From: Nocardioides sp.
Lineage (GTDB): Bacteria; Actinomycetota; Actinomycetes; Propionibacteriales; Nocardioidaceae
DNA: 64,000 nt
NCBI RefSeq assembly: GCF_030149505.1
Contig: NZ_JASBRN010000001.1
Coordinates: 1 to 64,000, forward strand
Direction of reading: 5' to 3'
Shown: in pieces, positions 1 through 64,000 of the stretch
Position numbering within the stretch: the first letter of the stretch is position 1
Layout: every line of letters begins with the position of its first letter
Made by a program: the position numbers and the translations under genes
Notes under the pieces: model-generated
Seen by the model: the letters and a program-made list of their open reading frames with translations, nothing else
Databases searched by the model: none
Told to the model about the DNA's origin: nothing

Positions 1-625
1 TGGTGGCGGGTGTGGCGAGGTCGAGGTCGAAGTAGAGGTTCGACCGGGTGTCGCATTCCTGCACTTCGGTGGATTCGGGGTCGAAGCGGGCTGAGGCTTC
101 CAGGACGAGCCGTTCGACGACGGCGGGGCCGACTGTGTGGACGACGTGGGCGACCTGCGCATCCACGAACGCGGCCGCCTCGGCCGAGAGGCCGCGGGTG
201 GCTTGAGCGAGGCGGCGTACCCGCCAGGCGGTGACCTGCCCGGCGAGGAGTCGCGCCCACACCTTGGGGAGGCGGTGCCTGGCTTCGACGACGTCGCCGA
301 CGAGGAGGCGCCCGGACTCCTTCGTCCTGCCGAGGGCGGTGGCGAGCTCGGTGACGGCGAAGTCGGAGACCTCGGGTGCACCGGCGCCGGCGAGGTCGAG
401 CATGGTGTCGGCGCCGGGCATCCCGAACCGGGCCGTCCACGCGGACTCCGCGGCGTCGTAGGCGTCGTCGTCGGGGTGGGAGTAGGTGCCGTACAGGTCC
501 GGCATCAACGCACCGGTGGTGTGACGGTCGGCCCACTCGGCGACCCCGATCAGCAGCTCCCGGGCGGCGTCGTCCTCGCGCTGCTTGGCGGCGCGGATCG
601 CGTCGAGGAGGGGGCTGCTGGACAT
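1..625 (-). CDS. DUF222 / HNH endonuclease family protein (13E12-like), truncated by window edge
   Basis: The reading frame opens at an ATG on the minus strand and stays open through the first base, so only the N-terminal 208 codons are present. It encodes the DUF222 domain, the conserved N-terminal part of the actinobacterial 13E12 repeat family, whose C-terminus normally carries an HNH nuclease motif. It matches the first 208 residues of the complete gene at 39750 with about 25 differences by eye (both share LLAGQVTAWRVRRLAQATR). The start is fixed by a TATACT -10 box six bases upstream and by conservation with the second copy. An SOS box sits just upstream. Nuclease activity is inferred from the family; the HNH part of this copy lies outside the window. 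Confidence 0.9.
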   Translation of the reverse strand, partial: MSSSPLLDAIRAAKQREDDAARELLIGVAEWADRHTTGALMPDLYGTYSHPDDDAYDAAESAWTARFGMPGADTMLDLAGAGAPEVSDFAVTELATALGRTKESGRLLVGDVVEARHRLPKVWARLLAGQVTAWRVRRLAQATRGLSAEAAAFVDAQVAHVVHTVGPAVVERLVLEASARFDPESTEVQECDTRSNLYFDLDLATPAT

Positions 626-631
626 GGTGAA

Positions 632-654
632 AGTATAGTCGAACACACGTTCGA
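632..654 (-). promoter_or_regulatory. SOS (LexA) box and -10 box of truncated HNH gene
   Basis: TCGAACACACGTTCGA at 639-654 is a perfect TCGAAC-N4-GTTCGA inverted repeat, the actinobacterial LexA operator consensus. A minus-strand TATACT occupies 632-637, six bases before the ATG. The operator abuts the -10 box, so LexA binding should block transcription. The same arrangement recurs at 39721-39743. Confidence 0.85.
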
Positions 655-901
655 TAGACAGTGTTTCCCCAGGTCAGGTCCACTTTTTCGCGACATTCTT
701 GCCGTCCGATCGAAGCCCAGCCCGAGCGAGCACCCCAGGCAGGGGCGAGGCTGGAGCGGACCGCAACCAAGAAGCCCAAGCGGCGCCGAGGGCGACCACG
801 CCTTCTCGAAATCCAGGACCTGCTGCGGCGCGAACCCGCTACGACCCACCAACGGCGACCCAGGGAGCAACCCTGGTAACAGCAGGGCGACCGGCGTACG
901 C

Positions 902-941
902 GGTCTCGACGACGGCTCGCTGGCGCTCGCCTGCTCGACCA
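902..941 (-). repeat. Dispersed palindromic element, copy 1
   Basis: A 40-base element begins TGGTCGAG and ends GTCGTCGAGACC on the minus strand, with AGCGAGC repeats between. The same element occurs at 39437 and 40613, and related ones at 6762, 17011 and 37877. Here it marks the far end of the conserved HNH upstream module. Confidence 0.75.
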
Positions 942-951
942 GCAGAGGGAC

Positions 952-2622
952 CTACAGCCCGGCAGCCCGCCGGATGTCCGCGCCGAGGGCGTCGAGGCGG
1001 GTGGCGGCGGAGATCCAGGCCGCCTCGACGGCGTCGACCTGGTCGGGGTTCTGCGACGCGGGCTCCACGGGGACGACGACCTCGAGGTAGCACTTGATCT
1101 TCGGCTCGGTGCCGCTGGGTCGGACGACGACGCGGGCGCCGGAGTCCAGGCGGAACCGCAGGCCGTCGGTGGGCGGGAGGGAGTCCGAGCCGAGCGCGAG
1201 GTCGTCGACCCCGAGCACGGACAGGCCGCCGAGCGAGGTGGGCGGTGAGGTGCGCAGCCGCTCCATGGCGCCGCTGATGAGCGAGAGGTCCGAGACCCGC
1301 ACAGAGACCTGGTCGGTGGCGTGCAGGCCGTGCTCGCGAGCGAGGTCGTCGAGCAGGTCCAGCAGGGTGCGGCCCTCGGCCTTGAGGGAGGCGGCGAGCT
1401 CGCAGAGCAGCAGGAGCGCGGAGACGCCGTCCTTGTCCTTCACGTGCTCGGGGTCGCAGCAGTAGCCCAGGGCCTCCTCGTAGCCGAAGGCCAGCCCCTC
1501 GACCCGGCCGATCCACTTGAAGCCGGTGAGGGTCTCCTCGTAGGGCTGCCCCGCGGCGGCCGCGATCTTCGACAGCAGCGAGGACGACACGATGGTGGTG
1601 GCCAGGACTCCGGTGCGGCCCCGGCGCAGCAGGTGCGTGGCGAGCAGCGCGCCCACCTCGTCGCCGCGCAGCATCCGCCACCCCGTGGGCGTGGGCACGG
1701 CGGCGGCGCACCGGTCGGCGTCGGGGTCGTTGGCCACGACCAGGTCGGCGCCGCGCTCCTGGGCCAGCGCGAGCGCGAGGTCCATCGCCCCCGGCTCCTC
1801 GGGGTTGGGGAAGGCGACGGTGGAGAAGTCAGGGTCGGGCTCCTCCTGCTCGGGCACGACCTGCGCGGGCTCGAAGCCGGCGGTCTCCAGCACCTGCGCG
1901 ACGGCGGTGCCGCCGACGCCGTGCAGCGGGGTGTAGACCACGTCGAGGTCGCGCGGACCGTCCTCGGCCAGCCCGGCCACCGTGTCGAGGTAGCGGTCCA
2001 GGAGGTCCTCGCCGAGCACCTTCCACCCGGTGCCGCGCGGGACCGAGGCGAGGTCCCCGACCTCGGCGATCCTGGCGGCGATCTCCGCGTCGGCGGGCGA
2101 GACGATCTGGCTGCCGTCCCCGAGGTAGACCTTGTAGCCGTTGTCCTGGGGCGGGTTGTGGCTGGCGGTGACCATGACGCCGGCCACGCAGCCGAGCTCG
2201 CGGACGGCGTAGGCCAGCACGGGCGTCGGCAGCGGGCGCGGCAGCAACCACACGTCGAGCCCGGCGCCGCTCATGACCGCGGCGGTGTCCTCGGCGAAGG
2301 TGTCGGAGAGGTGGCGGGCGTCGTACCCGACGACCACCGCCCCCCGGCTGGGGAGGTACGCCGCCAGCCCGGCCGCCGCGCGCAGCACGACGACCCGGTT
2401 CATCCGGTTCGGGCCGGCGCCGAGGGCCCCGCGCAGGCCCGCGGTACCGAACTCCAGCGTGCCGTCGAAGCGGTCGGCGAGGTCGGTGGGGTCGCCCCCG
2501 GCCTCGACGTCCCGGACGATCGCCTCGAGCTCCGCGCGCGTCGTGGCGTCGGGGTCGGCGGCTGCCCACGCCCGGGCGCGGTCGAGGAGGTCGGCGATCT
2601 CGGGCGAGGCGGCGGTGCTCAT
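952..2622 (-). CDS. pmmB: Phospho-sugar mutase (phosphomannomutase/phosphoglucomutase)
   Basis: Alpha-D-phosphohexomutase, 556 residues, interconverting hexose 1- and 6-phosphates in the cytosol. Visible motifs in order: the phosphoserine loop TASHNPPQDNGYK (about residue 133), the Mg2+ loop DPDADR (about 300), the sugar-specificity loop region around EEALGYCC and the C-terminal phosphate-binding RPSGTEPKIK. The length fits the long PgcA/PmmB branch. It lies near a purine nucleoside phosphorylase, as pmmB does in Mycobacterium; such mutases can also act on ribose or deoxyribose phosphates from nucleoside cleavage. Start: ATG six bases after a TAACGT -10 box (2629-2634). Substrate preference cannot be read from sequence. 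Confidence 0.9.
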   Translation of the reverse strand: MSTAASPEIADLLDRARAWAAADPDATTRAELEAIVRDVEAGGDPTDLADRFDGTLEFGTAGLRGALGAGPNRMNRVVVLRAAAGLAAYLPSRGAVVVGYDARHLSDTFAEDTAAVMSGAGLDVWLLPRPLPTPVLAYAVRELGCVAGVMVTASHNPPQDNGYKVYLGDGSQIVSPADAEIAARIAEVGDLASVPRGTGWKVLGEDLLDRYLDTVAGLAEDGPRDLDVVYTPLHGVGGTAVAQVLETAGFEPAQVVPEQEEPDPDFSTVAFPNPEEPGAMDLALALAQERGADLVVANDPDADRCAAAVPTPTGWRMLRGDEVGALLATHLLRRGRTGVLATTIVSSSLLSKIAAAAGQPYEETLTGFKWIGRVEGLAFGYEEALGYCCDPEHVKDKDGVSALLLLCELAASLKAEGRTLLDLLDDLAREHGLHATDQVSVRVSDLSLISGAMERLRTSPPTSLGGLSVLGVDDLALGSDSLPPTDGLRFRLDSGARVVVRPSGTEPKIKCYLEVVVPVEPASQNPDQVDAVEAAWISAATRLDALGADIRRAAGL

Positions 2623-2628
2623 GGCGCG

Positions 2629-2634
2629 ACGTTA
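2629..2634 (-). promoter_or_regulatory. -10 box of pmmB, leaderless
   Basis: TAACGT on the minus strand lies six bases before the ATG, the spacing seen throughout this window for leaderless mRNAs. Confidence 0.5.
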
Positions 2635-2659
2635 GCGGCCGGGGGCTCCTGACCGTGCG

Positions 2660-3298
2660 TCAGTGCGGCGTGGGGTCCTCGGTAGGGCCGTCGGCGAGCT
2701 CGTCGAGCAGGCCACGGGTGAGCTCGAAGGCGACGCGCGCCTCGTGGACCACGGTCTCGACGTCGCGCGGGGAGGTCGGGAGCCGGTCGATGCGCGAGTG
2801 GTACCAGTCCTTGTACGCCTTCGGCTTCTCCGACAGCTCGAAGGCGAAGAAGGCCAGGCCCGGTCCGGTCGCGCCCAGGTGTCGCTGCACGGCCCGGCGC
2901 ACGACCCGCCCGCCCGTGAGGTCGCCGAGGTAGCGGGTGTGGTGGTGAGCGACGTACCGCGCGCCGGAGGCGGTGGTGGCCTCGATCCGCGAGACGTACG
3001 CCGCGGCGGCGGGGGAGTCCACGGCCACGGGTGCGCCCGGTGCCCAGTGGGCGAGGTCGGCGTCGATGGCGGCGAGCCGGTCCAGCGCCGGGTCGTGGAC
3101 CGCGGCGACCCATCGGTCCTCCCGCATCGCCCGGCCGACCGACTCGAGCGCGGCGTACACCGGTCGGAGTCGGCGCAGGTAGGCGGCGTACCCGCTCGCG
3201 TCGACCCCGCCACCGAGCAGGGCGACGAGGAAGGGGCTGCGCTCGGCCGCCTCGTGCTCGGCGCGGGTGCCCTCCTTGACCGCGACGGTCAGGCTCAA
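2660..3298 (-). CDS. Heme oxygenase (biliverdin-producing)
   Basis: Heme oxygenase family, about 212 residues, cleaving heme to biliverdin, CO and Fe2+ for iron release. The N-terminus has the family pattern with the heme-ligand histidine (KEGTRAEHEAAE), followed by a conserved all-helical fold region (YVAHHHTRYLGDLTGGRV, in which the helix contacts heme). I place the start at a TTG overlapping the stop of the upstream tetR gene (TTGA), because known family members begin LSxxVxxKEGTRxEHE. A GTG at 3328 would add ten residues and overlap tetR by 34 bases. It is the last gene of a PNP–tetR–heme oxygenase run, so control by the TetR repressor is plausible but inferred. Confidence 0.88.
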   Translation of the reverse strand: MSLTVAVKEGTRAEHEAAERSPFLVALLGGGVDASGYAAYLRRLRPVYAALESVGRAMREDRWVAAVHDPALDRLAAIDADLAHWAPGAPVAVDSPAAAAYVSRIEATTASGARYVAHHHTRYLGDLTGGRVVRRAVQRHLGATGPGLAFFAFELSEKPKAYKDWYHSRIDRLPTSPRDVETVVHEARVAFELTRGLLDELADGPTEDPTPH

Positions 3299-3972
3299 GG
3301 CAGGGGCGCGCGCAGCATGCCCGCGCACATCGAGACGAGGTTGCGCACGAAGGACTCGGTGTCCAGGGCCAGGCGCTGGGTCGAGCCGCGCTCCTCGGCC
3401 CGGGCCCGGTCGCCGATGGAGCGCAGGATGAAGGAGGTCAGCAGGGCCAGGCGCTCGGCGCGGACGTCGTCGGGCATCTGCGGCATCCGCGCGGAGATCA
3501 GCTCGTAGACCGGGACCCCGCCCGAGCGCTCCAGCGCCGCCTGCACGTCGGGGTCCTTGTCGTGCTGCTCGTCGGCGATCAGGTCGGCGACGATGACGAG
3601 GTAGCAGCGGCCGCTCCAGCCGGTCTCGGAGAGCTCGGTCGCGGGCCGCACCAGCGCCTCCAGGGCCGCGGCCAGGTCGTCGTCGGGTCGCCCCTGGGCG
3701 ACCTCGAGCAGCCGGTGCTCGCGCTCGGACAGGAAGGCGGCGTGCTGCTCGAGCACGGCGGCCAGCAGGCCCTCGCGGGAGCCGAAGTGGTAGTGCACGG
3801 CGCCGCGGTTGCGCTGGCCGGCTTGGCGGGTGATGTCGAGCAGGGAGGCGTTCGTGACGCCGTGCTCGGCGAACGCGCGGGTCGCGGCGACCAGGAGCCG
3901 CTCGCGGGTCTCGGCGCCGCTGGCAGCCGTCCCGCCCGGACGGACGGGCTGGGTGGCGGGGGTCCGGTCCAT
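3295..3972 (-). CDS. TetR/AcrR family transcriptional regulator
   Basis: A 225-residue regulator. The N-terminal helix-turn-helix spans about residues 22-68 ([17 protein letters not shown]…[17 protein letters not shown]), preceded by a low-complexity N-terminal tail. The C-terminal ligand-binding domain is family typical but not specific enough to name a ligand. A clear AGGAGG ribosome binding site precedes the ATG by about eight bases. It starts 22 bases after the PNP stop and overlaps the heme oxygenase start by four bases, indicating one operon. Autoregulation and control of heme oxygenase are inference. Confidence 0.88.
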
Positions 3973-3994
3973 CAGCGTGCCTCCTGGTGCTCCG

Positions 3995-4798
3995 TCAGAT
4001 CCCCGGGACGACCCGGCTGAGCAGGTCCCCCATCCGGGACGCCGCCGCGCGGCCGGCCTCGAGGACCTCAGCGTGGTCGAGGGGCTGGTCGCTGATGCCG
4101 GCGGCCAGGTTGGTGACCAGGCTGATGCCCAGCACCTCCATGCCGGCCTCGCGGGCGGCGATCGCCTCGAGGGTGGTGCTCATGCCCACGAGGTGGCCGC
4201 CGAGGATGCCGGCCATCCGGACCTCCGCGGGGGTCTCGTAGTGAGGTCCGGGGAACTGGACGTAGACGCCCTCCTCCAGGGAGGGGTCCACGCTGCGGCA
4301 CATCTCGCGCAGCCGGCTGGAGTAGAGGTCGGTGAGGTCGACGAAGCGCGCGCCCACGATGGGGGAGCGGCCCGTGAGGTTGAGGTGGTCGCTGATGAGC
4401 ACCGGTGTGCCGGGCGTCCAGTGCGGCTTCAGCCCGCCGCAGCCGTTGGTGAGCACGATCGCGCGGCAGCCGGCCGCGGCGGCGGTGCGCACGCCGTGCA
4501 CCACGGCCTCGACGCCCTTCCCCTCGTAGTAGTGGATGCGGGAGAGGAACACCAGCAGCTGGCGGTCCCCGGCGCGGACCGAGCGGATCTTCCCGCTGTG
4601 CCCGGCCACCGCGGCGGCGGAGAAGCCGGGCAGGTCCGTGGTGTCGATCTCGGCGGTCGCCTCGCCCAGCGCGTCGACGGCCGGAAGCCAGCCGGAACCC
4701 AGCACGAGGGCGACGTCGTGGCGCTCGACGCCGGTCAGGTCGGCCAGGCGCGCGGCGGCGTCCTCGGCACGGGAGTAGGGGGTCGGCTCCTCGTTCAC
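3995..4798 (-). CDS. punA: Purine-nucleoside phosphorylase (trimeric class II)
   Basis: Phosphorolysis of inosine and guanosine to the base and ribose 1-phosphate, in purine salvage. The 267-residue length fits the trimeric class. Motifs: phosphate-binding VLGSGW near residue 31, GHSGKI near 65, base and ribose contacts in LTNGCGG near 116, and a C-terminal [14 protein letters not shown] segment holding the catalytic Asn region. A leaderless start is supported by TAAGGT (4806-4811) seven bases before the GTG. Proximity to the phosphohexomutase could let ribose 1-phosphate be rerouted; this is inference from context, matched by the mycobacterial gene order. Confidence 0.92.
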
Positions 4799-4805
4799 GA
4801 GCCGG

Positions 4806-4811
4806 ACCTTA
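4806..4811 (-). promoter_or_regulatory. -10 box of punA operon, leaderless
   Basis: Minus-strand TAAGGT ends seven bases before the GTG start. It probably drives PNP, tetR and heme oxygenase together. Confidence 0.5.
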
Positions 4812-4816
4812 CGGCG

Positions 4817-5269
4817 TCACAGTCCGGTCGAGCGACAGGGCCGACGACGCAGCGCGGCGACGTAGTCGTCGGGCGCCGAGGCCGCCTCGGCGGCGTCGGC
4901 GAGCACGCCGAGGTACGACGCAGAGGGGATGCCCCCCTCGTAGGCGTCCAGGACGTAGGTCCAGGCCACCTGGCTGCCGGTCATCGTCGAGACCCGCACC
5001 TTGGTCTTGCGGTAGAGGCCGTTGTCGGCCGACTCCCACTCGTCGAGCAGCCGCTCGTCCTCGCGGGTGACGTCGTAGACCGCCACGAAGACCCGTTCGA
5101 AGGTGTCCTGCACGATCGTGGACAGCGCTCCGTCCCAGCCGTGCTCCTCACCGCCGAAGGTCAGTCGCCAGCCCTCCAGCCAGCCGGTGGTGCGCAGCGG
5201 GGAGTGCGGGCACCGCTCGCCCATCCGCGCGGGATCGAGGTTGGTCCCGTAGGCGGCGTACAGCGTCAC
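4817..5269 (-). CDS. Gamma-glutamylcyclotransferase-like protein
   Basis: A 150-residue GGCT-fold protein. It opens with the substrate-loop motif [13 protein letters not shown] (family YGSN/YGTN) and has a central acidic segment [13 protein letters not shown] whose glutamate occupies the catalytic position in this fold. Family members cleave gamma-glutamyl amines or related amides to 5-oxoproline. The true substrate in actinobacteria is unknown. Start: GTG, seven bases after TAACCT (minus strand, 5277-5282). It is divergent from lpd, with about 45 bases between starts. Confidence 0.8.
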
Positions 5270-5301
5270 AGGCCGAAGGTTAACCGTCCGCGGACCGGGA
5301 C

Positions 5302-5307
5302 TAGGGT
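5302..5307 (+). promoter_or_regulatory. -10 box of lpd, leaderless
   Basis: TAGGGT ends seven bases before the GTG of lpd. The divergent gene on the minus strand has its own TAACCT at 5277-5282 with the same spacing. Confidence 0.6.
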
Positions 5308-5314
5308 GGGACAC

Positions 5315-6715
<1,401 letters not shown>

Positions 6716-6761
6716 CGAGCAGCGACGAGCGACGAAGGAGCTCGACGCGTGGGCGAGTCAA

Positions 6762-6815
6762 GGTCGAGCAGCCGGCACGGCTGAGGGACGAAGCCGTGGT
6801 CCGGTGGGTCGAGAC
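6762..6815 (+). repeat. Dispersed palindromic element, copy 2 (class B)
   Basis: It begins GGTCGAGCAGCCGGCACGGC and ends GGGTCGAGACA. The inner arms CGGCACGGCTGAG and CGAAGCCGTG are also found, reversed, in the copy at 17011. It lies between lpd and lpdA and could fold into a hairpin. Confidence 0.65.
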
Positions 6816-6842
6816 ACCAGTCGCTAGCGAGGAGACAGTCCA

Positions 6843-8237
6843 ATGACCGACCGCGTCGTCATCGTCGGCGGAGGCCCCGGCGGCTACGAGGCCGCCCACG
6901 TGGCCGCCCAGCTCGGGGCCGAGGTGACCATCGTCGACACCGACGGGCTCGGTGGCTCGGCGGTGCTCACCGACTGCGTGCCCAGCAAGACCCTCATCGC
7001 GACCGCCGAGGTCATGACCGAGGTCGCCGAGGCCGGCGAGCTCGGCATCACCATGCGCGACAAGGAGGGTGACGCCGCCTCCGGCATCACGGTCGACCTC
7101 GCGCGGGTCAACGCCCGGGTCAAGCAGCTGGCCGCCGACCAGTCCCGCGACATCGCCCGCCGCATCGACCGCGACGGCGTGCGGCTCGTGCACGGCCGCG
7201 GGCGGCTCGACGGTCCGGGGCGCGTGGTCGCCACCGGCGCCGACGGGGCGGAGACCGTGCTGGACGCCGATGCGGTGCTCGTCGCCACCGGCGCCGCCCC
7301 GCGGACCCTGCCCAGCGCCCAGCCCGACGGGGAACGGATCCTCACCTGGGAGCAGGTGTACGACCTCGACGAGCGGCCCGAGGAGCTGGTCGTGGTGGGC
7401 TCCGGCGTCACGGGCGCGGAGTTCGCCTCGGCGTACCAGGCCCTGGGCATCCCGGTCACGCTCGTGTCCTCCCGCGACCGGGTGCTGCCCGGTGAGGACG
7501 CGGACGCCTCCATGGTGCTCGAGGAGGTCTCCAAGCGCCGCGGCATGAACGTGCTGTCGAAGTCGCGGATGGAGTCGGTGACCCGCTCCGGCGACGTCGT
7601 CACCGTGGCGCTCACCGACGGCCGCGAGGTGCAGGCCTCGCACTGCATCCTGGCGCTGGGCTCGGTGCCCAACACCACCGACCTCGGTCTCGAGGAAGCG
7701 GGCGTGCTGCTCAAGGACGGCGGCTTCGTCTACGTCGACCGGGTCTCGCGCACCTCCGCGCGAGGGGTGTACGCCGCCGGCGACTGCACCGGCGTCCTCA
7801 TGCTCGCCTCCGTGGCTGCCATGCAGGGCCGGATCGCGATGTGGCACCTGCTCGGCGACACCGTGCATCCGCTGGACCTGAAGAAGGTCTCCTCCAACGT
7901 CTTCACCGCCCCGGAGATCGCCACCGTCGGCTGCTCGCAAGAGGCGGTGGACGCGGGCGAGATGCAGGCCGAGGTCGTCATGCTCCCGCTGTCGGGCAAC
8001 CCGCGCGCGAAGATGCAGGGCGTCCGCGACGGCTTCGTGAAGCTCTTCATCCGTCCCGGCACCGGCATCGTCGTCGGTGGCGTGGTCGTCGGCCCGCGCG
8101 CCTCCGAGCTGATCCACCCGGTCTCGATCGCGGTGGCCGAGTCGCTCACCGCCGACCAGTTGGCCCAGGCGTTCACGGTCTACCCCTCGATGAGCGGCTC
8201 GATCGCCGAGGCCGCACGGAGGCTGCACCGCATCTGA
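6843..8237 (+). CDS. lpdA: NAD(P)H-quinone dehydrogenase (LpdA type)
   Basis: Flavoprotein disulfide-reductase superfamily member, 464 residues. It keeps the FAD motif GGGPGGYEAA, the NAD(P) motif VGSGVTGAEFA and AAGDCTGVLMLAS. The disulfide site reads GGSAVLTDCVPSK, so the first of the two redox cysteines is Ala. The C-terminal catalytic His is replaced (YPSMSGSIAEAA instead of HPTLSEA). It therefore cannot act as a lipoamide dehydrogenase. Mycobacterial LpdA with the same losses reduces quinones with NAD(P)H, and that role fits. A GAGGAG site lies about ten bases before the ATG. Confidence 0.9.
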   Translation: MTDRVVIVGGGPGGYEAAHVAAQLGAEVTIVDTDGLGGSAVLTDCVPSKTLIATAEVMTEVAEAGELGITMRDKEGDAASGITVDLARVNARVKQLAADQSRDIARRIDRDGVRLVHGRGRLDGPGRVVATGADGAETVLDADAVLVATGAAPRTLPSAQPDGERILTWEQVYDLDERPEELVVVGSGVTGAEFASAYQALGIPVTLVSSRDRVLPGEDADASMVLEEVSKRRGMNVLSKSRMESVTRSGDVVTVALTDGREVQASHCILALGSVPNTTDLGLEEAGVLLKDGGFVYVDRVSRTSARGVYAAGDCTGVLMLASVAAMQGRIAMWHLLGDTVHPLDLKKVSSNVFTAPEIATVGCSQEAVDAGEMQAEVVMLPLSGNPRAKMQGVRDGFVKLFIRPGTGIVVGGVVVGPRASELIHPVSIAVAESLTADQLAQAFTVYPSMSGSIAEAARRLHRI

Positions 8238-8267
8238 GCGGGGACCTATCCGGGTCGCGCCGACAGG

Positions 8268-8921
8268 TCAGTGCCGGGGGCGGCCGTCCGAGGGCGAGAT
8301 CGAGCTGACGCCCTGGATCAGCGTGCTCAGCTCGGCCCGTGCGGCGCGGCCGAGGGGGCTGCCGCCCGCCCACTGGCGGAGCATGGCCGCCTCCGAGGTG
8401 GCCTCCTCGGCGGCGTACCAGGGCAGCCACCGGTCGCCCACGCGGACCTTGCGCGCCTCCGGTTCCTCGCCGCCCTCCAGCCGCAGCTGGTCGTTGCGGC
8501 ACACGTCGATGCTGCGGGGCGTCCCGTGGGGCGGTGCCCACTGCACCTTCGCCACCGACGGGCCGTGCTGGGCGTTGAAGAAGCAGGGGCCGCGGCGCTC
8601 GGGGAGCGGTTCGCCGGAGGCGAGCGCGAGGACCGCGGCACGCTCCCAGCGGCCGTCCTCCAGCACGGCCTCCACCGCCTCGACCTCGGCGAGGGAGTCG
8701 GCCGGCTCCAGGGCCGCCTTGGCCCGGTCGTAGGCCTCGAGGGCGAAGCGGTGGTGCTCGCGGACGTCGTGGGTCGCGTCGGGCGCGAGCTCGAGCGCGG
8801 CGACCTGCTCCCCGAAGAGCGTCACGTCCTCGCGGACCAGGCGCTTGGCGGCGCGGAACGCCTCACGCTCCAACAGGTATGCCTCGCGGCGTTCTCGCCG
8901 CGCGCGCAGGGGGTTCCACAT
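8268..8921 (-). CDS. Conserved hypothetical protein
   Basis: A 217-residue soluble protein with a basic, helical N-terminus (RARRERREAYLLEREAFRAAKR) and no signal peptide. The central CFFNAQHGPSVAKVQWAPP resembles a motif I associate with the soluble C-terminal part of actinobacterial TPM-domain proteins; here no TPM domain or membrane segment is present. Two further Cys residues and a GDRWLPWY segment follow. Start: ATG six bases after CAGGAT (8928-8933, minus strand). It is convergent with lpdA and divergent from the MFS gene. Function not recognised. Confidence 0.7.
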   Translation of the reverse strand: MWNPLRARRERREAYLLEREAFRAAKRLVREDVTLFGEQVAALELAPDATHDVREHHRFALEAYDRAKAALEPADSLAEVEAVEAVLEDGRWERAAVLALASGEPLPERRGPCFFNAQHGPSVAKVQWAPPHGTPRSIDVCRNDQLRLEGGEEPEARKVRVGDRWLPWYAAEEATSEAAMLRQWAGGSPLGRAARAELSTLIQGVSSISPSDGRPRH

Positions 8922-9019
8922 GCCCCGATCCTGTCACCTGTCTGCCAACTCGAAACCCGGCCGAGACCTCCTCGAAATCGATTGGCGCACGACCGCGTGC
9001 GCGAGGATCATCCGACCCG

Positions 9020-10369
9020 ATGATCGCCGCCCTGCTCCGTGCCGCCCGCCCGCCCTCGCCGCTCGCCGGACGGCTCGCTCGCCAGTCGCTGCTCTTCGCG
9101 CTGGGCGATGGAGCGTTCCTCGCCGGGTCAGCGGTGTTCTTCACGGTCATCGTCGGTCTGGAGCCGGTCGAGGTCGGGCTCGGTCTCACGATCGCCGGCA
9201 TTGCAGCGTTCGTGGCCGCCCTGCCGATGGGCAAGGTCGTCGACCGCTTCGGTCCGCGTCGGATGTGGGCGGTCTCCGCGGTCGGGCAGGCCTCGATGTT
9301 CGCGTTGTGGCCGTTCATCGACGACTTCACGGGGTACGTCGTCATGGCGGTCGCCATGGAGGTCGTGGGTGTTCTCGGGGGCGCCGCTCACGGCGCGTAC
9401 ACGATCGATGTCCTCCCTCCGGGCGAGCGGGTCCGGTCGCGCGCCTACATGTACTCCGCGCTCAACGCCGGCTTCACGATCGGTGCCGCGGTGGGCGCGC
9501 TTGCCCTCGCCATGCCGGGGGACCTGCTGCTCCAGGGACTGCCGTGGTTCACGGCGCTGGCCTTCTTGGTCAACGCGGCCGCGATCACCCGGTTGCCCGA
9601 CGCCTCGCACGACTCCAAGACGCCCGAGGAGCGGAAGGTGAAGGTGCCGGGTCCGGGGCCGCTCCGCAACCCCGGCTGGCTGGCCACGACGTTCCTGGTC
9701 GGTGTGGCCTGGACCAACCAGGTGCTGCTGCACATGGTCATCCCGCTGTGGGTGATCAGCGAGACCGACGCCCCCCGTGAGCTGGTCGCCCTGCTGCTCG
9801 GGACCAACACGGTGATGTGCATCGTGCTGCCGATGGCGGCGGCCCGTGGTGTGTCCGACGTGCCGACGGCACTGAAGGCGATGAGGCTCTCCTCGGCGTT
9901 CTTCGTGCTCTCCTGCTTGATCACCATGGCGACCCACTCGACGGTCGGCTGGGTCACGATCCTGCTCATCTGGCTCGGGCACGTCACGTTGACCGGCGCC
10001 GAGCTCAAGCTCTCGGCCGCCAGCTGGACCTTCGAGGCCGAGCTCATGGACCCGCGTCAGCGTGGCAACTACCAGGGCGTGGCGGAGTTCAGCGGGACGT
10101 TCGGCCGCGTGTGGGCGCCGGCGGTCTACACCTTCCTCGCGATCACCTGGAGCTCCTACGGCTGGCTGGTGATCGCCGGGATCATCGTGCTCGCCACGGC
10201 CGCACTCCACCCCGTGGCTCTCTACGCACGGCGGTGGCTCGAGCAGCACGTCCCCGCCGAGGTGCTGGCCGACGCCCGCTCCTCCGCGCCCGAGGCCGAG
10301 GAGGCGATCGCAGTCGGCCCGCCGTCCCTCATCGACACCGAGGTGCCGGTGATGGACCCCCGCCCTTGA
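9020..10369 (+). CDS. MFS transporter
   Basis: An integral membrane transporter of 449 residues with about twelve hydrophobic segments. The MFS signature after TM2 is visible as GKVVDRFGPRRMW (about residues 72-84), and a second half begins after a hydrophilic loop rich in Lys/Pro (PEERKVKVPGPG). The C-terminal tail is acidic (EAEEAIAVGPPS). The start ATG is the first that leaves the N-terminal basic segment and TM1 intact; an upstream extension would overlap the divergent gene. Substrate unknown; a drug or metabolite exporter is the usual guess for this type. Confidence 0.85.
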   Translation: MIAALLRAARPPSPLAGRLARQSLLFALGDGAFLAGSAVFFTVIVGLEPVEVGLGLTIAGIAAFVAALPMGKVVDRFGPRRMWAVSAVGQASMFALWPFIDDFTGYVVMAVAMEVVGVLGGAAHGAYTIDVLPPGERVRSRAYMYSALNAGFTIGAAVGALALAMPGDLLLQGLPWFTALAFLVNAAAITRLPDASHDSKTPEERKVKVPGPGPLRNPGWLATTFLVGVAWTNQVLLHMVIPLWVISETDAPRELVALLLGTNTVMCIVLPMAAARGVSDVPTALKAMRLSSAFFVLSCLITMATHSTVGWVTILLIWLGHVTLTGAELKLSAASWTFEAELMDPRQRGNYQGVAEFSGTFGRVWAPAVYTFLAITWSSYGWLVIAGIIVLATAALHPVALYARRWLEQHVPAEVLADARSSAPEAEEAIAVGPPSLIDTEVPVMDPRP

Positions 10370-10398
10370 CCGCCCCCTCAGGGCAGGGGCGGCACGGC

Positions 10399-10521
10399 TC
10401 AGAGGTCGGCCAGCAGCCGCTGCATCCGCACGACCTCGGCGGCCTGGCCGGCGTTGACGTCCTCGGCCAGCTCGAGGTCTTCAGCATCGACGACCCGCTC
10501 CTGGACGAGGCCAAGAAGGTG
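10399..10521 (-). pseudogene. Possible DUF305 C-terminal remnant
   Basis: The last 40 codons before the minus-strand stop read …LELAEDVNAGQAAEVVRMQRLLADL, which resembles the C-terminal helix of DUF305 proteins (pattern A-x-I-x-x-x-Q-x-x-E-I-x-x-M-x-x-L). The expected N-terminal HHxxA/M copper-type motifs are absent, because the SpoIID gene on the other strand occupies that DNA. Most likely a decayed fragment; chance similarity is possible. Confidence 0.3.
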
Positions 10522-10582
10522 CGGATGGGCACGTTCAACGCCCAGTCGCAACCTTCCTACGACGGGTGATGTCATAGGGGGC

Positions 10583-11725
10583 ATGGGAACTCGGACCCTC
10601 GCCCCTGCCCTGCTCCTGGCCCTCGGGCTGCTGCTGCCCGTCGCGCCCGCCTCCGCGGCCGACCCGCTGCGGCTCGAGGGCCGCGGCTTCGGCCACGGCA
10701 TCGGGCTCTCGCAGCACGGCGCCCAACGTGCTGCCACGCAGGGGGTCGGCTGGCAACGGATCCTGCGCACCTACTACCCCGGGACCCGACTCGGGAGGGC
10801 GGGCGGGCAGGTGGCGGTCTGGATCTCCGGCGACGACGACGGTGACACCCGGGTGGAGGACCGTCCCGGGCTGCGCCTGGCCAAGGTCGGTACGGCGAGG
10901 AGCTGGTCGCTCGCGAAGCTGGACCCCCGGGCCGAGCAGTGGCGGGTCTCCGCCGACGGCCGCGGCCGCAGCGTGCTGGAGTCGCGCCGCGACGGGTCCT
11001 GGCGCCGGCAGCAGGTGTTCACCGGTGACGCCGAGTTCAGCGCCCCGGCCCCGATCACGCTGGTGACCCCCGAGGGCCGGACGGCCTACCGCGGGGTGCT
11101 CCGCTCGGCCGCGGCGTCCGCCGATGGGACCCGGCGCGACACCGTCAACCGGCTCTCGCTGGAGAACTACCTGCGCGGGGTCGTGCCCCAGGAGGTGCCG
11201 GCGCTCTGGGACCCCGACGCGGTCCGGGCACAGGCGGTCGCCGCCCGCACCTACGCCGCGTTCGAGCGCGCCGACCGGGCGGCGAGGCACTACCAGATCT
11301 GCGACACCTCGCAGTGCCAGGTCTACGGCGGTGCGAGCGCCGAGCACGAGGCGTCCGACGCCGCGATCCGGGCGACCCGCGGGCGTGCGGTGACCCGGGG
11401 CGGGGACCCGATCTTCGCCCAGTTCTCCGCGAGCAACGGCGGTTACAGCGTCCGTGGCTCCTTCGACTACCTCCCTGCACGCCGGGACTCGTGGGACCGC
11501 TACAAGTGGGAGCAGACCGTCTCGGTCGCCGACCTGGAGACCGCCTTCGACACCATCGGCGACTACGAGCGCGTCGAGGTGGTCGAGCGCGACGGCCGTG
11601 GCGCCTGGGGCGGCCGGGTCACGCGGGTCACCGTGGTCGGCAGCGAGGGCTCGAGCACCGTCAGCGGCGACACCTTCCGGATCCGCCTCGGGCTGCGCAG
11701 CACCCTCTTCCACGAGGTGTCCTGA
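10583..11725 (+). CDS. Secreted SpoIID/LytB domain protein (1)
   Basis: A 380-residue exported protein. The signal peptide is about residues 1-29 (hydrophobic LAPALLLALGLLLPVAPASA). A GRGFGHGIGLSQHGA motif near residue 36, typical of the SpoIID family, precedes a SpoIID domain around residues 150-250 with ENYLRGVVPQEVPALW and AQAVAARTYA. In sporulators SpoIID is a lytic transglycosylase that degrades denuded peptidoglycan glycans, and actinobacterial relatives probably remodel the wall. Two Cys in QICDTSQCQVYGG may form a disulfide. It is the first of a tandem pair, sharing CATAGGG just before the ATG with the second. Confidence 0.85.
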   Translation: MGTRTLAPALLLALGLLLPVAPASAADPLRLEGRGFGHGIGLSQHGAQRAATQGVGWQRILRTYYPGTRLGRAGGQVAVWISGDDDGDTRVEDRPGLRLAKVGTARSWSLAKLDPRAEQWRVSADGRGRSVLESRRDGSWRRQQVFTGDAEFSAPAPITLVTPEGRTAYRGVLRSAAASADGTRRDTVNRLSLENYLRGVVPQEVPALWDPDAVRAQAVAARTYAAFERADRAARHYQICDTSQCQVYGGASAEHEASDAAIRATRGRAVTRGGDPIFAQFSASNGGYSVRGSFDYLPARRDSWDRYKWEQTVSVADLETAFDTIGDYERVEVVERDGRGAWGGRVTRVTVVGSEGSSTVSGDTFRIRLGLRSTLFHEVS

Positions 11726-11745
11726 CCGGCTGGGACAGGCCTCCC

Positions 11746-11767
11746 AGAACTACAGATCTGTAGTTCT
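11746..11767. promoter_or_regulatory. Perfect 22-bp palindrome between SpoIID genes
   Basis: AGAACTACAGA followed directly by its reverse complement TCTGTAGTTCT, 21 bases after the first SpoIID stop. It could be an operator for a dimeric repressor, or a nine-pair hairpin with a GATC loop ending the first transcript. There is no U-run. A TGTAGTT half-site followed by CTC..GAG recurs upstream of the amidase at 49445. Confidence 0.55.
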
Positions 11768-11778
11768 CCTGAGGCGAT

Positions 11779-11794
11779 TGTTACCTCTTGTGAC
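11779..11794 (+). promoter_or_regulatory. Possible MtrA-like direct repeat
   Basis: TGTTAC at 11779-11784 and TGTGAC at 11789-11794, spaced ten bases, lie 20 bases before the second SpoIID start. They resemble the cleaner nine-base repeats at 37933 and 49467. Confidence 0.3.
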
Positions 11795-11813
11795 GCGTGG
11801 TGCCATAGGGACC

Positions 11814-13043
11814 ATGTCCCCCCTCCGCGGTGCCGCGGGCCTGGCCGCGGTGCTCGCGCTGGGCCTCGGCGTGAGCCTGTCGTCGGCGCCCACCGTGGCC
11901 GCCGCGGGTGCCGACCGCGACCGCTGGGACGTCGCCGGGGAGCCGAGCATCCGCATCCTCGGGCGCGGCTTCGGACACGGCCGCGGCATGTCCCAGCACG
12001 GTGCGGAGGGAGCCGCGCGGGCCGGCCTGAGCGCCGAGGAGATCCTCGACTTCTACTACCCGCGCACCGACGACGGCCGCGCCGCCGGTCGGATCAGCGT
12101 GCTGATCAGCGCCGACACCACCGACGACCTCGTCGTCCGCGCCCGGCCCGGCCTGCGGGTGCGCGACCTGGCCAGTGGCACCGTGACCGCGCTGGAGGAG
12201 GAGGGCGCCGCCCTGTGGCGGGTCCGCCGCGACCACACCGGTCGCGACCGCGTCTCCTGGCTGCCCTCGGGCGCGGCCCAGGACGGCGGCTGGCGCAAGC
12301 ACCTGGTGCTCCAGGGCGAGGGCGCTTTCGACGCCCGCAACGCCCCGGTCACCCTCGTGCTGCCCGGTGGCGCCGAGCGCAGCTACCGCGGTCGTCTCCA
12401 CGCCGCGGCGCCCACCCCGGGCAGCCCCGCGCGCGACACCGTCAACCGGGTCCGGCTGGAGGACTACCTGCGCGGGGTCGTGCCGCTGGAGATGCCGGCG
12501 CTGTGGAGCCCGGCGGCCGTCCAGGCCCAGTCGGTCGCCGCCCGCACCTACGCGGCGTACGAGCGGGCGCACCCCCGCGCGCAGCACTACCAGGTCTGCG
12601 ACACGACCTCCTGCCAGGTCTACGGCGGCGCCGATGCCGAGCACCCCGCCTCCGACGCGGCGATTCGCGCCACCAAGGGGCAGGCGCGCACCGTCGACGG
12701 CGAGCCCGCGTTCACCCAGTTCTCCGCGAGCAGCGGCGGCTGGACCTCGCAGGGCTCGGTCGACTACCTCGTCGCGCAGGAGGACCCCTACGACGGGTAC
12801 GAGGGCAACACCGTCCACTCCTGGTCGGTCACCGTGACCGACGACCGGATCGAGTCGACCTGGCCGAAGGTCGGCGACCTGCGCTCGGTCGAGGTGCTCG
12901 CCCGCGACGGCAACGGACAGTGGGGCGGCCGGGTCCGCTCGCTGCGGCTGACCGGCTCCGGGGGCAGCGTCACGGTGACGGGCGACGCCTTCCGTTCCGG
13001 GCTGGGCCTGCGCTCCACCTGGGTCACGTTCCGGCAGCCCTGA
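11814..13043 (+). CDS. Secreted SpoIID/LytB domain protein (2)
   Basis: A 409-residue paralogue of the preceding gene with its own signal peptide (about residues 1-31, LAAVLALGLGVSLSSA). It repeats the same sequence landmarks: GRGFGHGRGMSQHGA, EDYLRGVVPLEMPALW, AQSVAARTYAAYE, a Cys pair in QVCDTTSCQVYGG and SAS/NGG segments near the C-terminus. The tandem arrangement points to gene duplication. Role inferred: peptidoglycan glycan-strand cleavage outside the membrane. It is preceded by a palindrome and possible response-regulator repeats, which the first copy lacks, so the two may be regulated differently. Confidence 0.85.
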   Translation: MSPLRGAAGLAAVLALGLGVSLSSAPTVAAAGADRDRWDVAGEPSIRILGRGFGHGRGMSQHGAEGAARAGLSAEEILDFYYPRTDDGRAAGRISVLISADTTDDLVVRARPGLRVRDLASGTVTALEEEGAALWRVRRDHTGRDRVSWLPSGAAQDGGWRKHLVLQGEGAFDARNAPVTLVLPGGAERSYRGRLHAAAPTPGSPARDTVNRVRLEDYLRGVVPLEMPALWSPAAVQAQSVAARTYAAYERAHPRAQHYQVCDTTSCQVYGGADAEHPASDAAIRATKGQARTVDGEPAFTQFSASSGGWTSQGSVDYLVAQEDPYDGYEGNTVHSWSVTVTDDRIESTWPKVGDLRSVEVLARDGNGQWGGRVRSLRLTGSGGSVTVTGDAFRSGLGLRSTWVTFRQP

Positions 13044-13064
13044 CTGCTGCGGCCGAGGGCGCTC

Positions 13065-13407
13065 TCAGGCCTGGGCGCGCGCCGTCTGCCAGAGCGCGAC
13101 CACGGCGTACACGCTCGCGGCGAGGGCCAGGCCCCCGAGTCCCCCGACGACCACCAGCACGATCGCCAGGACGACGGTGACGAGCACGGCGAGGGTCCCC
13201 GCCCCCCCCAGGACCGACGCCGGGCACCAGCCCGCCCAGCAGGGCCGCGGTGAGGGCGCCCGCCGCGGCGTAGGCAGCGGTCCAGGTCCACAGCTCGGGT
13301 GCGAGGGGACGCGCCAGGAGCGCCAGGACGACCAGGGCGGCGAAGCCTGCACAGGTGAGCGCCGACAGGGTCCGCAGCCGTGAGCGGGAGGGTGCGGAGC
13401 TGGTCAT
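13065..13407 (-). pseudogene. Small membrane protein with frameshift in a G8 tract
   Basis: The first half, from the ATG at 13407, encodes hydrophobic LVVLALLARPLAPELWTWT and a second membrane segment. It then runs out of frame at a run of eight C on the plus strand (13202-13209). The following membrane-helix sequence (TLAVLVTVVLAIVLVVVGG…) continues in another frame to a stop at 13065. Joining the frames gives a four-helix protein of about 113 residues. The cause may be a sequencing error, a true mutation or phase variation at the homopolymer. Its ATG overlaps by one base the stop of the tiny upstream gene, so the two are translationally coupled. Confidence 0.6.
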
Positions 13408-13514
13408 CAGATGACGGCGCGCGGCCAGCCACCCGCTCCGAAGTCACTGGTCTCGTTGGCGACGTCGTCGAACGCGCTCCTGAGCTCGGCCAGCTCCTCC
13501 ACGGGATCCTGCAC
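13407..13514 (-). CDS. Small acidic protein, 35 residues
   Basis: GTG start with an AGGAG site seven bases upstream. The product is short and acidic (DPVEELAELRSAFDDVANE) with a single likely helix and no Cys. It ends in TGATG, where the stop overlaps the start of the next, frameshifted membrane gene. This coupling and the good ribosome site are the evidence for a real gene. An in-frame GTG ten codons upstream is an alternative start. No family recognised. Confidence 0.45.
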   Translation of the reverse strand: MQDPVEELAELRSAFDDVANETSDFGAGGWPRAVI

Positions 13515-13561
13515 GTCGAGCTCCTCTCGTCCCTCGTCGGTCACGCCGGGTCGGTCGGGCC

Positions 13562-14701
13562 CTACCCACGCGGCCGGCCCGGCAAACGAGCCGGGACCAG
13601 CACCTGCCGCAGCACCAGGCCCGTGACCAGCGCCCAGAACGCCGCGCCGATGCCGAGGACGGTGACGCCGGAGGCCGCCACGACCAGGCAGGCGGCGGCC
13701 GGCAGCCGCTCCTGCTCCTCGGCCAGCGCGTCGCCCAGCGAGGCGGCGAGGGTGCCGAGCAGGGCCAGGCCCGCGGCCGACTGCACGACGCCCTCGGGCG
13801 CAGCCGCCACCAGGGTCGTCAGCGCCCCGGCCGCGACGGCGAGCAGGAGGTAGGTGATCGAGGCCGCGACCGAGGCCTGCCAGCGGCGGGCCCGGTCGGC
13901 CCCGGCGGCCGGCCCGGCCATGAGGGCGGCGGTGATCGCGGCCAGGTTGACGGCGTGGCCGCCGAGCGGTGCCGCGAGCAGGGTGCCCAGGCCGGTCACG
14001 CCGAGCGACTCCCGCCAGGGCACGCGGTAGCCGAAGGTCGCCATCACGGCCACGCCCGGCACGTTCTGCGACGCCATCGTGACGACGTACAGCGGGAGGG
14101 CGATGCCGAGGGCGGCCGAGGCGCTCCACGCCGGCAGCGTGAGAGACAGCGTCGGCAGGAGGTCCTGCGCGGCCACCGTGTCGTCGGCCTCCACGACCAC
14201 GACGACGAGCGCGACGGCCAGCGAGGCCGGCACGGCCCAGCGCGGCGCCGGCCGGACCAGCACCAGCCAGGCGAGGACGACGGGGCCGACGAGCAGCGGG
14301 GAGTCGGCCAGGGCCAGCACCGGCTGCACGCACAGCGGCAGCAGCACCCCGGCGAGCATCGCCCGCGCGAGCGGCACGGGGATGGCGGCGACGAGGTCGC
14401 CTAGGCGCGGCACCAGTCCGGTGAGCACCACCAGGACGCCGGTGAGCGCGAACGCGCCCACCGCGGCAGGCCACCCGCCCTGGACCGTCCCGGTCGTCAC
14501 CAGGAGCGCGGCGCCCGGGGTCGACCAGGCCAGCGAGACCGGCGTGCGGTGGCGCAGCGCGAGCCACAGCATCCCGAGCGCCTGCGCGACGCAGAGCGCC
14601 ACCAGGCCCGAGGCGGCCTGCGCCGGGGTCGCGCCCACGGCGACCAGGCCGGCCAGCACGACGACGAAGCTGCTGGAGAACCCCACGACCGCGGCGACCA
14701 C
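13562..14701 (-). CDS. BenE family (benzoate/H+ symporter-like) transporter
   Basis: An integral membrane protein of 379 residues with about twelve hydrophobic segments, matching the BenE family by features such as GFSSSFVVVLAGL at the N-terminus, PVSLAWSTPGAALL near residue 57, and the conserved region around SQNVPGVAVMATFGY and GLGTLLAAPLGGHAVNLAAITAA. Family members import aromatic acids such as benzoate with protons; the substrate here is not established. The GTG start is the earliest in-frame start after the stop of the upstream biotinyl-protein gene 38 bases away, so the two are probably co-transcribed. Confidence 0.82.
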   Translation of the reverse strand: MVAAVVGFSSSFVVVLAGLVAVGATPAQAASGLVALCVAQALGMLWLALRHRTPVSLAWSTPGAALLVTTGTVQGGWPAAVGAFALTGVLVVLTGLVPRLGDLVAAIPVPLARAMLAGVLLPLCVQPVLALADSPLLVGPVVLAWLVLVRPAPRWAVPASLAVALVVVVVEADDTVAAQDLLPTLSLTLPAWSASAALGIALPLYVVTMASQNVPGVAVMATFGYRVPWRESLGVTGLGTLLAAPLGGHAVNLAAITAALMAGPAAGADRARRWQASVAASITYLLLAVAAGALTTLVAAAPEGVVQSAAGLALLGTLAASLGDALAEEQERLPAAACLVVAASGVTVLGIGAAFWALVTGLVLRQVLVPARLPGRPRG

Positions 14702-14739
14702 CCCGGCCAGTGCGGCCTCGCTCGCCAGGCGTTCGCGGT

Positions 14740-14982
14740 TCAGGAGAGGACCACCACGAGGTCGCCACCGGCCACGGCCTGGGCGTCCCGGAGCGCCACG
14801 CGCGCGACCGTGCCGGCGCGCGGGGCGGTGATGGCCGCCTCCATCTTCATGGCCTCGATCGTGGCCAGGACCTGGCCGGCGCCCACCTGCTGGCCCTCGC
14901 GGACCAGGACGCTCACGACGCCCTGGAACGGTGCGGTGACGTGGCCGGGGCGCGCGCGCTCGGTCGACGTCAGCGGGGACAT
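14740..14982 (-). CDS. Stand-alone biotin/lipoyl attachment domain protein
   Basis: An 80-residue single-domain carrier protein. The biotinylation motif EAMKMEAA is present (Lys about residue 46) between symmetrical Gly-rich hairpins (PFQGVVSVLVREGQQV and PRAGTVARVAL). It looks like a BCCP detached from its carboxylase. AccA3 encoded at 17084 already has its own BCCP domain, so the partner of this one is unclear. Start: ATG eight bases after TAAGTT (14991-14996, minus strand). It lies upstream of benE in the same direction. Confidence 0.8.
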   Translation of the reverse strand: MSPLTSTERARPGHVTAPFQGVVSVLVREGQQVGAGQVLATIEAMKMEAAITAPRAGTVARVALRDAQAVAGGDLVVVLS

Positions 14983-14993
14983 GGCTGCAGAAC

Positions 14994-16496
14994 TTACCGA
15001 CCGTCGAGCACGAACGCAGCCAGCAGCTCAGGGGTGGACCCGGCGGCCAGGTCCATGCCGGCGCCCTCCGGGACGTCGAGGACCGTCACGCGCTGCCGTC
15101 CGCCCGCGGTCGTCGCATCGAGGGTCACCAGGCCCTGCCGGCGCTGGAACCAGGTGTCGCGCACGGTCCAGCCGATGACGTGACCGACCCCGAGCACCTC
15201 GCGACGGCGTACGAGGCTCCCCGAGCGCGCGACCACGTGGCCCTCGACGAGCGCGTGGCCCAGCGAGCGGGACCGGTCGCGGGCCAGCGCCGCCGCGGGC
15301 AGGAGGAGCAGCGCGATCGGCACCAGCACCGGCGCCGGGACGTCGGCCAGCAGCACGGCCGCGGTCGCCACGACGAGCAGGACCAGCACGGGGGCCAGCG
15401 CGCGCAGCCACCGGCGTCGGGTCGCCACCGGCCCGTGCCCGCGCAGCGGGGCGTACGCCGGGGAGCGGGCCCCGATCACCTCGGCCGCCACGCCGGCGAC
15501 CGTCGCGAGCGGCGCGGGCGGCACGAGGGTCAGCGTGCCCTTCTGCTCCCCGCCGAGCCCGGTCACGACCGCTCCCAGCTCCGCGGCCCCGGCCAGGCGC
15601 AGCCCGAGCGGCTCGCGCACGACGACGCCCGCCAGCCGGGCGTCCTCCACGGAGGTCTCCCGGGTGGTGAGCAGGCCGCGGACCAGCCGCCACTGCCGCG
15701 GGGTGCGGGTGAGCGTGAGATCCCAGTGCGTGACGAGGTAGCCCGCGACGGCGAGCACGGCGCTGGCGAGAGCGGCGGCGACGAGCCCCACGCCCAGCAG
15801 CACCAGCCACCCCCAGCCCTCGGGGGTCAGGTCGGGAAGCCGGTCCACGCGCCAGGCGGAGTCCGGGGCGACCTGCGTGGCGACGCCGAGCAGCGCCGCG
15901 GCAGCCAGCACGCCGGCACTGGTGAGGGGTGCGTAGCGCGCCCAGGAGGGGTCCAGGCGGAGCACCACGCGGTCCGGCTCCGGGGCAGGGGCATCCGCTG
16001 CCGTGCCCGGCTCCGTGCCCCCGGCGGCGAGTGGTGCACCCTCGGCGACCGCGTGGTCCAGCAGCGCCACCCGCAGGCGCTGGGCCTCGTCACGGCCGAG
16101 CGAGTCGAGGTCGAGGTCCTGGTCGGCGCCGGCACCCGTGCCGATCCGCACGGTCGACAGCCCCAGGATGCGGTGCACCGGCCCGGAGGTCAGGTCCACG
16201 GTCCGCACGCGGTCCAGCTGGGCGGTGCGCAGGGTGCGCTGCAGCAGGCCGCGCCGCAGCTCCACGCGGCCGTCGTGGATGCGGTAGCGGGTGGTGAGGT
16301 AGCGCGCGACGCCCAGGAGCACGGGGACCGCGACCGCCCCCAGCTCCCAGCCCAGCCCGCCGCCGCGAGCGGTGCCACCGGCGACGAAGGCCCCCACGAG
16401 CAGCGGGAGGAACCGGCGCAGCTCCTGCACCGGCTGCACCACGAGCATCCGTCGGTCGAGGCGGTGCCAGGTCGCGTCGTCGAGCGGCCCGCTCAC
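14994..16496 (-). CDS. Bacterial PH domain membrane protein (YdbT-like)
   Basis: A 500-residue membrane protein with two or three copies of the bPH2 (DUF304-type) domain, each following a pair of hydrophobic helices. The first reads YLTTRYRIHDGRVELRRGLL…RTVDLTSGPVHRILGL, and later copies lie around VTHWDLTLTRTPRQW and VVARSGSLVRRREVLGVGHV. The GTG start overlaps the stop of the upstream smaller bPH gene (GTGA), so they form a YdbS/YdbT-like pair. The molecular function of these pairs is unknown; a membrane or lipid-related role is usually assumed. Confidence 0.82.
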   Translation of the reverse strand: MSGPLDDATWHRLDRRMLVVQPVQELRRFLPLLVGAFVAGGTARGGGLGWELGAVAVPVLLGVARYLTTRYRIHDGRVELRRGLLQRTLRTAQLDRVRTVDLTSGPVHRILGLSTVRIGTGAGADQDLDLDSLGRDEAQRLRVALLDHAVAEGAPLAAGGTEPGTAADAPAPEPDRVVLRLDPSWARYAPLTSAGVLAAAALLGVATQVAPDSAWRVDRLPDLTPEGWGWLVLLGVGLVAAALASAVLAVAGYLVTHWDLTLTRTPRQWRLVRGLLTTRETSVEDARLAGVVVREPLGLRLAGAAELGAVVTGLGGEQKGTLTLVPPAPLATVAGVAAEVIGARSPAYAPLRGHGPVATRRRWLRALAPVLVLLVVATAAVLLADVPAPVLVPIALLLLPAAALARDRSRSLGHALVEGHVVARSGSLVRRREVLGVGHVIGWTVRDTWFQRRQGLVTLDATTAGGRQRVTVLDVPEGAGMDLAAGSTPELLAAFVLDGR

Positions 16497-16975
16497 GTGG
16501 CGTCCCCGGGGGCTGCATCCGCGCGGACGGTCAGCTCGGCCACGAGCGACTCCGCGGTCGCCTGGTCCAGGCCCGCGATCGCGATCGCGCCGGCCGCTGA
16601 CGCGGTCGTGATCGTGACGTTGGCCAGCCCCAGGAGGCGTTCGAGCGGCCCCTGGTCCCAGTCGACGGTCTGGATCCGGCTGATCGGGGCCAGTCGGCGC
16701 TCGCGGGCCCACCACCCGGTCTGGGTGTACGCCGCGTGCTCGGTGACCTCCCAGCGGTGCACCCGGTAGCGCCAGACCGGCACGAGGCCGACCCGCCCCA
16801 CGGCGTACGTCGCGAGGAGGGCGGGCATCCACCAGCGCAGGTCGTAGAGGTCCAGCACCAGCGAGGTGACGACCAGCGCGGTGGCCAGCCCCACCACCTC
16901 GGTGGCCGCGCCGAGCTGCCACATGAGCCGGGCGCGGGGGTCGACGCGGTGGGCGGGCCGGCGCAGCGTCGTCAC
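16493..16975 (-). CDS. Bacterial PH domain membrane protein (YdbS-like)
   Basis: A 160-residue protein with two transmembrane helices (about residues 20-62) followed by one bPH2 domain (WRYRVHRWEVTEHAAYTQTGWW…RIQTVDWDQGPLERLLGLANV). The GTG start was chosen because TAGGGT (16983-16988, minus strand) lies seven bases upstream. A longer form from 17017 would run through that promoter. It is the first gene of a two-gene operon with the larger bPH protein. Confidence 0.82.
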   Translation of the reverse strand: MTTLRRPAHRVDPRARLMWQLGAATEVVGLATALVVTSLVLDLYDLRWWMPALLATYAVGRVGLVPVWRYRVHRWEVTEHAAYTQTGWWARERRLAPISRIQTVDWDQGPLERLLGLANVTITTASAAGAIAIAGLDQATAESLVAELTVRADAAPGDAT

Positions 16976-16982
16976 GCCCTCG

Positions 16983-16988
16983 ACCCTA
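16983..16988 (-). promoter_or_regulatory. -10 box of bPH operon, leaderless
   Basis: Minus-strand TAGGGT ends seven bases before the GTG start at 16975. Confidence 0.6.
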
Positions 16989-17010
16989 CGGGCACGCGCA
17001 GTGACCACTC

Positions 17011-17053
17011 GGGTCACGGCTTCGCAGGCTCAGCCGTGCCGCTCGCTCGACCA
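17011..17053 (-). repeat. Dispersed palindromic element, copy 3 (class B)
   Basis: On the minus strand it reads TGGTCGAGCGAGCGGCACGG…CGAAGCCGTGACCC and shares both inner arms with the copy at 6762. It lies between the accA3 stop and the bPH operon promoter. Confidence 0.65.
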
Positions 17054-17083
17054 CCGATCGACGAGTCCGCTGCCGCGTCCTCG

Positions 17084-18877
17084 TCAGTCCTTGAGCTCGC
17101 AGATGACCTGGCCGTTGGTGACGGTGGCGCCGACCTCGGCGGACAGGCCGGTCACGGTGCCGGCCTTGTGCGCCTTCAGCGGCTGCTCCATCTTCATCGC
17201 CTCGATGACAACCACGGTGTCGCCCTCGGCGACGCTCGCGCCCTCCTCGACGACGACCTTCACCACGGTGCCCTGCATCGGGGAGGTCACCGCGTCGCCG
17301 GAGGCGGCCGCACCGGCCTTCTTGCCACCGGCCCGCTTGGGCTTCTTGGCGCCACCCGCAGCGGCCGCACCGCCGCCGATGGAGGCCAGGCCCGCGGGGA
17401 GGACGACCTCGAGCCGCTTGCCGCCGACCTCGACGACGACCGACTGGCGCTCGCCGGCCTCCTCGGCCTCGGCCACGTCGCCGGAGTAGGGCTGGATCTG
17501 GTTGTCGAACTCGGTCTCGATCCACTGCGTGTAGACGGTGAACTCGCCCTCGCCGGTGGCGTTCGAGGAGCCGACGTACGCCGGGTCGCGGAGCACGGCC
17601 TCGTGGAAGGGGATGACCGTGGGCATGCCGTCGACGACGAACTCGCTCAGCGCGCGGCGCGAGCGCTCGATCGCCTGGGTGCGGTCGCGACCGGTGACGA
17701 TGAGCTTGGCGATGAGGGAGTCGAAGGAGCCGGGGACGGTCTGGCCGTTCTCGTAGCCGCCGTCGACGCGGACGCCGGGGCCCTGTGGCGGGGTCCAGGC
17801 CGAGAGGGTGCCGGGGGCGGGCATGAAGTTGCGGCCGCCGTCCTCGGCGTTGATGCGGAACTCGATGGAGTGGCCGCGGATCTCCGGGTCGTCGTAGCCG
17901 AGCTCCTCGCCGGCGGCGATGCGGAACATCTCGCGCACCAGGTCGATGCCGGTGACCTCCTCGGAGACGCAGTGCTCCACCTGGAGGCGGGTGTTGACCT
18001 CGAGGAAGGAGATGGTGCCGTCCTGGGCGACGAGGAACTCGCACGTGCCGGCGCCGTAGTAGCCGGCCTCCTTGAGGATCCGCTTGGAGGACTCGTAGAG
18101 CTCGCTCAGCTGGGCGTCGGTGAGGAACGGCGCGGGGGCCTCCTCGACCAGCTTCTGGTTGCGGCGCTGGAGCGAGCAGTCACGGGTGGAGACCACCACG
18201 ACGTTGCCGTGCTGGTCGGCCAGGCACTGGGTCTCGACGTGGCGCGGCTTGTCGAGGAACTTCTCGACCAGGCACTCGCCGCGACCGAAGGCGGTGACCG
18301 CCTCGCGCACCGCGGACTCGTAGGCGTCGGGGATCTCCTCGAGCGTGCGGGCGACCTTCAGGCCACGGCCGCCGCCGCCGAAGACCGCCTTGATGGCGAC
18401 CGGCAGGCCGTTGGCCTTGGCGAACTCCACGACCTCGTCGGCGTCGGCGACGGGGTCCTTGGTGCCGGGGGCGAGCGGGGCGTTCGCGCGGTCGGCGATG
18501 TGCTTGGCCTTGGCCTTGTCGCCCAGCGCCTCGATGGCGGCCGGCGGGGGACCGATCCAGGTCAGCCCGGCGTCCATGACGGCCTGGGCGAAGTCGGCGT
18601 TCTCGGCGAGGAAGCCGTAGCCGGGGTGCACCGAGTCGGCACCGGACTTCTGCGCCACCGCGATGATCTTGGCGATGTCGAGGTAGGAGTCGGCCGGCGT
18701 CGCGCCGCCCAGGGAGTGGGCCTCGTCGGCCATCCGCACGAAGATCGCGTCCCGGTCGGGCTCGGCGTACACGGCCACCGATCCGATACCGGCGTCCTTG
18801 CAGGCCCGGATGACGCGGACCGCGATCTCACCGCGGTTGGCGATGAGGACCTTCTGCAGTGGCTTGATCTCCGGCAC
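17084..18877 (-). CDS. accA3: Acyl-CoA carboxylase alpha subunit (biotin carboxylase + BCCP)
   Basis: A 597-residue fusion that carboxylates biotin with ATP and bicarbonate for acetyl- and propionyl-CoA carboxylases. Domains: N-terminal Rossmann part ([20 protein letters not shown], about 8-120), ATP-grasp with Gly-rich loop [13 protein letters not shown] (about 165) and catalytic [15 protein letters not shown] (about 290), biotin carboxylase C-terminal domain ([10 protein letters not shown]), an Ala/Lys-rich linker and a C-terminal BCCP with EAMKMEQP. The GTG start has an AGGAG site five bases upstream. The beta and epsilon subunits are at 26094 and 25885, and the biotin ligase is at 27755. 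The gene order around it matches Mycobacterium. Confidence 0.93.
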
Positions 18878-19062
18878 GCTGACTCCTGCCTGGCGGGGTG
18901 TGCGAGGGGCTGTGGGGCCGACGGGCGCCGGTCCGCGACGCAGGGTATCGCCAGCGGGGTACCCGGTCGGTCGGGGTACGCGCTGCGGACACCGGCACGT
19001 CCGTGGTCCAGACTCCGGACGCCCGCGCGTGACCCTGGCGCGCCGCGGGCGTTGAAGAGGAC

Positions 19063-19572
19063 GTGAACGCGACCGAGCACCCGTGGTCCGAGGCATGGCA
19101 GGCACTGAGCCCGCTGCGCAGGACGGTCCTGCACTCGCGGGTCGTCGAGCGCGAGCCCGTCGCCGCGCTCGCCGACCGACTGGGGCGCTCGGAGGCCGAG
19201 ACCGAGGCCCTCGTCCGCACCACGGTGCTCGCCTTCCGGCGCGAGGTCGTCCTCGGCCTCGGCACCGGGTACGACGCCGAGTGCGGCTCCCTGGTCCTGC
19301 GCCTGGCCGACAGCGCGGGCGAGCGGCTCGCCCGCCAGGAGCGGCGTGCACTCGCGGTCCACGGCGGGTCCTGCACGCCCTGCTCCTCCGCGGTGGTCGC
19401 CCTGCTCGAGCTCGACACCAGCCTGCGCGACGGCCTGCTGCACCTGGTCGGCACCGGCCTGCCCACGGCCGTGGTCCCCGCCCCGCGTGCCGGGGGCGCG
19501 AGCACCGCGGCTGCTGGGGGTCCCACAGGACGCAGGGGCCGGCTCCGGCTCGCGCTCCGCCAGGCTGGTTAA
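19063..19572 (+). CDS. Sigma-factor-like HTH protein with Cys cluster, function unknown
   Basis: A 169-residue protein. The N-terminal third resembles sigma-70 region 4 ([26 protein letters not shown], then [16 protein letters not shown]), as in small regulators that bind DNA or RNA polymerase. The middle has a CxxC-type cluster ([12 protein letters not shown]) plus an upstream Cys, reminiscent of zinc-binding anti-sigma regions. The C-terminus is Ala/Gly/Arg-rich and disordered. GTG start; upstream GAAGAGG is a weak ribosome site. It is divergent from accA3 and just upstream of the acyl-CoA dehydrogenase. No named family recognised. Confidence 0.6.
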
Positions 19573-19591
19573 CAACCGCTAACCACGGGGG

Positions 19592-19597
19592 TACGCT
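19592..19597 (+). promoter_or_regulatory. -10 box of acyl-CoA dehydrogenase, leaderless
   Basis: TACGCT ends seven bases before the ATG at 19605. Confidence 0.5.
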
Positions 19598-19604
19598 GGC
19601 CGCC

Positions 19605-20801
19605 ATGACCAGCACCGCGTTCGAGCTCTCCCGCGAGCACGAGGAGTTCCGCCGCAGCGTCCGCGAGTTCGCGGAGGCCGAGATCGCCCCCCACGCCGCC
19701 CAGTGGGACAAGGACCACCACTTCCCCGTGGACGTGGTGCAGAAGATGGGGCAGCTCGGCCTCTTCGGACTGACCGCCCCCGAGGAGTTCGGCGGCGCGG
19801 GCGAGGACGGCGACTTCACCAGCCTCTGCGTGGCGATCGAGGAGATCGGGCGCGTCGACCAGTCGATGGGCATCACGCTGCAGGCCGGCGTCGGCCTGGG
19901 CATCAACCCGATCCTCACCTACGGCACCGAGGCCCAGAAGAAGGAGTGGCTCCCCGCGCTGGTCGCGGGGGAGCGGCTGGCCGGGTTCGGCCTGACCGAG
20001 CCCGGCGCCGGCTCCGACGCGGGCGCCACCCGCACCAAGGCCGTCCTCGACGGCGAGGAGTGGGTCGTCGACGGCGCCAAGCAGTTCATCACCAACTCCG
20101 GCTCCTCGATCACCAGCCTGGTCACGGTCACCGCGCGCACCGGCACCCGCGAGGACGGCCGCCCGGAGATCTCCGCGATCATGGTCCCGGCCGGCACGCC
20201 CGGGTTCACCGCGGAGAAGGCCTACGACAAGCTCGGCTGGCACGCCTCCGACACCCACCCGCTCTCCTTCGAGGGCGTCCGGGTGCCCGCAGACCACCTG
20301 CTCGGCGAGCGTGGCCGCGGCTACGCCCAGTTCCTGGCCACCCTCGACGACGGTCGCGTCGCGATCTCGGCGCTCTCGGTCGGCTGCATCCAGGCCTGCC
20401 TGGACATGTCGGTGGCCTACGCCGGCGAGCGCCAGACCTTCGGCGGCCCGATCGGCCGCAAGCAGGGCGTGGCCTTCCAGATCGCCGACCTCGAGGTGAT
20501 GCTGCACGCCAGCCGGATGCTGACCTACCGCGCGGCCGCGATCAAGGACGCGATGGACCGCGACGGCTCGGCCTCCTACCAGGAGTTCAAGCAGGCCGCG
20601 GCGGTCGCCAAGCTCTACTCCACCGAGTCCGCGGTCACCGCGACCCGGATCGCCACCCAGGTCTTCGGCGGCTACGGCTTCATGGAGGAGTACCCCGTCG
20701 CCCGGTTCTACCGCGACGCCAAGGTGCTCGAGATCGGCGAGGGCACCTCGGAGGTCCAGCGGATGCTCATCGCGCGGGGCCTGGGGCTGCCGGTCGAGTA
20801 G
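19605..20801 (+). CDS. Acyl-CoA dehydrogenase
   Basis: FAD enzyme of 398 residues introducing an alpha-beta double bond into acyl-CoA. Visible: N-terminal helical domain ([17 protein letters not shown]), acyl-CoA signature [18 protein letters not shown] near residue 125, TNSGSS in the beta domain, and the C-terminal helix ending [35 protein letters not shown], in which the glutamate of EGTSE is the catalytic base in short-chain types. The length is normal. A TACGCT box seven bases before the ATG (19592-19597) supports a leaderless start. Neighbouring carboxylase genes suggest short or branched acyl-CoA metabolism, not proven. Confidence 0.92.
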
Positions 20802-20819
20802 CCCCGGCCGCTCAGGCGC

Positions 20820-21434
20820 TCAGGCGCGGTCGGCACGCGGGGCCCAGAGGTCGGTCCACTCGCGCCCCAGCTCGCGGACCAGCTCGCGCAGCACCGGGAG
20901 GCTGACCCCCACGACGTTGTGGTGGTCGCCCTCGATGCCGCGCACGAAGGCGCCCCCGAGCCCGTCGACGGTGAACGCGCCGGCGACGTGGAGCGGCTCG
21001 CCCGTCGCGACGTACGCCGCGATCTCGGCGTCGCTGGGCTCGGCGAAGTGCACCGTCGTGGAGGCCAGCGTCGAGAGCTCGTGCGCGTCGCCGGCGATGC
21101 GCAGGCAGTGCCCGGTGTGCAGGACCCCGGTGCGCCCGCGCATGGCCTCCCAGCGCGACACCGCCTCCTCGGCGGTGCCGGGCTTGCCGAGCGCCTGGCC
21201 GTCGAGCTCGAGCACGGAGTCGCAGCCCAGCACCAGCGCCCCGGCCGGGACCTCGGCCCGGTCGACCACCGCGCGGCACTTGAGCTCCGCCAGGCCCACC
21301 GCCAGCTCGGCCGGGGGCAGCCCGTCGAGCACCGACTCGTCGACGCCCGACACCACGACGAGCGGGTCGAGGCCGGCGTTGCGCAGCGTGGACAGGCGTG
21401 CGGGGGAGGCGGAGGCGAGGACGAAGGGCAGCAC
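20820..21434 (-). CDS. maf: Maf family nucleotide pyrophosphatase
   Basis: A 204-residue Maf/HAM1-fold protein that hydrolyses non-canonical or modified nucleoside triphosphates and has been linked to septum control. Motifs: N-terminal LASASPARLSTLRNAGL (family S-x-S-P-x-R), EVPAGALVLGCDSVLELDG with the catalytic Asp, and GKPGTAEEA. The C-terminal part has the family SFYxVxGLP counterpart as GDHHNVVGVSLPVLREL. Start: GTG six bases after minus-strand TACGGT (21441-21446). The start codon is only 29 bases from that of the divergent GH6 gene. It sits in the conserved acc/maf/birA neighbourhood. Confidence 0.9.
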   Translation of the reverse strand: MLPFVLASASPARLSTLRNAGLDPLVVVSGVDESVLDGLPPAELAVGLAELKCRAVVDRAEVPAGALVLGCDSVLELDGQALGKPGTAEEAVSRWEAMRGRTGVLHTGHCLRIAGDAHELSTLASTTVHFAEPSDAEIAAYVATGEPLHVAGAFTVDGLGGAFVRGIEGDHHNVVGVSLPVLRELVRELGREWTDLWAPRADRA

Positions 21435-21440
21435 GCTCGG

Positions 21441-21456
21441 ACCGTACCGGCATGAT
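21441..21456. promoter_or_regulatory. Back-to-back -10 boxes of maf and GH6 genes
   Basis: Minus-strand TACGGT (21441-21446) ends six bases before the maf start. Plus-strand CATGAT (21451-21456) ends seven bases before the GH6 ATG at 21464. Both genes appear leaderless. Confidence 0.5.
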
Positions 21457-21463
21457 GAAGGGC

Positions 21464-22459
21464 ATGCGGATCCTCCTGGCCCTGGTGGCGGTGCTGGCGC
21501 TTGCAGCTGGACTCGTCGCCGTCGCCGCGTCGCGCAACCTCGGCCCCTTCGACCGGCCCGCACCGGGTGGCAACATCTTCGCCGAGCGCGCGCTCTTCAC
21601 CGACCCCGCCAACCGCACGCTGCAGGCAGCGGGGCGGATGGAGGCGGAGGGTCGCCCCGAGGACGCGGCGATCCTGCGGGAGATGGCCGCGGTGCCCTCC
21701 GGCATCTGGCTGACCCCGGAGGAGTACCCGCCCGGCCGCGCCGACCAGTACGTCGTCTCGGTCGTGCAGAAGTCCGAGGCCGCCGACGAGATCCCCGTGT
21801 TCGTCCTCTACGGCATCCCCGACCGCGACTGCTCGGGCGGGTTCTCCGCGGGTGGGCTGGAGGCGGACGACTACCGCCCGTGGGTGGAGGAGATCGCGGA
21901 GTCGGTGCTGGCCGTGCGCGCCGGTGACAACGTCGCCGTGGTGGTCGAGCCGGACGCCTTGGCCTCCTCGCTGGAGTGCGGCAACCGCGACGAGCGGGTC
22001 GGGCTGATCGCGGAGGCCGTGGACGTCCTGGCCTCGGCCGGCATCACGACCTACGTCGACGCCGGGCACTCCGACTGGGTGCCGGTCGACGAGATGGCCG
22101 CGATGCTCGAGGAGGTCGGGATCGACCGGGTCCGCGGCTTCAGCACCAACGTCTCCAACTACCAGACCGACGAGGCCGAGATGGCCTACGCCGAGCGCCT
22201 CGACCGGGCGCTGGGCGGTGGCACGCACTGGGTCATCGACCGCGGGCGCAACGGCAACGGGGCCACCGAGGAGTGGTGCAACCCGCCGGGACGCGCGCTG
22301 GGCCGGCTCCCCGGCTTCGTCGACGACGGCAGCGGACTGGACGCCTACCTGTGGGTCAAGCCGCCCGCGGAGTCCGACGGCACCTGCAACCTCGGGCCGC
22401 AGGCCGGCGAGGTCTACCTCGACCAGGCGCTCGCCATGGCTCGTGCTGCCGGTTGGTGA
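21464..22459 (+). CDS. Secreted glycoside hydrolase family 6 (beta-1,4-glucanase)
   Basis: A 331-residue exported GH6 enzyme with a signal peptide or anchor at residues 1-22 (MRILLALVAVLALAAGLVAV). Family landmarks: DRDCSGGFSAGG with the catalytic-acid Asp region, VVVEPDAL near residue 165, TYVDAGHSDWV, STNVSNY, HWVIDRGRNGNG, EWCNPPGRALG and DAYLWVKPPAESDGTC near the end. GH6 enzymes hydrolyse cellulose or related beta-1,4-glucans. No cellulose-binding module is present. ATG 21464 is preferred over ATGs at 21452/21455 because of signal-peptide length and the CATGAT box. The nearby processive GT2 suggests a role in trimming a self-made polymer rather than plant biomass. Confidence 0.9.
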   Translation: MRILLALVAVLALAAGLVAVAASRNLGPFDRPAPGGNIFAERALFTDPANRTLQAAGRMEAEGRPEDAAILREMAAVPSGIWLTPEEYPPGRADQYVVSVVQKSEAADEIPVFVLYGIPDRDCSGGFSAGGLEADDYRPWVEEIAESVLAVRAGDNVAVVVEPDALASSLECGNRDERVGLIAEAVDVLASAGITTYVDAGHSDWVPVDEMAAMLEEVGIDRVRGFSTNVSNYQTDEAEMAYAERLDRALGGGTHWVIDRGRNGNGATEEWCNPPGRALGRLPGFVDDGSGLDAYLWVKPPAESDGTCNLGPQAGEVYLDQALAMARAAGW

Positions 22460-22474
22460 GCCCCGCTGCTGCTA

Positions 22475-22480
22475 TAGGCT
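22475..22480 (+). promoter_or_regulatory. -10 box of response regulator, leaderless
   Basis: TAGGCT ends seven bases before the ATG at 22488. Confidence 0.6.
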
Positions 22481-22487
22481 CCCGCGC

Positions 22488-23516
22488 ATGGTGGGCGACT
22501 CCGACTGGACTGCGGTGATCATCGAGGACGATCCCGACGTCCGCGACCTGATCGACGTGGTGCTCACCCAGTCCGGCTTCCGCACGGTGCTCGCCGAGGA
22601 CGGCTTCGAGGGCGTGGAGGCGGTGCGCGAGCACAACCCGCTCATCACCACCCTCGACGTCAACATGCCCGGCATGGACGGCTTCGCGGTGGCCAAGCGG
22701 CTGCGCGAGTTCAGCAACACCTACCTCATCTTCATCACCGCGCTCGCCGAGGAGATCGACGTGGTCACCGGCTTCGAGGCCGGGGCCGACGACTACCTCG
22801 TCAAGCCGTTCCGACCCCGGGAGCTGCGCGCGCGGGCCGACTCCATGCTGCGCCGTCCGCGCGAGCGGCTCGACGTGGGCAGCGGCCCCGAGTCGACCGC
22901 GCCCGCTGCCGCGCCCGTCGCCCCGGCCCAGGAGTCCTGGGCCGCGCGGGCGGCCCGCGAGCTGGTGGAGGAGGCCGGAGGCCCCCCGCCGCGCACCGGC
23001 GGCGCCCACGCCCGCGCGGTCCCCGACCACCTGCCGCCGAGCGCGGCGCCGGCCCAGCCCGCTGCGCCGGTGCAGCCCGTCCACCCGGCCCAGCCCGAGC
23101 CCGCGACGACGTACGCCGGTCCCACGGCCGTGCCCGGTCAGCCCGTCCCGCCGGTGCCCCCGAGCCCGGGCGGCCCGTCGGCCGACGGGTCGTGGGTCCG
23201 GTTCAACGGCCTCGCGCTCAACGCCGAGACCCGGCTGGTGACCGTCGGCGGTGCCGCGGTGGAGCTGACCCGCACCGAGTTCGACCTCCTGGCCTCGCTG
23301 CTCAGCACCGGTCGGCGGGTCCGCTCCAAGGCCGACCTGGTGCTCACGATGCGCGGGCAGCAGTACGTGACGTCGTACTTCGTCAACGAGGCCGACAAGC
23401 GCTCGGTCGAGGTGCACATCGCCAACCTGCGTCGCAAGATCGGCGACGACTCCACCAACCCGCGGTTCATCGAGACCGTGCGGGGCGTGGGCTACCGCCT
23501 GGCCGAGGCGCTCTAG
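22488..23516 (+). CDS. OmpR-type response regulator with long Pro-rich linker
   Basis: A 342-residue two-component regulator. Receiver domain at residues 8-120 with acidic pocket D14-D15, phosphoacceptor D57 (TLDVNMPGMDG), T84 and K106 (DDYLVKPF). An unusually long Pro/Ala-rich linker covers about 126-233. A C-terminal winged helix at 235-342 ends RRKIGDDSTNPRFIETVRGVGYRL. No histidine kinase gene is adjacent, so the cognate kinase is elsewhere. It is transcribed in the same direction as the GH6 gene and converges with a lipoprotein gene (stops one base apart). A target in the nearby glycosyltransferase promoter is suggested by 11-bp repeats at 25814; this is inference. Confidence 0.9.
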   Translation: MVGDSDWTAVIIEDDPDVRDLIDVVLTQSGFRTVLAEDGFEGVEAVREHNPLITTLDVNMPGMDGFAVAKRLREFSNTYLIFITALAEEIDVVTGFEAGADDYLVKPFRPRELRARADSMLRRPRERLDVGSGPESTAPAAAPVAPAQESWAARAARELVEEAGGPPPRTGGAHARAVPDHLPPSAAPAQPAAPVQPVHPAQPEPATTYAGPTAVPGQPVPPVPPSPGGPSADGSWVRFNGLALNAETRLVTVGGAAVELTRTEFDLLASLLSTGRRVRSKADLVLTMRGQQYVTSYFVNEADKRSVEVHIANLRRKIGDDSTNPRFIETVRGVGYRLAEAL

Positions 23517-23517
23517 C

Positions 23518-24246
23518 TCAGTTCGCGTTCACCGGGATGTCCGCGACCTCGGTCTTCTCGTCGGACTCGAAGATCGCGATCGGCACGGTCTGCTCCACCG
23601 TGCGCTCGATGAACCGCCCGCTGCCGGCGGCGGTCTCGATCCACACCGTCGCGGTGAACATCAGGTCGATGCCCCGGGTGTCGGGGTCGGTGCCCCGGAT
23701 GGCCTGGTTGCGCAGCTCGAAGGCGCCCTTGGGCGAGGTGATGAGCATGCCGTACCGCGTGGAGAGCGGCTCGGGGTCGAAGGTGATCCGGCGGGCCTCC
23801 GCGTCGAGCTCGTAGGGCCGCTCCGTGCGGCCTCCTCCGCTGGTGATCGTCCGCGAGGTCACCTGGATCCTCTCCAGGTAGACCTTCCGCTTGGTGCGGA
23901 AGGGGTCGCGCAGCCCCTGGGCGAGGTCGTAGGCCTGGAAGGTGAAGGAGAAGAACTTCTTGCCGCGGGGGTACCACTCGTTGGTGCGCGGCGTCGACTT
24001 CGTGGGGTAGAGCGTGTAGACGAAGTCCACGTCCTTGGCGCCGTCGACCTCGATGTGGCTCTGGAACGTGCCGTCGCGGGTGAACTGCGAGTCGTAGACC
24101 CGCTCCAGGGGGCTGGCGTCGGTCTCGGCCGGGACCGGCTCGGACCCGCCGTCGAAGAGGCCGCAGCCGGTGAGGGTGAGCGCTCCGACGAGGGCGAGCG
24201 CGGTCGTCCGCGCGGCCACTCGGCCGCGCACGGTGCGGGACGTCAT
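23518..24246 (-). CDS. Predicted lipoprotein downstream of GT2
   Basis: A 242-residue exported protein with a twin-Arg-like basic N-terminus, a hydrophobic stretch and the lipobox LTGC (Cys about residue 28). The mature part is beta-rich without recognised domain. ATG overlaps the stop of the upstream glycosyltransferase by four bases, so it is translated with it. A role in export or anchoring of the GT2 product is a reasonable inference from coupling, but no family name can be assigned. The gene converges with the response regulator. Confidence 0.75.
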   Translation of the reverse strand: MTSRTVRGRVAARTTALALVGALTLTGCGLFDGGSEPVPAETDASPLERVYDSQFTRDGTFQSHIEVDGAKDVDFVYTLYPTKSTPRTNEWYPRGKKFFSFTFQAYDLAQGLRDPFRTKRKVYLERIQVTSRTITSGGGRTERPYELDAEARRITFDPEPLSTRYGMLITSPKGAFELRNQAIRGTDPDTRGIDLMFTATVWIETAAGSGRFIERTVEQTVPIAIFESDEKTEVADIPVNAN

Positions 24247-25748
24247 GCCTTGTACCCCCGGTAGCGCTTGCTGGCCTTAATGATCATCCACGCAGTCTGC
24301 AGCACCGTGAGCACGCCCAGGACGCGCCACCCGACGTAGAGGATGTCGGACTTCGCCGCGGCGTCGAGCGGACCGAGCTGCCAGCCCGCGAGCAGCAGCG
24401 CGTAGATGACCAGTGCGATGACGAAGGGGTAGATCCACGCGATGCCCTTGCCCCGCTCGGCCTTGGCCTGCGCGGCCCAGTTGTCGGTCTGCTGGCGGCT
24501 GAAGAACTTGTACCAGGCGCGGACGAAGTGGCCCATCCGCGTGAACATGTAGGCCTCGGCCGGGACCACGAGCAGCGCGAAGAGGTAGTCGCGCTTGTTG
24601 CGGAACTCCATGGAGTGCGCGACGCGGACGTTGAGCCACACCGCGGCCAGCGGCGGGATCAGCCACAGCGGGCTGAAGACGAACGCGTCGAACATCAGCG
24701 ACCACGCCAGCAGCACCATGAACAGGAACCGCGTGGTCATGTTCTGGACCATCGACATGTGCTCGAACCAGCGCAGCCGCAGGTTCGGGTGGAAGGGCTG
24801 CCCGCGGGTGTCGCCGCGCTGGCCGGGCCACATCAGGTCGATCGCACCGAAGTTCCACTTCACCTGCTGGGCGTCGAGCGAGCGCAGCGTCGTCATGCCG
24901 CCGACGTGCGCCCGGGCCTGGGCGGAGATCTTGGTGAGGTAGCCGGCGGACTTGATCTGCAGCGAGAGCAGGGAGTCCTCCACCTCGGAGTCGCTGACCC
25001 ACGGGGTGCGCTGGTGGCTGTCGCGCATCACGTCGCGCAGCGCCTGCGTGGAGAAGATCGAGAACTGCCCGCCGAGCACCGCCATGTTGCGGCCCTTGAG
25101 CAGGTTCTGCATGTTGAAGGCGGAGAACTGCGCACGCTGGCCGGCGATGAGGAACTTCTCCCACCAGCTGTCCAAGGCGCTGTCGTCGATCGAGTAGACC
25201 GCCGAGATACCGCCGATCCGGTCGTCGCTGGCGATCTCGTTGACGAGGTGCTCGATGGCGTCGGGCTCGGGCGTGGTGTCGCCGTCGACGCCGAGCAGGT
25301 AGTCCATGTGCTCGACCAGGGAGTAGCCGTAGTTGAGCGCCCCGACCTTCTTCTCGGGGTTCTTGCCGATGTCGTGCACGTAGATGACGGTGTGCTGCTC
25401 ACCGCTGGGGGTCATCCGGGTGTGCGGGCCCGCGTAGTGGCTGGCGATCTCGACCGACTCGTCGGTGGTGTTGTTGACGACCAGGTGGATCACGTCCGGC
25501 AGCCGGGTCTGCTGCAGCAGGCTGTCCAGCACGCCCGCGATGGTCTCGGCCTCGTTGTAGGCCGGGATGATGCAGCCGACGGTCGGCCGGTAGGTCGGGA
25601 TCGAGTCCAGGCCGTCGAGGAACTCCCCGGCGTACGCCTCGAGCCCGGGGTCGGGCCGCTGCACGTAGTCGGGGACCCGCGGCGCGGGCGGGGCCGGCGC
25701 CCAGGGGTCGGCCCCCGGGTGCTGGTCGAGCCTGGTGTCGTCGCTCAC
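24243..25748 (-). CDS. Processive family 2 glycosyltransferase, membrane bound
   Basis: A 501-residue cellulose/hyaluronan-synthase-like enzyme. Cytosolic GT-A domain: VGCIIPAYNEAETI (about residue 56), DGD in LGVDGDTTPEPD, acceptor-site ED in DSEVEDSLLSLQ, and QQVKW, equivalent to the Q-x-x-R-W motif of processive enzymes with Lys in place of Arg. About five membrane helices follow (WSLMFDAFVF onward). GTG start with CAGGAG six bases upstream. The product is probably an exported beta-linked polysaccharide; the GH6 enzyme nearby hints at a beta-glucan. No PilZ domain or bcsB-like gene is seen. Confidence 0.85.
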   Translation of the reverse strand: MSDDTRLDQHPGADPWAPAPPAPRVPDYVQRPDPGLEAYAGEFLDGLDSIPTYRPTVGCIIPAYNEAETIAGVLDSLLQQTRLPDVIHLVVNNTTDESVEIASHYAGPHTRMTPSGEQHTVIYVHDIGKNPEKKVGALNYGYSLVEHMDYLLGVDGDTTPEPDAIEHLVNEIASDDRIGGISAVYSIDDSALDSWWEKFLIAGQRAQFSAFNMQNLLKGRNMAVLGGQFSIFSTQALRDVMRDSHQRTPWVSDSEVEDSLLSLQIKSAGYLTKISAQARAHVGGMTTLRSLDAQQVKWNFGAIDLMWPGQRGDTRGQPFHPNLRLRWFEHMSMVQNMTTRFLFMVLLAWSLMFDAFVFSPLWLIPPLAAVWLNVRVAHSMEFRNKRDYLFALLVVPAEAYMFTRMGHFVRAWYKFFSRQQTDNWAAQAKAERGKGIAWIYPFVIALVIYALLLAGWQLGPLDAAAKSDILYVGWRVLGVLTVLQTAWMIIKASKRYRGYKA

Positions 25749-25813
25749 GTCATGCTCCTGTCGGCGGGTGCTCCGCGTGTGCGGGCACCTGTCGACCATC
25801 GTGGCGAACCGAC

Positions 25814-25864
25814 CTCAAGACCTGTCGCCGTCCTGCCTCAAGATTGCCGCAAGTGTTGCTCAAG
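25814..25864 (-). promoter_or_regulatory. 11-bp-spaced CTCAAG direct repeats upstream of GT2
   Basis: CTCAAG at 25814-25819, 25837-25842 and 25859-25864, plus CGCAAG at 25848-25853 (minus-strand reading CTTGAG/CTTGCG). The last three are exactly 11 bases apart, one helical turn, as in OmpR/PhoB-type operators. They lie just upstream of a minus-strand CACGAT (25798-25803) that could be the -10 box for the GT2–lipoprotein operon. Confidence 0.5.
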
Positions 25865-25884
25865 GGCAGGAGCGACGTCCAGGC

Positions 25885-26093
25885 TCAGTGCGGCAGCCCG
25901 CTGGCGCGCCAGGCGCCGCGACCGTGCGGCAGCGTGCGGCGCACCGCGCGGTGCGGGGCTGCCCACTGCGACCGCGGCCGCGGCGCCTCGGGCTGACCGC
26001 CGCCGAGCGCCGAGAGGACCGCGACGAGCGCGGCGACCTCCTCGGGCGTGGCACCGGGGCTCACCACCCGCAGCAGCGGGGTGCTCTCCTCGC

Positions 26094-26097
<4 letters not shown>
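25885..26097 (-). CDS. accE: Acyl-CoA carboxylase epsilon subunit
   Basis: A 70-residue small subunit of the actinobacterial acyl-CoA carboxylase that stabilises the alpha-beta complex. It has the family layout: a short beta-type start [24 protein letters not shown], then a Pro/Arg-rich tail with W residues ([21 protein letters not shown]). The GTG start overlaps the accD5 stop by four bases. Small and weakly conserved, but the position and pattern are characteristic. Confidence 0.85.
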
Positions 26098-27701
<1,604 letters not shown>

Positions 27702-27754
27702 GGGTGCGGCTCTCCTCTGGTCCGTCGGTACGTCGGTGCGTCAATCTAGTGCCC

Positions 27755-28573
27755 GTGACCGACCACCCGGGCGAGCGCCCACCTGTCGACAACCCCCTCG
27801 ACCCCGCGAGGCTGGCGCCGCTGGGCGTGGAGGTGCTCCCCGCGACCCCGTCGACCAACGCCGTCGTGGCCGAGCGCGCCCTCGCCGGCGCGCCCGAGGG
27901 GCTGGTGGTCGTCACCGAGCACCAGACCGCCGGCCGCGGCCGGCTGGACCGTGCCTGGGAGACGCCCGCCGGCTCGGCGCTCACGTTCTCGGTCCTCCTC
28001 CGGCCGCAGGTCGCGCCGCACCGCTGGCCGTGGCTGCCGCTGCTCACGGGGTACGCCATCGCGAAGGCCCTGCGCGCGGCCGGGTACGACGCCACGCTGA
28101 AGTGGCCCAACGACGTGCTCGTGGGCGAGCGGAAGGTCGCGGGGATCCTGGTCGAGCGGGTCGAGGGGCCCTCCGGCCCTGCCGCGGTCGTGGGGATCGG
28201 GCTCAACGTCCTGCTCACCGAGCAGCAGCTCCCCGTCCCCACCGCGACATCGCTGCTCGTGGAGTCGGGTCCGGAGCGTCCGGTGCCCGACCGCACCGAC
28301 CTGCTGGCCTCGCTCGTGCAGGGGCTGATGGAGGCCTACGACGCCTGGCAGGCCGGCGAGGAGGGCCCGGCGACGGCCCACCTGCGGGAGTCGTGGACCC
28401 GGGTCTGCTCCACCCTCGGGCGCGGCGTCGACGTGGCGATGCCCGACGGCAGCACCCTGTCGGGTCGCGCCACGGGGATCGACGAGCACGGACGGTTGGT
28501 CGTGGTCCCTGGCGGCGGTGGACCCGAGGTGGCGGTGGCGGCGGGCGACGTCGTGCACGTGCGCCCTGCCTGA
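27755..28573 (+). CDS. birA: Biotin–[acetyl-CoA-carboxylase] ligase
   Basis: A 272-residue class I biotin protein ligase that attaches biotin to the EAMKM lysine of BCCP domains. Motifs: EHQTAGRGRLDRAWETP (biotinyl-AMP loop) and KWPNDVLVGERKVAGIL (catalytic Lys region). C-terminal SH3-like domain around ATGIDEHGRLVV. There is no N-terminal DNA-binding domain, so it is not a BirA-type repressor. GTG start at the point where the homologous protein begins; the upstream TCTAGT is only four bases away, a weak promoter call. Divergent from accD5. Confidence 0.92.
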   Translation: MTDHPGERPPVDNPLDPARLAPLGVEVLPATPSTNAVVAERALAGAPEGLVVVTEHQTAGRGRLDRAWETPAGSALTFSVLLRPQVAPHRWPWLPLLTGYAIAKALRAAGYDATLKWPNDVLVGERKVAGILVERVEGPSGPAAVVGIGLNVLLTEQQLPVPTATSLLVESGPERPVPDRTDLLASLVQGLMEAYDAWQAGEEGPATAHLRESWTRVCSTLGRGVDVAMPDGSTLSGRATGIDEHGRLVVVPGGGGPEVAVAAGDVVHVRPA

Positions 28574-28630
28574 GGGACCAGCGCCGCACGACCCGCGCCG
28601 GGAGGGGTCGATCAGTGCCATGATCGGGCC

Positions 28631-29146
28631 GTGCCGATCTCGCAGAAGCTCCTCAACGACGGTGAGCGGGTCGTGGTGTCCACGCGGACCCACCCGAAGG
28701 TCCTCATCGGACCGGTCCTGCTGCTCGTGCTGCTGCTGGCGCTCGGCACGTTCGTGGACGCCCGTACCGAGGACGGTGCGGGCGCGGTCGTGGCCTGGGT
28801 CGTGTGGGCCCTCGTCGCGGTCGGGGTCCTGCGCTTCTCGGTCTGGCCCTTCCTGGACTGGCTGACCTCGGTGTACGCCTTCACCGACCGGCGGCTCATC
28901 ACGCGCACCGGGGTCATCACCCGCCGTGGCCACGACATCCCCCTGACCCGGATCAGCGACGTGGCGATCGAGCTGCACCTGCTCGACCGGGTGCTCGGCT
29001 GCGGGACGCTGGTCATCAGCGACGCCAGCACGCACGGCTCGGTGGCGCTGCCCGACATCCCGCGAGTGGCCGACGCCCAGCGCCGCCTGGGCGACCTGCT
29101 GCACGAGATCCACGGTCGGGGGGAGCGTCGTGACGAAGGGCTCTGA
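28631..29146 (+). CDS. PH domain membrane protein
   Basis: A 171-residue protein with two transmembrane helices (VLIGPVLLLVLLLALGTFV and the segment after it) followed by one bPH2 domain (YAFTDRRLITRTGVITRRGHDIPLTRISDV…LLDRVLGCGTLVI). Its place just after birA is the same as in Mycobacterium. GTG chosen because CATGAT lies six bases before it (28619-28624); an out-of-frame ATG overlaps that box. It overlaps the next gene by 17 bases. Function unknown. Confidence 0.83.
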   Translation: MPISQKLLNDGERVVVSTRTHPKVLIGPVLLLVLLLALGTFVDARTEDGAGAVVAWVVWALVAVGVLRFSVWPFLDWLTSVYAFTDRRLITRTGVITRRGHDIPLTRISDVAIELHLLDRVLGCGTLVISDASTHGSVALPDIPRVADAQRRLGDLLHEIHGRGERRDEGL

Positions 29147-30146
29147 GCCCGAGCCCGCGAGCGGGCCTCCCATCGACCCCCAGCCCGGTGACCTCGAGCG
29201 GGCGATCCTCGGCGGGCTGCCCGAGCTGACCGCGCCGCAGATGGCCGAGGCCGCGGGCGTCACCCGCGACCAGGCCCGTCGGCTGTGGCGTGCCCTCGGC
29301 TTCCCGGAGTACCCCGACGACACCCCCGCCTTCCTCAGCGCCGACGCGGACGCGATCAGGCTGCTGCGCGGGGTGATGGACGAGGGGCTGCTGGACTTCG
29401 ACCTGGCCGTCAACCTGACCCGGGCCCTGGGCCAGACGATGGCGCGCCTCGCCGACTGGGAGATCTCCTCGCTGGTGCAGCGGGTGGAGGAGATGACCGC
29501 TGACTCCGAGGGCGTGACCCGGGTCGAGACCGCCGTCCGGCTGGTCGAGCAGTTCTCCCGACCCTTCGAGGAGCTGCTGATCTACGCCTGGCGTCGGCAC
29601 CTCGCGGCCGCGGCCGGCCGGATCGAGGCGCTCGCGAGCCAGGACGACGAGGACCTGCACGTCACCGAGCTGACCGTGGGCTTCGCCGACATCGTCGGGT
29701 TCACCGCCCTGTCCAACACCCTCACCGAGGACCGGATCGGCGACCTCGTCGAGCTGTTCGAGATGCGCTGCGCCGACGTCGTGGCCACCCAGCGCGGCCG
29801 GATCATCAAGAGCATCGGGGACTCGGTGCTCTTCGTGAACGACGACCCCGTCCGCGCCTACGACACCGCCGAGGGGATCATCAACGTCATCGGACGCGAC
29901 CAGCGGATGCCCGACGTGCGCGTCGGCCTGGCCAGCGGCCCGGTCGTGATGCGGTTGGGCGACGTCTTCGGCCCGCCGGTGAACATGGCGGCCCGGCTCA
30001 CCAACGTGGCCCGTCGCAACCGGATCATCATCGACGCCGCCACGGCGGGGCTGCTGCCCGCCGACCAGTTCGAGACCCGCCGCATGGCCGCGCGACCGGT
30101 CCGTGGGTTCGGGATCGTCGAGCCCCTCGCCGTACGCCGGCACTGA
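29130..30146 (+). CDS. Adenylate/guanylate cyclase with N-terminal regulatory domain
   Basis: A class III nucleotide cyclase of 338 residues. The N-terminal helical part (about 20-160: MAEAAGVTRDQARRLWRALGFP…) resembles the pH-sensing regulatory domain of mycobacterial Rv1264-like cyclases. The catalytic domain starts about 185: metal Asp in GFADIVGFTAL, IIKSIGDSVLF with a purine-site Lys and second metal Asp, and GDVFGPPVNMAARL carrying the Asp, Asn and Arg needed for adenine binding and transition-state stabilisation. All key residues are present, so cAMP production is likely. No membrane segment. The start overlaps the PH protein gene. Confidence 0.88.
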   Translation: MTKGSEPEPASGPPIDPQPGDLERAILGGLPELTAPQMAEAAGVTRDQARRLWRALGFPEYPDDTPAFLSADADAIRLLRGVMDEGLLDFDLAVNLTRALGQTMARLADWEISSLVQRVEEMTADSEGVTRVETAVRLVEQFSRPFEELLIYAWRRHLAAAAGRIEALASQDDEDLHVTELTVGFADIVGFTALSNTLTEDRIGDLVELFEMRCADVVATQRGRIIKSIGDSVLFVNDDPVRAYDTAEGIINVIGRDQRMPDVRVGLASGPVVMRLGDVFGPPVNMAARLTNVARRNRIIIDAATAGLLPADQFETRRMAARPVRGFGIVEPLAVRRH

Positions 30147-30292
30147 GGCACACCGGACCCGGGTGGTGGCCACAAGGTGTCGCCCGAACGGGCCAGGTCG
30201 GACCACCTCGTCCAAGACTGGCAGGAAGAGGTCACTGTCAGATCCCAGCAAGTCCTACCGGGTAGTCACTTGAAGTCTTTACCATCTACCCC

Positions 30293-30604
30293 GTGATCAA
30301 GGTCCAGGAAATCAGCATCGACCCCTCCACCCGTCGCGCGTGGCGGGCGGGTGAGGAGATCACGCTGTCGCGCAAGGAGTTCGACCTCGTGCACGCCCTG
30401 ATCACCCGGGCCGGCGAGGTCGTCACCCGTGACGAGCTGATGCGCGAGGTGTGGCACACCTCGTTCTGGACCTCGTCCAAGACCATCGACGTCCACCTCG
30501 GCTGGGTGCGCCGCAAGCTCGGTGACGACTCGCGGCGCCCGCACCTGATCACCACGATCCGGGGCAAGGGCCTGCGCTTCGAGAAGTCCTCGCCCGCCGC
30601 CTGA
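30293..30604 (+). CDS. Stand-alone winged-helix (Trans_reg_C) DNA-binding protein
   Basis: A 103-residue protein consisting only of an OmpR-type effector domain: beta-strands around SIDPSTRRAWRAGEEITLS, recognition region DELMREVWHTSFWTSSKTIDVHLGWVRRKL and the closing hairpin LITTIRGKGLRFE. There is no receiver domain and no truncated receiver upstream, so it is not controlled by phosphorylation in cis. GTG start seven bases after TACCAT (30280-30285). Targets unknown. It lies between the cyclase and purK genes. Confidence 0.82.
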   Translation: MIKVQEISIDPSTRRAWRAGEEITLSRKEFDLVHALITRAGEVVTRDELMREVWHTSFWTSSKTIDVHLGWVRRKLGDDSRRPHLITTIRGKGLRFEKSSPAA

Positions 30605-30642
30605 GGGCTGAGCCCCCGACCCGCCCGCCCCCGCGGGACCCC

Positions 30643-30648
30643 TAGGCT
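30643..30648 (+). promoter_or_regulatory. -10 box of purKE, leaderless
   Basis: TAGGCT ends six bases before the GTG of purK. Confidence 0.6.
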
Positions 30649-30654
30649 TGCCGC

Positions 30655-31812
30655 GTGCCCGACTCGCCCGTGCTCGCCGTCGTCGGCGGAGGTCAGCTCG
30701 CCCGCATGATGGCCCAGCCGGCCATCGCCCTGGGACTGCCCCTGCGGCTGCTCGCCGAGGCCGAAGGCGTCTCGGCGGCCCAGGTGATCGTCGACCAGAC
30801 CGTCGGTGACTACCGCGACCTCGACGTGCTGCGCCGGGCGACCGCCGGCGCCAGCGTGGTCACCTTCGACCACGAGCACGTCCCCACCGAGCACCTGCAC
30901 GCCCTGGAGGCCGAGGGCCTGGCGGTGCGCCCGGGTCCCGAGGCCCTGGTCCACGCCCAGGACAAGGCGGTCATGCGCGAGCGGCTCTCGGCGCTTGGCC
31001 TGCCCTGCCCGCGCCACGCCGTGGTGGCCGATGTCGACGAGGTGGTCGCCTTCGGCTTCCCGTGCGTCCTCAAGACCACACGCGGCGGGTACGACGGCAA
31101 GGGGGTCTGGGTCGTGCGCGGGCCCGAGGACTGCACCGAGGCCTTCGAGGCCGCGGCTGCTTCCGGCGTGCGCATCCTGGCCGAGGAGCTCGTCGACTTC
31201 CGCCGCGAGCTCTCCGCGCTCGTGGCGCGCTCGCCGAGCGGCCAGGCGGCGGCGTACCCCGTCGTGGCCTCGACCCAGCTCGACGGCATCTGCCACGAGG
31301 TCGTCGCCCCCGCGCCCGACCTCGACGAGGAGCTGGCCGGGCAGGCCCAGGCGCTCGCGCTGCGGGTCGCCGGCGAGCTCGGCGTGACCGGCATCCTGGC
31401 CGTGGAGCTCTTCGAGACCACCGACGGCCGGATCCTGGTCAACGAGCTGGCCATGCGTCCGCACAACACCGGGCACTGGACCCAGGACGGCGCGGTCACC
31501 TCCCAGTTCGAGAACCACCTCCGCGCGGTGATGGACCTGCCGCTCGGCTCCCCGGCGCCCCGCGCCCGGTGGACGGTGATGGTCAACATCCTCGGTGGCC
31601 CCCACCCCGAGGTCGGCCGGCTCTACGACGGCTTCCCGCACGCCCTGGCGCGCGACCCGCACCTGCGCGTGCACCTCTACGGCAAGCAGATGCGCCCCGG
31701 CCGCAAGGTCGGCCACGTCAACGCCTACGGCGAGGACCTCGAGGACTGCCTGGAGCGCGCGCGGCACGCCGCCGCGTGGTTCCGCGGCGACCTCGGCGAC
31801 GAGAGCGAGTGA
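30655..31812 (+). CDS. purK: 5-(carboxyamino)imidazole ribonucleotide synthase
   Basis: ATP-grasp enzyme of 385 residues converting AIR, ATP and bicarbonate to N5-CAIR in purine synthesis. Motifs: N-terminal [11 protein letters not shown], biotin-carboxylase-like ATP-grasp with [15 protein letters not shown], and the catalytic region [13 protein letters not shown]…[17 protein letters not shown] (His and Asn ligands). Normal length. Followed after four bases by purE, which uses its product. Confidence 0.95.
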
Positions 31813-31816
31813 ACTG

Positions 31817-32332
31817 ATGACAGTGCAGGTCGGCATCGTGATGGGGTCGGACTCCGACTGGCCCGTGATGCGTGCCGCGGCCGAGGCGTGCCGCGAGTTC
31901 GACGTCGAGGTGGAGGCCGACGTGGTCTCCGCGCACCGGATGCCGCACGAGATGCTCGCCTACGGCGAGCAGGCGGCCGAGCGCGGGCTGTCGGTGATCG
32001 TCGCCGGTGCCGGGGGAGCGGCACACCTGCCGGGCATGCTCGCCGCGGTCACCCCGCTGCCGGTCATCGGCGTGCCGGTGCCCCTGAAGTACCTCGACGG
32101 CATGGACTCCCTGCTCTCGATCGTCCAGATGCCGGCAGGCGTGCCGGTGGCCACGGTCGCGATCGGCAACGCGCGCAACGCCGGGCTGCTCGCCGTACGC
32201 ATCCTGGCCGCCTCCGACCCGGACCTGCGCCGGCGGATGGTGGAGTTCCAGGCCTCGCTCAAGGACACCGCGCACGCCAAGGGCGAGGTCGTGCGGCGCG
32301 AGGCCGTGCCCGAGCGCCGGCTCGGGTTCTAG
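31817..32332 (+). CDS. purE: 5-(carboxyamino)imidazole ribonucleotide mutase
   Basis: Class I PurE, 171 residues, moving the carboxylate of N5-CAIR to C4 to give CAIR. Motifs: [13 protein letters not shown] with the phosphate-binding [12 protein letters not shown] with the catalytic His, and [14 protein letters not shown]. It follows purK by four bases, forming a two-gene operon that carries successive steps. Confidence 0.95.
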
Positions 32333-32356
32333 GCCCCGGGCAGCCTCGTCCCCGCC

Positions 32357-33562
32357 GTGTCCCCGCGCCTGGTCGGCATCGACGTCGCGCGCTGGTGCGC
32401 GCTGCTGGGGATGATGGCCACGCACCTGCTGGCCACGCGCACGGAGGCGGGCGATCCCACGTGGGTCGCCGAGGTCTTCTCCGGACGCGCCTCGGCCCTC
32501 TTCGCCGTCCTGGCCGGGGTCAGCCTCTCGCTCGCGACGGGTGGTCCGCGGCCGCTGGAGGGTGGGGAGCGCCTGGCCCGCTCCGCCGGGCTGCTGACCC
32601 GGTTCCTGCTCCTGGGCGCCGTGGGGCTGGTGCTGGGGGAGGTCGACTCCGGCCTCGCGGTCATCCTGGTCAACTACGCCGTCCTCCTGGCGCTCGGGCT
32701 GCTGGTCGTGGGCTGGTCGGCGGGTGCCCTCGCGCTGCTCGCCGCCGCCCTGGCGCTGGTCACGCCGGTGCTCCTGTGGTGGCTGCGGCCCGGGCTCCCG
32801 CCGCGCGGCTTCGACAGTCCGTCGGTCTCGCAGCTCGAGCAGCCCTCCCTGCTGGTCTCCGAGGTCCTGTTCACCGGCTACTACCCGGTCCTCGTGTGGA
32901 CCGCCTACCTCGCGATCGGCATGGCCCTGGGCCGGGCGGACCTGCGCGGCATGCGCTCGCGCACCCTGGCGCTGGTCGGCTCGGCCGCGGCGGCCACGGC
33001 CGTCCTGGCCGAGGTCGTCTCCGACCGGCTCCTGGCCCGTGACGGGGTGGCCCGGGCACTGGACCGCGACCTCTACCGTTTCCTGGACCGGGACCAGGAG
33101 GCGACGCTGGTCGAGATCCGTCGCCAGATCGACGGCGGGATGTTCGGCCAGACGCCGGTCGACGGTGCGTGGCAGTGGTTGCTGGTCTCCGCGCCCCACT
33201 CCAGCACCACCCCGGACCTGCTCCGCACAGGTGGCAGCGCCGTCGCGGTGACCGTCGCCGCCCTGCTTCTGGTGCGCCTGCTCGGCCCGCGGACGACCCG
33301 TGCCCTGGCCGTGCTGACCGGCGCGGGGGCGGCGACCTTCACCTTCTACACGCTGCACGTCCTCATGACCTCCGACCTGCTCCCACCCGGCCCGGACGAC
33401 CGCGGCACAGCGGTCCAGTACGCCGTGGTCGTGCTGCTCGGCGCCGCGCTGGCGCTGGTGGGGCGTCGCGGGCCTGCGGAGGCAGCCATGGCGGCGGCCG
33501 CGCGACTGGTCGAACGGGCGGTGCGGCCCCGGCGCCGTACCGCGGCGCGGTCCCGGGTCTAG
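32357..33562 (+). CDS. Heparan-alpha-glucosaminide acetyltransferase-like / DUF418-type membrane protein
   Basis: A 401-residue integral membrane protein with about ten hydrophobic helices. The N-terminus RLVGIDVARWCALLGMMATHLL carries the conserved Asp and His of the HGSNAT/DUF1624 acyltransferase-like fold. The C-terminal half matches DUF418-type proteins (FTFYTLHVLM, with His in a helix). Such proteins are thought to move acetyl groups across the membrane onto sugars; the substrate is unknown. GTG start 24 bases after purE, so it may be co-transcribed. Confidence 0.75.
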   Translation: MSPRLVGIDVARWCALLGMMATHLLATRTEAGDPTWVAEVFSGRASALFAVLAGVSLSLATGGPRPLEGGERLARSAGLLTRFLLLGAVGLVLGEVDSGLAVILVNYAVLLALGLLVVGWSAGALALLAAALALVTPVLLWWLRPGLPPRGFDSPSVSQLEQPSLLVSEVLFTGYYPVLVWTAYLAIGMALGRADLRGMRSRTLALVGSAAAATAVLAEVVSDRLLARDGVARALDRDLYRFLDRDQEATLVEIRRQIDGGMFGQTPVDGAWQWLLVSAPHSSTTPDLLRTGGSAVAVTVAALLLVRLLGPRTTRALAVLTGAGAATFTFYTLHVLMTSDLLPPGPDDRGTAVQYAVVVLLGAALALVGRRGPAEAAMAAAARLVERAVRPRRRTAARSRV

Positions 33563-33670
33563 ACAGCTGCCGGAGCCGGCGCATGGGCCGGGGACCGTCG
33601 GGTACGGGGCCACGGAGCAGGGCCCGTCGACCTGCCCCCCACGTGGGCGGGTCCTGCTGCACCACCACCG

Positions 33671-33711
33671 GGCGGGGCCGGTGCCGCCCCCCACACGGCG
33701 CCGGCCCCGCC
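33671..33711 (+). terminator. Strong GC hairpin after membrane acyltransferase gene
   Basis: GGCGGGGCCGGTGCCG and CGGCGCCGGCCCCGCC form a 16-pair stem with one G-U pair and a nine-base loop. There is no U-tract, which is common for actinobacterial terminators. It lies between convergently unrelated units: the upstream stop at 33562 and the dps start at 33761. Confidence 0.65.
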
Positions 33712-33760
33712 CCCCGGAGGGGTGGGTAGGCCGTGCGTGTCGCGGGGTAACACCCTTGGC

Positions 33761-34309
33761 ATGACGACCAAGCTGAAGTACACGACCCCTGGCCTGGACG
33801 AGAAGGACGCCGTGCGCGTCGTCGAGCTGCTCCAGGACCGGCTCTACGCCGCGAACGACCTGCACCTGACCCTGAAGCACGTGCACTGGAACGTCGTCGG
33901 CCCGCACTTCATCTCCGTCCACGAGATGATCGACCCGCACGTGGAGGAGGTCCGCGGCTTCGCCGACGACCTCGCCGAGCGGATCGCCACCCTCGGCGGC
34001 TCCCCGGTCGGCACCCCGGGTGCCCTCGTGGAGCACCGCAGCTGGACGGAGTACAGCCTGGGCCGGGCCACGACCCAGGAGCACCTCGGCGCGCTGGACC
34101 TCGTCTACCAGGGCGTCATCACGAGCTACCGCGAGGCGATCAAGGAGCTCGACGACCTCGACCTGGTGACCCAGGACATGTTCATCGCCCAGACCGACAA
34201 GCTCGAGCTCTTCCACTGGTTCGTCCGCGCCCACCTCGAGGACTCCTCGGGGTCGCTCTCCACGGAGGGTGCCGCCACCGAGCAGGAGGCCGCGCGCGCC
34301 GCTGGCTGA
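33761..34309 (+). CDS. dps: Dps family DNA-protecting ferritin
   Basis: A 182-residue Dps that oxidises and stores iron and shields DNA under stress. The inter-subunit ferroxidase site is visible: LKHVHWNVVGPHFISVHEMID with His and Asp, then HVEEVRGFADDLAERI with Glu/Asp. The C-terminal tail is Ala/Glu-rich. ATG start: the upstream TAACAC (33748-33753) sits seven bases away, a weak -10 match. It stands next to a SigB/F-like stress sigma factor gene. Confidence 0.92.
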   Translation: MTTKLKYTTPGLDEKDAVRVVELLQDRLYAANDLHLTLKHVHWNVVGPHFISVHEMIDPHVEEVRGFADDLAERIATLGGSPVGTPGALVEHRSWTEYSLGRATTQEHLGALDLVYQGVITSYREAIKELDDLDLVTQDMFIAQTDKLELFHWFVRAHLEDSSGSLSTEGAATEQEAARAAG

Positions 34310-34373
34310 GCCGGTGCGTACCTGATTGCGGGATTCCCGCGTCCGCTCCTCCCCGTCGTGCCACGATCGGCGC

Positions 34374-35159
34374 ATGGGGGAGGAGCGGCCGCGGGCCACC
34401 CCGGCCATGACCGAGGCGAGACGGCGTACCCACGCCGCTCGCCTCCTGCTCCGTGCGCGGGCCAGCTCCGGCCCCGTGCGCGAGCGCTACGAGAACGAGG
34501 TCGTGCGCCTGCACCTCGACGTGGCCCTCGACCTGGCCCGCCGCTACCACGGCCGTGGCCTCGCCGCCGACGACCTGGACCAGGTCGCCTGCCTCGGGCT
34601 GGTCAAGGCCGTGCGCGCCTTCGACGCCACGCTGGGCCACGACTTCCTCAGCTTCGCCGTCCCGACCGTCCGCGGGGAGCTGCGCCGGCACTTCCGCGAC
34701 GCCGGCTGGGTGGTGCGCCCGCCCCGCTCGGTGCAGGAGGCGCAGGCCGAGGTCGTCGTCGCCGAGGCCGAGCTGCTCCAGCGCCTGGGCCGCCAGCCGG
34801 TCAGCGACGAGATCGCCGCGCACCTCGGCATCGCGGAGTCGCTGGTCCGCGAGTGCCAGGACGCCGCCGGGTGCTTCCGTCCGGTCTCCCTGGACGCGCC
34901 GCACCCGGTCCAGGACACCTCCCCGACCTCGACGCTGGGCGCCGACGACCCGGCGTACGCCTCCGCCGAGGCGCGGGTGGCGCTGCAGCCGCTGCTCGAG
35001 GCCCTCGACGAGCGCGAGCGCACGATGCTGCGCATGCGCTTCTTCGAGCACCGCACGCAGGCCGAGATCGGTGCGGTCGTCGGTCTCAGCCAGGAGCAGG
35101 TCTCGCGTAGCCTGGCCGGGCTGCTGGCCCGGCTGCGCCGTGCGCTCGACGCCGCCTGA
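34374..35159 (+). CDS. SigB/SigF family RNA polymerase sigma factor
   Basis: A 261-residue sigma-70 family factor of the general-stress/sporulation branch. Region 2 runs about 45-115 (LARRYHGRGLAADDLDQVACLGL, FLSFAVPTVRGELRRHFRDAGW) and contacts the -10 element. Region 3 follows with VRPPRSVQEAQ. Region 4 is at about 205-258 (ERERTMLRMRFFEHRTQAEIGAVVGLSQEQVSR). No anti-sigma or anti-anti-sigma gene is adjacent, unlike most SigF loci. ATG chosen after CACGAT at six bases; a longer form from 34326 is possible. Confidence 0.88.
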   Translation: MGEERPRATPAMTEARRRTHAARLLLRARASSGPVRERYENEVVRLHLDVALDLARRYHGRGLAADDLDQVACLGLVKAVRAFDATLGHDFLSFAVPTVRGELRRHFRDAGWVVRPPRSVQEAQAEVVVAEAELLQRLGRQPVSDEIAAHLGIAESLVRECQDAAGCFRPVSLDAPHPVQDTSPTSTLGADDPAYASAEARVALQPLLEALDERERTMLRMRFFEHRTQAEIGAVVGLSQEQVSRSLAGLLARLRRALDAA

Positions 35160-35177
35160 GCCGACCGCCCGTCCTGC

Positions 35178-36050
35178 TCAGGAGGGGTAGATCCGTGGTG
35201 CCTGCGACGCCTTGCGGGTGAAGCGGGGCGGGCGCTTCTCGAGGAACGCCGCCACGCCCTCCTTGCCGTCGCCGATCGAGGTCCAGTACATCGCCAGGCT
35301 GTCGGAGAGGTGCGCCTCGAGCGGGTGCGCGGCCGCACCGTTGCGGTAGACCATCTGCTTGGCCAGTGCCAACGCCACGGGGGAGCGGTCGACCACGAAC
35401 GAGCGGGCCAGCCCGAGTGCGGCGGGCAGCAGCTCGTCGGGCTCGTGGACCGAGCGCAGGAGTCCTCCGGCGTGCGCCTGCTCGGCGGTGAGGACGTCGG
35501 CGGAGTAGATCCACTCCAGGGCCTGCTGGGGGCCGACCAGCCGCGGGAGGAACCAGGTCGAGCAGGCCTCCGGCACGATGCCGAGCCGACCGAAGACGAA
35601 CCCGATCCGGGCCTTGGTGGAGGCCAGGCGCAGGTCCATGCCCAGGGTCATCGTGGCGCCGATCCCGACGGCCGGTCCGTTGATGGCGGCGATCACCGGC
35701 TTGGGCAGCGCGTGGATCGCCAGCACGACCTTGCCGCCCGTGTCTCGGACGCCGGCGTCGTACGGCGGCTCGTCGTAGGACGCCCGGAACTCCTCGGGCG
35801 TGGGGCGGACCGTCTCGTCGAGGCCGAACACGTTGCCCTCGGCGGAGAGGTCCATGCCCGCGCAGAACGCGCGACCCGACCCGGTGACGACGACGGCGCG
35901 GACGTCGTCGGCGCGCGCGTCGGTGCGGAAGACCTGCTCCAGCTCCCTGGCCATGGTCAGGTCGAAGGCGTTGAGCGCGTCGGGACGGTGCAGCGTCAGG
36001 GTGGCCACGCCGTCGGCGTCGACCTCCCAGCGGAGGGTCTCGTAGGTCAC
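35178..36050 (-). CDS. Enoyl-CoA hydratase/isomerase family protein
   Basis: Crotonase superfamily, 290 residues. Oxyanion-hole segments FCAGMDLS (about residue 62) and the GPAVGIGATMTLGMDLRLAS region (about 125) are present, as is FGRLGIVPEACSTWFLPRLVG with the family catalytic Glu of IVPE. It hydrates enoyl-CoA or performs a related acyl-CoA reaction. GTG start six bases after CACGAT. It converges with the sigma factor gene and precedes no close partner. Confidence 0.88.
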   Translation of the reverse strand: MTYETLRWEVDADGVATLTLHRPDALNAFDLTMARELEQVFRTDARADDVRAVVVTGSGRAFCAGMDLSAEGNVFGLDETVRPTPEEFRASYDEPPYDAGVRDTGGKVVLAIHALPKPVIAAINGPAVGIGATMTLGMDLRLASTKARIGFVFGRLGIVPEACSTWFLPRLVGPQQALEWIYSADVLTAEQAHAGGLLRSVHEPDELLPAALGLARSFVVDRSPVALALAKQMVYRNGAAAHPLEAHLSDSLAMYWTSIGDGKEGVAAFLEKRPPRFTRKASQAPRIYPS

Positions 36051-36071
36051 GCGGTCATCGTGTCATCCGGG

Positions 36072-37316
36072 TCATGACGGCGGGTTCAGCAGTCCGGACG
36101 GGGAGCACAGCTGCTCGCCCAGGCGCCCGGTGTCGTCGTCGATGATCGCCTGGAACATCCGCGGTGCCCGCTCGGCGTCCCAGCGCACCGACAGGTCGCT
36201 GATCGGCACCCCGCAGGTCAGGCCGTTCTCGCCGTTGACCCGGGTCATCGCCATCGCCCACATGCCGGCCCGGAGGGGGGACATGCCCTTGCCGAACTCG
36301 ACGGTCTCGGTCGCGGCCATGTTGAGGTTCCAGTAGCGGACGGGGTTGAGCACCGACCACGGCGAGAGCACCTCGTCGCCGACGGCCGAGACGACCTCGC
36401 GCTGCGCCTGCGCTCGCTGCACGTCGCCCAGGCCGGTGTAGAGCTTGCGGGAGCGGGCGTAGCCGAGCGCGGTCGGGCCGTCCGCCTCCTGGCAGCCCTT
36501 CTTCACGTCGAGGTTGGCGAGGGGGTCCTTCATGGCCATCTTCGGGCAGATCTCGATGCCGCCGACGGCGTCGACGAGGTCGACGAACCCGCCGATCCCG
36601 ATCTCGACGTAGTGGTCGACCCGGATGCCGGTGTTGTTCTCGATGGTGCGGGTGAGCAGCTGCGGGCCGCCGAAGGCGTAGGCGGCGTTGATCTTGGTGG
36701 TGCCGTAGCCCGGGACCTCGACCAGCGAGTCGCGCGGGATCGACATGAGCAGGTTGGGGCCGGACCCGGTGTGCAGCAGCATGATCGTGTCGGTGCGCTG
36801 GCCCGTGGCGTTGCCGGTGCCGTACTTCTTGCGCTCCGCGGGCGTCAGGCCGGCGCGGGAGTCGCTGCCGACCATGAGGTACGTCGTGCCGGGCTGCTCC
36901 CCGGGGCGGTCGCCTCCGCCGGGCGCGAAACCGACCTCGTTGATCTGGGTCCAGGCGTAGATCGGCACCGCGACCAGGAAGGCCAGCCACAGCACGAGCA
37001 CCAGGAAGACGTAGCGGAACCGGAAGCGAGGGCGGCGCAGCCGCGGGCGGGGAAGGGAGCGGCCAGGACCGGGCGCGGGCGTCGGGCCGGGGGTCGGCGC
37101 GGGTGCGGGGGTCGGTGCGGGCGACGGCGTACGGCCCGGGCCCGCCGGCTGGCCGGGCGGGGGGACCGAGGAGCCCGAGCGCGGCTGCACCGGCATCCGC
37201 CGGGTCGCGTCGGGGTCGTCCGCAGCGCCGGACGCACCGCCCTGCCCGTACAGCCAGTCGTAGGGGGGCTTGCTGCTCTCTCCGCCGGCACCACCGGTGG
37301 GGGGACGCTCCGTCAT
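36072..37316 (-). CDS. LytR-CpsA-Psr (LCP) family cell-wall polymer ligase
   Basis: A 414-residue membrane-anchored enzyme that transfers glycopolymers from lipid carriers to peptidoglycan. The cytosolic N-terminus (about 1-105) is long and Pro-rich; one transmembrane helix (YVFLVLVLWLAFLVAVPIYAW) follows, and then the extracellular LCP domain with SDSRAGLT, RTDTIMLLH, SIPRDSLVEVPG and INAAYAFGG holding the Arg and Asp residues that bind pyrophosphate lipid. ATG eight bases after TAGCGT (minus strand, 37325-37330). It is divergent from the thioesterase gene with overlapping -10 boxes. The substrate may be the galactan made by the cluster at 42648, inferred. Confidence 0.9.
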   Translation of the reverse strand: MTERPPTGGAGGESSKPPYDWLYGQGGASGAADDPDATRRMPVQPRSGSSVPPPGQPAGPGRTPSPAPTPAPAPTPGPTPAPGPGRSLPRPRLRRPRFRFRYVFLVLVLWLAFLVAVPIYAWTQINEVGFAPGGGDRPGEQPGTTYLMVGSDSRAGLTPAERKKYGTGNATGQRTDTIMLLHTGSGPNLLMSIPRDSLVEVPGYGTTKINAAYAFGGPQLLTRTIENNTGIRVDHYVEIGIGGFVDLVDAVGGIEICPKMAMKDPLANLDVKKGCQEADGPTALGYARSRKLYTGLGDVQRAQAQREVVSAVGDEVLSPWSVLNPVRYWNLNMAATETVEFGKGMSPLRAGMWAMAMTRVNGENGLTCGVPISDLSVRWDAERAPRMFQAIIDDDTGRLGEQLCSPSGLLNPPS

Positions 37317-37324
37317 GCTGCGGG

Positions 37325-37334
37325 ACGCTACCGT
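37325..37334. promoter_or_regulatory. Overlapping divergent -10 boxes (LCP / thioesterase)
   Basis: ACGCTACCGT contains minus-strand TAGCGT (37325-37330) for the LCP gene and plus-strand TACCGT (37329-37334) for the thioesterase gene. Each ends eight bases before its start codon. The two promoters share two base pairs, so they must compete. Confidence 0.6.
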
Positions 37335-37342
37335 GCCTGGCT

Positions 37343-37846
37343 GTGGCCACACTCGATCCTCGGTCCCCGGCCTTCTCGAGCGTCTCGCTCGCCGTCATGG
37401 CTCACGCCCCCATGGCCAACCTCCTGGGCAACGTCCACGGCGGCGAGGTCGTGAAGCTGGCCGACTCCACCGCCGGCGCGGTCGCCCAGCGGCACAGCGG
37501 AGGGCCGGCCGTCACGGCCGCGCTGGACGAGATGGTCTTCCTGGCGCCCGTGCACGTCGGTGACATCGTCCGCACGATGGGGCGGGTGAACTGGGCGGGC
37601 CGCTCCTCGATGGAGGTCGGGGTGCGCGTGGAGGCCCAGCCGTGGAACGACCCCAGCGCCGACGGGCTGCACGTGGCGTCGGCCTACTTCGTCTTCGTGG
37701 CCATCGACGAGGAGGGCCGCCCGCGGGAGGTCCCACCGCTGGTCCCCGAGACCAAGGACGACCTGCGCCGCTACCGCGAGGCCGAGATCCGCCGGGCGCA
37801 CCGGTTGGCCCGCAAGACCGAGATCGACGCAGGTCGGCGCGCCTGA
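37343..37846 (+). CDS. Acyl-CoA thioesterase (YciA-type hotdog)
   Basis: A 167-residue hotdog-fold hydrolase. The family catalytic segment NLLGNVHGGEVVKLADSTAGAVA (about residue 25) contains the H-G-G-x-x-x-x-x-D motif, followed by DEMVFLAPVHVGDIV. It hydrolyses acyl-CoA esters to free acid and CoA. GTG start eight bases after TACCGT. Divergent from the LCP gene. Confidence 0.88.
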   Translation: MATLDPRSPAFSSVSLAVMAHAPMANLLGNVHGGEVVKLADSTAGAVAQRHSGGPAVTAALDEMVFLAPVHVGDIVRTMGRVNWAGRSSMEVGVRVEAQPWNDPSADGLHVASAYFVFVAIDEEGRPREVPPLVPETKDDLRRYREAEIRRAHRLARKTEIDAGRRA

Positions 37847-37876
37847 GGAGGGACGCGCCAGCGGACCTCCTGGTGG

Positions 37877-37931
37877 TGGTCGAGCGAGCGGCGCGACCGA
37901 GGAACGAGGGCGCGACCCGCGTGTCGAGACC
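37877..37931 (+). repeat. Dispersed palindromic element, copy 4
   Basis: TGGTCGAGCGAGCGGCGCGA … GCGTGTCGAGACC with inner arms GCGCGACCGAG/CGAGGGCGCGACC. It lies in the gap between the thioesterase stop and the regulatory repeats of the next LCP gene. Confidence 0.7.
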
Positions 37932-37932
37932 C

Positions 37933-37957
37933 TGTGACGCCTGTGACTGGTGATACT
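37933..37957 (+). promoter_or_regulatory. MtrA-like nine-base repeats and -10 box of LCP gene 2
   Basis: TGTGAC at 37933-37938 and 37942-37947 are exactly nine bases apart. On the other strand this reads GTCACAGGCGTCACAG, like the GTCACAgcg direct repeats reported for mycobacterial MtrA. GATACT (37952-37957) ends seven bases before the ATG. Confidence 0.45.
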
Positions 37958-37964
37958 CCCAGTC

Positions 37965-39413
37965 ATGCCACCCGTCACTTCCCCCGGGTCGCAGGCCGCT
38001 CCCCGCACGAGCGTGGCGGAGCGGGCCGCGCGCATCCGCTTCCGCCGCGCCCTGTCGCTGATGGCGATGACGCTGCTCGCCCCCGGCTCGGCCCAGCTGG
38101 TCGCCGGCGGCAACCGCCGCGTCGGCCTGCTGGCCCTGCGGGTGTGGCTGACGAGCTGGGCACTGGTCCTCCTCGGCGGCGTCGCCGTCGCCCTCGACCA
38201 CGGTCTCGCCCTCACGCTGGGCTCGACCCCGTGGTTCCTGCTGCTGCTGCGGCTGGCGCTGCTGGTCGGGGCCGTCGGCTGGGCGCTGCTGTTCATGGAC
38301 GCCTGGCGGCTCGGCCAGCCGCTCAGCCTCGGCCTGGCCCACCGCCGCGCGGTGGTGGGGGTCAACGGCCTGCTGTGCCTCTCGGTCGCCGGGGGTCTGC
38401 TCTTCGGCGCCCACGTCGTCGGCGTGCAGCGCGACCTCATGCTCACGATGTTCGGCTCCGACGAGGTCGTCGGGGCCTATGCCGGCCGCTTCAACGTCCT
38501 GCTCCTCGGCGGTGACTCCGGCGCGGGGCGCTGGGGCATGCGACCCGACTCCCTGACGGTCGCCTCCGTGGACGCCGAGACGGGGCGTACCGTGCTGGTC
38601 TCGCTGCCCCGGAACATGCAGAACTTCCCCTTCGCCGAGGGCTCGGTCATGGCCGAGCAGTTCCCCGACGGCTTCGACGTCGACTACCTCAACGGCGTGA
38701 GCACCTGGGCCGAGGACCAGGTCGAGCTGTTCGGCGACAGCGAGCACCCCGGCGTCGACGCGACCGTCTCGGCCGTCGAGGGCATCACCGGCCTGTCGAT
38801 CAACTACTGGGCGATGGTCAACCTCGAGGGCTTCAAGGACCTCGTCGACGCGGTCGGCGGCATCACCCTCAACGTCCGCCAGCCGATCCCGGTCGGGCTC
38901 CCGCAGGACGACTTCTTCCACTACATCGAGCCGGGGGTGCAGAAGCTGTCCGGCTTCGACACCCTCTGGTACGCCCGGGCCCGCTACGACTCCGACGACT
39001 ACTCGCGCATGGCCCGCCAGAAGTGCGTCATGAACGCGATGCTCCAGCAGGTCAGCCCCAGCGTCGCCCTGCGCAACTTCCAGTCGATCGCCCAGGCCTC
39101 GTCCGAGCTGATCTCCACCAACGTCCCGGCCTCCGAGGTCGACACCTTCCTCGAGCTGGCCCTCAAGGCCCGGGGCCAGAAGATCTCGACCCTCTCGATC
39201 GTCCCGCCGATGGTGAACACCGCCGACCCGGACATCGACCTGGTGCACCGGAAGGTCGCCGACGCGATCGCCAAGGCCGAGGGCACCGCCGAGGCGCCCT
39301 CGGACAAGGCCGGCAAGAAGGTCTCCGAGGCGCCCGTCACCGGCGGCTCCGTCGGCTCGCTCGCCGAGGGCTACGCCGCCAACAAGGCCGGGGACCTGGC
39401 CGCCGCCTGCTGA
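37965..39413 (+). CDS. LCP family cell-wall polymer ligase with multi-helix N-terminus
   Basis: A 482-residue LCP protein. Residues about 30-155 contain four to five hydrophobic helices (SLMAMTLLAPGSAQLVAGG, ALRVWLTSWALVLLGGVAVAL, further on), instead of the usual single anchor. The extracellular LCP domain starts about 165 with LLLGGDSGAGRWGMRPDS, SVDAETGRTVLVSLPRNMQN and DLVDAVGGITLNV, and has YARARYDSDDYSRMARQ, which carries the Arg residues typical of the active site. The C-terminal tail is Lys/Ala/Glu-rich. Probably attaches secondary polymers to peptidoglycan. Regulated perhaps through the repeats just upstream. Confidence 0.9.
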   Translation: MPPVTSPGSQAAPRTSVAERAARIRFRRALSLMAMTLLAPGSAQLVAGGNRRVGLLALRVWLTSWALVLLGGVAVALDHGLALTLGSTPWFLLLLRLALLVGAVGWALLFMDAWRLGQPLSLGLAHRRAVVGVNGLLCLSVAGGLLFGAHVVGVQRDLMLTMFGSDEVVGAYAGRFNVLLLGGDSGAGRWGMRPDSLTVASVDAETGRTVLVSLPRNMQNFPFAEGSVMAEQFPDGFDVDYLNGVSTWAEDQVELFGDSEHPGVDATVSAVEGITGLSINYWAMVNLEGFKDLVDAVGGITLNVRQPIPVGLPQDDFFHYIEPGVQKLSGFDTLWYARARYDSDDYSRMARQKCVMNAMLQQVSPSVALRNFQSIAQASSELISTNVPASEVDTFLELALKARGQKISTLSIVPPMVNTADPDIDLVHRKVADAIAKAEGTAEAPSDKAGKKVSEAPVTGGSVGSLAEGYAANKAGDLAAAC

Positions 39414-39436
39414 GAGGCGTCAGCGGCCCCCACCGC

Positions 39437-39473
39437 TGGTCGAGGCGAGCGCCAGCGAGCCGTCGTCGAGACC
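39437..39473 (+). repeat. Dispersed palindromic element, copy 5 (class A)
   Basis: TGGTCGAGGCGAGCGCCAGC…GTCGTCGAGACC, nearly identical to the element at 902-941, at the same place relative to the HNH gene. Confidence 0.75.
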
Positions 39474-39720
39474 GGGTACGCCGTTCGCCCTGCCGTCTCC
39501 TGTGGTTGCTCCCCGGGTCGCCGTTGGTGGGTCGTGGCGCGTTCGCGCCGCAGCAGCTCCTGAATTTGAGGAGAGCGTGCTCGCCGTGGGTGCCACCTGG
39601 GCTTCTTGGTTGCGCTTGCCTCGATGTCGCCCTGCGCTGGGGTGCTCGCTTCGGGCGGGCTTCGATCGGACGGCAAGAATGTCGTGAAAAAGTGGGTCTG
39701 ACCTGGGAAAACACTGTTTT

Positions 39721-39743
39721 TCGAACGTGTGTTCGACTATACT
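39721..39743 (+). promoter_or_regulatory. SOS (LexA) box and -10 box of HNH gene
   Basis: TCGAACGTGTGTTCGA (39721-39736) is a perfect LexA-type operator. TATACT (39738-39743) ends six bases before the ATG. The layout is identical to the truncated copy at 632-654, which argues that LexA control is selected. Confidence 0.88.
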
Positions 39744-39749
39744 TTCACC

Positions 39750-41219
39750 ATGTCCACCAGCCCCCTCCTCGACGCGATCCGCGCCGCCAAGGCGCGTGAG
39801 GACGACGCGGCCCGCGAGCTGCTGATCGGGGTCGCGCAGTGGGCGGATGCCCACACGACGGGTGCGTTGATGCCGGACCTGTACGGCACCTACTCCCACC
39901 CCGACGACGACGCCTACGACGCCGCGGAGTCGGCATGGGTGTCCCGGTTCGGCATGCCCGGCGCCGACACGATGCTCGAGCTGGCCGGTGCCGGTGCCCC
40001 CGAGGTCTCCGACTTCGCCGTCACCGAGCTGTCCACCGCGCTCGGCCGGACGCGTGAGTCCGGCCGCCTCCTGGTCGGCGACGTCGTGGAGGCCAAGCAC
40101 CGCCTCCCCAAGGTCTGGGCCCGACTTCTCGCCGGGCAGGTCACCGCCTGGCGGGTACGCCGCCTGGCTCAAGCCACCCGCAGCCTCTCCGCCGAGGCCG
40201 TGGCGTTCGTGGACGCCCAGATCGCCCACGTGATCCACACCGCCGGCCCCGTCACCGTCGACCGCCTCGTCCTCGAAGCATCCGCCCGGTTCGACCCAGA
40301 GTCGGTCGAGGTCGCCGAGTGCGACACCCGCGCCAACCTCTACTTCGACCTCGACCTCGCCACCCCCGCCACCTCGGTCGGCACCGCCTCCGCCGTCACC
40401 GCCGACGGGCTGCTCGACCGAGCCGACGCCGAAGACCTCGAGCACGCCATCCGCCACATCGCCCACCAACTCCTGGCCGACGGCTCCACCGACACCCTCG
40501 CCGTCCGCCGCGCCAAGGCCCTCGGCTACCTCGCCCGCGGCCAAGACCCCCTCCCCGACACCGACCCCGAGGGGACTGAGGCCGAAGCGACCGAGGCCGA
40601 GGCGACCGAAGATGGTCGAGCAGCGAGCGCCAGCGAGCGTCGTCGAGACCGCGCAACCCACACGCGCACCGCACCCCGCCGGGTCGTGGTCCTGACCGTC
40701 CACCTCTCCGACGCCGCGCTGACCGGCGCACCCCAGGTCGACTCTGTCACCGGCACGCTCGGCCTCGACCTCGCCCGCGTCGAGAACCACCGCCAGCTTC
40801 TCACCGCCGACACCATCCGCGAGTGGTGCGGGGTTCCTGGCACCCAGGTCATCGTCAAGCCCGTCATCGACCTGGCCGACACCGTCGCGGTGGACTCCTA
40901 CGAGGTCCCCGACCGGATCGCGGCCCGCGTGAAGCTTGCCAGGACGACGTGCTCGTTCCCGCACTGCCGTAGGCCCGCGGAGTCCGCCGACCTCGACCAC
41001 ACCGTCGAGTACGTCCCACCCGACCGAGGCGGACCACCCGGCCAGACCAGCACCGAGAACCTCGCCCCGCTCTGTCGGCACGACCACCGCGCCAAGACCC
41101 ACCCCTCACCAGCAGGGAGACCCTGGGCCGTCCGCGGACTCAGTCCAGGCCACTGGCTCTGGACCAGCCCCCACGGCCACCGCTACCTCGTCCACCCAGA
41201 CGGCACCACCCCACTCTGA
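39750..41219 (+). CDS. DUF222 / HNH endonuclease family protein (13E12-like)
   Basis: A 489-residue complete copy. DUF222 occupies about residues 10-280. An Ala/Glu/Arg-rich linker follows, in which a palindromic repeat (40613-40650) is read in frame as GRAASASERRRDR. The C-terminal HNH motif has CSFPHC for zinc, DHTVEY with the metal-binding His and NLAPLCRHDHRAK. Members of this family are multicopy in actinobacteria, and the mycobacterial 13E12 genes are known to be LexA controlled. Biological role unknown: domesticated nuclease, DNA-damage effector or mobile-element relic. No transposase or target-site duplication is visible here. Confidence 0.9.
   Translation: MSTSPLLDAIRAAKAREDDAARELLIGVAQWADAHTTGALMPDLYGTYSHPDDDAYDAAESAWVSRFGMPGADTMLELAGAGAPEVSDFAVTELSTALGRTRESGRLLVGDVVEAKHRLPKVWARLLAGQVTAWRVRRLAQATRSLSAEAVAFVDAQIAHVIHTAGPVTVDRLVLEASARFDPESVEVAECDTRANLYFDLDLATPATSVGTASAVTADGLLDRADAEDLEHAIRHIAHQLLADGSTDTLAVRRAKALGYLARGQDPLPDTDPEGTEAEATEAEATEDGRAASASERRRDRATHTRTAPRRVVVLTVHLSDAALTGAPQVDSVTGTLGLDLARVENHRQLLTADTIREWCGVPGTQVIVKPVIDLADTVAVDSYEVPDRIAARVKLARTTCSFPHCRRPAESADLDHTVEYVPPDRGGPPGQTSTENLAPLCRHDHRAKTHPSPAGRPWAVRGLSPGHWLWTSPHGHRYLVHPDGTTPL
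40613..40650 (+). repeat. Palindromic element inside HNH coding sequence, copy 6
   Basis: TGGTCGAGCAGCGAGCGCCA…GTCGTCGAGACC, nearly identical to the intergenic class A copies, but located inside the HNH gene and kept in frame. It sits in the variable linker between DUF222 and the HNH motif. Confidence 0.75.
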
Positions 41220-41374
41220 GCACCACCCGCTCGCAGCCCGACCACCACCCGATGGCCGGGCTACCAGCACGCCCCCGGCCGGACGGCGCTGGCCCAGGTG
41301 CGAACGGAGCGAGCTACGAGGCCTCGCACTCGTCGTACGACGTGTCCGCCAGCCGTCGTGGCAGGCTGCTGCCG

Positions 41375-41941
41375 GTGAGCCCGCTTCCGACCAGCCCCTG
41401 GCCCGTGTGTCGTGATGGCCTGCTGTTCCGGGAGCCCACGGAGGCCGACGTCCCGGTCCTGCTGACCTTCCGCAACGCCCCCGAGGTCAACCACTTCATG
41501 GTGCGCACCTCGGTCGAGCCCGACGACCTGCGGCGGGAGGTGCTGGCGATCCCCGACAGCCCGACGGACTTCTCATGCGTCGTCGAGCGCGACGGCGAGG
41601 TCGTCGGCCTCGGATTCCTCGACGTCGTCGACGGTGCCGGGCAGCCGGGCCACCCGACCGGCACCGACGGACTGATCGGCTACATCGTGCGGCCAGGGCA
41701 CGACGGCGCCGGTGTCGCGACCGCCACGGCGCGTGCCCTCCTGGCCGCGGCCTTCGACGGGCTGGGCCTGCGGCGGGTCACGGCCGCGGCCAACCTCGAC
41801 AACCACGCCTCCGTGCGGGTGCTGGAGAAGGCCGGCATGCGGCGGGAGCGGCACGAGGTCCAGGCGCTGTGGCACCGCGAGCTCGGCTGGCTCGACGAGG
41901 TGGGGTACGCCTTGGTCGCCGAGGAGTGGCACGGCGGGTGA
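41375..41941 (+). CDS. GNAT family N-acetyltransferase
   Basis: A 188-residue acetyltransferase of the RimJ/RimL-like branch. It has the acetyl-CoA loop IGYIVRPGHDGAGVATATARALL (motif A, R/Q-x-x-G-x-G/A) at about residue 100 and the C-terminal NLDNHASVRVLEKAGMRRE typical of this branch. GTG chosen because CAGGCT lies seven bases upstream (41362-41367). The stop overlaps the PIG-L start (GTGA), so they form a pair; an amino-sugar substrate is possible but unproven. Confidence 0.82.
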   Translation: MSPLPTSPWPVCRDGLLFREPTEADVPVLLTFRNAPEVNHFMVRTSVEPDDLRREVLAIPDSPTDFSCVVERDGEVVGLGFLDVVDGAGQPGHPTGTDGLIGYIVRPGHDGAGVATATARALLAAAFDGLGLRRVTAAANLDNHASVRVLEKAGMRRERHEVQALWHRELGWLDEVGYALVAEEWHGG

Positions 41942-42642
41942 AACGGATCCTGGCGGTCTTCGCGCACCCCGACGACGAGTCGCTGGCAGCTGGTGGCTTC
42001 CTGGCATCGCGGTCCGAGGCGGGGGACGAGGTCACGGTGATCAGCGCGACGTGGGGTGAGGGGACCGTGCGCGCGGACGAGCTGCGCGACGCGGCGCGGG
42101 TGCTCGGTGCCACGCGGGTGCGGCTGCTCGGGTACGCCGACAGGGGCGTCCCGGAGTCCGCACCCGGCCGGGCCCGGTTGGTCGACGCGCCCCTCGACGA
42201 GGCGGCCGGCCACCTGGCCGAGCAGCTGGTCGAGCTCGCCCCCGACGTGGTCGTGACCCACGACCGGCTCGGGGGTGCGACCGGCCACGAGGACCACCGT
42301 CGTGCCCACGAGGTCGTGGTCCGTGCGCTCGGGCTGGCGAGCGCGCCAGCGACCGGACCGGGGACCGAGCTGCTGCTCGCCACCCACCCGCACTCCGCGC
42401 TGCCCAGGCTCGAGCCCCTGGCGCGTCCCGGACGCGCGCTGCGCACGGTCGACGACGCCGAGGTCGACGAGGTGCTCGACGTGCGCCCGTGGCTGACGAC
42501 CAAGCTCCGTGCCATCGCCGCCCACCGGTCCGAGGTCGAGCGCGGTGCGCTGGCGGCGCTGATCGCCCGGATGACGTCCGGGGAGCAGGAGGCGCTGCTC
42601 GGGGTCGAGTTCTACGCGCGGGCCCACGGGACCCTAGGGTGA
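41938..42642 (+). CDS. PIG-L family deacetylase
   Basis: A 234-residue zinc-dependent N-deacetylase-fold protein. Family zinc motif AHPDDES at residues 10-16 and the second metal site HEDHRRAH near 120 are present. Members deacetylate GlcNAc-type groups in mycothiol synthesis, lipid sugars or antibiotics. Paired with a GNAT gene upstream and glycosyltransferases downstream, so it may tailor a surface sugar (inference). Its stop lies within the -10 region of the next gene. Confidence 0.85.
   Translation: MKRILAVFAHPDDESLAAGGFLASRSEAGDEVTVISATWGEGTVRADELRDAARVLGATRVRLLGYADRGVPESAPGRARLVDAPLDEAAGHLAEQLVELAPDVVVTHDRLGGATGHEDHRRAHEVVVRALGLASAPATGPGTELLLATHPHSALPRLEPLARPGRALRTVDDAEVDEVLDVRPWLTTKLRAIAAHRSEVERGALAALIARMTSGEQEALLGVEFYARAHGTLG
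42635..42640 (+). promoter_or_regulatory. -10 box of first galactan-cluster GT, leaderless
   Basis: TAGGGT ends seven bases before GTG 42648 and sits in the last codons of the PIG-L gene. Confidence 0.5.
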
Positions 42643-42647
42643 CGGCC

Positions 42648-43562
42648 GTGAGGAGCGTCGTGGCGGTGGTGGTCACCTTCAACCGCCTGGACCTGCTCAC
42701 GACGCTCGTCGAGCGGCTCGCGGAGGTGCGGGAGCGGAGCCCCGCCCTGGTCGACGTGCTGGTCGTCGACAACGCCAGCACCGACGGCACGGGGGAGTGG
42801 CTGGCGTCCCGCACGGACGTGCGGCACCGGACACTGCCGGACAACCGCGGCGGGGCCGGCGGGTTCCACGAGGGCCTGCGGTGGGCGGTCGAGGAGACCG
42901 GCGCGGACCTCGTGTGGCTGATGGACGACGACGGCCTGCCCGAGGTCGACTGCCTCGAGCGGCTGCTGCGCGAGGACGACCTCGACTTCTGGGGGCCGCT
43001 GGTCGTGGACGAGGCCGACCCGGGCCGGCTGGTCTTCCCGATCCGCCTGCCCGGCGGCACCCGCGTGGTCCGCGCCCTGGCCGACGTCGAGCGGGCGGGT
43101 GGCGAGCGGCAGCGGATCGACGAGATCGTCATCCCGTTCAACGGCGTGCTGGTGACCCGGGAGCTGACGACGCGGATCGGCTACCCCCGTGAGGAGTTCT
43201 TCATCTGGGGCGACGACCACGAGTACCGCCTGCGGGCCGAGCGGGCCGGTGCCCGGATCGCGACGGTCACCGACGCGCGCGTCCACCACCCCAGCGTGGG
43301 CGACCTCGGCACGCCGATGATGGCCGGCCGCACGACGTACAACCACAGCCCCAGCGACCTCAAGGCCTACTGCATGGCCCGCAACAACACCCTCAACCTG
43401 CGTGACTACCGCGGCTGGCCGCACGTGCTGATGTTCTGGGCCAAGACCGTGTGGTTCTACCTCCTGACCCGCCCCGACCCGCGCCGCCTCGCCCTCAGCG
43501 CACGGGCGGCGTACGCCGGGCTCCGGGGCGACTTCACGGGCCACCGGCGGTACCTCCGGTGA
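42648..43562 (+). CDS. Family 2 glycosyltransferase (GlfT1-like)
   Basis: A 304-residue cytosolic GT-A enzyme. VVAVVVTFNRLDLL at the start, VVDNASTDGTGEWL for UDP-sugar binding, DNRGGAGGFHEG and the catalytic metal motif LMDDDGLPE (about residue 90). WGDDHEYRLRAERAGARI marks the acceptor side. The pattern resembles galactofuranosyltransferase 1, which adds the first Galf units to the lipid-linked primer. A GTG at 42639 overlapping the PIG-L stop (GTGA) is an alternative start. It overlaps the next GT by four bases. Confidence 0.85.
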   Translation: MRSVVAVVVTFNRLDLLTTLVERLAEVRERSPALVDVLVVDNASTDGTGEWLASRTDVRHRTLPDNRGGAGGFHEGLRWAVEETGADLVWLMDDDGLPEVDCLERLLREDDLDFWGPLVVDEADPGRLVFPIRLPGGTRVVRALADVERAGGERQRIDEIVIPFNGVLVTRELTTRIGYPREEFFIWGDDHEYRLRAERAGARIATVTDARVHHPSVGDLGTPMMAGRTTYNHSPSDLKAYCMARNNTLNLRDYRGWPHVLMFWAKTVWFYLLTRPDPRRLALSARAAYAGLRGDFTGHRRYLR

Positions 43563-44470
43563 GCGCGCCCGAGACGGTGGCGGTCGTCGTCGTCACCTTC
43601 GACCGCGCCGACCTGCTCACCGGCATGCTCGACGGCCTGGCCGCCCTCGACCGCGCCCCGGACGCCGTGGTCGTCGTGGACAACCACAGCACCGACCACA
43701 CCCCCGACGTCCTGGCGGCCGAGCTGGCCCGGGGCCGGCTGCCGCTGCAGGTGGTCCGGACCGAGGAGAACCTCGGCGGCGCCGGTGGCTTCCACCTCGG
43801 GCTCAGGACCGCCTACGCGCAGGGCTGGGACCGGTTCTGGCTCATGGACGACGACGTGGTGCCGGCTCCCGACTGCCTCTCGGTCCTCATGGCCGTCGAC
43901 GAGGACTGCCTGACCAGCGTCCGCGAGGACAGCCACGGGCGGCTGTGCGAGAAGGCGGCGACCCGCTTCGACCTCACGCACCCGTGGGTCGTCAAGCCCA
44001 AGACCGGCATGGTCGAGGACTTCGGCACCCGCGAGGCGATGCCGGAGCTGGTCGAGGTCGAGAACGTCGCCTTCGAGGGGTTCATGGTCCGCCGCGCGGT
44101 GGTCGCCGAGGTGGGGCTCCCGGACCCGTCGTACTTCATCTTCTACGACGACGTGGACCTCGCGATCCGTGCCCGTCGGGCCGGTCGGCGGATCTGGGCG
44201 GTGCGCGACGCGGTGCTCGTGCGCCAGCTCGACTTCGACCAGCAGCACGACCTTGCGGGGTGGAAGGGCTTCTACATGTACCGCAACCTCTTCGTGGTGC
44301 ACCTGCGTTACGGGGAGAACGTCGCGGTGCGGATGAAGCCGCTGCTGATCGTCGCGGCGGTGCTGCTGCTGGCTCCGCTGCGCGGCGGACGGGCGGAGGC
44401 GCGCAACGTGATCCGGGCCATGGCCGCAGCGTGGGGGATGCGCTCGCAGCCCTCGTCGTCCGTAGACTGA
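43559..44470 (+). CDS. Family 2 glycosyltransferase (second GlfT1-like)
   Basis: A 303-residue paralogue of the preceding enzyme: VVVVTFDRADLL, VVDNHSTDHTPDVL, EENLGGAGGFHLG and WLMDDDVVPAPD. YDDVDLAIRARRAGRRI is the acceptor motif, and a hydrophobic segment near the C-terminus (LLIVAAVLLLAPL) may associate with the membrane. GTG start overlaps the upstream stop. Two GlfT1-type enzymes in a row suggest a different primer or linkage from the mycobacterial galactan. Confidence 0.85.
   Translation: MSAPETVAVVVVTFDRADLLTGMLDGLAALDRAPDAVVVVDNHSTDHTPDVLAAELARGRLPLQVVRTEENLGGAGGFHLGLRTAYAQGWDRFWLMDDDVVPAPDCLSVLMAVDEDCLTSVREDSHGRLCEKAATRFDLTHPWVVKPKTGMVEDFGTREAMPELVEVENVAFEGFMVRRAVVAEVGLPDPSYFIFYDDVDLAIRARRAGRRIWAVRDAVLVRQLDFDQQHDLAGWKGFYMYRNLFVVHLRYGENVAVRMKPLLIVAAVLLLAPLRGGRAEARNVIRAMAAAWGMRSQPSSSVD
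44463..44468 (+). promoter_or_regulatory. -10 box of glf, leaderless
   Basis: TAGACT ends eight bases before the GTG of glf, overlapping the stop of the upstream GT gene, so glf may also have its own promoter. Confidence 0.45.
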
Positions 44471-47653
<3,183 letters not shown>

Positions 47654-47661
<8 letters not shown>

Positions 47662-48556
47662 GCGCCCCGAGCCCGCGGGCGGCACGACGTACGTCGTCGA
47701 CGCGCCGCTCGCGCCGCCGGCGGCGACCCAAGGTCTGCTCGAGGTCTTCCGCCGGCGCTACCTGCTCAAGCTTCTGGTCCGGCGCGAGATCAACGCCCGC
47801 TACTCCGGGTCGTTCCTGGGGCTAATCTGGTCCTACATCAACCCGCTGACCCAGTTGTTCATCTACATCGTGGTCTTCGGCATGTTGCTGGACCGGGGAA
47901 GGACCGAGCAGTTCGCGATCCACATCTTCTGCGGCCTGATCGTGGTCCACTTCTTCACCGAGACCTTCAACGCCGGCACCCGCTCGATCGTGCGCAACAA
48001 GGCGCTGATCCGGAAGATGGCGCTGCCCAAGGAGATGTTCCCGGTCGCCTCGATGATGGTCTCGCTCTTCCACGTGGCGCCGCAGCTGGTGATCCTGACC
48101 GTCACGGTCCTCGTCGTCGGCTGGTCGCCCAGCGCCGTGGGAATGGCTGCCTTCGTCCTGGCCCTGGGCATCGTGATGATCCTGGGGACGGCGTTGGCGC
48201 TCGTCTTCAGCGTCGCGAACGTCTACTTCCGGGACTTCGCCAGCGTGGTCAGCATCATGACCAACTTCGTGCGCTTCGGCGTCCCCATGATCTACCCGTA
48301 CTCCCTGGTCAGTGATCGCTTCGGCGCCGCAGCGGAGTACTACCTCTGGAACCCGCTCTCGAACGCGGTGCTGCTGGTGCAGCGCGCCTTCTGGGTCGGC
48401 ACGACCGAGGACCCCGCTGCGACGGCCGCCACCGAGCTCCCCGACAACCTGATCGGCCGTGGCCTGCTCATGCTGGCGATCTCCGTGGTGCTGCTGGTCA
48501 TCGCCCAGTTGGTCTTCCGCCGGTTCGAGAACAAGATCCCGGAGCGCCTGACGTGA
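47654..48556 (+). CDS. wzm: ABC polysaccharide exporter, permease (Wzm type)
   Basis: A 300-residue ABC-2 permease with about six transmembrane helices and an N-terminal cytosolic LVRREINARYSGSFLGLIWSYINPL motif of the polysaccharide/polyol exporter family. It flips or exports lipid-linked galactan with Wzt. Position between glfT2 and wzt fits the galactan exporter of mycobacteria. Confidence 0.92.
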
Positions 48557-49371
48557 GCGCCGCCGACAGCACGAGCGTCCCCACGGGGCCGGGCGACTAC
48601 AGCCCCGACACCTCGATCGTCGTCGAGAACGTCACCAAGACCTTCAGCCTGCGCTACCACCGCACCTTCAAGCAGGTGACGGTGGCGAAGTTCCGCGGCC
48701 AGAAGACCAAGGACGAGTTCAACGCCGTCGACGACGTCTCCTTCACCGTCAAGCAGGGGGAGTCGATCGGCCTCATGGGCCTCAACGGCTCGGGCAAGTC
48801 GACCCTGCTGACGCTCATCAACGGGACGATGAAGCCCGACACCGGCCAGGTTCTCACCCGCGGCCGGATCGCCGGCCTCATCGCGACCGGGGCGGGCTTC
48901 CACCCCCAGCTCTCCGGCCGCGACAACATCTACCTCAACGCCGCGGTCTTCGGGCTCACCGAGCAGGAGACCAAGGACCGCTTCGACGACATCGCGGCGT
49001 TCGCCGACATCGGGCGCCACCTCGACTCGCCCGTCGGCAACTACTCCTCGGGGATGAGCTCGCGACTGGGGTTCGCGATCGCCATCAACGTCGACTGCGA
49101 CATCTTCCTGGCCGACGAGCTGCTGGCGGTGGGGGACAAGCCGTTCAAGCGCAAGTGCATGGCCAAGATGGAGGAGGTGCGCGACTCCGGTCGCACGCTG
49201 TTCTACGTCAGCCACGCCGCGGGCTCGGTGCGCCGCATGTGCGACCGGGTGCTGGTGCTGGAGAACGGCCGGCTCGCCTTCGACGGTGACGTCGACGAGG
49301 GGATCAAGTTCCTCCACTACGACTCCGACGACGAGAACAACGACGACGAGGAGCTCGGGGCCGACGTCTGA
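48553..49371 (+). CDS. wzt: ABC polysaccharide exporter, ATPase (Wzt type)
   Basis: A 272-residue ATPase. Walker A GLNGSGKSTLL (about residue 78), signature YSSGMSSRLGFA and Walker B CDIFLADE are present. It lacks the long C-terminal carbohydrate-binding domain of O-antigen Wzt proteins and ends in an acidic tail (DSDDENNDDEE), like actinobacterial galactan exporters. GTG start overlaps the wzm stop. Confidence 0.92.
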   Translation: MSAADSTSVPTGPGDYSPDTSIVVENVTKTFSLRYHRTFKQVTVAKFRGQKTKDEFNAVDDVSFTVKQGESIGLMGLNGSGKSTLLTLINGTMKPDTGQVLTRGRIAGLIATGAGFHPQLSGRDNIYLNAAVFGLTEQETKDRFDDIAAFADIGRHLDSPVGNYSSGMSSRLGFAIAINVDCDIFLADELLAVGDKPFKRKCMAKMEEVRDSGRTLFYVSHAAGSVRRMCDRVLVLENGRLAFDGDVDEGIKFLHYDSDDENNDDEELGADV

Positions 49372-49466
49372 CGCCGGCTCGTCGGACCGAGGATCACAGA
49401 AAAATAACGGACCTGCTCGGCGTGTCGAGTGGAAATTACACGTTTGTAGTTACTCACGAGACCTTC

Positions 49467-49508
49467 CGTGACGGGTGTGACTCGTGTGAAAGTTGCGCGC
49501 AGTGTGAA
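49467..49508 (+). promoter_or_regulatory. Nine-base direct repeats upstream of amidase
   Basis: CGTGAC (49467), TGTGAC (49476), TGTGAA (49485) and TGTGAA (49503) fall on a nine-base register with one skipped slot. Opposite-strand reading TCACAC/GTCACG resembles MtrA-type GTCACA repeats. They lie 27-68 bases before the amidase ATG, in an unusually AT-rich gap (49372-49534) with TGTAGTT at 49445-49451. Confidence 0.45.
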
Positions 49509-49534
49509 CTTCCCCGCGCGCTAAGAGGTCCTCG

Positions 49535-52318
49535 ATGCACCCCCACCGGTCACGGTTCGTCTCCGCCTGCCAGCAGCTGCTGGCGCTCGGTGTCGTGGCC
49601 GCCGTCGTCACGCCCGCCAGCAGCCTGATCAGCCTCGACGTCGTGCGCCAGCCGCCCGCGTCCGGCTTCGTCGGTGCGCAGGCCGGGCAGGGCCAGGGGA
49701 GCGGCGCGTTGACGGCGTACGAGCGGGTGGCGCGGCGTGCCGCGACGCTGCCGGCGGCCCCCGTCGAGGCGAGCGTCCGTGAGGTCCCGCTGGTCGGCGC
49801 CCAGGCGCCCGCCGGGGTCGCGCGCCGCGCTGCCTCCGGCGGGGAGATGGTGACCAGCCGCCCCGAGGCGGTGACCGGCTACGCAGCCATCGGCGTCACC
49901 TGGGCGCACGGGGTCGAGGTCGAGGACGAGGACCTGGTCGTGCGCGCCCGCACCGAGACCGACGGCGTGTGGTCCGGCTGGACCGACGTGGAGTACCACG
50001 ACGAGCACGGCCCCGACCCCGACAGCCCCGAGGGCCGTCGCGCGCGTCCGGGCACCGAGCCGCTCCTGGTCGGCGAGGTCGACCGGGTGCAGGTGGCGGT
50101 GCTCGCGGAGGACGGCGCCCCCCGCGACCTCCGCCTGGCCCTGATCGACCCCGGCACTGCGACGAGCACGGTCACCCAGCGCGCGGCGCTCGACACGGCC
50201 GAGGCTGCCGAGACGGTCCAGACCGCGGCCGAGGGTCCCGCCGCCCGCGCGGGGGTCACGCCGGAGCCCCAGGTGTTCTCCCGCGAGCAGTGGGGCGCCG
50301 ACGAGAGCCTGCGCGACAAGGGCTCGCTGCGCTACTTCGAGGTGCAAGCCGGCTTCGTCCACCACACGGTCAACGCCAACGACTACACCCGCGACCAGGT
50401 GCCCGGCATCCTGCGCTCGATCTACGCCTACCACACGCGCTCGCGCGGCTGGTCCGACGTCGGCTACAACTTCCTCGTCGACCGCTTCGGGCGCATCTGG
50501 GAGGGCCGCGCGGGCGGCATCGACCGCCCGGTCGTCGGCGCCCACACCCTCGGTTACAACGACTACTCCTTCGCCATGTCGGCGATCGGCAACTTCGAGG
50601 TCGTCCAGCCGACCCAGGCGATGGTCGAGGCCTACGGTGCGCTCTTCGCCTGGAAGCTCTCGCTCCACGGCGTGGACGCCTCCTCGCCCCGCCAGCAGGT
50701 CGGCAGCAAGGCCTTCCCGGCGGTCAACGGCCACCGCGACGCCGGCTCGACCGCCTGCCCCGGCAAGTTCCTTTACGCCCGGCTCGGCGACATCCGCAGC
50801 CTCGCCGACGCCGCCCAGGTCGGCTGGGAGGGCCGCGAGCTCGACTCCGACCTCGTCGGCACCCCGCACCCCGACCTGGTCGCACGGCGCGCCTCGGACA
50901 AGCGGGTCGTCATCGTCCCCACCGGCGGCCTGACCAGCGTCCGCAAGCCGGTCGTCCTCGCCTCCGGCGTCGGCGGGTACGCCGCCACGCTGGTCTCGCC
51001 CGACCTGACCGGTGACGGGCGGCCCGACGTCCTGGGCCGGCTGCCCGACGGCTCGGTCGAGGTCCGCGGGGAGTCCTCCGCGCTCCGCACCGCGACCGCG
51101 ACCCGCGGCCACGACCTGCTCGCCGCCGCGGGCGACCTCACTGGCGACGGCCTCGGCGACCTGGTGGGCCGGGACGCGGCGACCGGCCGTCCCACCCTCT
51201 TCACCTCGCGCGGCACCGGCGGGTTCGCCGCCCGGCCGCTGGACACCGACGCCTCCTGGTCCGGCTACGACCTGCTCTCCGGCGTCGGCGACCTCGACGC
51301 CGACGGCACCCCGGACCTGGTGGCCCGCGACGCGGCCGGGACGCTCTGGTTGCTGCCCGCCGGCGGCACCGGCGCCGCGGAGGTCCTGGTGCAGGGCGGC
51401 CCGCGCTACGACGCGGTCACCGGCGCGGCCGACTGGAACGCCGACGGTCTGGTCGACCTGCTCGTGCGCCGCGAGGGCGGCCACGCCTTCGTGCTCCCGG
51501 GCCGCGGAGACGGCACGGTGGGCGCGGCCCGCGGCCCGGTCAAGCGGCTGAAGGGCCGCATCGACCTCTCCGGTGCCGGCGACCTCACCGGGTCCACCGC
51601 GCCCGACCTCGTGGTCCGCCGCGGCGACGACCTCCTCGTGCTCGCCGGCTCCGGCACCTGGGAGACCGGCGCCGTCGTCGAGACCAACGTCGGCGCGAAG
51701 GGCGCCGACCTGGTGCTCAACGCCGGCGACTGGGACGGCGACGGCCTCGGCGACCTCCTGGTGCGCCAGCGCAAGAACGGCGCCGTCAAGGTGCGTCCCG
51801 GTGACGGTCAGGGCACCTTCGCGAAGGCGGTCCGGATCGGCGGCGGCATGGGCGACGTCCGGTTGCTCGAGGTGGTCGGCGACATGACGGGCGACGGCTG
51901 GCCGGACCTGATGGGGCAGCCCGCGGGCGGACCGATGCGGATCTACCCGGGTCGCGGCACCGCGCCGCTCGGCCCGTCGTACGTCGCCCACAGCGGCCTC
52001 GACGCCACCCAGCAGCTCGGGGTCGGTCGCTGGGACGGCGACGGCGCCCCCGACGTCCTGGTGCGGCGCGGCAGCTCGCTGCTGCTCTACACCGGCAACG
52101 GCCCGGGCGGGCTGTCCTCCTCGCGGAGCCTGTCCTTAGACCTGTCGTCCTACGACCTGGTGACCGGCATCTCCGACGCCCGGCTGGCGGACCGCCCCGA
52201 CCTGGTGGTGCGCGAGCGGGGGACCGGGCGACTGCTGCTGGTCGAGAGCACGCCGACGGGGTTCAAGGCGCCGCGGGTGATCGGCGACGGGGCGGAGGCC
52301 TACGACCTGGTGGACTAG
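49535..52318 (+). CDS. Secreted N-acetylmuramoyl-L-alanine amidase with FG-GAP repeats
   Basis: A 927-residue exported hydrolase. Signal sequence about residues 1-29. PGRP/Amidase_2 domain about 245-410: QVFSREQWGADE, VHHTVNAND (zinc His), WSDVGYNFLVDRFGRIWEGR, and NGHRDAGSTACPGK with the second His and Cys. About eight FG-GAP/VCBS-like repeats fill residues 460-880 (units like DLTGDGRPDVLGR, DWDGDGLGDLLVR), likely a Ca2+-binding beta-propeller for wall attachment. It cleaves the stem peptide from muramic acid. It follows the galactan exporter genes but has its own AT-rich leader. Confidence 0.92.
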   Translation: MHPHRSRFVSACQQLLALGVVAAVVTPASSLISLDVVRQPPASGFVGAQAGQGQGSGALTAYERVARRAATLPAAPVEASVREVPLVGAQAPAGVARRAASGGEMVTSRPEAVTGYAAIGVTWAHGVEVEDEDLVVRARTETDGVWSGWTDVEYHDEHGPDPDSPEGRRARPGTEPLLVGEVDRVQVAVLAEDGAPRDLRLALIDPGTATSTVTQRAALDTAEAAETVQTAAEGPAARAGVTPEPQVFSREQWGADESLRDKGSLRYFEVQAGFVHHTVNANDYTRDQVPGILRSIYAYHTRSRGWSDVGYNFLVDRFGRIWEGRAGGIDRPVVGAHTLGYNDYSFAMSAIGNFEVVQPTQAMVEAYGALFAWKLSLHGVDASSPRQQVGSKAFPAVNGHRDAGSTACPGKFLYARLGDIRSLADAAQVGWEGRELDSDLVGTPHPDLVARRASDKRVVIVPTGGLTSVRKPVVLASGVGGYAATLVSPDLTGDGRPDVLGRLPDGSVEVRGESSALRTATATRGHDLLAAAGDLTGDGLGDLVGRDAATGRPTLFTSRGTGGFAARPLDTDASWSGYDLLSGVGDLDADGTPDLVARDAAGTLWLLPAGGTGAAEVLVQGGPRYDAVTGAADWNADGLVDLLVRREGGHAFVLPGRGDGTVGAARGPVKRLKGRIDLSGAGDLTGSTAPDLVVRRGDDLLVLAGSGTWETGAVVETNVGAKGADLVLNAGDWDGDGLGDLLVRQRKNGAVKVRPGDGQGTFAKAVRIGGGMGDVRLLEVVGDMTGDGWPDLMGQPAGGPMRIYPGRGTAPLGPSYVAHSGLDATQQLGVGRWDGDGAPDVLVRRGSSLLLYTGNGPGGLSSSRSLSLDLSSYDLVTGISDARLADRPDLVVRERGTGRLLLVESTPTGFKAPRVIGDGAEAYDLVD

Positions 52319-52345
52319 CAGACCTGGTGGCCTGGGTGGGGAAGC

Positions 52346-53038
52346 CTAGGGGTGGTGCCGCGCGGTCACGCGCTCGTCGGTCGCGACCGACTCGAGCCGG
52401 GTCTCGTCGGCACCGACGACCAGGACCAGCGAGCCGCCGCGTGCGAGCGGCTCGGTGAGGACGGGGAGTCCCGGTGGGGAAGCCGGGTTCGCCGTCGACA
52501 GGAGGCGGCCGCCCTCGGTGAGGAGACTCCCGGAGGCGGCCGCTTCCCAGTCCGGTTCCGACGGGCCGACGGCCGCGAGGCCGAGGAAGGCATCGGGCTG
52601 GGACCAGACCTCCACGCCGAGGTCGTGCACGCCCGGCGGCACGCCGTCGGGGAAGCGCAGCCCCAGCGGGTGCAACGCGGAGGCGACGACCGCGACCTCG
52701 TCGGCCCGTGGCGCCCAGCTCGCCAGGCCCTGCGGACCGCAGACGACCGCGTCCGGGGTCGCGTCGTCGCCGGCGTACGCCACCTCCAGGCCGACGGTCC
52801 ACGCCGCCCCCAGGAACACCGGGCCCAGCCAGTGGCTCGGCAGGTCCAGCAGCAGCACGTCGTCCTGCTCGAGGTCGAGCTCCTCGACGAGCAGGTTGGC
52901 GGCCTTGGCCACCCAGTTGGCGTACGTCGTCAGCGAAAGCTCGGTCCGCTCACCGGTGGCGACGTCGTAGAACGTCACGAACGGCCGGCCCGGGTCGCGG
53001 CGCAGCTGGGTTTGCAGCAGATCGGCGAACGTCGTCAC
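52346..53038 (-). CDS. TIGR03089 family protein (AMP-binding-like)
   Basis: A 230-residue protein matching the N-terminal part of the acyl-adenylate superfamily (FVTFYDVATGERTELSLTTYANWVAKAAN, LGPVFLGAAWTVGLEVAYAGDD) without the ATP-binding P-loop TSGTTG or the C-terminal domain, so it is unlikely to activate acids. The family is actinobacteria-specific and of unknown function. GTG start seven bases after minus-strand TAGGGT (53046-53051). Divergent from manC with a shared promoter core. Confidence 0.83.
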   Translation of the reverse strand: MTTFADLLQTQLRRDPGRPFVTFYDVATGERTELSLTTYANWVAKAANLLVEELDLEQDDVLLLDLPSHWLGPVFLGAAWTVGLEVAYAGDDATPDAVVCGPQGLASWAPRADEVAVVASALHPLGLRFPDGVPPGVHDLGVEVWSQPDAFLGLAAVGPSEPDWEAAASGSLLTEGGRLLSTANPASPPGLPVLTEPLARGGSLVLVVGADETRLESVATDERVTARHHP

Positions 53039-53045
53039 GTGACCG

Positions 53046-53055
53046 ACCCTAGGGT
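53046..53055. promoter_or_regulatory. Palindromic overlapping -10 boxes (TIGR03089 / manC)
   Basis: ACCCTAGGGT is a perfect palindrome. It provides TAGGGT on each strand (53046-53051 minus, 53050-53055 plus), each exactly seven bases before a GTG start. The two genes therefore cannot be transcribed from here at the same moment. Confidence 0.7.
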
Positions 53056-53062
53056 GACCTCC

Positions 53063-54136
53063 GTGATCGAGGACTTCTGGGCCGTCGTGCCCGCCGGCGG
53101 CGCCGGCACCCGGCTGTGGCCGCTCTCCCGCGCCGGCTCGCCCAAGTTCCTGCGCGACCTGCGCGGCACCGGCCGCTCGCTGCTGCAGGAGACCCACGAC
53201 CGGCTCGCGCCGCTCGCGGGGGAGAGGATCGTGGTCGTGACCGGTGCCGCCCACGCCGCTGCGGTCGCCGACCAGCTCGGCGACCTCCCGGCCGGGGCGA
53301 TCCTGGCCGAGCCGTCGGCCCGGGACTCGATGGCCGCGATCGGGCTGGCCGCAGCCCTGCTGGAGCGCCGCCACCCCGACGCGGTGATGGGCTCCTTCGC
53401 CGCCGACCACGTCATCACGGACGCCGAGGCGTTCGGGGCGGCCGTCCGCACGGCCGTCGACGTGGCCCGCGACGGCTGGCTGGTGACCCTCGGTATCGAG
53501 CCGGCCTTCCCCTCCTCGGCGTTCGGCTACATCCGCTCCGGCGACGCGCTGCGCGACCACCCGGGCGCCCAGCACGTCGCGGCGTTCGTGGAGAAGCCGA
53601 GCGTCGAGGTGGCCACCGGCTACCTCGCCGAGGGCGGCTACCGCTGGAACGCCGGCATGTTCGTCGTGCGCCCCGGGGTGCTGCTCGACCTGCTGGCGCA
53701 GTGGCACCCGCGGTTCGCGGAGTCCCTGCGCGCGGTCGCCGCCGACCCCGGATCCCTGGAGCGGGTCTGGCCCTCGCTGCCCAAGATCGCCCTCGACCAC
53801 GCCGTGGCCGAGCCCGCCGCGGAGGCCGGCCGGGTCGCCACCGTCCCGGCCGCCTTCGACTGGGACGACATCGGGGACTTCGACTCGCTCGCGGAGCTGC
53901 TCGGCCGCGACGGAGAGGAGTCCCTCGTCGTGCTCGGCGACGGTGACGCGGTCCGGGTCGTCGACGCCTCCGGCCTCGTCGTCACCGGCGGGCGCACCGT
54001 CGCGGTCGTCGGCCTCGAGGACGTCGTGGTCGTCGACACCCCCGACGCCCTGCTGGTCACCACCCGCGCCCGGGCGCAGGACGTCAAGGCCGTCGTCGCC
54101 GGGCTGAAGGAGTCCGGGCGCGACGACCTCACGTGA
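53063..54136 (+). CDS. manC: Mannose-1-phosphate guanylyltransferase
   Basis: A 357-residue nucleotidyltransferase making GDP-mannose from GTP and mannose 1-phosphate. Signature GGAGTRLWPLSRAGSPKFL (about residue 12), IVVVTGAAH, FVEKPSVEVATGYL and GGYRWNAGMFVVR are visible. It lacks the isomerase domain of bifunctional ManC proteins. It works with the phosphomannomutase at 62603. Leaderless start; convergent with the DUF3105 gene. Confidence 0.93.
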   Translation: MIEDFWAVVPAGGAGTRLWPLSRAGSPKFLRDLRGTGRSLLQETHDRLAPLAGERIVVVTGAAHAAAVADQLGDLPAGAILAEPSARDSMAAIGLAAALLERRHPDAVMGSFAADHVITDAEAFGAAVRTAVDVARDGWLVTLGIEPAFPSSAFGYIRSGDALRDHPGAQHVAAFVEKPSVEVATGYLAEGGYRWNAGMFVVRPGVLLDLLAQWHPRFAESLRAVAADPGSLERVWPSLPKIALDHAVAEPAAEAGRVATVPAAFDWDDIGDFDSLAELLGRDGEESLVVLGDGDAVRVVDASGLVVTGGRTVAVVGLEDVVVVDTPDALLVTTRARAQDVKAVVAGLKESGRDDLT

Positions 54137-54172
54137 GTGACCCGCGCTGACCCCGAGGGTCCGCCGGCAGGG

Positions 54173-54925
54173 TCAGAGCTGGGTCGAGGGCTCCGGGCTG
54201 TCCAGCTGCGGGTAGTTGCGCACGAACGTCTCGACGGCCTCGCCGCTGACCTCGGAGCAGTACTGCCACACGCCGACCTGCTTGGCCGGGTCGGTCTCTC
54301 CAGCGCCGCCGGCCGACCAGTGGGTCAGCGCGACCTTCTGGTCGTCGGGGAAGGGCTCGCCGTCCTCGGAGGTCCACGGCGCGACGATGAAGGCGTTGCG
54401 GCGGTCGGTGGTGTCGGAGAACTTGCGGGAGATGGCCCGCAGCTCGGTCATCGCCTCGGCGTCGTCGGCCAGCGACTCGTCGTACCACATCACCGTGAAG
54501 CCGTGCTCCATGTTGTGCAGCAGTTGCTCGAGCTCGGGGCGGTCGTCCTCGGTGTAGAACTCGCGCCCGATCGGGACCGGCGCCAGGCCCAGGACGCTCC
54601 AGTGCGGGCCGAAGGCCGGCGGGGAAGCGTCGTAGGTGGCCTGCTGGTCCTCGGGGACGTGCTGGCCGCTGCCCTCGGCGGACTCGGTGACCGGCTCGGC
54701 GCAGACCGAGGCTGGCGCGCCGATGGCGGCGAGCTCGGTGTCCTCGAAGCCGCGCTGGTCCCACCAGTCCTTGATCGGCCGGAAGGCCGCGGCGCCGATG
54801 ATCAGGAGCGCGATGAGCATGCAGGTGCCGATGATGGCGAAGTTGCGCCGGGCGTCGGCGCCCTTCTGCTGCTTGCGGATCTGCTCGATCCTCGCCTGGC
54901 GGTCGGACTTGGCGGGCTTGGCCAC
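54173..54925 (-). CDS. DUF3105 membrane-anchored protein
   Basis: A 250-residue protein with a basic N-terminus, one transmembrane helix (about 30-48: IIGTCMLIALLIIGAAAF) and an extracellular DUF3105 domain with LEQLLHNMEHGFTVMWY, where two His flank a Met/Glu and could bind metal. Cys at about residue 76 and near the end (QYCSEV) may pair. GTG start with weak GAGGA upstream. It lies 56 bases after fbiB in the same direction. Function unknown. Confidence 0.85.
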   Translation of the reverse strand: MAKPAKSDRQARIEQIRKQQKGADARRNFAIIGTCMLIALLIIGAAAFRPIKDWWDQRGFEDTELAAIGAPASVCAEPVTESAEGSGQHVPEDQQATYDASPPAFGPHWSVLGLAPVPIGREFYTEDDRPELEQLLHNMEHGFTVMWYDESLADDAEAMTELRAISRKFSDTTDRRNAFIVAPWTSEDGEPFPDDQKVALTHWSAGGAGETDPAKQVGVWQYCSEVSGEAVETFVRNYPQLDSPEPSTQL

Positions 54926-54981
54926 GGTTCGGCTGTCCTCGTCGATCGGGTGGTGCCCCTGGCGGGCGTGTCGCGGGGAGT

Positions 54982-55974
54982 CTACGGAGTGGCGGGACGC
55001 AACCGGACCTCGACGTCGGGTTCGACACGAAGTCGTGACTCGACCTCCCAGCCGTGGGCGAGCGCCAGCGCCGCCACGACGGCCACCTGCTCGAGCGGTA
55101 CGACGACAGCCAGGCCGTCCCCGGAAGGCGTGCTGGTGCGCGCGGTGACCCGCTGCAACGCGTCGGTCAGCTCCTCCGCCGAGGCCGGCGCCCCGAAGGG
55201 TGCCCGGTCGCCCGGGTCCCCGGCGAGGGCCCGCACGACGGCCTCGCGGGCGCCGTACCCGAAGAGGTCACCGCCCTCGGGCCGCACCAGCGCAGCGGCG
55301 CCCGGACCGTCGTCGTCGAGGTCGAGCACCAGGTCGGCACGACCCCGCACCACGCCGAAGGGGCGCCCACCCAGCTTGCCCTGGGCCAGCTCGACCGCGC
55401 CGGCGATCTCGTCCGCCACCGCGGGGGCGGTGACGGCCAGCTCGTTGCCGTGCGCGTCGACCCGACCGGCGAAGTCCTCGGCGACCAGCATCCCGGCGGC
55501 GCCGACCGCGATGTCGGTCTGGCCCTCGCGCCAGGCGCGGCCGGCGGTGTCGGTGACCACCACGCCCAGCCGCAGGCCGGTCAGGTCGTGCAACCGCCGG
55601 CGCAGCGCGCGTGCCGAGGCGTCGGGGTCCAGCGGCAGCAGCACCACGGTGCCGAGGGCGACGTTCGAGGCGTCGATCCCGGCTGCGGCCATCGTCAGCC
55701 CGTGCCGGGTGCGCGCGATCGTGGTCGGGCCGCGGCGCGCCACCACGCGCGCTCCGGGCGCGGACAGCTCCTCCGCCAACGCCGTCTCCCGGTCACCGGG
55801 ACGGGTGCGGCCCTCGGCCTTGCTCACCACCTTGCTGGTCACGACGACGACGTCGCCGTCGGCGAGCGGCTCCCCGGCCGCGGCCAGCGCGTCGAGCAGC
55901 AGCGCGGCCAGGTCGGTGCCCTCGGTGACCTCGGCGACGCCGTCCGGGGCCAGGACGCTGAGTCGCCCGCTCAC
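54982..55974 (-). CDS. fbiB: Coenzyme F420:L-glutamate ligase
   Basis: A 330-residue CofE-type ligase adding glutamates to F420-0. TSKVVSKAEGR near residue 48, RTRHGLTMAAAGIDASN and GVVVTDTAGRAWREGQTDIAVG with GTP and metal contacts are visible. The C-terminal ~85 residues are too short for the FMN nitroreductase domain fused to FbiB in mycobacteria (about 200 residues), so this is essentially a CofE-only version with a short tail. The GTG start overlaps the fbiA stop. Confidence 0.88.
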   Translation of the reverse strand: MSGRLSVLAPDGVAEVTEGTDLAALLLDALAAAGEPLADGDVVVVTSKVVSKAEGRTRPGDRETALAEELSAPGARVVARRGPTTIARTRHGLTMAAAGIDASNVALGTVVLLPLDPDASARALRRRLHDLTGLRLGVVVTDTAGRAWREGQTDIAVGAAGMLVAEDFAGRVDAHGNELAVTAPAVADEIAGAVELAQGKLGGRPFGVVRGRADLVLDLDDDGPGAAALVRPEGGDLFGYGAREAVVRALAGDPGDRAPFGAPASAEELTDALQRVTARTSTPSGDGLAVVVPLEQVAVVAALALAHGWEVESRLRVEPDVEVRLRPATP

Positions 55975-56984
55975 CGGGTGACCAGCTCGACCGCCGCTGC
56001 GGCCATCGCCGCGGTGGCGGCCGGGTCGCTCATCATCAGCGGCACCGCGGCCGCCGCCAGCCCGGCCTCGTGCAGCGCGGGCAGCGCGTCGGCGTCGCGG
56101 GAGTCCACCAGCCAGCCGTCGAGCACGCCCGCGGCCGAGCGGGCGCCGTAGTGCAGGCCCACGCCGCGGGCGCTGACCTCGACCCCGATCGAGCGCAGCA
56201 TCTGCTCGGCCATGCCGCGCACGTGCGTGCCGCCGACGATGGGGGAGAGGCCGACGACCGGGGCGGCCGTCGCGCGCAGGGCGTCGCGGATCCCCGACAC
56301 GCCGAGGATGGTGCCGACCGAGACGACGGGGTTCGACGGCGGCAGCACCACCAGGTCGGCCTCGCCGATGGCCTCCAGCACACCGGGACCGGGCGTGCTC
56401 CGGTCCAGGCCCACGACGACGACGGTCTCGGCGGGCACCGAGGCGCGCAGGCGCACCCAGTACTCCTGGAAGTGGATCGCGCGCCGCCCGCTCGGCTCGT
56501 CGGGGTCGGCGACGACCACGTGGGTCTCGACACGGTCGTCGGTCATCGGCAGCAGCCGCAGCCCCTCACCGAAGGTCGGCTCCAGCCACCGCTTGCACAG
56601 CGCCGTGGTGATCGCGGAGAGGGGGTAGCCGGCCTCGAGCATCTGGGTGCGGACCAGGTGGGTCGCCACGTCGCGGTCACCGAGCCCGAACCACGTCGGC
56701 TCCACGCCGTACGCCGCCAGCTCCTCCTTGACCGACCAGGTCTCCTCGCGCCGACCCCAGCCGCGCTCGGGGTCGATGCCCTCGCCGAGGGTGTACATCA
56801 CGGTGTCGAGGTCGGGGCAGACCTTGAGCCCGTGGACCCAGATGTCGTCGGCGGTGTTGGCCACGACGGTGACCACGGCGTCGCGGTCGACGCCGGGCAG
56901 CAGCCCCTCGCGGACGCCGTGCAGCAGCCCCTGCAGGAAGCGGGCGCCGCCCATGCCGCCGGAGAGGACAGTCAGTGCGCGCAT
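55971..56984 (-). CDS. fbiA: 2-phospho-L-lactate transferase (F420 synthesis)
   Basis: A 337-residue CofD/FbiA enzyme joining the phosphoenolpyruvate- or lactate-derived unit to Fo. N-terminal TVLSGGMGGARFLQGLLHG, NTADDIWVHGLKVCPDLDTVMYTL, and the substrate loop VVLPPSNPVVSVGTIL are visible. ATG six bases after CAGAGT (minus strand). The pair with fbiB next to whiB2 matches the mycobacterial and streptomycete order. Confidence 0.93.
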   Translation of the reverse strand: MRALTVLSGGMGGARFLQGLLHGVREGLLPGVDRDAVVTVVANTADDIWVHGLKVCPDLDTVMYTLGEGIDPERGWGRREETWSVKEELAAYGVEPTWFGLGDRDVATHLVRTQMLEAGYPLSAITTALCKRWLEPTFGEGLRLLPMTDDRVETHVVVADPDEPSGRRAIHFQEYWVRLRASVPAETVVVVGLDRSTPGPGVLEAIGEADLVVLPPSNPVVSVGTILGVSGIRDALRATAAPVVGLSPIVGGTHVRGMAEQMLRSIGVEVSARGVGLHYGARSAAGVLDGWLVDSRDADALPALHEAGLAAAAVPLMMSDPAATAAMAAAAVELVTR

Positions 56985-57070
56985 GCGCCCACTCTGCCGC
57001 AGCCTGCCACGTGCTCCGCGCCCTGCCCACCCCGCCGGGTGGGTGCGCTGGACCAATACCAGACTTCCGC

Positions 57071-57100
57071 TTGACGCCGGTGCTACGACAGGCATGTAAT
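57071..57100 (+). promoter_or_regulatory. Consensus promoter of whiB2
   Basis: TTGACG (57071-57076), an 18-base spacer and TGTAAT (57095-57100). Unlike most genes here it has a 5' leader of about 50 bases. Confidence 0.6.
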
Positions 57101-57157
57101 TCCACAAGTGTTCTTCGTTGCCGGACGAGGACACACAGGGTCGAGAGGTTGGGTGCC

Positions 57158-57412
57158 GTGAGAGAGCTGTTTCTCCTGGAGGCGGAGAGCGAGGAGGGGT
57201 CGTGGCAGGAGCGTGCGTTGTGCGCCCAGACCGACCCCGAGGCGTTCTTCCCCGAGAAGGGTGGATCCACGAGGGAGGCCAAGAAGGTCTGCCTCACCTG
57301 CGAGGTGCGCCAGGACTGCCTGGAGTCCGCGCTGAGCAACGACGAGCGCTTCGGCATCTGGGGTGGTCTCTCCGAGAGGGAGCGCCGCAAGCTGAAGAAG
57401 CGTGCCGTCTGA
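57158..57412 (+). CDS. whiB2: WhiB family iron-sulfur transcriptional regulator (WhiB2/WhmD)
   Basis: An 84-residue Fe-S protein that acts with the sigma factor at promoters and is linked to septation. The four cluster cysteines are in ERALC, KKVCLTCEVRQDC. The G-[VI]-W-G-G turn appears as FGIWGGLSERERRKLKKR, followed by a basic tail for DNA. The sequence AQTDPEAFFPEKGGSTREAKK assigns it to the WhiB2/WhmD group. GTG start; a good terminator follows. Confidence 0.93.
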   Translation: MRELFLLEAESEEGSWQERALCAQTDPEAFFPEKGGSTREAKKVCLTCEVRQDCLESALSNDERFGIWGGLSERERRKLKKRAV

Positions 57413-57438
57413 GAAGAGAACGCCGCTGATCCGAGCGT

Positions 57439-57461
57439 GGCCCCGGTCCTGGACCGGGGCC
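57439..57461 (+). terminator. Rho-independent-like terminator after whiB2
   Basis: GGCCCCGGTCC and GGACCGGGGCC form a perfect 11-pair stem around a single T (a shorter stem with a small loop in practice), 26 bases after the stop and before the next gene's -10 box. Confidence 0.7.
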
Positions 57462-57484
57462 GCTCGCATTTAGGCTTGCCGATC

Positions 57485-60370
57485 GTGTCCGGGTCGGTGC
57501 CGGAGGCACGACCGGGTTCGGTCGCCGTCCTCCTCGTCAGCCACGACGGAGCCCGCTGGCTTCCCGTCGTGGTCGAGGGGCTGCGCAGCCAGACCCGCGC
57601 CCCCGACCGCGTGGTCTGCGTCGACACCGGCAGCCGCGACGAGGGGCCCGACCTGCTGGAGCGCGCGTTCGGCGCCGTGCGCTCGCTGCCGTCGGGCACC
57701 GGCTTCCCCGAGGCCGTCCGGGTCGCGGCCGCGGAGGCAGGCGACGTCGAGTGGCTGTGGATCCTCCACGACGACGCCACCCCCGCCCCCGATGCGCTGG
57801 AGCGGCTGCTGGCCACCGCGCGCGAGCACCCCGAGGCCGACCTGCTCGGCCCCAAGCTGCGCGAGTGGCCCTCGCTGCGCCGGCTGCTCGAGGTCGGCGT
57901 GACGATCTCCGCCACCGGCCGCCGCGAGACCGGACTGGAGCGCGGGGAGTACGACCAGGGCCAGCACGACGACGTACGCCGGGTGCTGGCCGTGCACTCC
58001 GCCGGGCTGCTCGTGCGCCGCGAGGTCCTCGAGGAGCTCGGCGGCTTCGACGACCGGTTGCCGCTCTTCGGCAACGACCTCGACCTGGGGTGGCGAGCGG
58101 CCGCGGCCGGTCGCACGACCCTGGTCGTCCCGCAGGCGGTCGTCTTCCACGCCGAGGCCGCCCACCGCGGGGTGCGGCGCACGGCGCTGACCGGGCGGCA
58201 CACCCACTTCCACGAGCGCCGCGGCGCGCTGTACACGCTGCTGGCCAACACCTCCTCCCGCCTGCTGCCGCTGCTGGTCGTCCGGCTGGTGCTCGGCACC
58301 CTCCTGCGCGTGCTCGGCTACCTCCTCGTGAGGTCGCCGGGCGAGGCGCTCGACGAGCTGGCCGCACTCCTGGCCGTGCGGCCGGGCGTCGTGCGGGCCG
58401 CCCGCCGCGAGCGCCGGGCCCGCACCGGCAGCCCGTCCCCGGCCGTGCGCGGCCTGCTCGCGCCCTGGTGGCTGCCCTACCGCCACGGCCTGGACGCCGT
58501 CGGTGACCTGGTCGCGGCCGCGGGCAACCAGGCCGCGGACGTCGCCGAGCGCCGTCGTCTCGCCGCCGCCGAGCGCGACCCCGAGTCGTTCGCGGCGCGC
58601 CGCCCGGCCGAGGACGAGGACGTCCCGGAGGCCGACACCGGCTGGGTCGCCCGCTTCCTCACCAACCCCGTCGCCGTGCTGCTCGCCGTGGTCGTGGTGC
58701 TGCTCCTCGCGGGCGCCCGCGCCGGCCTCGGCGCGACCTCGGGCGGAGCGCTGTCCCCCGCGCCCGACGGTGTCGGCGCCTGGTGGCGGCTGCACCTCGA
58801 GTCCTGGCACGCGCTCGGCGTCGGCACCGCGGTCCCCGCCCCGGCGTACGTCGTGGTGCTGGCGCTGCTCGGGACGCTGCTCGGCGGCTCTGCGGTCGCG
58901 GCGGTCTCGGCGCTGCTCGTGCTGGCGGTGCCGTTCGCCCTCTGGGGAGCCTGGCGCTTCCTCGGGCTGCTCGGGCGCCTGGTCTCCCCGCGCGGCCTGC
59001 CCCGGTGGGTGCTGCTGTGGGGCGCGACGACCTACGCGCTGGTCCCGGCCACGAGCGGCGCCTGGGGCCAGGGCCGGCTCGGCGTCGTGGTCGCCGCGGC
59101 GGTGCTGCCGTGGCTGGCGCACGCCGTGGTCGGCTTCGTCGACCCCGAGCCGGACCGTCGCTGGCGAGCCGCCTGGCGCACGGGCGTGCTGCTGACGCTC
59201 GTGGTCGCCTTCGCCCCCACGACCTGGCTGCTGGCGGTCGCGATCGTCGGCCTCGGCCTGGGTGCCGCACGGCTGGTGACGCCGGCCGCGCTCGGTGACC
59301 GGTCCGCCTGGGCTCCGCCCGCCCTCGCCGCCGGCGTGCCGGTGGGACTGCTGCTCCCGTGGTGGGTCCCGGCACTGCAGCACGGTGCCGGCGAGGCGTT
59401 GCTCCTCGGCGCCGGCCGGCTGCCCGGTGCGACGCCGGCGGGCCTGGACGTCCTCACCGGGCGACTCGGCGGCCTGGGCGCCCCTGCCTGGACCGGGCTC
59501 GTGCTGGTCGCGCTGGCGCTGCTCGCGCTGCTGCCGCGGCCCTCGCGCGTGCCGGTGCTGCTGGCGTGGCTGCTCGCCGCGGTCACCGCCCTGCTCGCGC
59601 TCGGGCTGTCCTGGGTCACCCTCGACCTCGCCGGCGGGTCGGTGCCGGCGTCGGTGTCGGTGCTGGTCCTGGCGCTGCAGGGCTGCCTGGTCACGGCGGC
59701 CGTGCTCGGTGCGCTGGGGGCCGTCGAGGTGCGGCGCAGCGGCGGCGGTCGCACGGGCGCCTGGCGCGCCGGGCTCGCGGTCACCGCCGCGGCCGCGGCG
59801 GTGGTGCCGGTCGTGGGCCTGGGCTGGTTCGCCGCGGGCGAGCAGGAGCTCGCCGGCGCGGACCCGGCGGGCGTGCCGGCGTACATGGTGCAGAGCGCGG
59901 AGACCGCGCCCGAGCGCGGCATCCTGGTGCTCACCGGGTCGGTCGAGGACGGCATCGCGCATGTGGTCCGCCGCGGCGACGGGGTGACCGTGGGGGAGGA
60001 CGAGGTGCTGGCGCTCAGCCCCGCCGACCCGGCGCTCGACGAGCTGGTCCGCGCGCTCGTCAGCGACGCCGCGGCAGGTGCGGCCGACCGGCTCGCCGAG
60101 CTGGGGGTGGAGTACGTCGTGCTCCCGGCCCCCGCCGACGGTGACGTCGCAGCGGTGCTCGACGCGACGGCCGGCCTGGCGCAGGCGTCCGCGGAGGACC
60201 GCGACACCCGGGCCTGGCGGGTCGCCCGCGAGCCGGGCACCGAGGCGCTCGAGGGCGACGGCTCCTGGCTGCGCCCGGTGCTGCTGCTGGCCCAGCTGGG
60301 CCTGCTGGTCCTCGCGCTGGTGCAGTGCGCGCCCACCCGCCGCGCGAGCCGGGGGAGGGCGAGGAGGTGA
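57485..60370 (+). CDS. Family 2 glycosyltransferase fused to multi-helix membrane domain
   Basis: A 961-residue protein. The N-terminal GT-A domain (about 10-300) has VAVLLVSHDGARWLPVV, CVDTGSRDEGPDLL, ILHDDATPAPDAL as the metal motif and NDLDLGWRAAAAGR. About twelve hydrophobic helices follow (from about 400), with a C-terminal extracytoplasmic part. The enzyme probably uses a polyprenyl-linked sugar or glycosylates membrane substrates. GTG start eight bases after TAGGCT (57471-57476). Overlaps the DUF5719 gene by four bases; this pair is conserved downstream of whiB in actinobacteria. Confidence 0.85.
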   Translation: MSGSVPEARPGSVAVLLVSHDGARWLPVVVEGLRSQTRAPDRVVCVDTGSRDEGPDLLERAFGAVRSLPSGTGFPEAVRVAAAEAGDVEWLWILHDDATPAPDALERLLATAREHPEADLLGPKLREWPSLRRLLEVGVTISATGRRETGLERGEYDQGQHDDVRRVLAVHSAGLLVRREVLEELGGFDDRLPLFGNDLDLGWRAAAAGRTTLVVPQAVVFHAEAAHRGVRRTALTGRHTHFHERRGALYTLLANTSSRLLPLLVVRLVLGTLLRVLGYLLVRSPGEALDELAALLAVRPGVVRAARRERRARTGSPSPAVRGLLAPWWLPYRHGLDAVGDLVAAAGNQAADVAERRRLAAAERDPESFAARRPAEDEDVPEADTGWVARFLTNPVAVLLAVVVVLLLAGARAGLGATSGGALSPAPDGVGAWWRLHLESWHALGVGTAVPAPAYVVVLALLGTLLGGSAVAAVSALLVLAVPFALWGAWRFLGLLGRLVSPRGLPRWVLLWGATTYALVPATSGAWGQGRLGVVVAAAVLPWLAHAVVGFVDPEPDRRWRAAWRTGVLLTLVVAFAPTTWLLAVAIVGLGLGAARLVTPAALGDRSAWAPPALAAGVPVGLLLPWWVPALQHGAGEALLLGAGRLPGATPAGLDVLTGRLGGLGAPAWTGLVLVALALLALLPRPSRVPVLLAWLLAAVTALLALGLSWVTLDLAGGSVPASVSVLVLALQGCLVTAAVLGALGAVEVRRSGGGRTGAWRAGLAVTAAAAAVVPVVGLGWFAAGEQELAGADPAGVPAYMVQSAETAPERGILVLTGSVEDGIAHVVRRGDGVTVGEDEVLALSPADPALDELVRALVSDAAAGAADRLAELGVEYVVLPAPADGDVAAVLDATAGLAQASAEDRDTRAWRVAREPGTEALEGDGSWLRPVLLLAQLGLLVLALVQCAPTRRASRGRARR

Positions 60371-61788
60371 CCCGCCGCGTGGGGAGGCCGAGCGCCCTGG
60401 CGGTCGTCGCCGTCGTGGCCCCGCTGCTGACCGTGGGCGCAGCGCTGCTGACCGACACCCGGGTCGGCCCGGACGGCCCGGGCGACCGCGCACCCGAGGA
60501 GGTCGCGCTCACGAGCGCGACGCTGGTCTGCCCGACGGGCCAGGGCGGGGGCGTGCTGGTCGCCTCCGACGCGGACCCCGATGTTGCCGGAGGCTCCGAG
60601 GGCCGGGTCACGGCGCTGGTGGGCAAGGAGGAGCGCGAGGTCGAGCTCGTGCCGGGTGCGGCCACCCGGCTCGACGACGCCGACGAGGTCGCCGGCAGCG
60701 GCTCGTCCGCCCCCGGCCTCGTGGCCCAGCGGTACGGCGGCCCCGGGCTGCGCGCCGTCGACTGCCCGGCCACCAGCAGCGACCAGTGGTTCACCGGGGT
60801 CGGCGCCGGCGCCGAGCACCGCTCGGTCCTGGAGCTGCACAACCCCGACGAGGGCCCGGCGACCGCCACCATCACCGTGCTCGGTCAGTCGGGGCCGGTC
60901 GGCGCCGGCGGCGAGCTGCGCGGGGTCTCGGTGGCCGGTGGTGCCACCACGCGCATCGAGCTCGGCTCGGCCATCCCCAAGCGCGAGGAGCTCACGCTGC
61001 GGGTCACGACCGACCGCGGCCGCCTCGCCGCGACGGTGATCGACTCCTCCGTGCCGGTGGGCCGGGGCGAGACGACCAAGGAGTACCTCGCCGGGCAGCG
61101 CGAGCCCGCGACCTCCCAGCTGCTGCTCGGGCTGCCCGCCCACGTCGAGGAGCCCGCCGTCGTCGTCGCCAACACCAGCGACAGCGCCGCGCGTGTCTCG
61201 CTGCGCCTGGTCACCGCGGAGTCGACCTTCGCCCCCACCGGGCTCGAGGAGGTGCTGGTCGACCCGCAGAGCGTGCGGCGCTTCTCGCTGCGTCAGGTGC
61301 TCGGCTCGGACGTCGCCGAGGGCGTGCTGGGGATCGAAGTCGTCTCCTCCCAGCCGACGACCGCCAGCTTCCGCGGCCGGGTGGACGGGGATCTGCTCAC
61401 CGTCGTGCCCCAGGGGCCGGTGGTCACGGCCACGCTCGTGCCGGTCCCGCTACCGGGGGCGCGGCTGGTCCTCGGCGGGGCGGAGGCGCTCGGCACCGTC
61501 ACGGTCCTGGCGCTCGACGAGCGCGGCCGCGAGGTCGACGAGCGGGTCGTCGAGGTCGGACCCGACCTGGCGGTCGAAGTGCCGGTGCCGGACGGCGCGA
61601 CGCTGCTGCGGGTCGTACCGCGGGGCACGGCGGTCCAGGGCGTGCTGCGGCTGCGGTCCGGTGCGGGCGCGGCCGTGGTCGGGCTCCGCGAGCTGGTGCG
61701 GGTCGGGCTGGTGCCCGACGTGCGGCCGGGGCTGGTCGTGCCCGGTCAGCCCCGTCAGCCCGATCAGTCCGGCTCGTCGGGGGAGTAG
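60367..61788 (+). CDS. DUF5719 secreted/anchored protein
   Basis: A 473-residue protein with one N-terminal hydrophobic anchor (LAVVAVVAPLLTVGAALL) and an extracellular beta-rich DUF5719 domain built from repeated sandwich-like stretches (ELHNPDEGPATATITVLG, VVVANTSDSAARVSLRLV). No catalytic motif. The GTG start overlaps the upstream GT stop, so they likely act together. Its C-terminal codons overlap by 25 bases the convergent zincin-like gene. Confidence 0.82.
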   Translation: MTRRVGRPSALAVVAVVAPLLTVGAALLTDTRVGPDGPGDRAPEEVALTSATLVCPTGQGGGVLVASDADPDVAGGSEGRVTALVGKEEREVELVPGAATRLDDADEVAGSGSSAPGLVAQRYGGPGLRAVDCPATSSDQWFTGVGAGAEHRSVLELHNPDEGPATATITVLGQSGPVGAGGELRGVSVAGGATTRIELGSAIPKREELTLRVTTDRGRLAATVIDSSVPVGRGETTKEYLAGQREPATSQLLLGLPAHVEEPAVVVANTSDSAARVSLRLVTAESTFAPTGLEEVLVDPQSVRRFSLRQVLGSDVAEGVLGIEVVSSQPTTASFRGRVDGDLLTVVPQGPVVTATLVPVPLPGARLVLGGAEALGTVTVLALDERGREVDERVVEVGPDLAVEVPVPDGATLLRVVPRGTAVQGVLRLRSGAGAAVVGLRELVRVGLVPDVRPGLVVPGQPRQPDQSGSSGE

Positions 61789-62183
61789 CGCGGGTCGACG
61801 TCGGAGGGGTCGATGCCCAGGAGCTCGGCGACCTGCTCGACCACGACGGTCAGCACGAGTGCCTCGAGGTCGCTGCGACGCGAGGCCCGGTGCTCGATGG
61901 GCCTCCGGAAGAGCACCAACCGGGTCGGCTGGTCGCCGGTGGCGCGCACGAGCGAGGACAGCGGCACGGTCGGCGAGTCCCAGTCGTCGGGCACGTGGGG
62001 CACGTCCTCGACGGCGTACTCCACCAGCCCGAGGCGCTCGGCCCACCGCTCCTCGACGCTCTCGACGGCGTCGAGGACCACGCGGTCGAAGCGCTCGCGC
62101 GACGTCGGGCGGACCGGCTGGCCCGGCTGCGTGGTGAGCACCGCGGGTCCGCGCATGCCGCGGCCCCGACGGTCACGAGTCAT
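61764..62183 (-). CDS. Zincin-like metallopeptidase family protein, active site degenerate
   Basis: A 139-residue soluble protein of the bacterial zincin family (PF06262-type) found next to DUF3499 genes. Where active members have HExxH followed by FG, this one reads VVVEQVAELLGID, so both zinc His are absent and only the Glu is kept. It is probably not a protease. ATG seven bases after minus-strand TAGGCT (62191-62196). Convergent with DUF5719. Confidence 0.8.
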   Translation of the reverse strand: MTRDRRGRGMRGPAVLTTQPGQPVRPTSRERFDRVVLDAVESVEERWAERLGLVEYAVEDVPHVPDDWDSPTVPLSSLVRATGDQPTRLVLFRRPIEHRASRRSDLEALVLTVVVEQVAELLGIDPSDVDPRYSPDEPD

Positions 62184-62190
62184 GTCCGCG

Positions 62191-62226
62191 AGCCTATCCG
62201 CGGGCGTCGGTGCGGGCGGGTAGCGT
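62191..62226. promoter_or_regulatory. Divergent leaderless promoters (zincin-like / DUF3499)
   Basis: Minus-strand TAGGCT (62191-62196) and plus-strand TAGCGT (62221-62226) each end seven bases before their start codons. Confidence 0.55.
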
Positions 62227-62233
62227 CTGCGCC

Positions 62234-62593
62234 GTGAGTCCCGCCCGCCGTTGCAGCCGCACCGCGTGCGGTCGCCCGGCGGTGATGACGCTGACCTACG
62301 TCTACGCCGACCAGACCGCCGTGCTCGGTCCCCTGGCGACGTACGCCGAGCCGCACGCCTACGACCTCTGCGAGACCCACAGCGAGCGGCTCTCGGCACC
62401 CCGCGGCTGGGAGGTGCTGCGGCTGGCGCAGCCCGCGCCGCCGCGGCCGAGCAACGACGACCTCCTCGCGCTGGCCGACGCCGTCCGCGAGGCCGGCCGC
62501 CCCCAGCCGCCCCGGCGGGTGGCCCCGGCGGAGGAGACCGGTCGCGAGACCGGTCGCAAGGGTCATCTGCGCGTGCTGTCCACCGAGCACTAG
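62234..62593 (+). CDS. DUF3499 zinc-ribbon-like protein
   Basis: A 119-residue small protein with an N-terminal metal-binding pattern: RRCSRTACGRPAVMTLTYVY, then YDLCETHSERL (C-x4-C … C-x2-H). The tail is Pro/Arg-rich. The family is actinobacterial and sits beside manB. Function unknown. GTG start from the TAGCGT box spacing. Confidence 0.85.
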   Translation: MSPARRCSRTACGRPAVMTLTYVYADQTAVLGPLATYAEPHAYDLCETHSERLSAPRGWEVLRLAQPAPPRPSNDDLLALADAVREAGRPQPPRRVAPAEETGRETGRKGHLRVLSTEH

Positions 62594-62596
62594 GGT
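62591..62596 (+). promoter_or_regulatory. -10 box of manB, leaderless
   Basis: TAGGGT ends six bases before the ATG of manB and overlaps the DUF3499 stop. Confidence 0.55.
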
Positions 62597-62602
62597 TCGG
62601 GC

Positions 62603-64000
62603 ATGGCCGACACCCGCACCTCCGACTCGCTGGGGGCTGCGAACCTCCACGCCGTCTTCAAAGCCTACGACGTGCGCGGCACGGTCCCCGACCAGCTCGA
62701 CGAGGACCTCGCCCGCGCGACCGGTCGCGCCTACGTCCGGGTGCTCGGCGCCCGCACGGTCGTGGTCGGCCACGACATGCGGCCCAGCTCGCCCGGCATG
62801 GCCGGCTCGTTCGCCTCGGGCGCCTCCGAGGCCGGCGCCGACGTCGTCATGATCGGTCTGGCCTCCACCGACCAGCTCTACTTCGCCTCGGGCCACCTCG
62901 GCCACCCGGGCGCGATGTTCACCGCCAGCCACAACCCCGCGCAGTACAACGGGATCAAGCTGTGCCGCGCGCACGCCGTCCCCGTCGGCGCCGACACCGG
63001 CCTGCACGAGATCCGCGACCTCATCGCCTCGGGCGAGGTCACCGAGCGTTTCGTCCCCGCCCCGGCCGCGGGCTCGATCAGCGAGCACGACGTGCTGGAG
63101 GCGTACGCCGCCCACCTGCTCACCCTCGCCCCGGTCTCCGGGCGCCGGCTCAAGGTCGTGGCCGACGCCGGCAACGGCATGGCCGGCTGGACGGCGCCGG
63201 CGGTCTTCGGGCGGATGGGGACCGACCAGGTCGACCTGGTGCCGCTCTACTTCGAGCTCGACGGCAGCTTCCCCAACCACGAGGCCAACCCGCTCGACGA
63301 GGCCACGCTGGCCGATCTCAAGGCCCGGGTGGTGGCGGAGAGGGCCGACGTCGGGCTGGCCTTCGACGGCGACGCCGACCGCTGCTTCCTCGTCGACGAG
63401 CGCGGCCGGGCGGTCTCGCCCTCCACGCTCACCGCACTGATCGCGGCGCGCGAGCTGGCCAAGGAGCCGGGCGCCACGATCATCCACAACCTCATCACCT
63501 CGCGCGCGGTGCCGGAGCTGGTCACCGAGCTCGGCGGCACGCCCGTGCGCACCCGGGTCGGGCACTCCTTCATCAAGGCCCGGATGGCCGAGACCGACGC
63601 GGTCTTCGGCGGCGAGCACTCGGGACACTTCTACTTCCGGGACTTCTGGCGCGCGGACTCGGGCATGCTCGCCGCGCTGCACGCCCTGGCGGCCCTCGCG
63701 GGCACGGACGTGCCGCTGTCGCAGCTGCTGGCGGCGTACGAGCGGTACCCGATGTCGGGGGAGATCAACTCCGAGGTCGCCGACCAGGGGGCCGTGATGG
63801 ACGCGCTGGAAGCGGAGTACGCCGGGCAGGACGGCGTGACCACCGACCGGCTCGACGGGTTGAGCGTCAGCCACCCGGACTGGACGTTCAACGTGCGGCC
63901 CTCCAACACCGAGCCGCTGCTGCGGCTCAACGTCGAGGGGCGCGACCAGGAGACGATGGAGGCCGTGCGCGACGGCGTGCTGGCCAGGATCCGTGGAGGG
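62603..64000 (+). CDS. manB: Phosphomannomutase/phosphoglucomutase, runs off window
   Basis: 466 codons are open to the last base; the family is about 465-475 residues, so almost all is present. It converts mannose 6-phosphate to mannose 1-phosphate, the substrate of ManC at 53063. FKAYDVRG at the start, phosphoserine loop FTASHNPAQYNG (about residue 105), metal loop FDGDADRC (about 257), sugar loop GGEHSGH (about 340) and RPSNTEPLLRLN near the end. It differs in family branch from the 556-residue mutase at 952. Confidence 0.93.
   Translation, partial: MADTRTSDSLGAANLHAVFKAYDVRGTVPDQLDEDLARATGRAYVRVLGARTVVVGHDMRPSSPGMAGSFASGASEAGADVVMIGLASTDQLYFASGHLGHPGAMFTASHNPAQYNGIKLCRAHAVPVGADTGLHEIRDLIASGEVTERFVPAPAAGSISEHDVLEAYAAHLLTLAPVSGRRLKVVADAGNGMAGWTAPAVFGRMGTDQVDLVPLYFELDGSFPNHEANPLDEATLADLKARVVAERADVGLAFDGDADRCFLVDERGRAVSPSTLTALIAARELAKEPGATIIHNLITSRAVPELVTELGGTPVRTRVGHSFIKARMAETDAVFGGEHSGHFYFRDFWRADSGMLAALHALAALAGTDVPLSQLLAAYERYPMSGEINSEVADQGAVMDALEAEYAGQDGVTTDRLDGLSVSHPDWTFNVRPSNTEPLLRLNVEGRDQETMEAVRDGVLARIRGG

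Follow-up and report, generated by a model that had tools for sequence, protein, structure and literature searches.

A LexA-boxed HNH gene in Nocardioides sp. is part of a dispersed unit of about 1.85 kb with signs of mobility and of exchange between copies

Introduction

Dispersed, multi-copy HNH genes are known from Mycobacterium tuberculosis as the 13E12/REP13E12 repeats, and some of them are reported to be under the control of LexA. The SOS box of M. tuberculosis is quoted as TCGAAC-N4-GTTCGA, and 10 HNH-domain genes of the 13E12 family have been placed in a hypothetical LexA-controlled repair system (PMC4181829). Five putative HNH nucleases of this species are reported to respond to mitomycin C in a RecA-dependent manner (PMC8151990), and the HNH-like genes Rv3074 and Rv3776 were upregulated 29- and 22-fold, respectively, with moxifloxacin (PMC7911356). 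The link to LexA is therefore not new, it is already known for HNH genes of this kind, and the statement of the initial annotation that mycobacterial 13E12 family genes are among the LexA-controlled genes agrees with the first of these reports. A separate line of work concerns the exchange between copies. Across 151 M. tuberculosis genomes, 87 gene-conversion events were detected at REP13E12 loci, which formed a high-burden network and to which, according to the authors, no function has been assigned (PMC13061034). The text of that report contains neither "SOS" nor "HNH".

Here we analyzed a stretch of 64,000 bases from Nocardioides sp. (the window), with which contig C28 (67,132 bases) of an assembly of 88 contigs and 4.17 Mb begins. 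It contains two genes of this kind, and they were found to belong to a unit with 11 copies. The unit shares with the REP13E12 repeats the dispersed HNH genes, the same box, and frequent gene conversion. By description, not by sequence, it differs in its copy number, in having the box inside the unit, in its unit-specific leader block, and in the loss of site identity between near relatives. Among the papers listed in our literature searches, judged by their titles and the beginnings of their abstracts, we found no description of this unit in Nocardioides, nor of a mobile unit with defined ends that contains a box and a leader or of such a loss of site identity. Actinobacteria harbor many HNH repeats of the 13E12/DUF222 kind, for which no function has been defined, and LexA control and gene conversion, which have hitherto been separate facts, are combined here in a single unit with defined ends whose presence varies among relatives.

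Results and Discussion

Two boxed HNH genes in the window

Two perfect TCGAAC-N4-GTTCGA palindromes, each adjoining a TATACT -10 box six bases before an ATG, had been described in the initial annotation, and both were found at the claimed coordinates, with TTCACC as the six bases at both sites (Table 1). Copy a is on the minus strand and has its ATG at 625-623. In copy b on the plus strand, a single C separates the box from TATACT and the ATG starts at 39750. The transcript of copy b is probably leaderless. At up to two mismatches, seven matches to the box are present in the 64 kb, only the two palindromes being perfect; 100 shuffles of the window yielded a mean of 2.08 and a maximum of 5 matches.

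Table 1. Features of the two copies in the window.
Feature	Position	Strand	Basis
HNH gene copy a, 5' part (208 aa), cut by contig end	2..625	-	90% aa identity to copy b
-10 hexamer TATACT, copy a, 6 bases before ATG	632..637	-	read directly
LexA/SOS box, copy a, perfect palindrome	639..654	-	motif scan
Leader block GTTCGCGCCGCAGCAGGTCCT, copy a	815..835	-	pattern search
REP-like palindrome, unit 5' edge, copy a; 0 mismatches to the consensus used	902..940	-	alignment and pattern search
REP-like palindrome, unit 5' edge, copy b; 5 mismatches ungapped	39435..39473	+	alignment and pattern search
Leader block GTTCGCGCCGCAGCAGCTCCT, copy b	39541..39561	+	pattern search
LexA/SOS box, copy b, perfect palindrome, directly before -10	39721..39736	+	motif scan
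-10 hexamer TATACT, copy b	39738..39743	+	read directly
HNH nuclease gene copy b, complete, 489 aa	39750..41219	+	Pfam, protein search, alignment
Helical region, residues 70-266, DUF222-like, weakly like ParB/Noc/KorB DNA-binding domains	39957..40547	+	models, profile comparison
Shortened REP-like palindrome, in frame and translated, in the variable linker of copy b	40614..40650	+	read directly
HNH domain, residues 401-449	40950..41096	+	Pfam, alignment
Conserved 3' tail of unit, end ...GGCCGGGCTACCAGCACGCC; similarity among copies stops there	41220..41273	+	alignment

The predicted protein

The gene had been labeled DUF222/HNH. The HNH part of this label stood, as the protein of 489 aa matches Pfam HNH (PF01844) with 23.4 bits at a cut-off of 21.4. 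The DUF222 part did not, as the whole protein has no match to DUF222 (PF02720) in Pfam, and residues 68-185 alone reach 18.2 bits, below the cut-off of 24.4. The layout of DUF222 followed by HNH in Pfam is nevertheless the same as that of this family, and in a set of 35 aligned proteins (A1) 19 match DUF222 and 17 match HNH at E <= 0.01. D416 and H417 are invariant in this set, and N437 is conserved in at least 90%. With the two PF02720 proteins of the genome (C51, C36) set A1 aligns in the HNH part only, and its matches to PDB sequences were weak, the best being an IscB with E 0.046.

An AlphaFold model of the full-length protein, built with 35 sequences, has a mean pLDDT of 75.8, and residues 70-266 folded alone have a pLDDT of 83.6. 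Foldseek alone gave no match with E < 0.001 for either model. The structural matches below come from a second-look aligner, and with Z < 8 throughout they are under the level at which matches of this tool are safe. The predicted HNH fold resembles McrA-type enzymes, namely TagI (Z 6.5, 85 residues, rmsd 2.8), ScoMcrA (Z 5.7), and EcoKMcrA (Z 5.5). Residues 16-183 of the full model match the DNA-binding domains of ParB, Noc, and KorB with Z up to 5.6, and for the model of residues 70-266 ParB, Noc, KorB, and Spo0J are among the top rows (Z 4.4-5.7), with M. xanthus ParB at the upper end (86 residues, rmsd 3.5), although the unrelated regulator FasR (Z 5.6) ranks second. With hhalign the same stretch was aligned with ParB at E 0.019 and a probability of 2.4%. 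On the basis of these models the protein is likely to combine a helical domain that reads a site with an HNH cutter. None of the PADLOC models matches at E <= 0.01.

Copies in the genome and their boxes

Eleven copies of the HNH gene are scattered over the assembly, a number that follows from 11 leaders, i.e., starts, matching 11 three-prime ends. The protein search yielded seven whole copies (one reported in two pieces), together with two five-prime and four three-prime pieces that end with their contigs and a single fragment on C21, with 80-100% identity over all finds. The leader pattern occurs 11 times in the genome, always perfectly, versus three times for a reversed control, and these sites are the nine readable copies and the ends of contigs C30 and C31. 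The broken copies stop at stretches that are identical between copies over 137-141 bases. Because they end with the contigs, at identical stretches, and because 5' and 3' halves are balanced, the breaks were taken as assembly breaks, and the idea that copies broken at residues 164, 208, and 319 are shuffled halves was rejected.

All nine copies with a readable start have the box, seven of them perfectly and two (C43 and C85) with one mismatch. Among more distant HNH/DUF222-type relatives with a readable start, five of eight have it (C12:51429, C19:43970, C65:1587, C46:81695, and C58:566), while no box at <=1 mismatch was found upstream of the two PF02720 genes on C51 and C36 and of C85:48986. 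The genome-wide scan that had been proposed as a check thus gave a box for 14 of 17 HNH/DUF222-type genes with a readable start, a count in which three of the boxed genes (C12:51429, C19, and C65) were first detected via their boxes and from which other boxless families could be missing. The outcome named as refuting in the initial annotation, namely that most other copies lack the palindrome, therefore did not occur. A sequence search with the C19 protein recovered the same three genes plus a piece on C5, but no boxless whole relative. The pieces on C5, C64, C66, and C21 have no readable start and are outside the 17 genes.

The genes on C12, C19, and C65 form a second set of SOS-boxed HNH genes (L059, L060, and L055) with proteins of 454-477 aa and the further piece on C5. 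Their proteins share 70-83% identity with one another and 22-24% with the window protein. A third type of HNH gene is represented by pieces only, at the ends of C46 and C58.

The motif in the SOS regulon

Genome-wide, the pattern occurs at 43 sites with <=1 mismatch, versus nine for a reversed control, and 17 of the sites are perfect. Twelve of the perfect boxes precede genes of this HNH family and two sister groups, two precede a dnaE2-type polymerase, one of which may serve a divergent gene, and one precedes an AlkB-type oxygenase. One-mismatch boxes precede lexA and recA and also uvrA and ruvC. The latter two were named by eye, whereas LexA, which is encoded in this genome, RecA, the polymerase, and the oxygenase were identified by Pfam. 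Since the motif is also present before lexA, recA, and the dnaE2-type polymerase, the in silico evidence supports that it is the LexA operator of this genome. By box count, HNH genes of this kind make up much of the SOS regulon.

A unit of about 1.85 kb with sharp ends

The similarity among the aligned copies starts at a REP-like palindrome roughly 290 bases upstream of the ATG and ends with ...GGCCGGGCTACCAGCACGCC, some 55 bases past the stop codon. No alignment was seen beyond these ends, the flanks are unrelated, and the edges are sharp. Box, gene, and conserved leader are thus parts of one unit of about 1.85 kb, and the aligned copies contain no partner gene that travels within it. In all 20 leaders of this genome, the near relative WLJH01, and G016, 18 of the 21 positions of GTTCGCGC-N-GCAGCAG-N-T-CCT are unchanged, as are all nine positions of a second leader element, GGTGCTCGC. 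Among the 23 sampled copies of G018, conspicuous conservation is limited to a CTTGTC-like hexamer upstream of the box, the promoter, and a GC-rich tail resembling a terminator.

A REP-like sequence is present at the 5' edge of the nine readable copies, its type varying among copies. Terminal inverted repeats or target duplications were not seen by eye, the junctions at empty sites being too diverged for placement at the level of single bases. Relatives of the protein were found in none of 50,697 phage records and in three of 72,556 plasmid records at E 1e-5.

Within nine mismatches, the REP-like palindrome GGTCGAGCAGGCGAGCGCCAGCGAGCCGTCGTCGAGACC occurs twice in the window, both times at a unit 5' edge (902-940, minus; 39435-39473, plus), and many more partial matches are present elsewhere in the genome. 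One locus (L323, C17:8856-9022) has tandem REP-like sequences with a spacing of 62 bases. An acetyltransferase-like ORF, judged by eye, adjoins copy b (window 41252-41941), and in G016 DNA similar to this region adjoins another unit copy (C39), which suggests that flanking DNA may also be exchanged between copies.

Presence and absence at matching sites

Comparison with relatives revealed matching sites at which one genome has the unit and another lacks it. At the C79 site the flanking genes are 2262 bp apart in this genome, compared to 12 bp in G013, 22 bp in G010, 34 bp in G008, 75 bp in G004, 91 bp in G002, and 158 bp in G014, and intermediate distances were found in G018 (655 bp) and G009 (1289 bp). 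In G016 both contigs end in unrelated sequence. At the C28b site, which is in the window, the gap is 3241 bp and comprises the unit of about 1.85 kb and about 1.4 kb with other ORFs. The site is also occupied in G016, while the gaps are 49 bp in G008, 52 bp in G012, 66 bp in G018, 135 bp in G009, 216 bp in G005, and 281 bp in G007. The C43 site measures 2415 bp here and is occupied in WLJH01, versus gaps of 101 bp in G009, 193 bp in G004, and 281 bp in G016. The reverse is true for the C77 site, which is occupied in WLJH01 (2.3 kb) versus 223 bp here. Four sites (C28b, C27, C85, and C28c) are occupied in the same orientation in this genome and G016. This genome and WLJH01 are draft assemblies, in which errors at repeats are possible.

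Not all sites argue for a mobile unit. The genes flanking the C79 site are at least 6 kb apart or on other contigs in nine other genomes of the genus, and at the C28b site gaps of 0.9-4.3 kb were found in G013, G010, G004, G002, and G014. The box is inside the unit in every readable copy, and matching sites of relatives differ in whether they hold the unit; the in silico evidence therefore supports that the box moves with the gene, as the initial annotation had proposed.

Exchange between copies and selection

Copies at the same site do not stand out as especially similar to each other. At the sites shared with G016, the flanks are about 78-88% identical, but the same-site copies have only 68-75% DNA identity, versus 86-90% for the best paralogues in this genome. 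The contrast is sharper for WLJH01, with which six sites are shared and whose flanks are 90-99% identical, on both sides at C28b and C43 and on one side or half at the other sites. At the unit edges the identity drops, to about 77-89% in most 150-base windows within the unit and lower in gapped windows. Overall the same-site copies are 82-91% identical and no closer than other copies. In seven comparisons at these six sites, the same-site copy ranked 1/7, 2/7, 7/9, 4/9, 4/9, 4/7, and 5/11 among the copies of this genome, and in the case with rank 1/7 the values were 88.3 versus 88.2 for the next copy. At C85 and C28b, a few 150-base windows are 98-99% identical to WLJH01 at the same site, and therefore replacement has been partial there.

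For the seven full copies of this genome the PHI statistic was 0.494, compared to 0.572 (sd 0.0074) for the null expectation, a value reached by none of 500 shuffles, and in eight of their 21 pairs the longest identical run exceeded that of 99% of the shuffles. By these measures the seven full copies are mosaics. The absence from sites in relatives, the same-site copies that are no closer than others, and the mosaic structure together argue that the unit moves and that copies convert each other. Judged from sequence comparison, the unit is a mobile, concertedly evolving repeat. The dN/dS ratios, 0.22-0.34 within the genome and about 0.58 versus a G016 copy, indicate that the protein is under purifying selection. 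Among relatives, three listed matches (G017, G018, and G019) have a stop codon, and in one G018 copy (L121) the ATG at the box is out of frame.

The box in relatives

A relative of the window protein is present in 32 of 39 genomes, this one included, and 3 of 24 genomes of the same genus (G001, G020, and G024) have no match. The loci used for the box counts were drawn from the better-scoring matches among those listed. In a profile search of genome contigs with a closer set (A3), the best 80 of 336 relatives were kept. Copies within one genome are related, so the counts do not represent independent events. The box is perfect in all seven copies fetched from WLJH01, has one mismatch at the four readable starts of G016, and is present in the 23 sampled copies of G018 (22 perfect, 1 with one mismatch). 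One mismatch was also found in all sampled copies of G007 (7/7) and G019 (5/5), two mismatches in G017 (6/8), G022 (3/3), G012 (2/2), and G031 (1/1), and a perfect box in one of three sampled copies of G023. Chance is expected to yield 0 perfect matches per zone of 600 bases, 0.003 at <=1 mismatch, and 0.05 at <=2 mismatches, and 693,314 positions of the fetched loci outside the tested zones contained no perfect match and four at <=1 mismatch. At <=2 mismatches, the box is absent from the sampled copies of G002 (0/6), G003 (0/2), G006 (0/2), G009 (0/3), and G014 (0/6), in which the best match has three or four mismatches.

The position of the box also varies. In this genome, G016, and G018 it is directly before the -10 box (TTGTCA-17-TAGAAT in a G018 example), whereas G007, G012, G017, G019, and G022 have degenerate matches that include the start codon, as does the perfect box of G023. 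A TAGAAT-like -10 box precedes many of these loci, and this is a different promoter layout with the same control, which was perhaps gained independently. The start codon within the SOS box was seen at the G023 locus (L160) and at the G007 and G019 loci as TAGAATCGAACACATG.... The boxless loci of G014 and G002 (L171-L176, L166-L168) have a conserved promoter-like stretch just before the ATG, GTGTCG...GGGAGAATCCAG.CATGGAT, and these copies may be under a different control.

It is thus very likely, as far as box sequence and position can tell, that the gene is controlled by LexA in this genome and its close kin. The wider proposal of a DNA-damage response shared across actinobacteria was not borne out, as none of the 19 sampled copies of five genomes of the same genus has the box, and genera outside Nocardioides were barely sampled. 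Five other genomes of the genus have the degenerate matches overlapping the start codon. As five sampled genomes have boxless copies, LexA control is not universal, and it is not general in the genus Nocardioides.

Proposed mechanism and alternatives

These observations can be combined in a model of a dispersed, mobile, self-homogenising, LexA-repressed HNH unit whose nuclease spreads its own gene when RecA is active, a model to which we give an even chance. The unit would consist of a leader with the conserved block, a LexA-repressed and probably leaderless promoter, the gene of an HNH nuclease whose helical N-terminal region resembles DNA-binding domains, and a short 3' tail. In the undamaged cell LexA would be bound in the promoter just before the -10 box and the gene would be shut. 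After DNA damage RecA filaments would form, LexA would be lost, and the nuclease would be made when recombination peaks. Its targets for cutting or nicking would be the existing copies of the unit or the sites that units enter, and RecA-dependent repair would copy one unit over another and, occasionally, into a new intergenic site. We infer LexA binding and induction, catalysis, the target, and a nuclease rather than plain RecA recombination as the driver of exchange. It weighs against the nuclease-driven model that conversion between repeats needs no dedicated nuclease and that, given the 19 boxless copies sampled in five genomes, expansion can do without LexA control. Homing endonuclease genes are comparable in that a nuclease gene spreads together with flanking DNA and is replaced by other copies, but the unit occupies many intergenic sites instead of one allele and is outside of introns and inteins. 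Ref of phage P1 is a single phage gene, unlike the multi-copy unit. It is a nuclease tied to RecA (PMC3973344), as is proposed here, and is compared by analogy.

A more specific version, which we regard as doubtful, is an SOS-gated selfish nuclease, in which the ParB-like N-terminal region would recognize the leader block GTTCGCGNNGCAGCAGNTCCT and the enzyme would cut there when LexA falls and drive both conversion and the entry into new sites. If true, the unit would act as a gene drive on the chromosome whose timing is set by the damage alarm of its host, which might account for the control by LexA as well as for the high rate at which 13E12-type repeats convert. The conserved leader block is a testable candidate target.

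The strongest competitor, possible though clearly short of an even chance, is that copies exchange merely because they are repeats, that the HNH protein made in the SOS response serves the cell in repair, e.g., by helping recombination as Ref does with RecA, and that the family grows by rare duplication. The purifying selection noted above fits this explanation, and so does the box, which groups the HNH gene with recA and dnaE2. Precedents are Ref, described as a RecA-dependent endonuclease that targets displacement loops (PMC3973344), and the LexA-controlled role in mismatch repair that has been proposed with the 13E12 HNH genes (PMC4181829). Yet a repair role offers no plain need for 11 copies in this genome, or for the 23 or more of G018, whose presence varies from site to site, and three of 24 genomes of the genus lack any match. 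It is unlikely that the protein is an anti-mobile-element or self-harm nuclease, i.e., that damage or phage induces variant HNH nucleases that degrade DNA and whose variation widens the range of targets. The likeness of the HNH region to McrA-type modification-dependent restriction enzymes (TagI Z 6.5) would be in line with such a function, and one of five overexpressed HNH nucleases, which may or may not be related to the window family, is reported to be lethal in M. smegmatis (PMC9416677). However, homogenising exchange narrows diversity instead of widening it, dN/dS is well below 1, the unit carries no partner gene, and it matches no PADLOC model.

The least probable explanation, to which we attach very little weight, is an unusual insertion sequence whose HNH protein inserts the unit beside REP palindromes. 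It would account for the REP-like sequences of differing type at the 5' edge of the nine readable copies, but these may simply be the unit's own end. Terminal repeats and target duplications were not seen, the full copies in this genome are open and under purifying selection, and relatives are missing from the phage records and confined to three of the plasmid records searched, all of which is at odds with an insertion sequence.

Additional perfect boxes

Two further perfect boxes of this genome, C85:178233 (L063) and C85:305948 (L064), are near ORFs without a Pfam match, which are candidates for new SOS genes.
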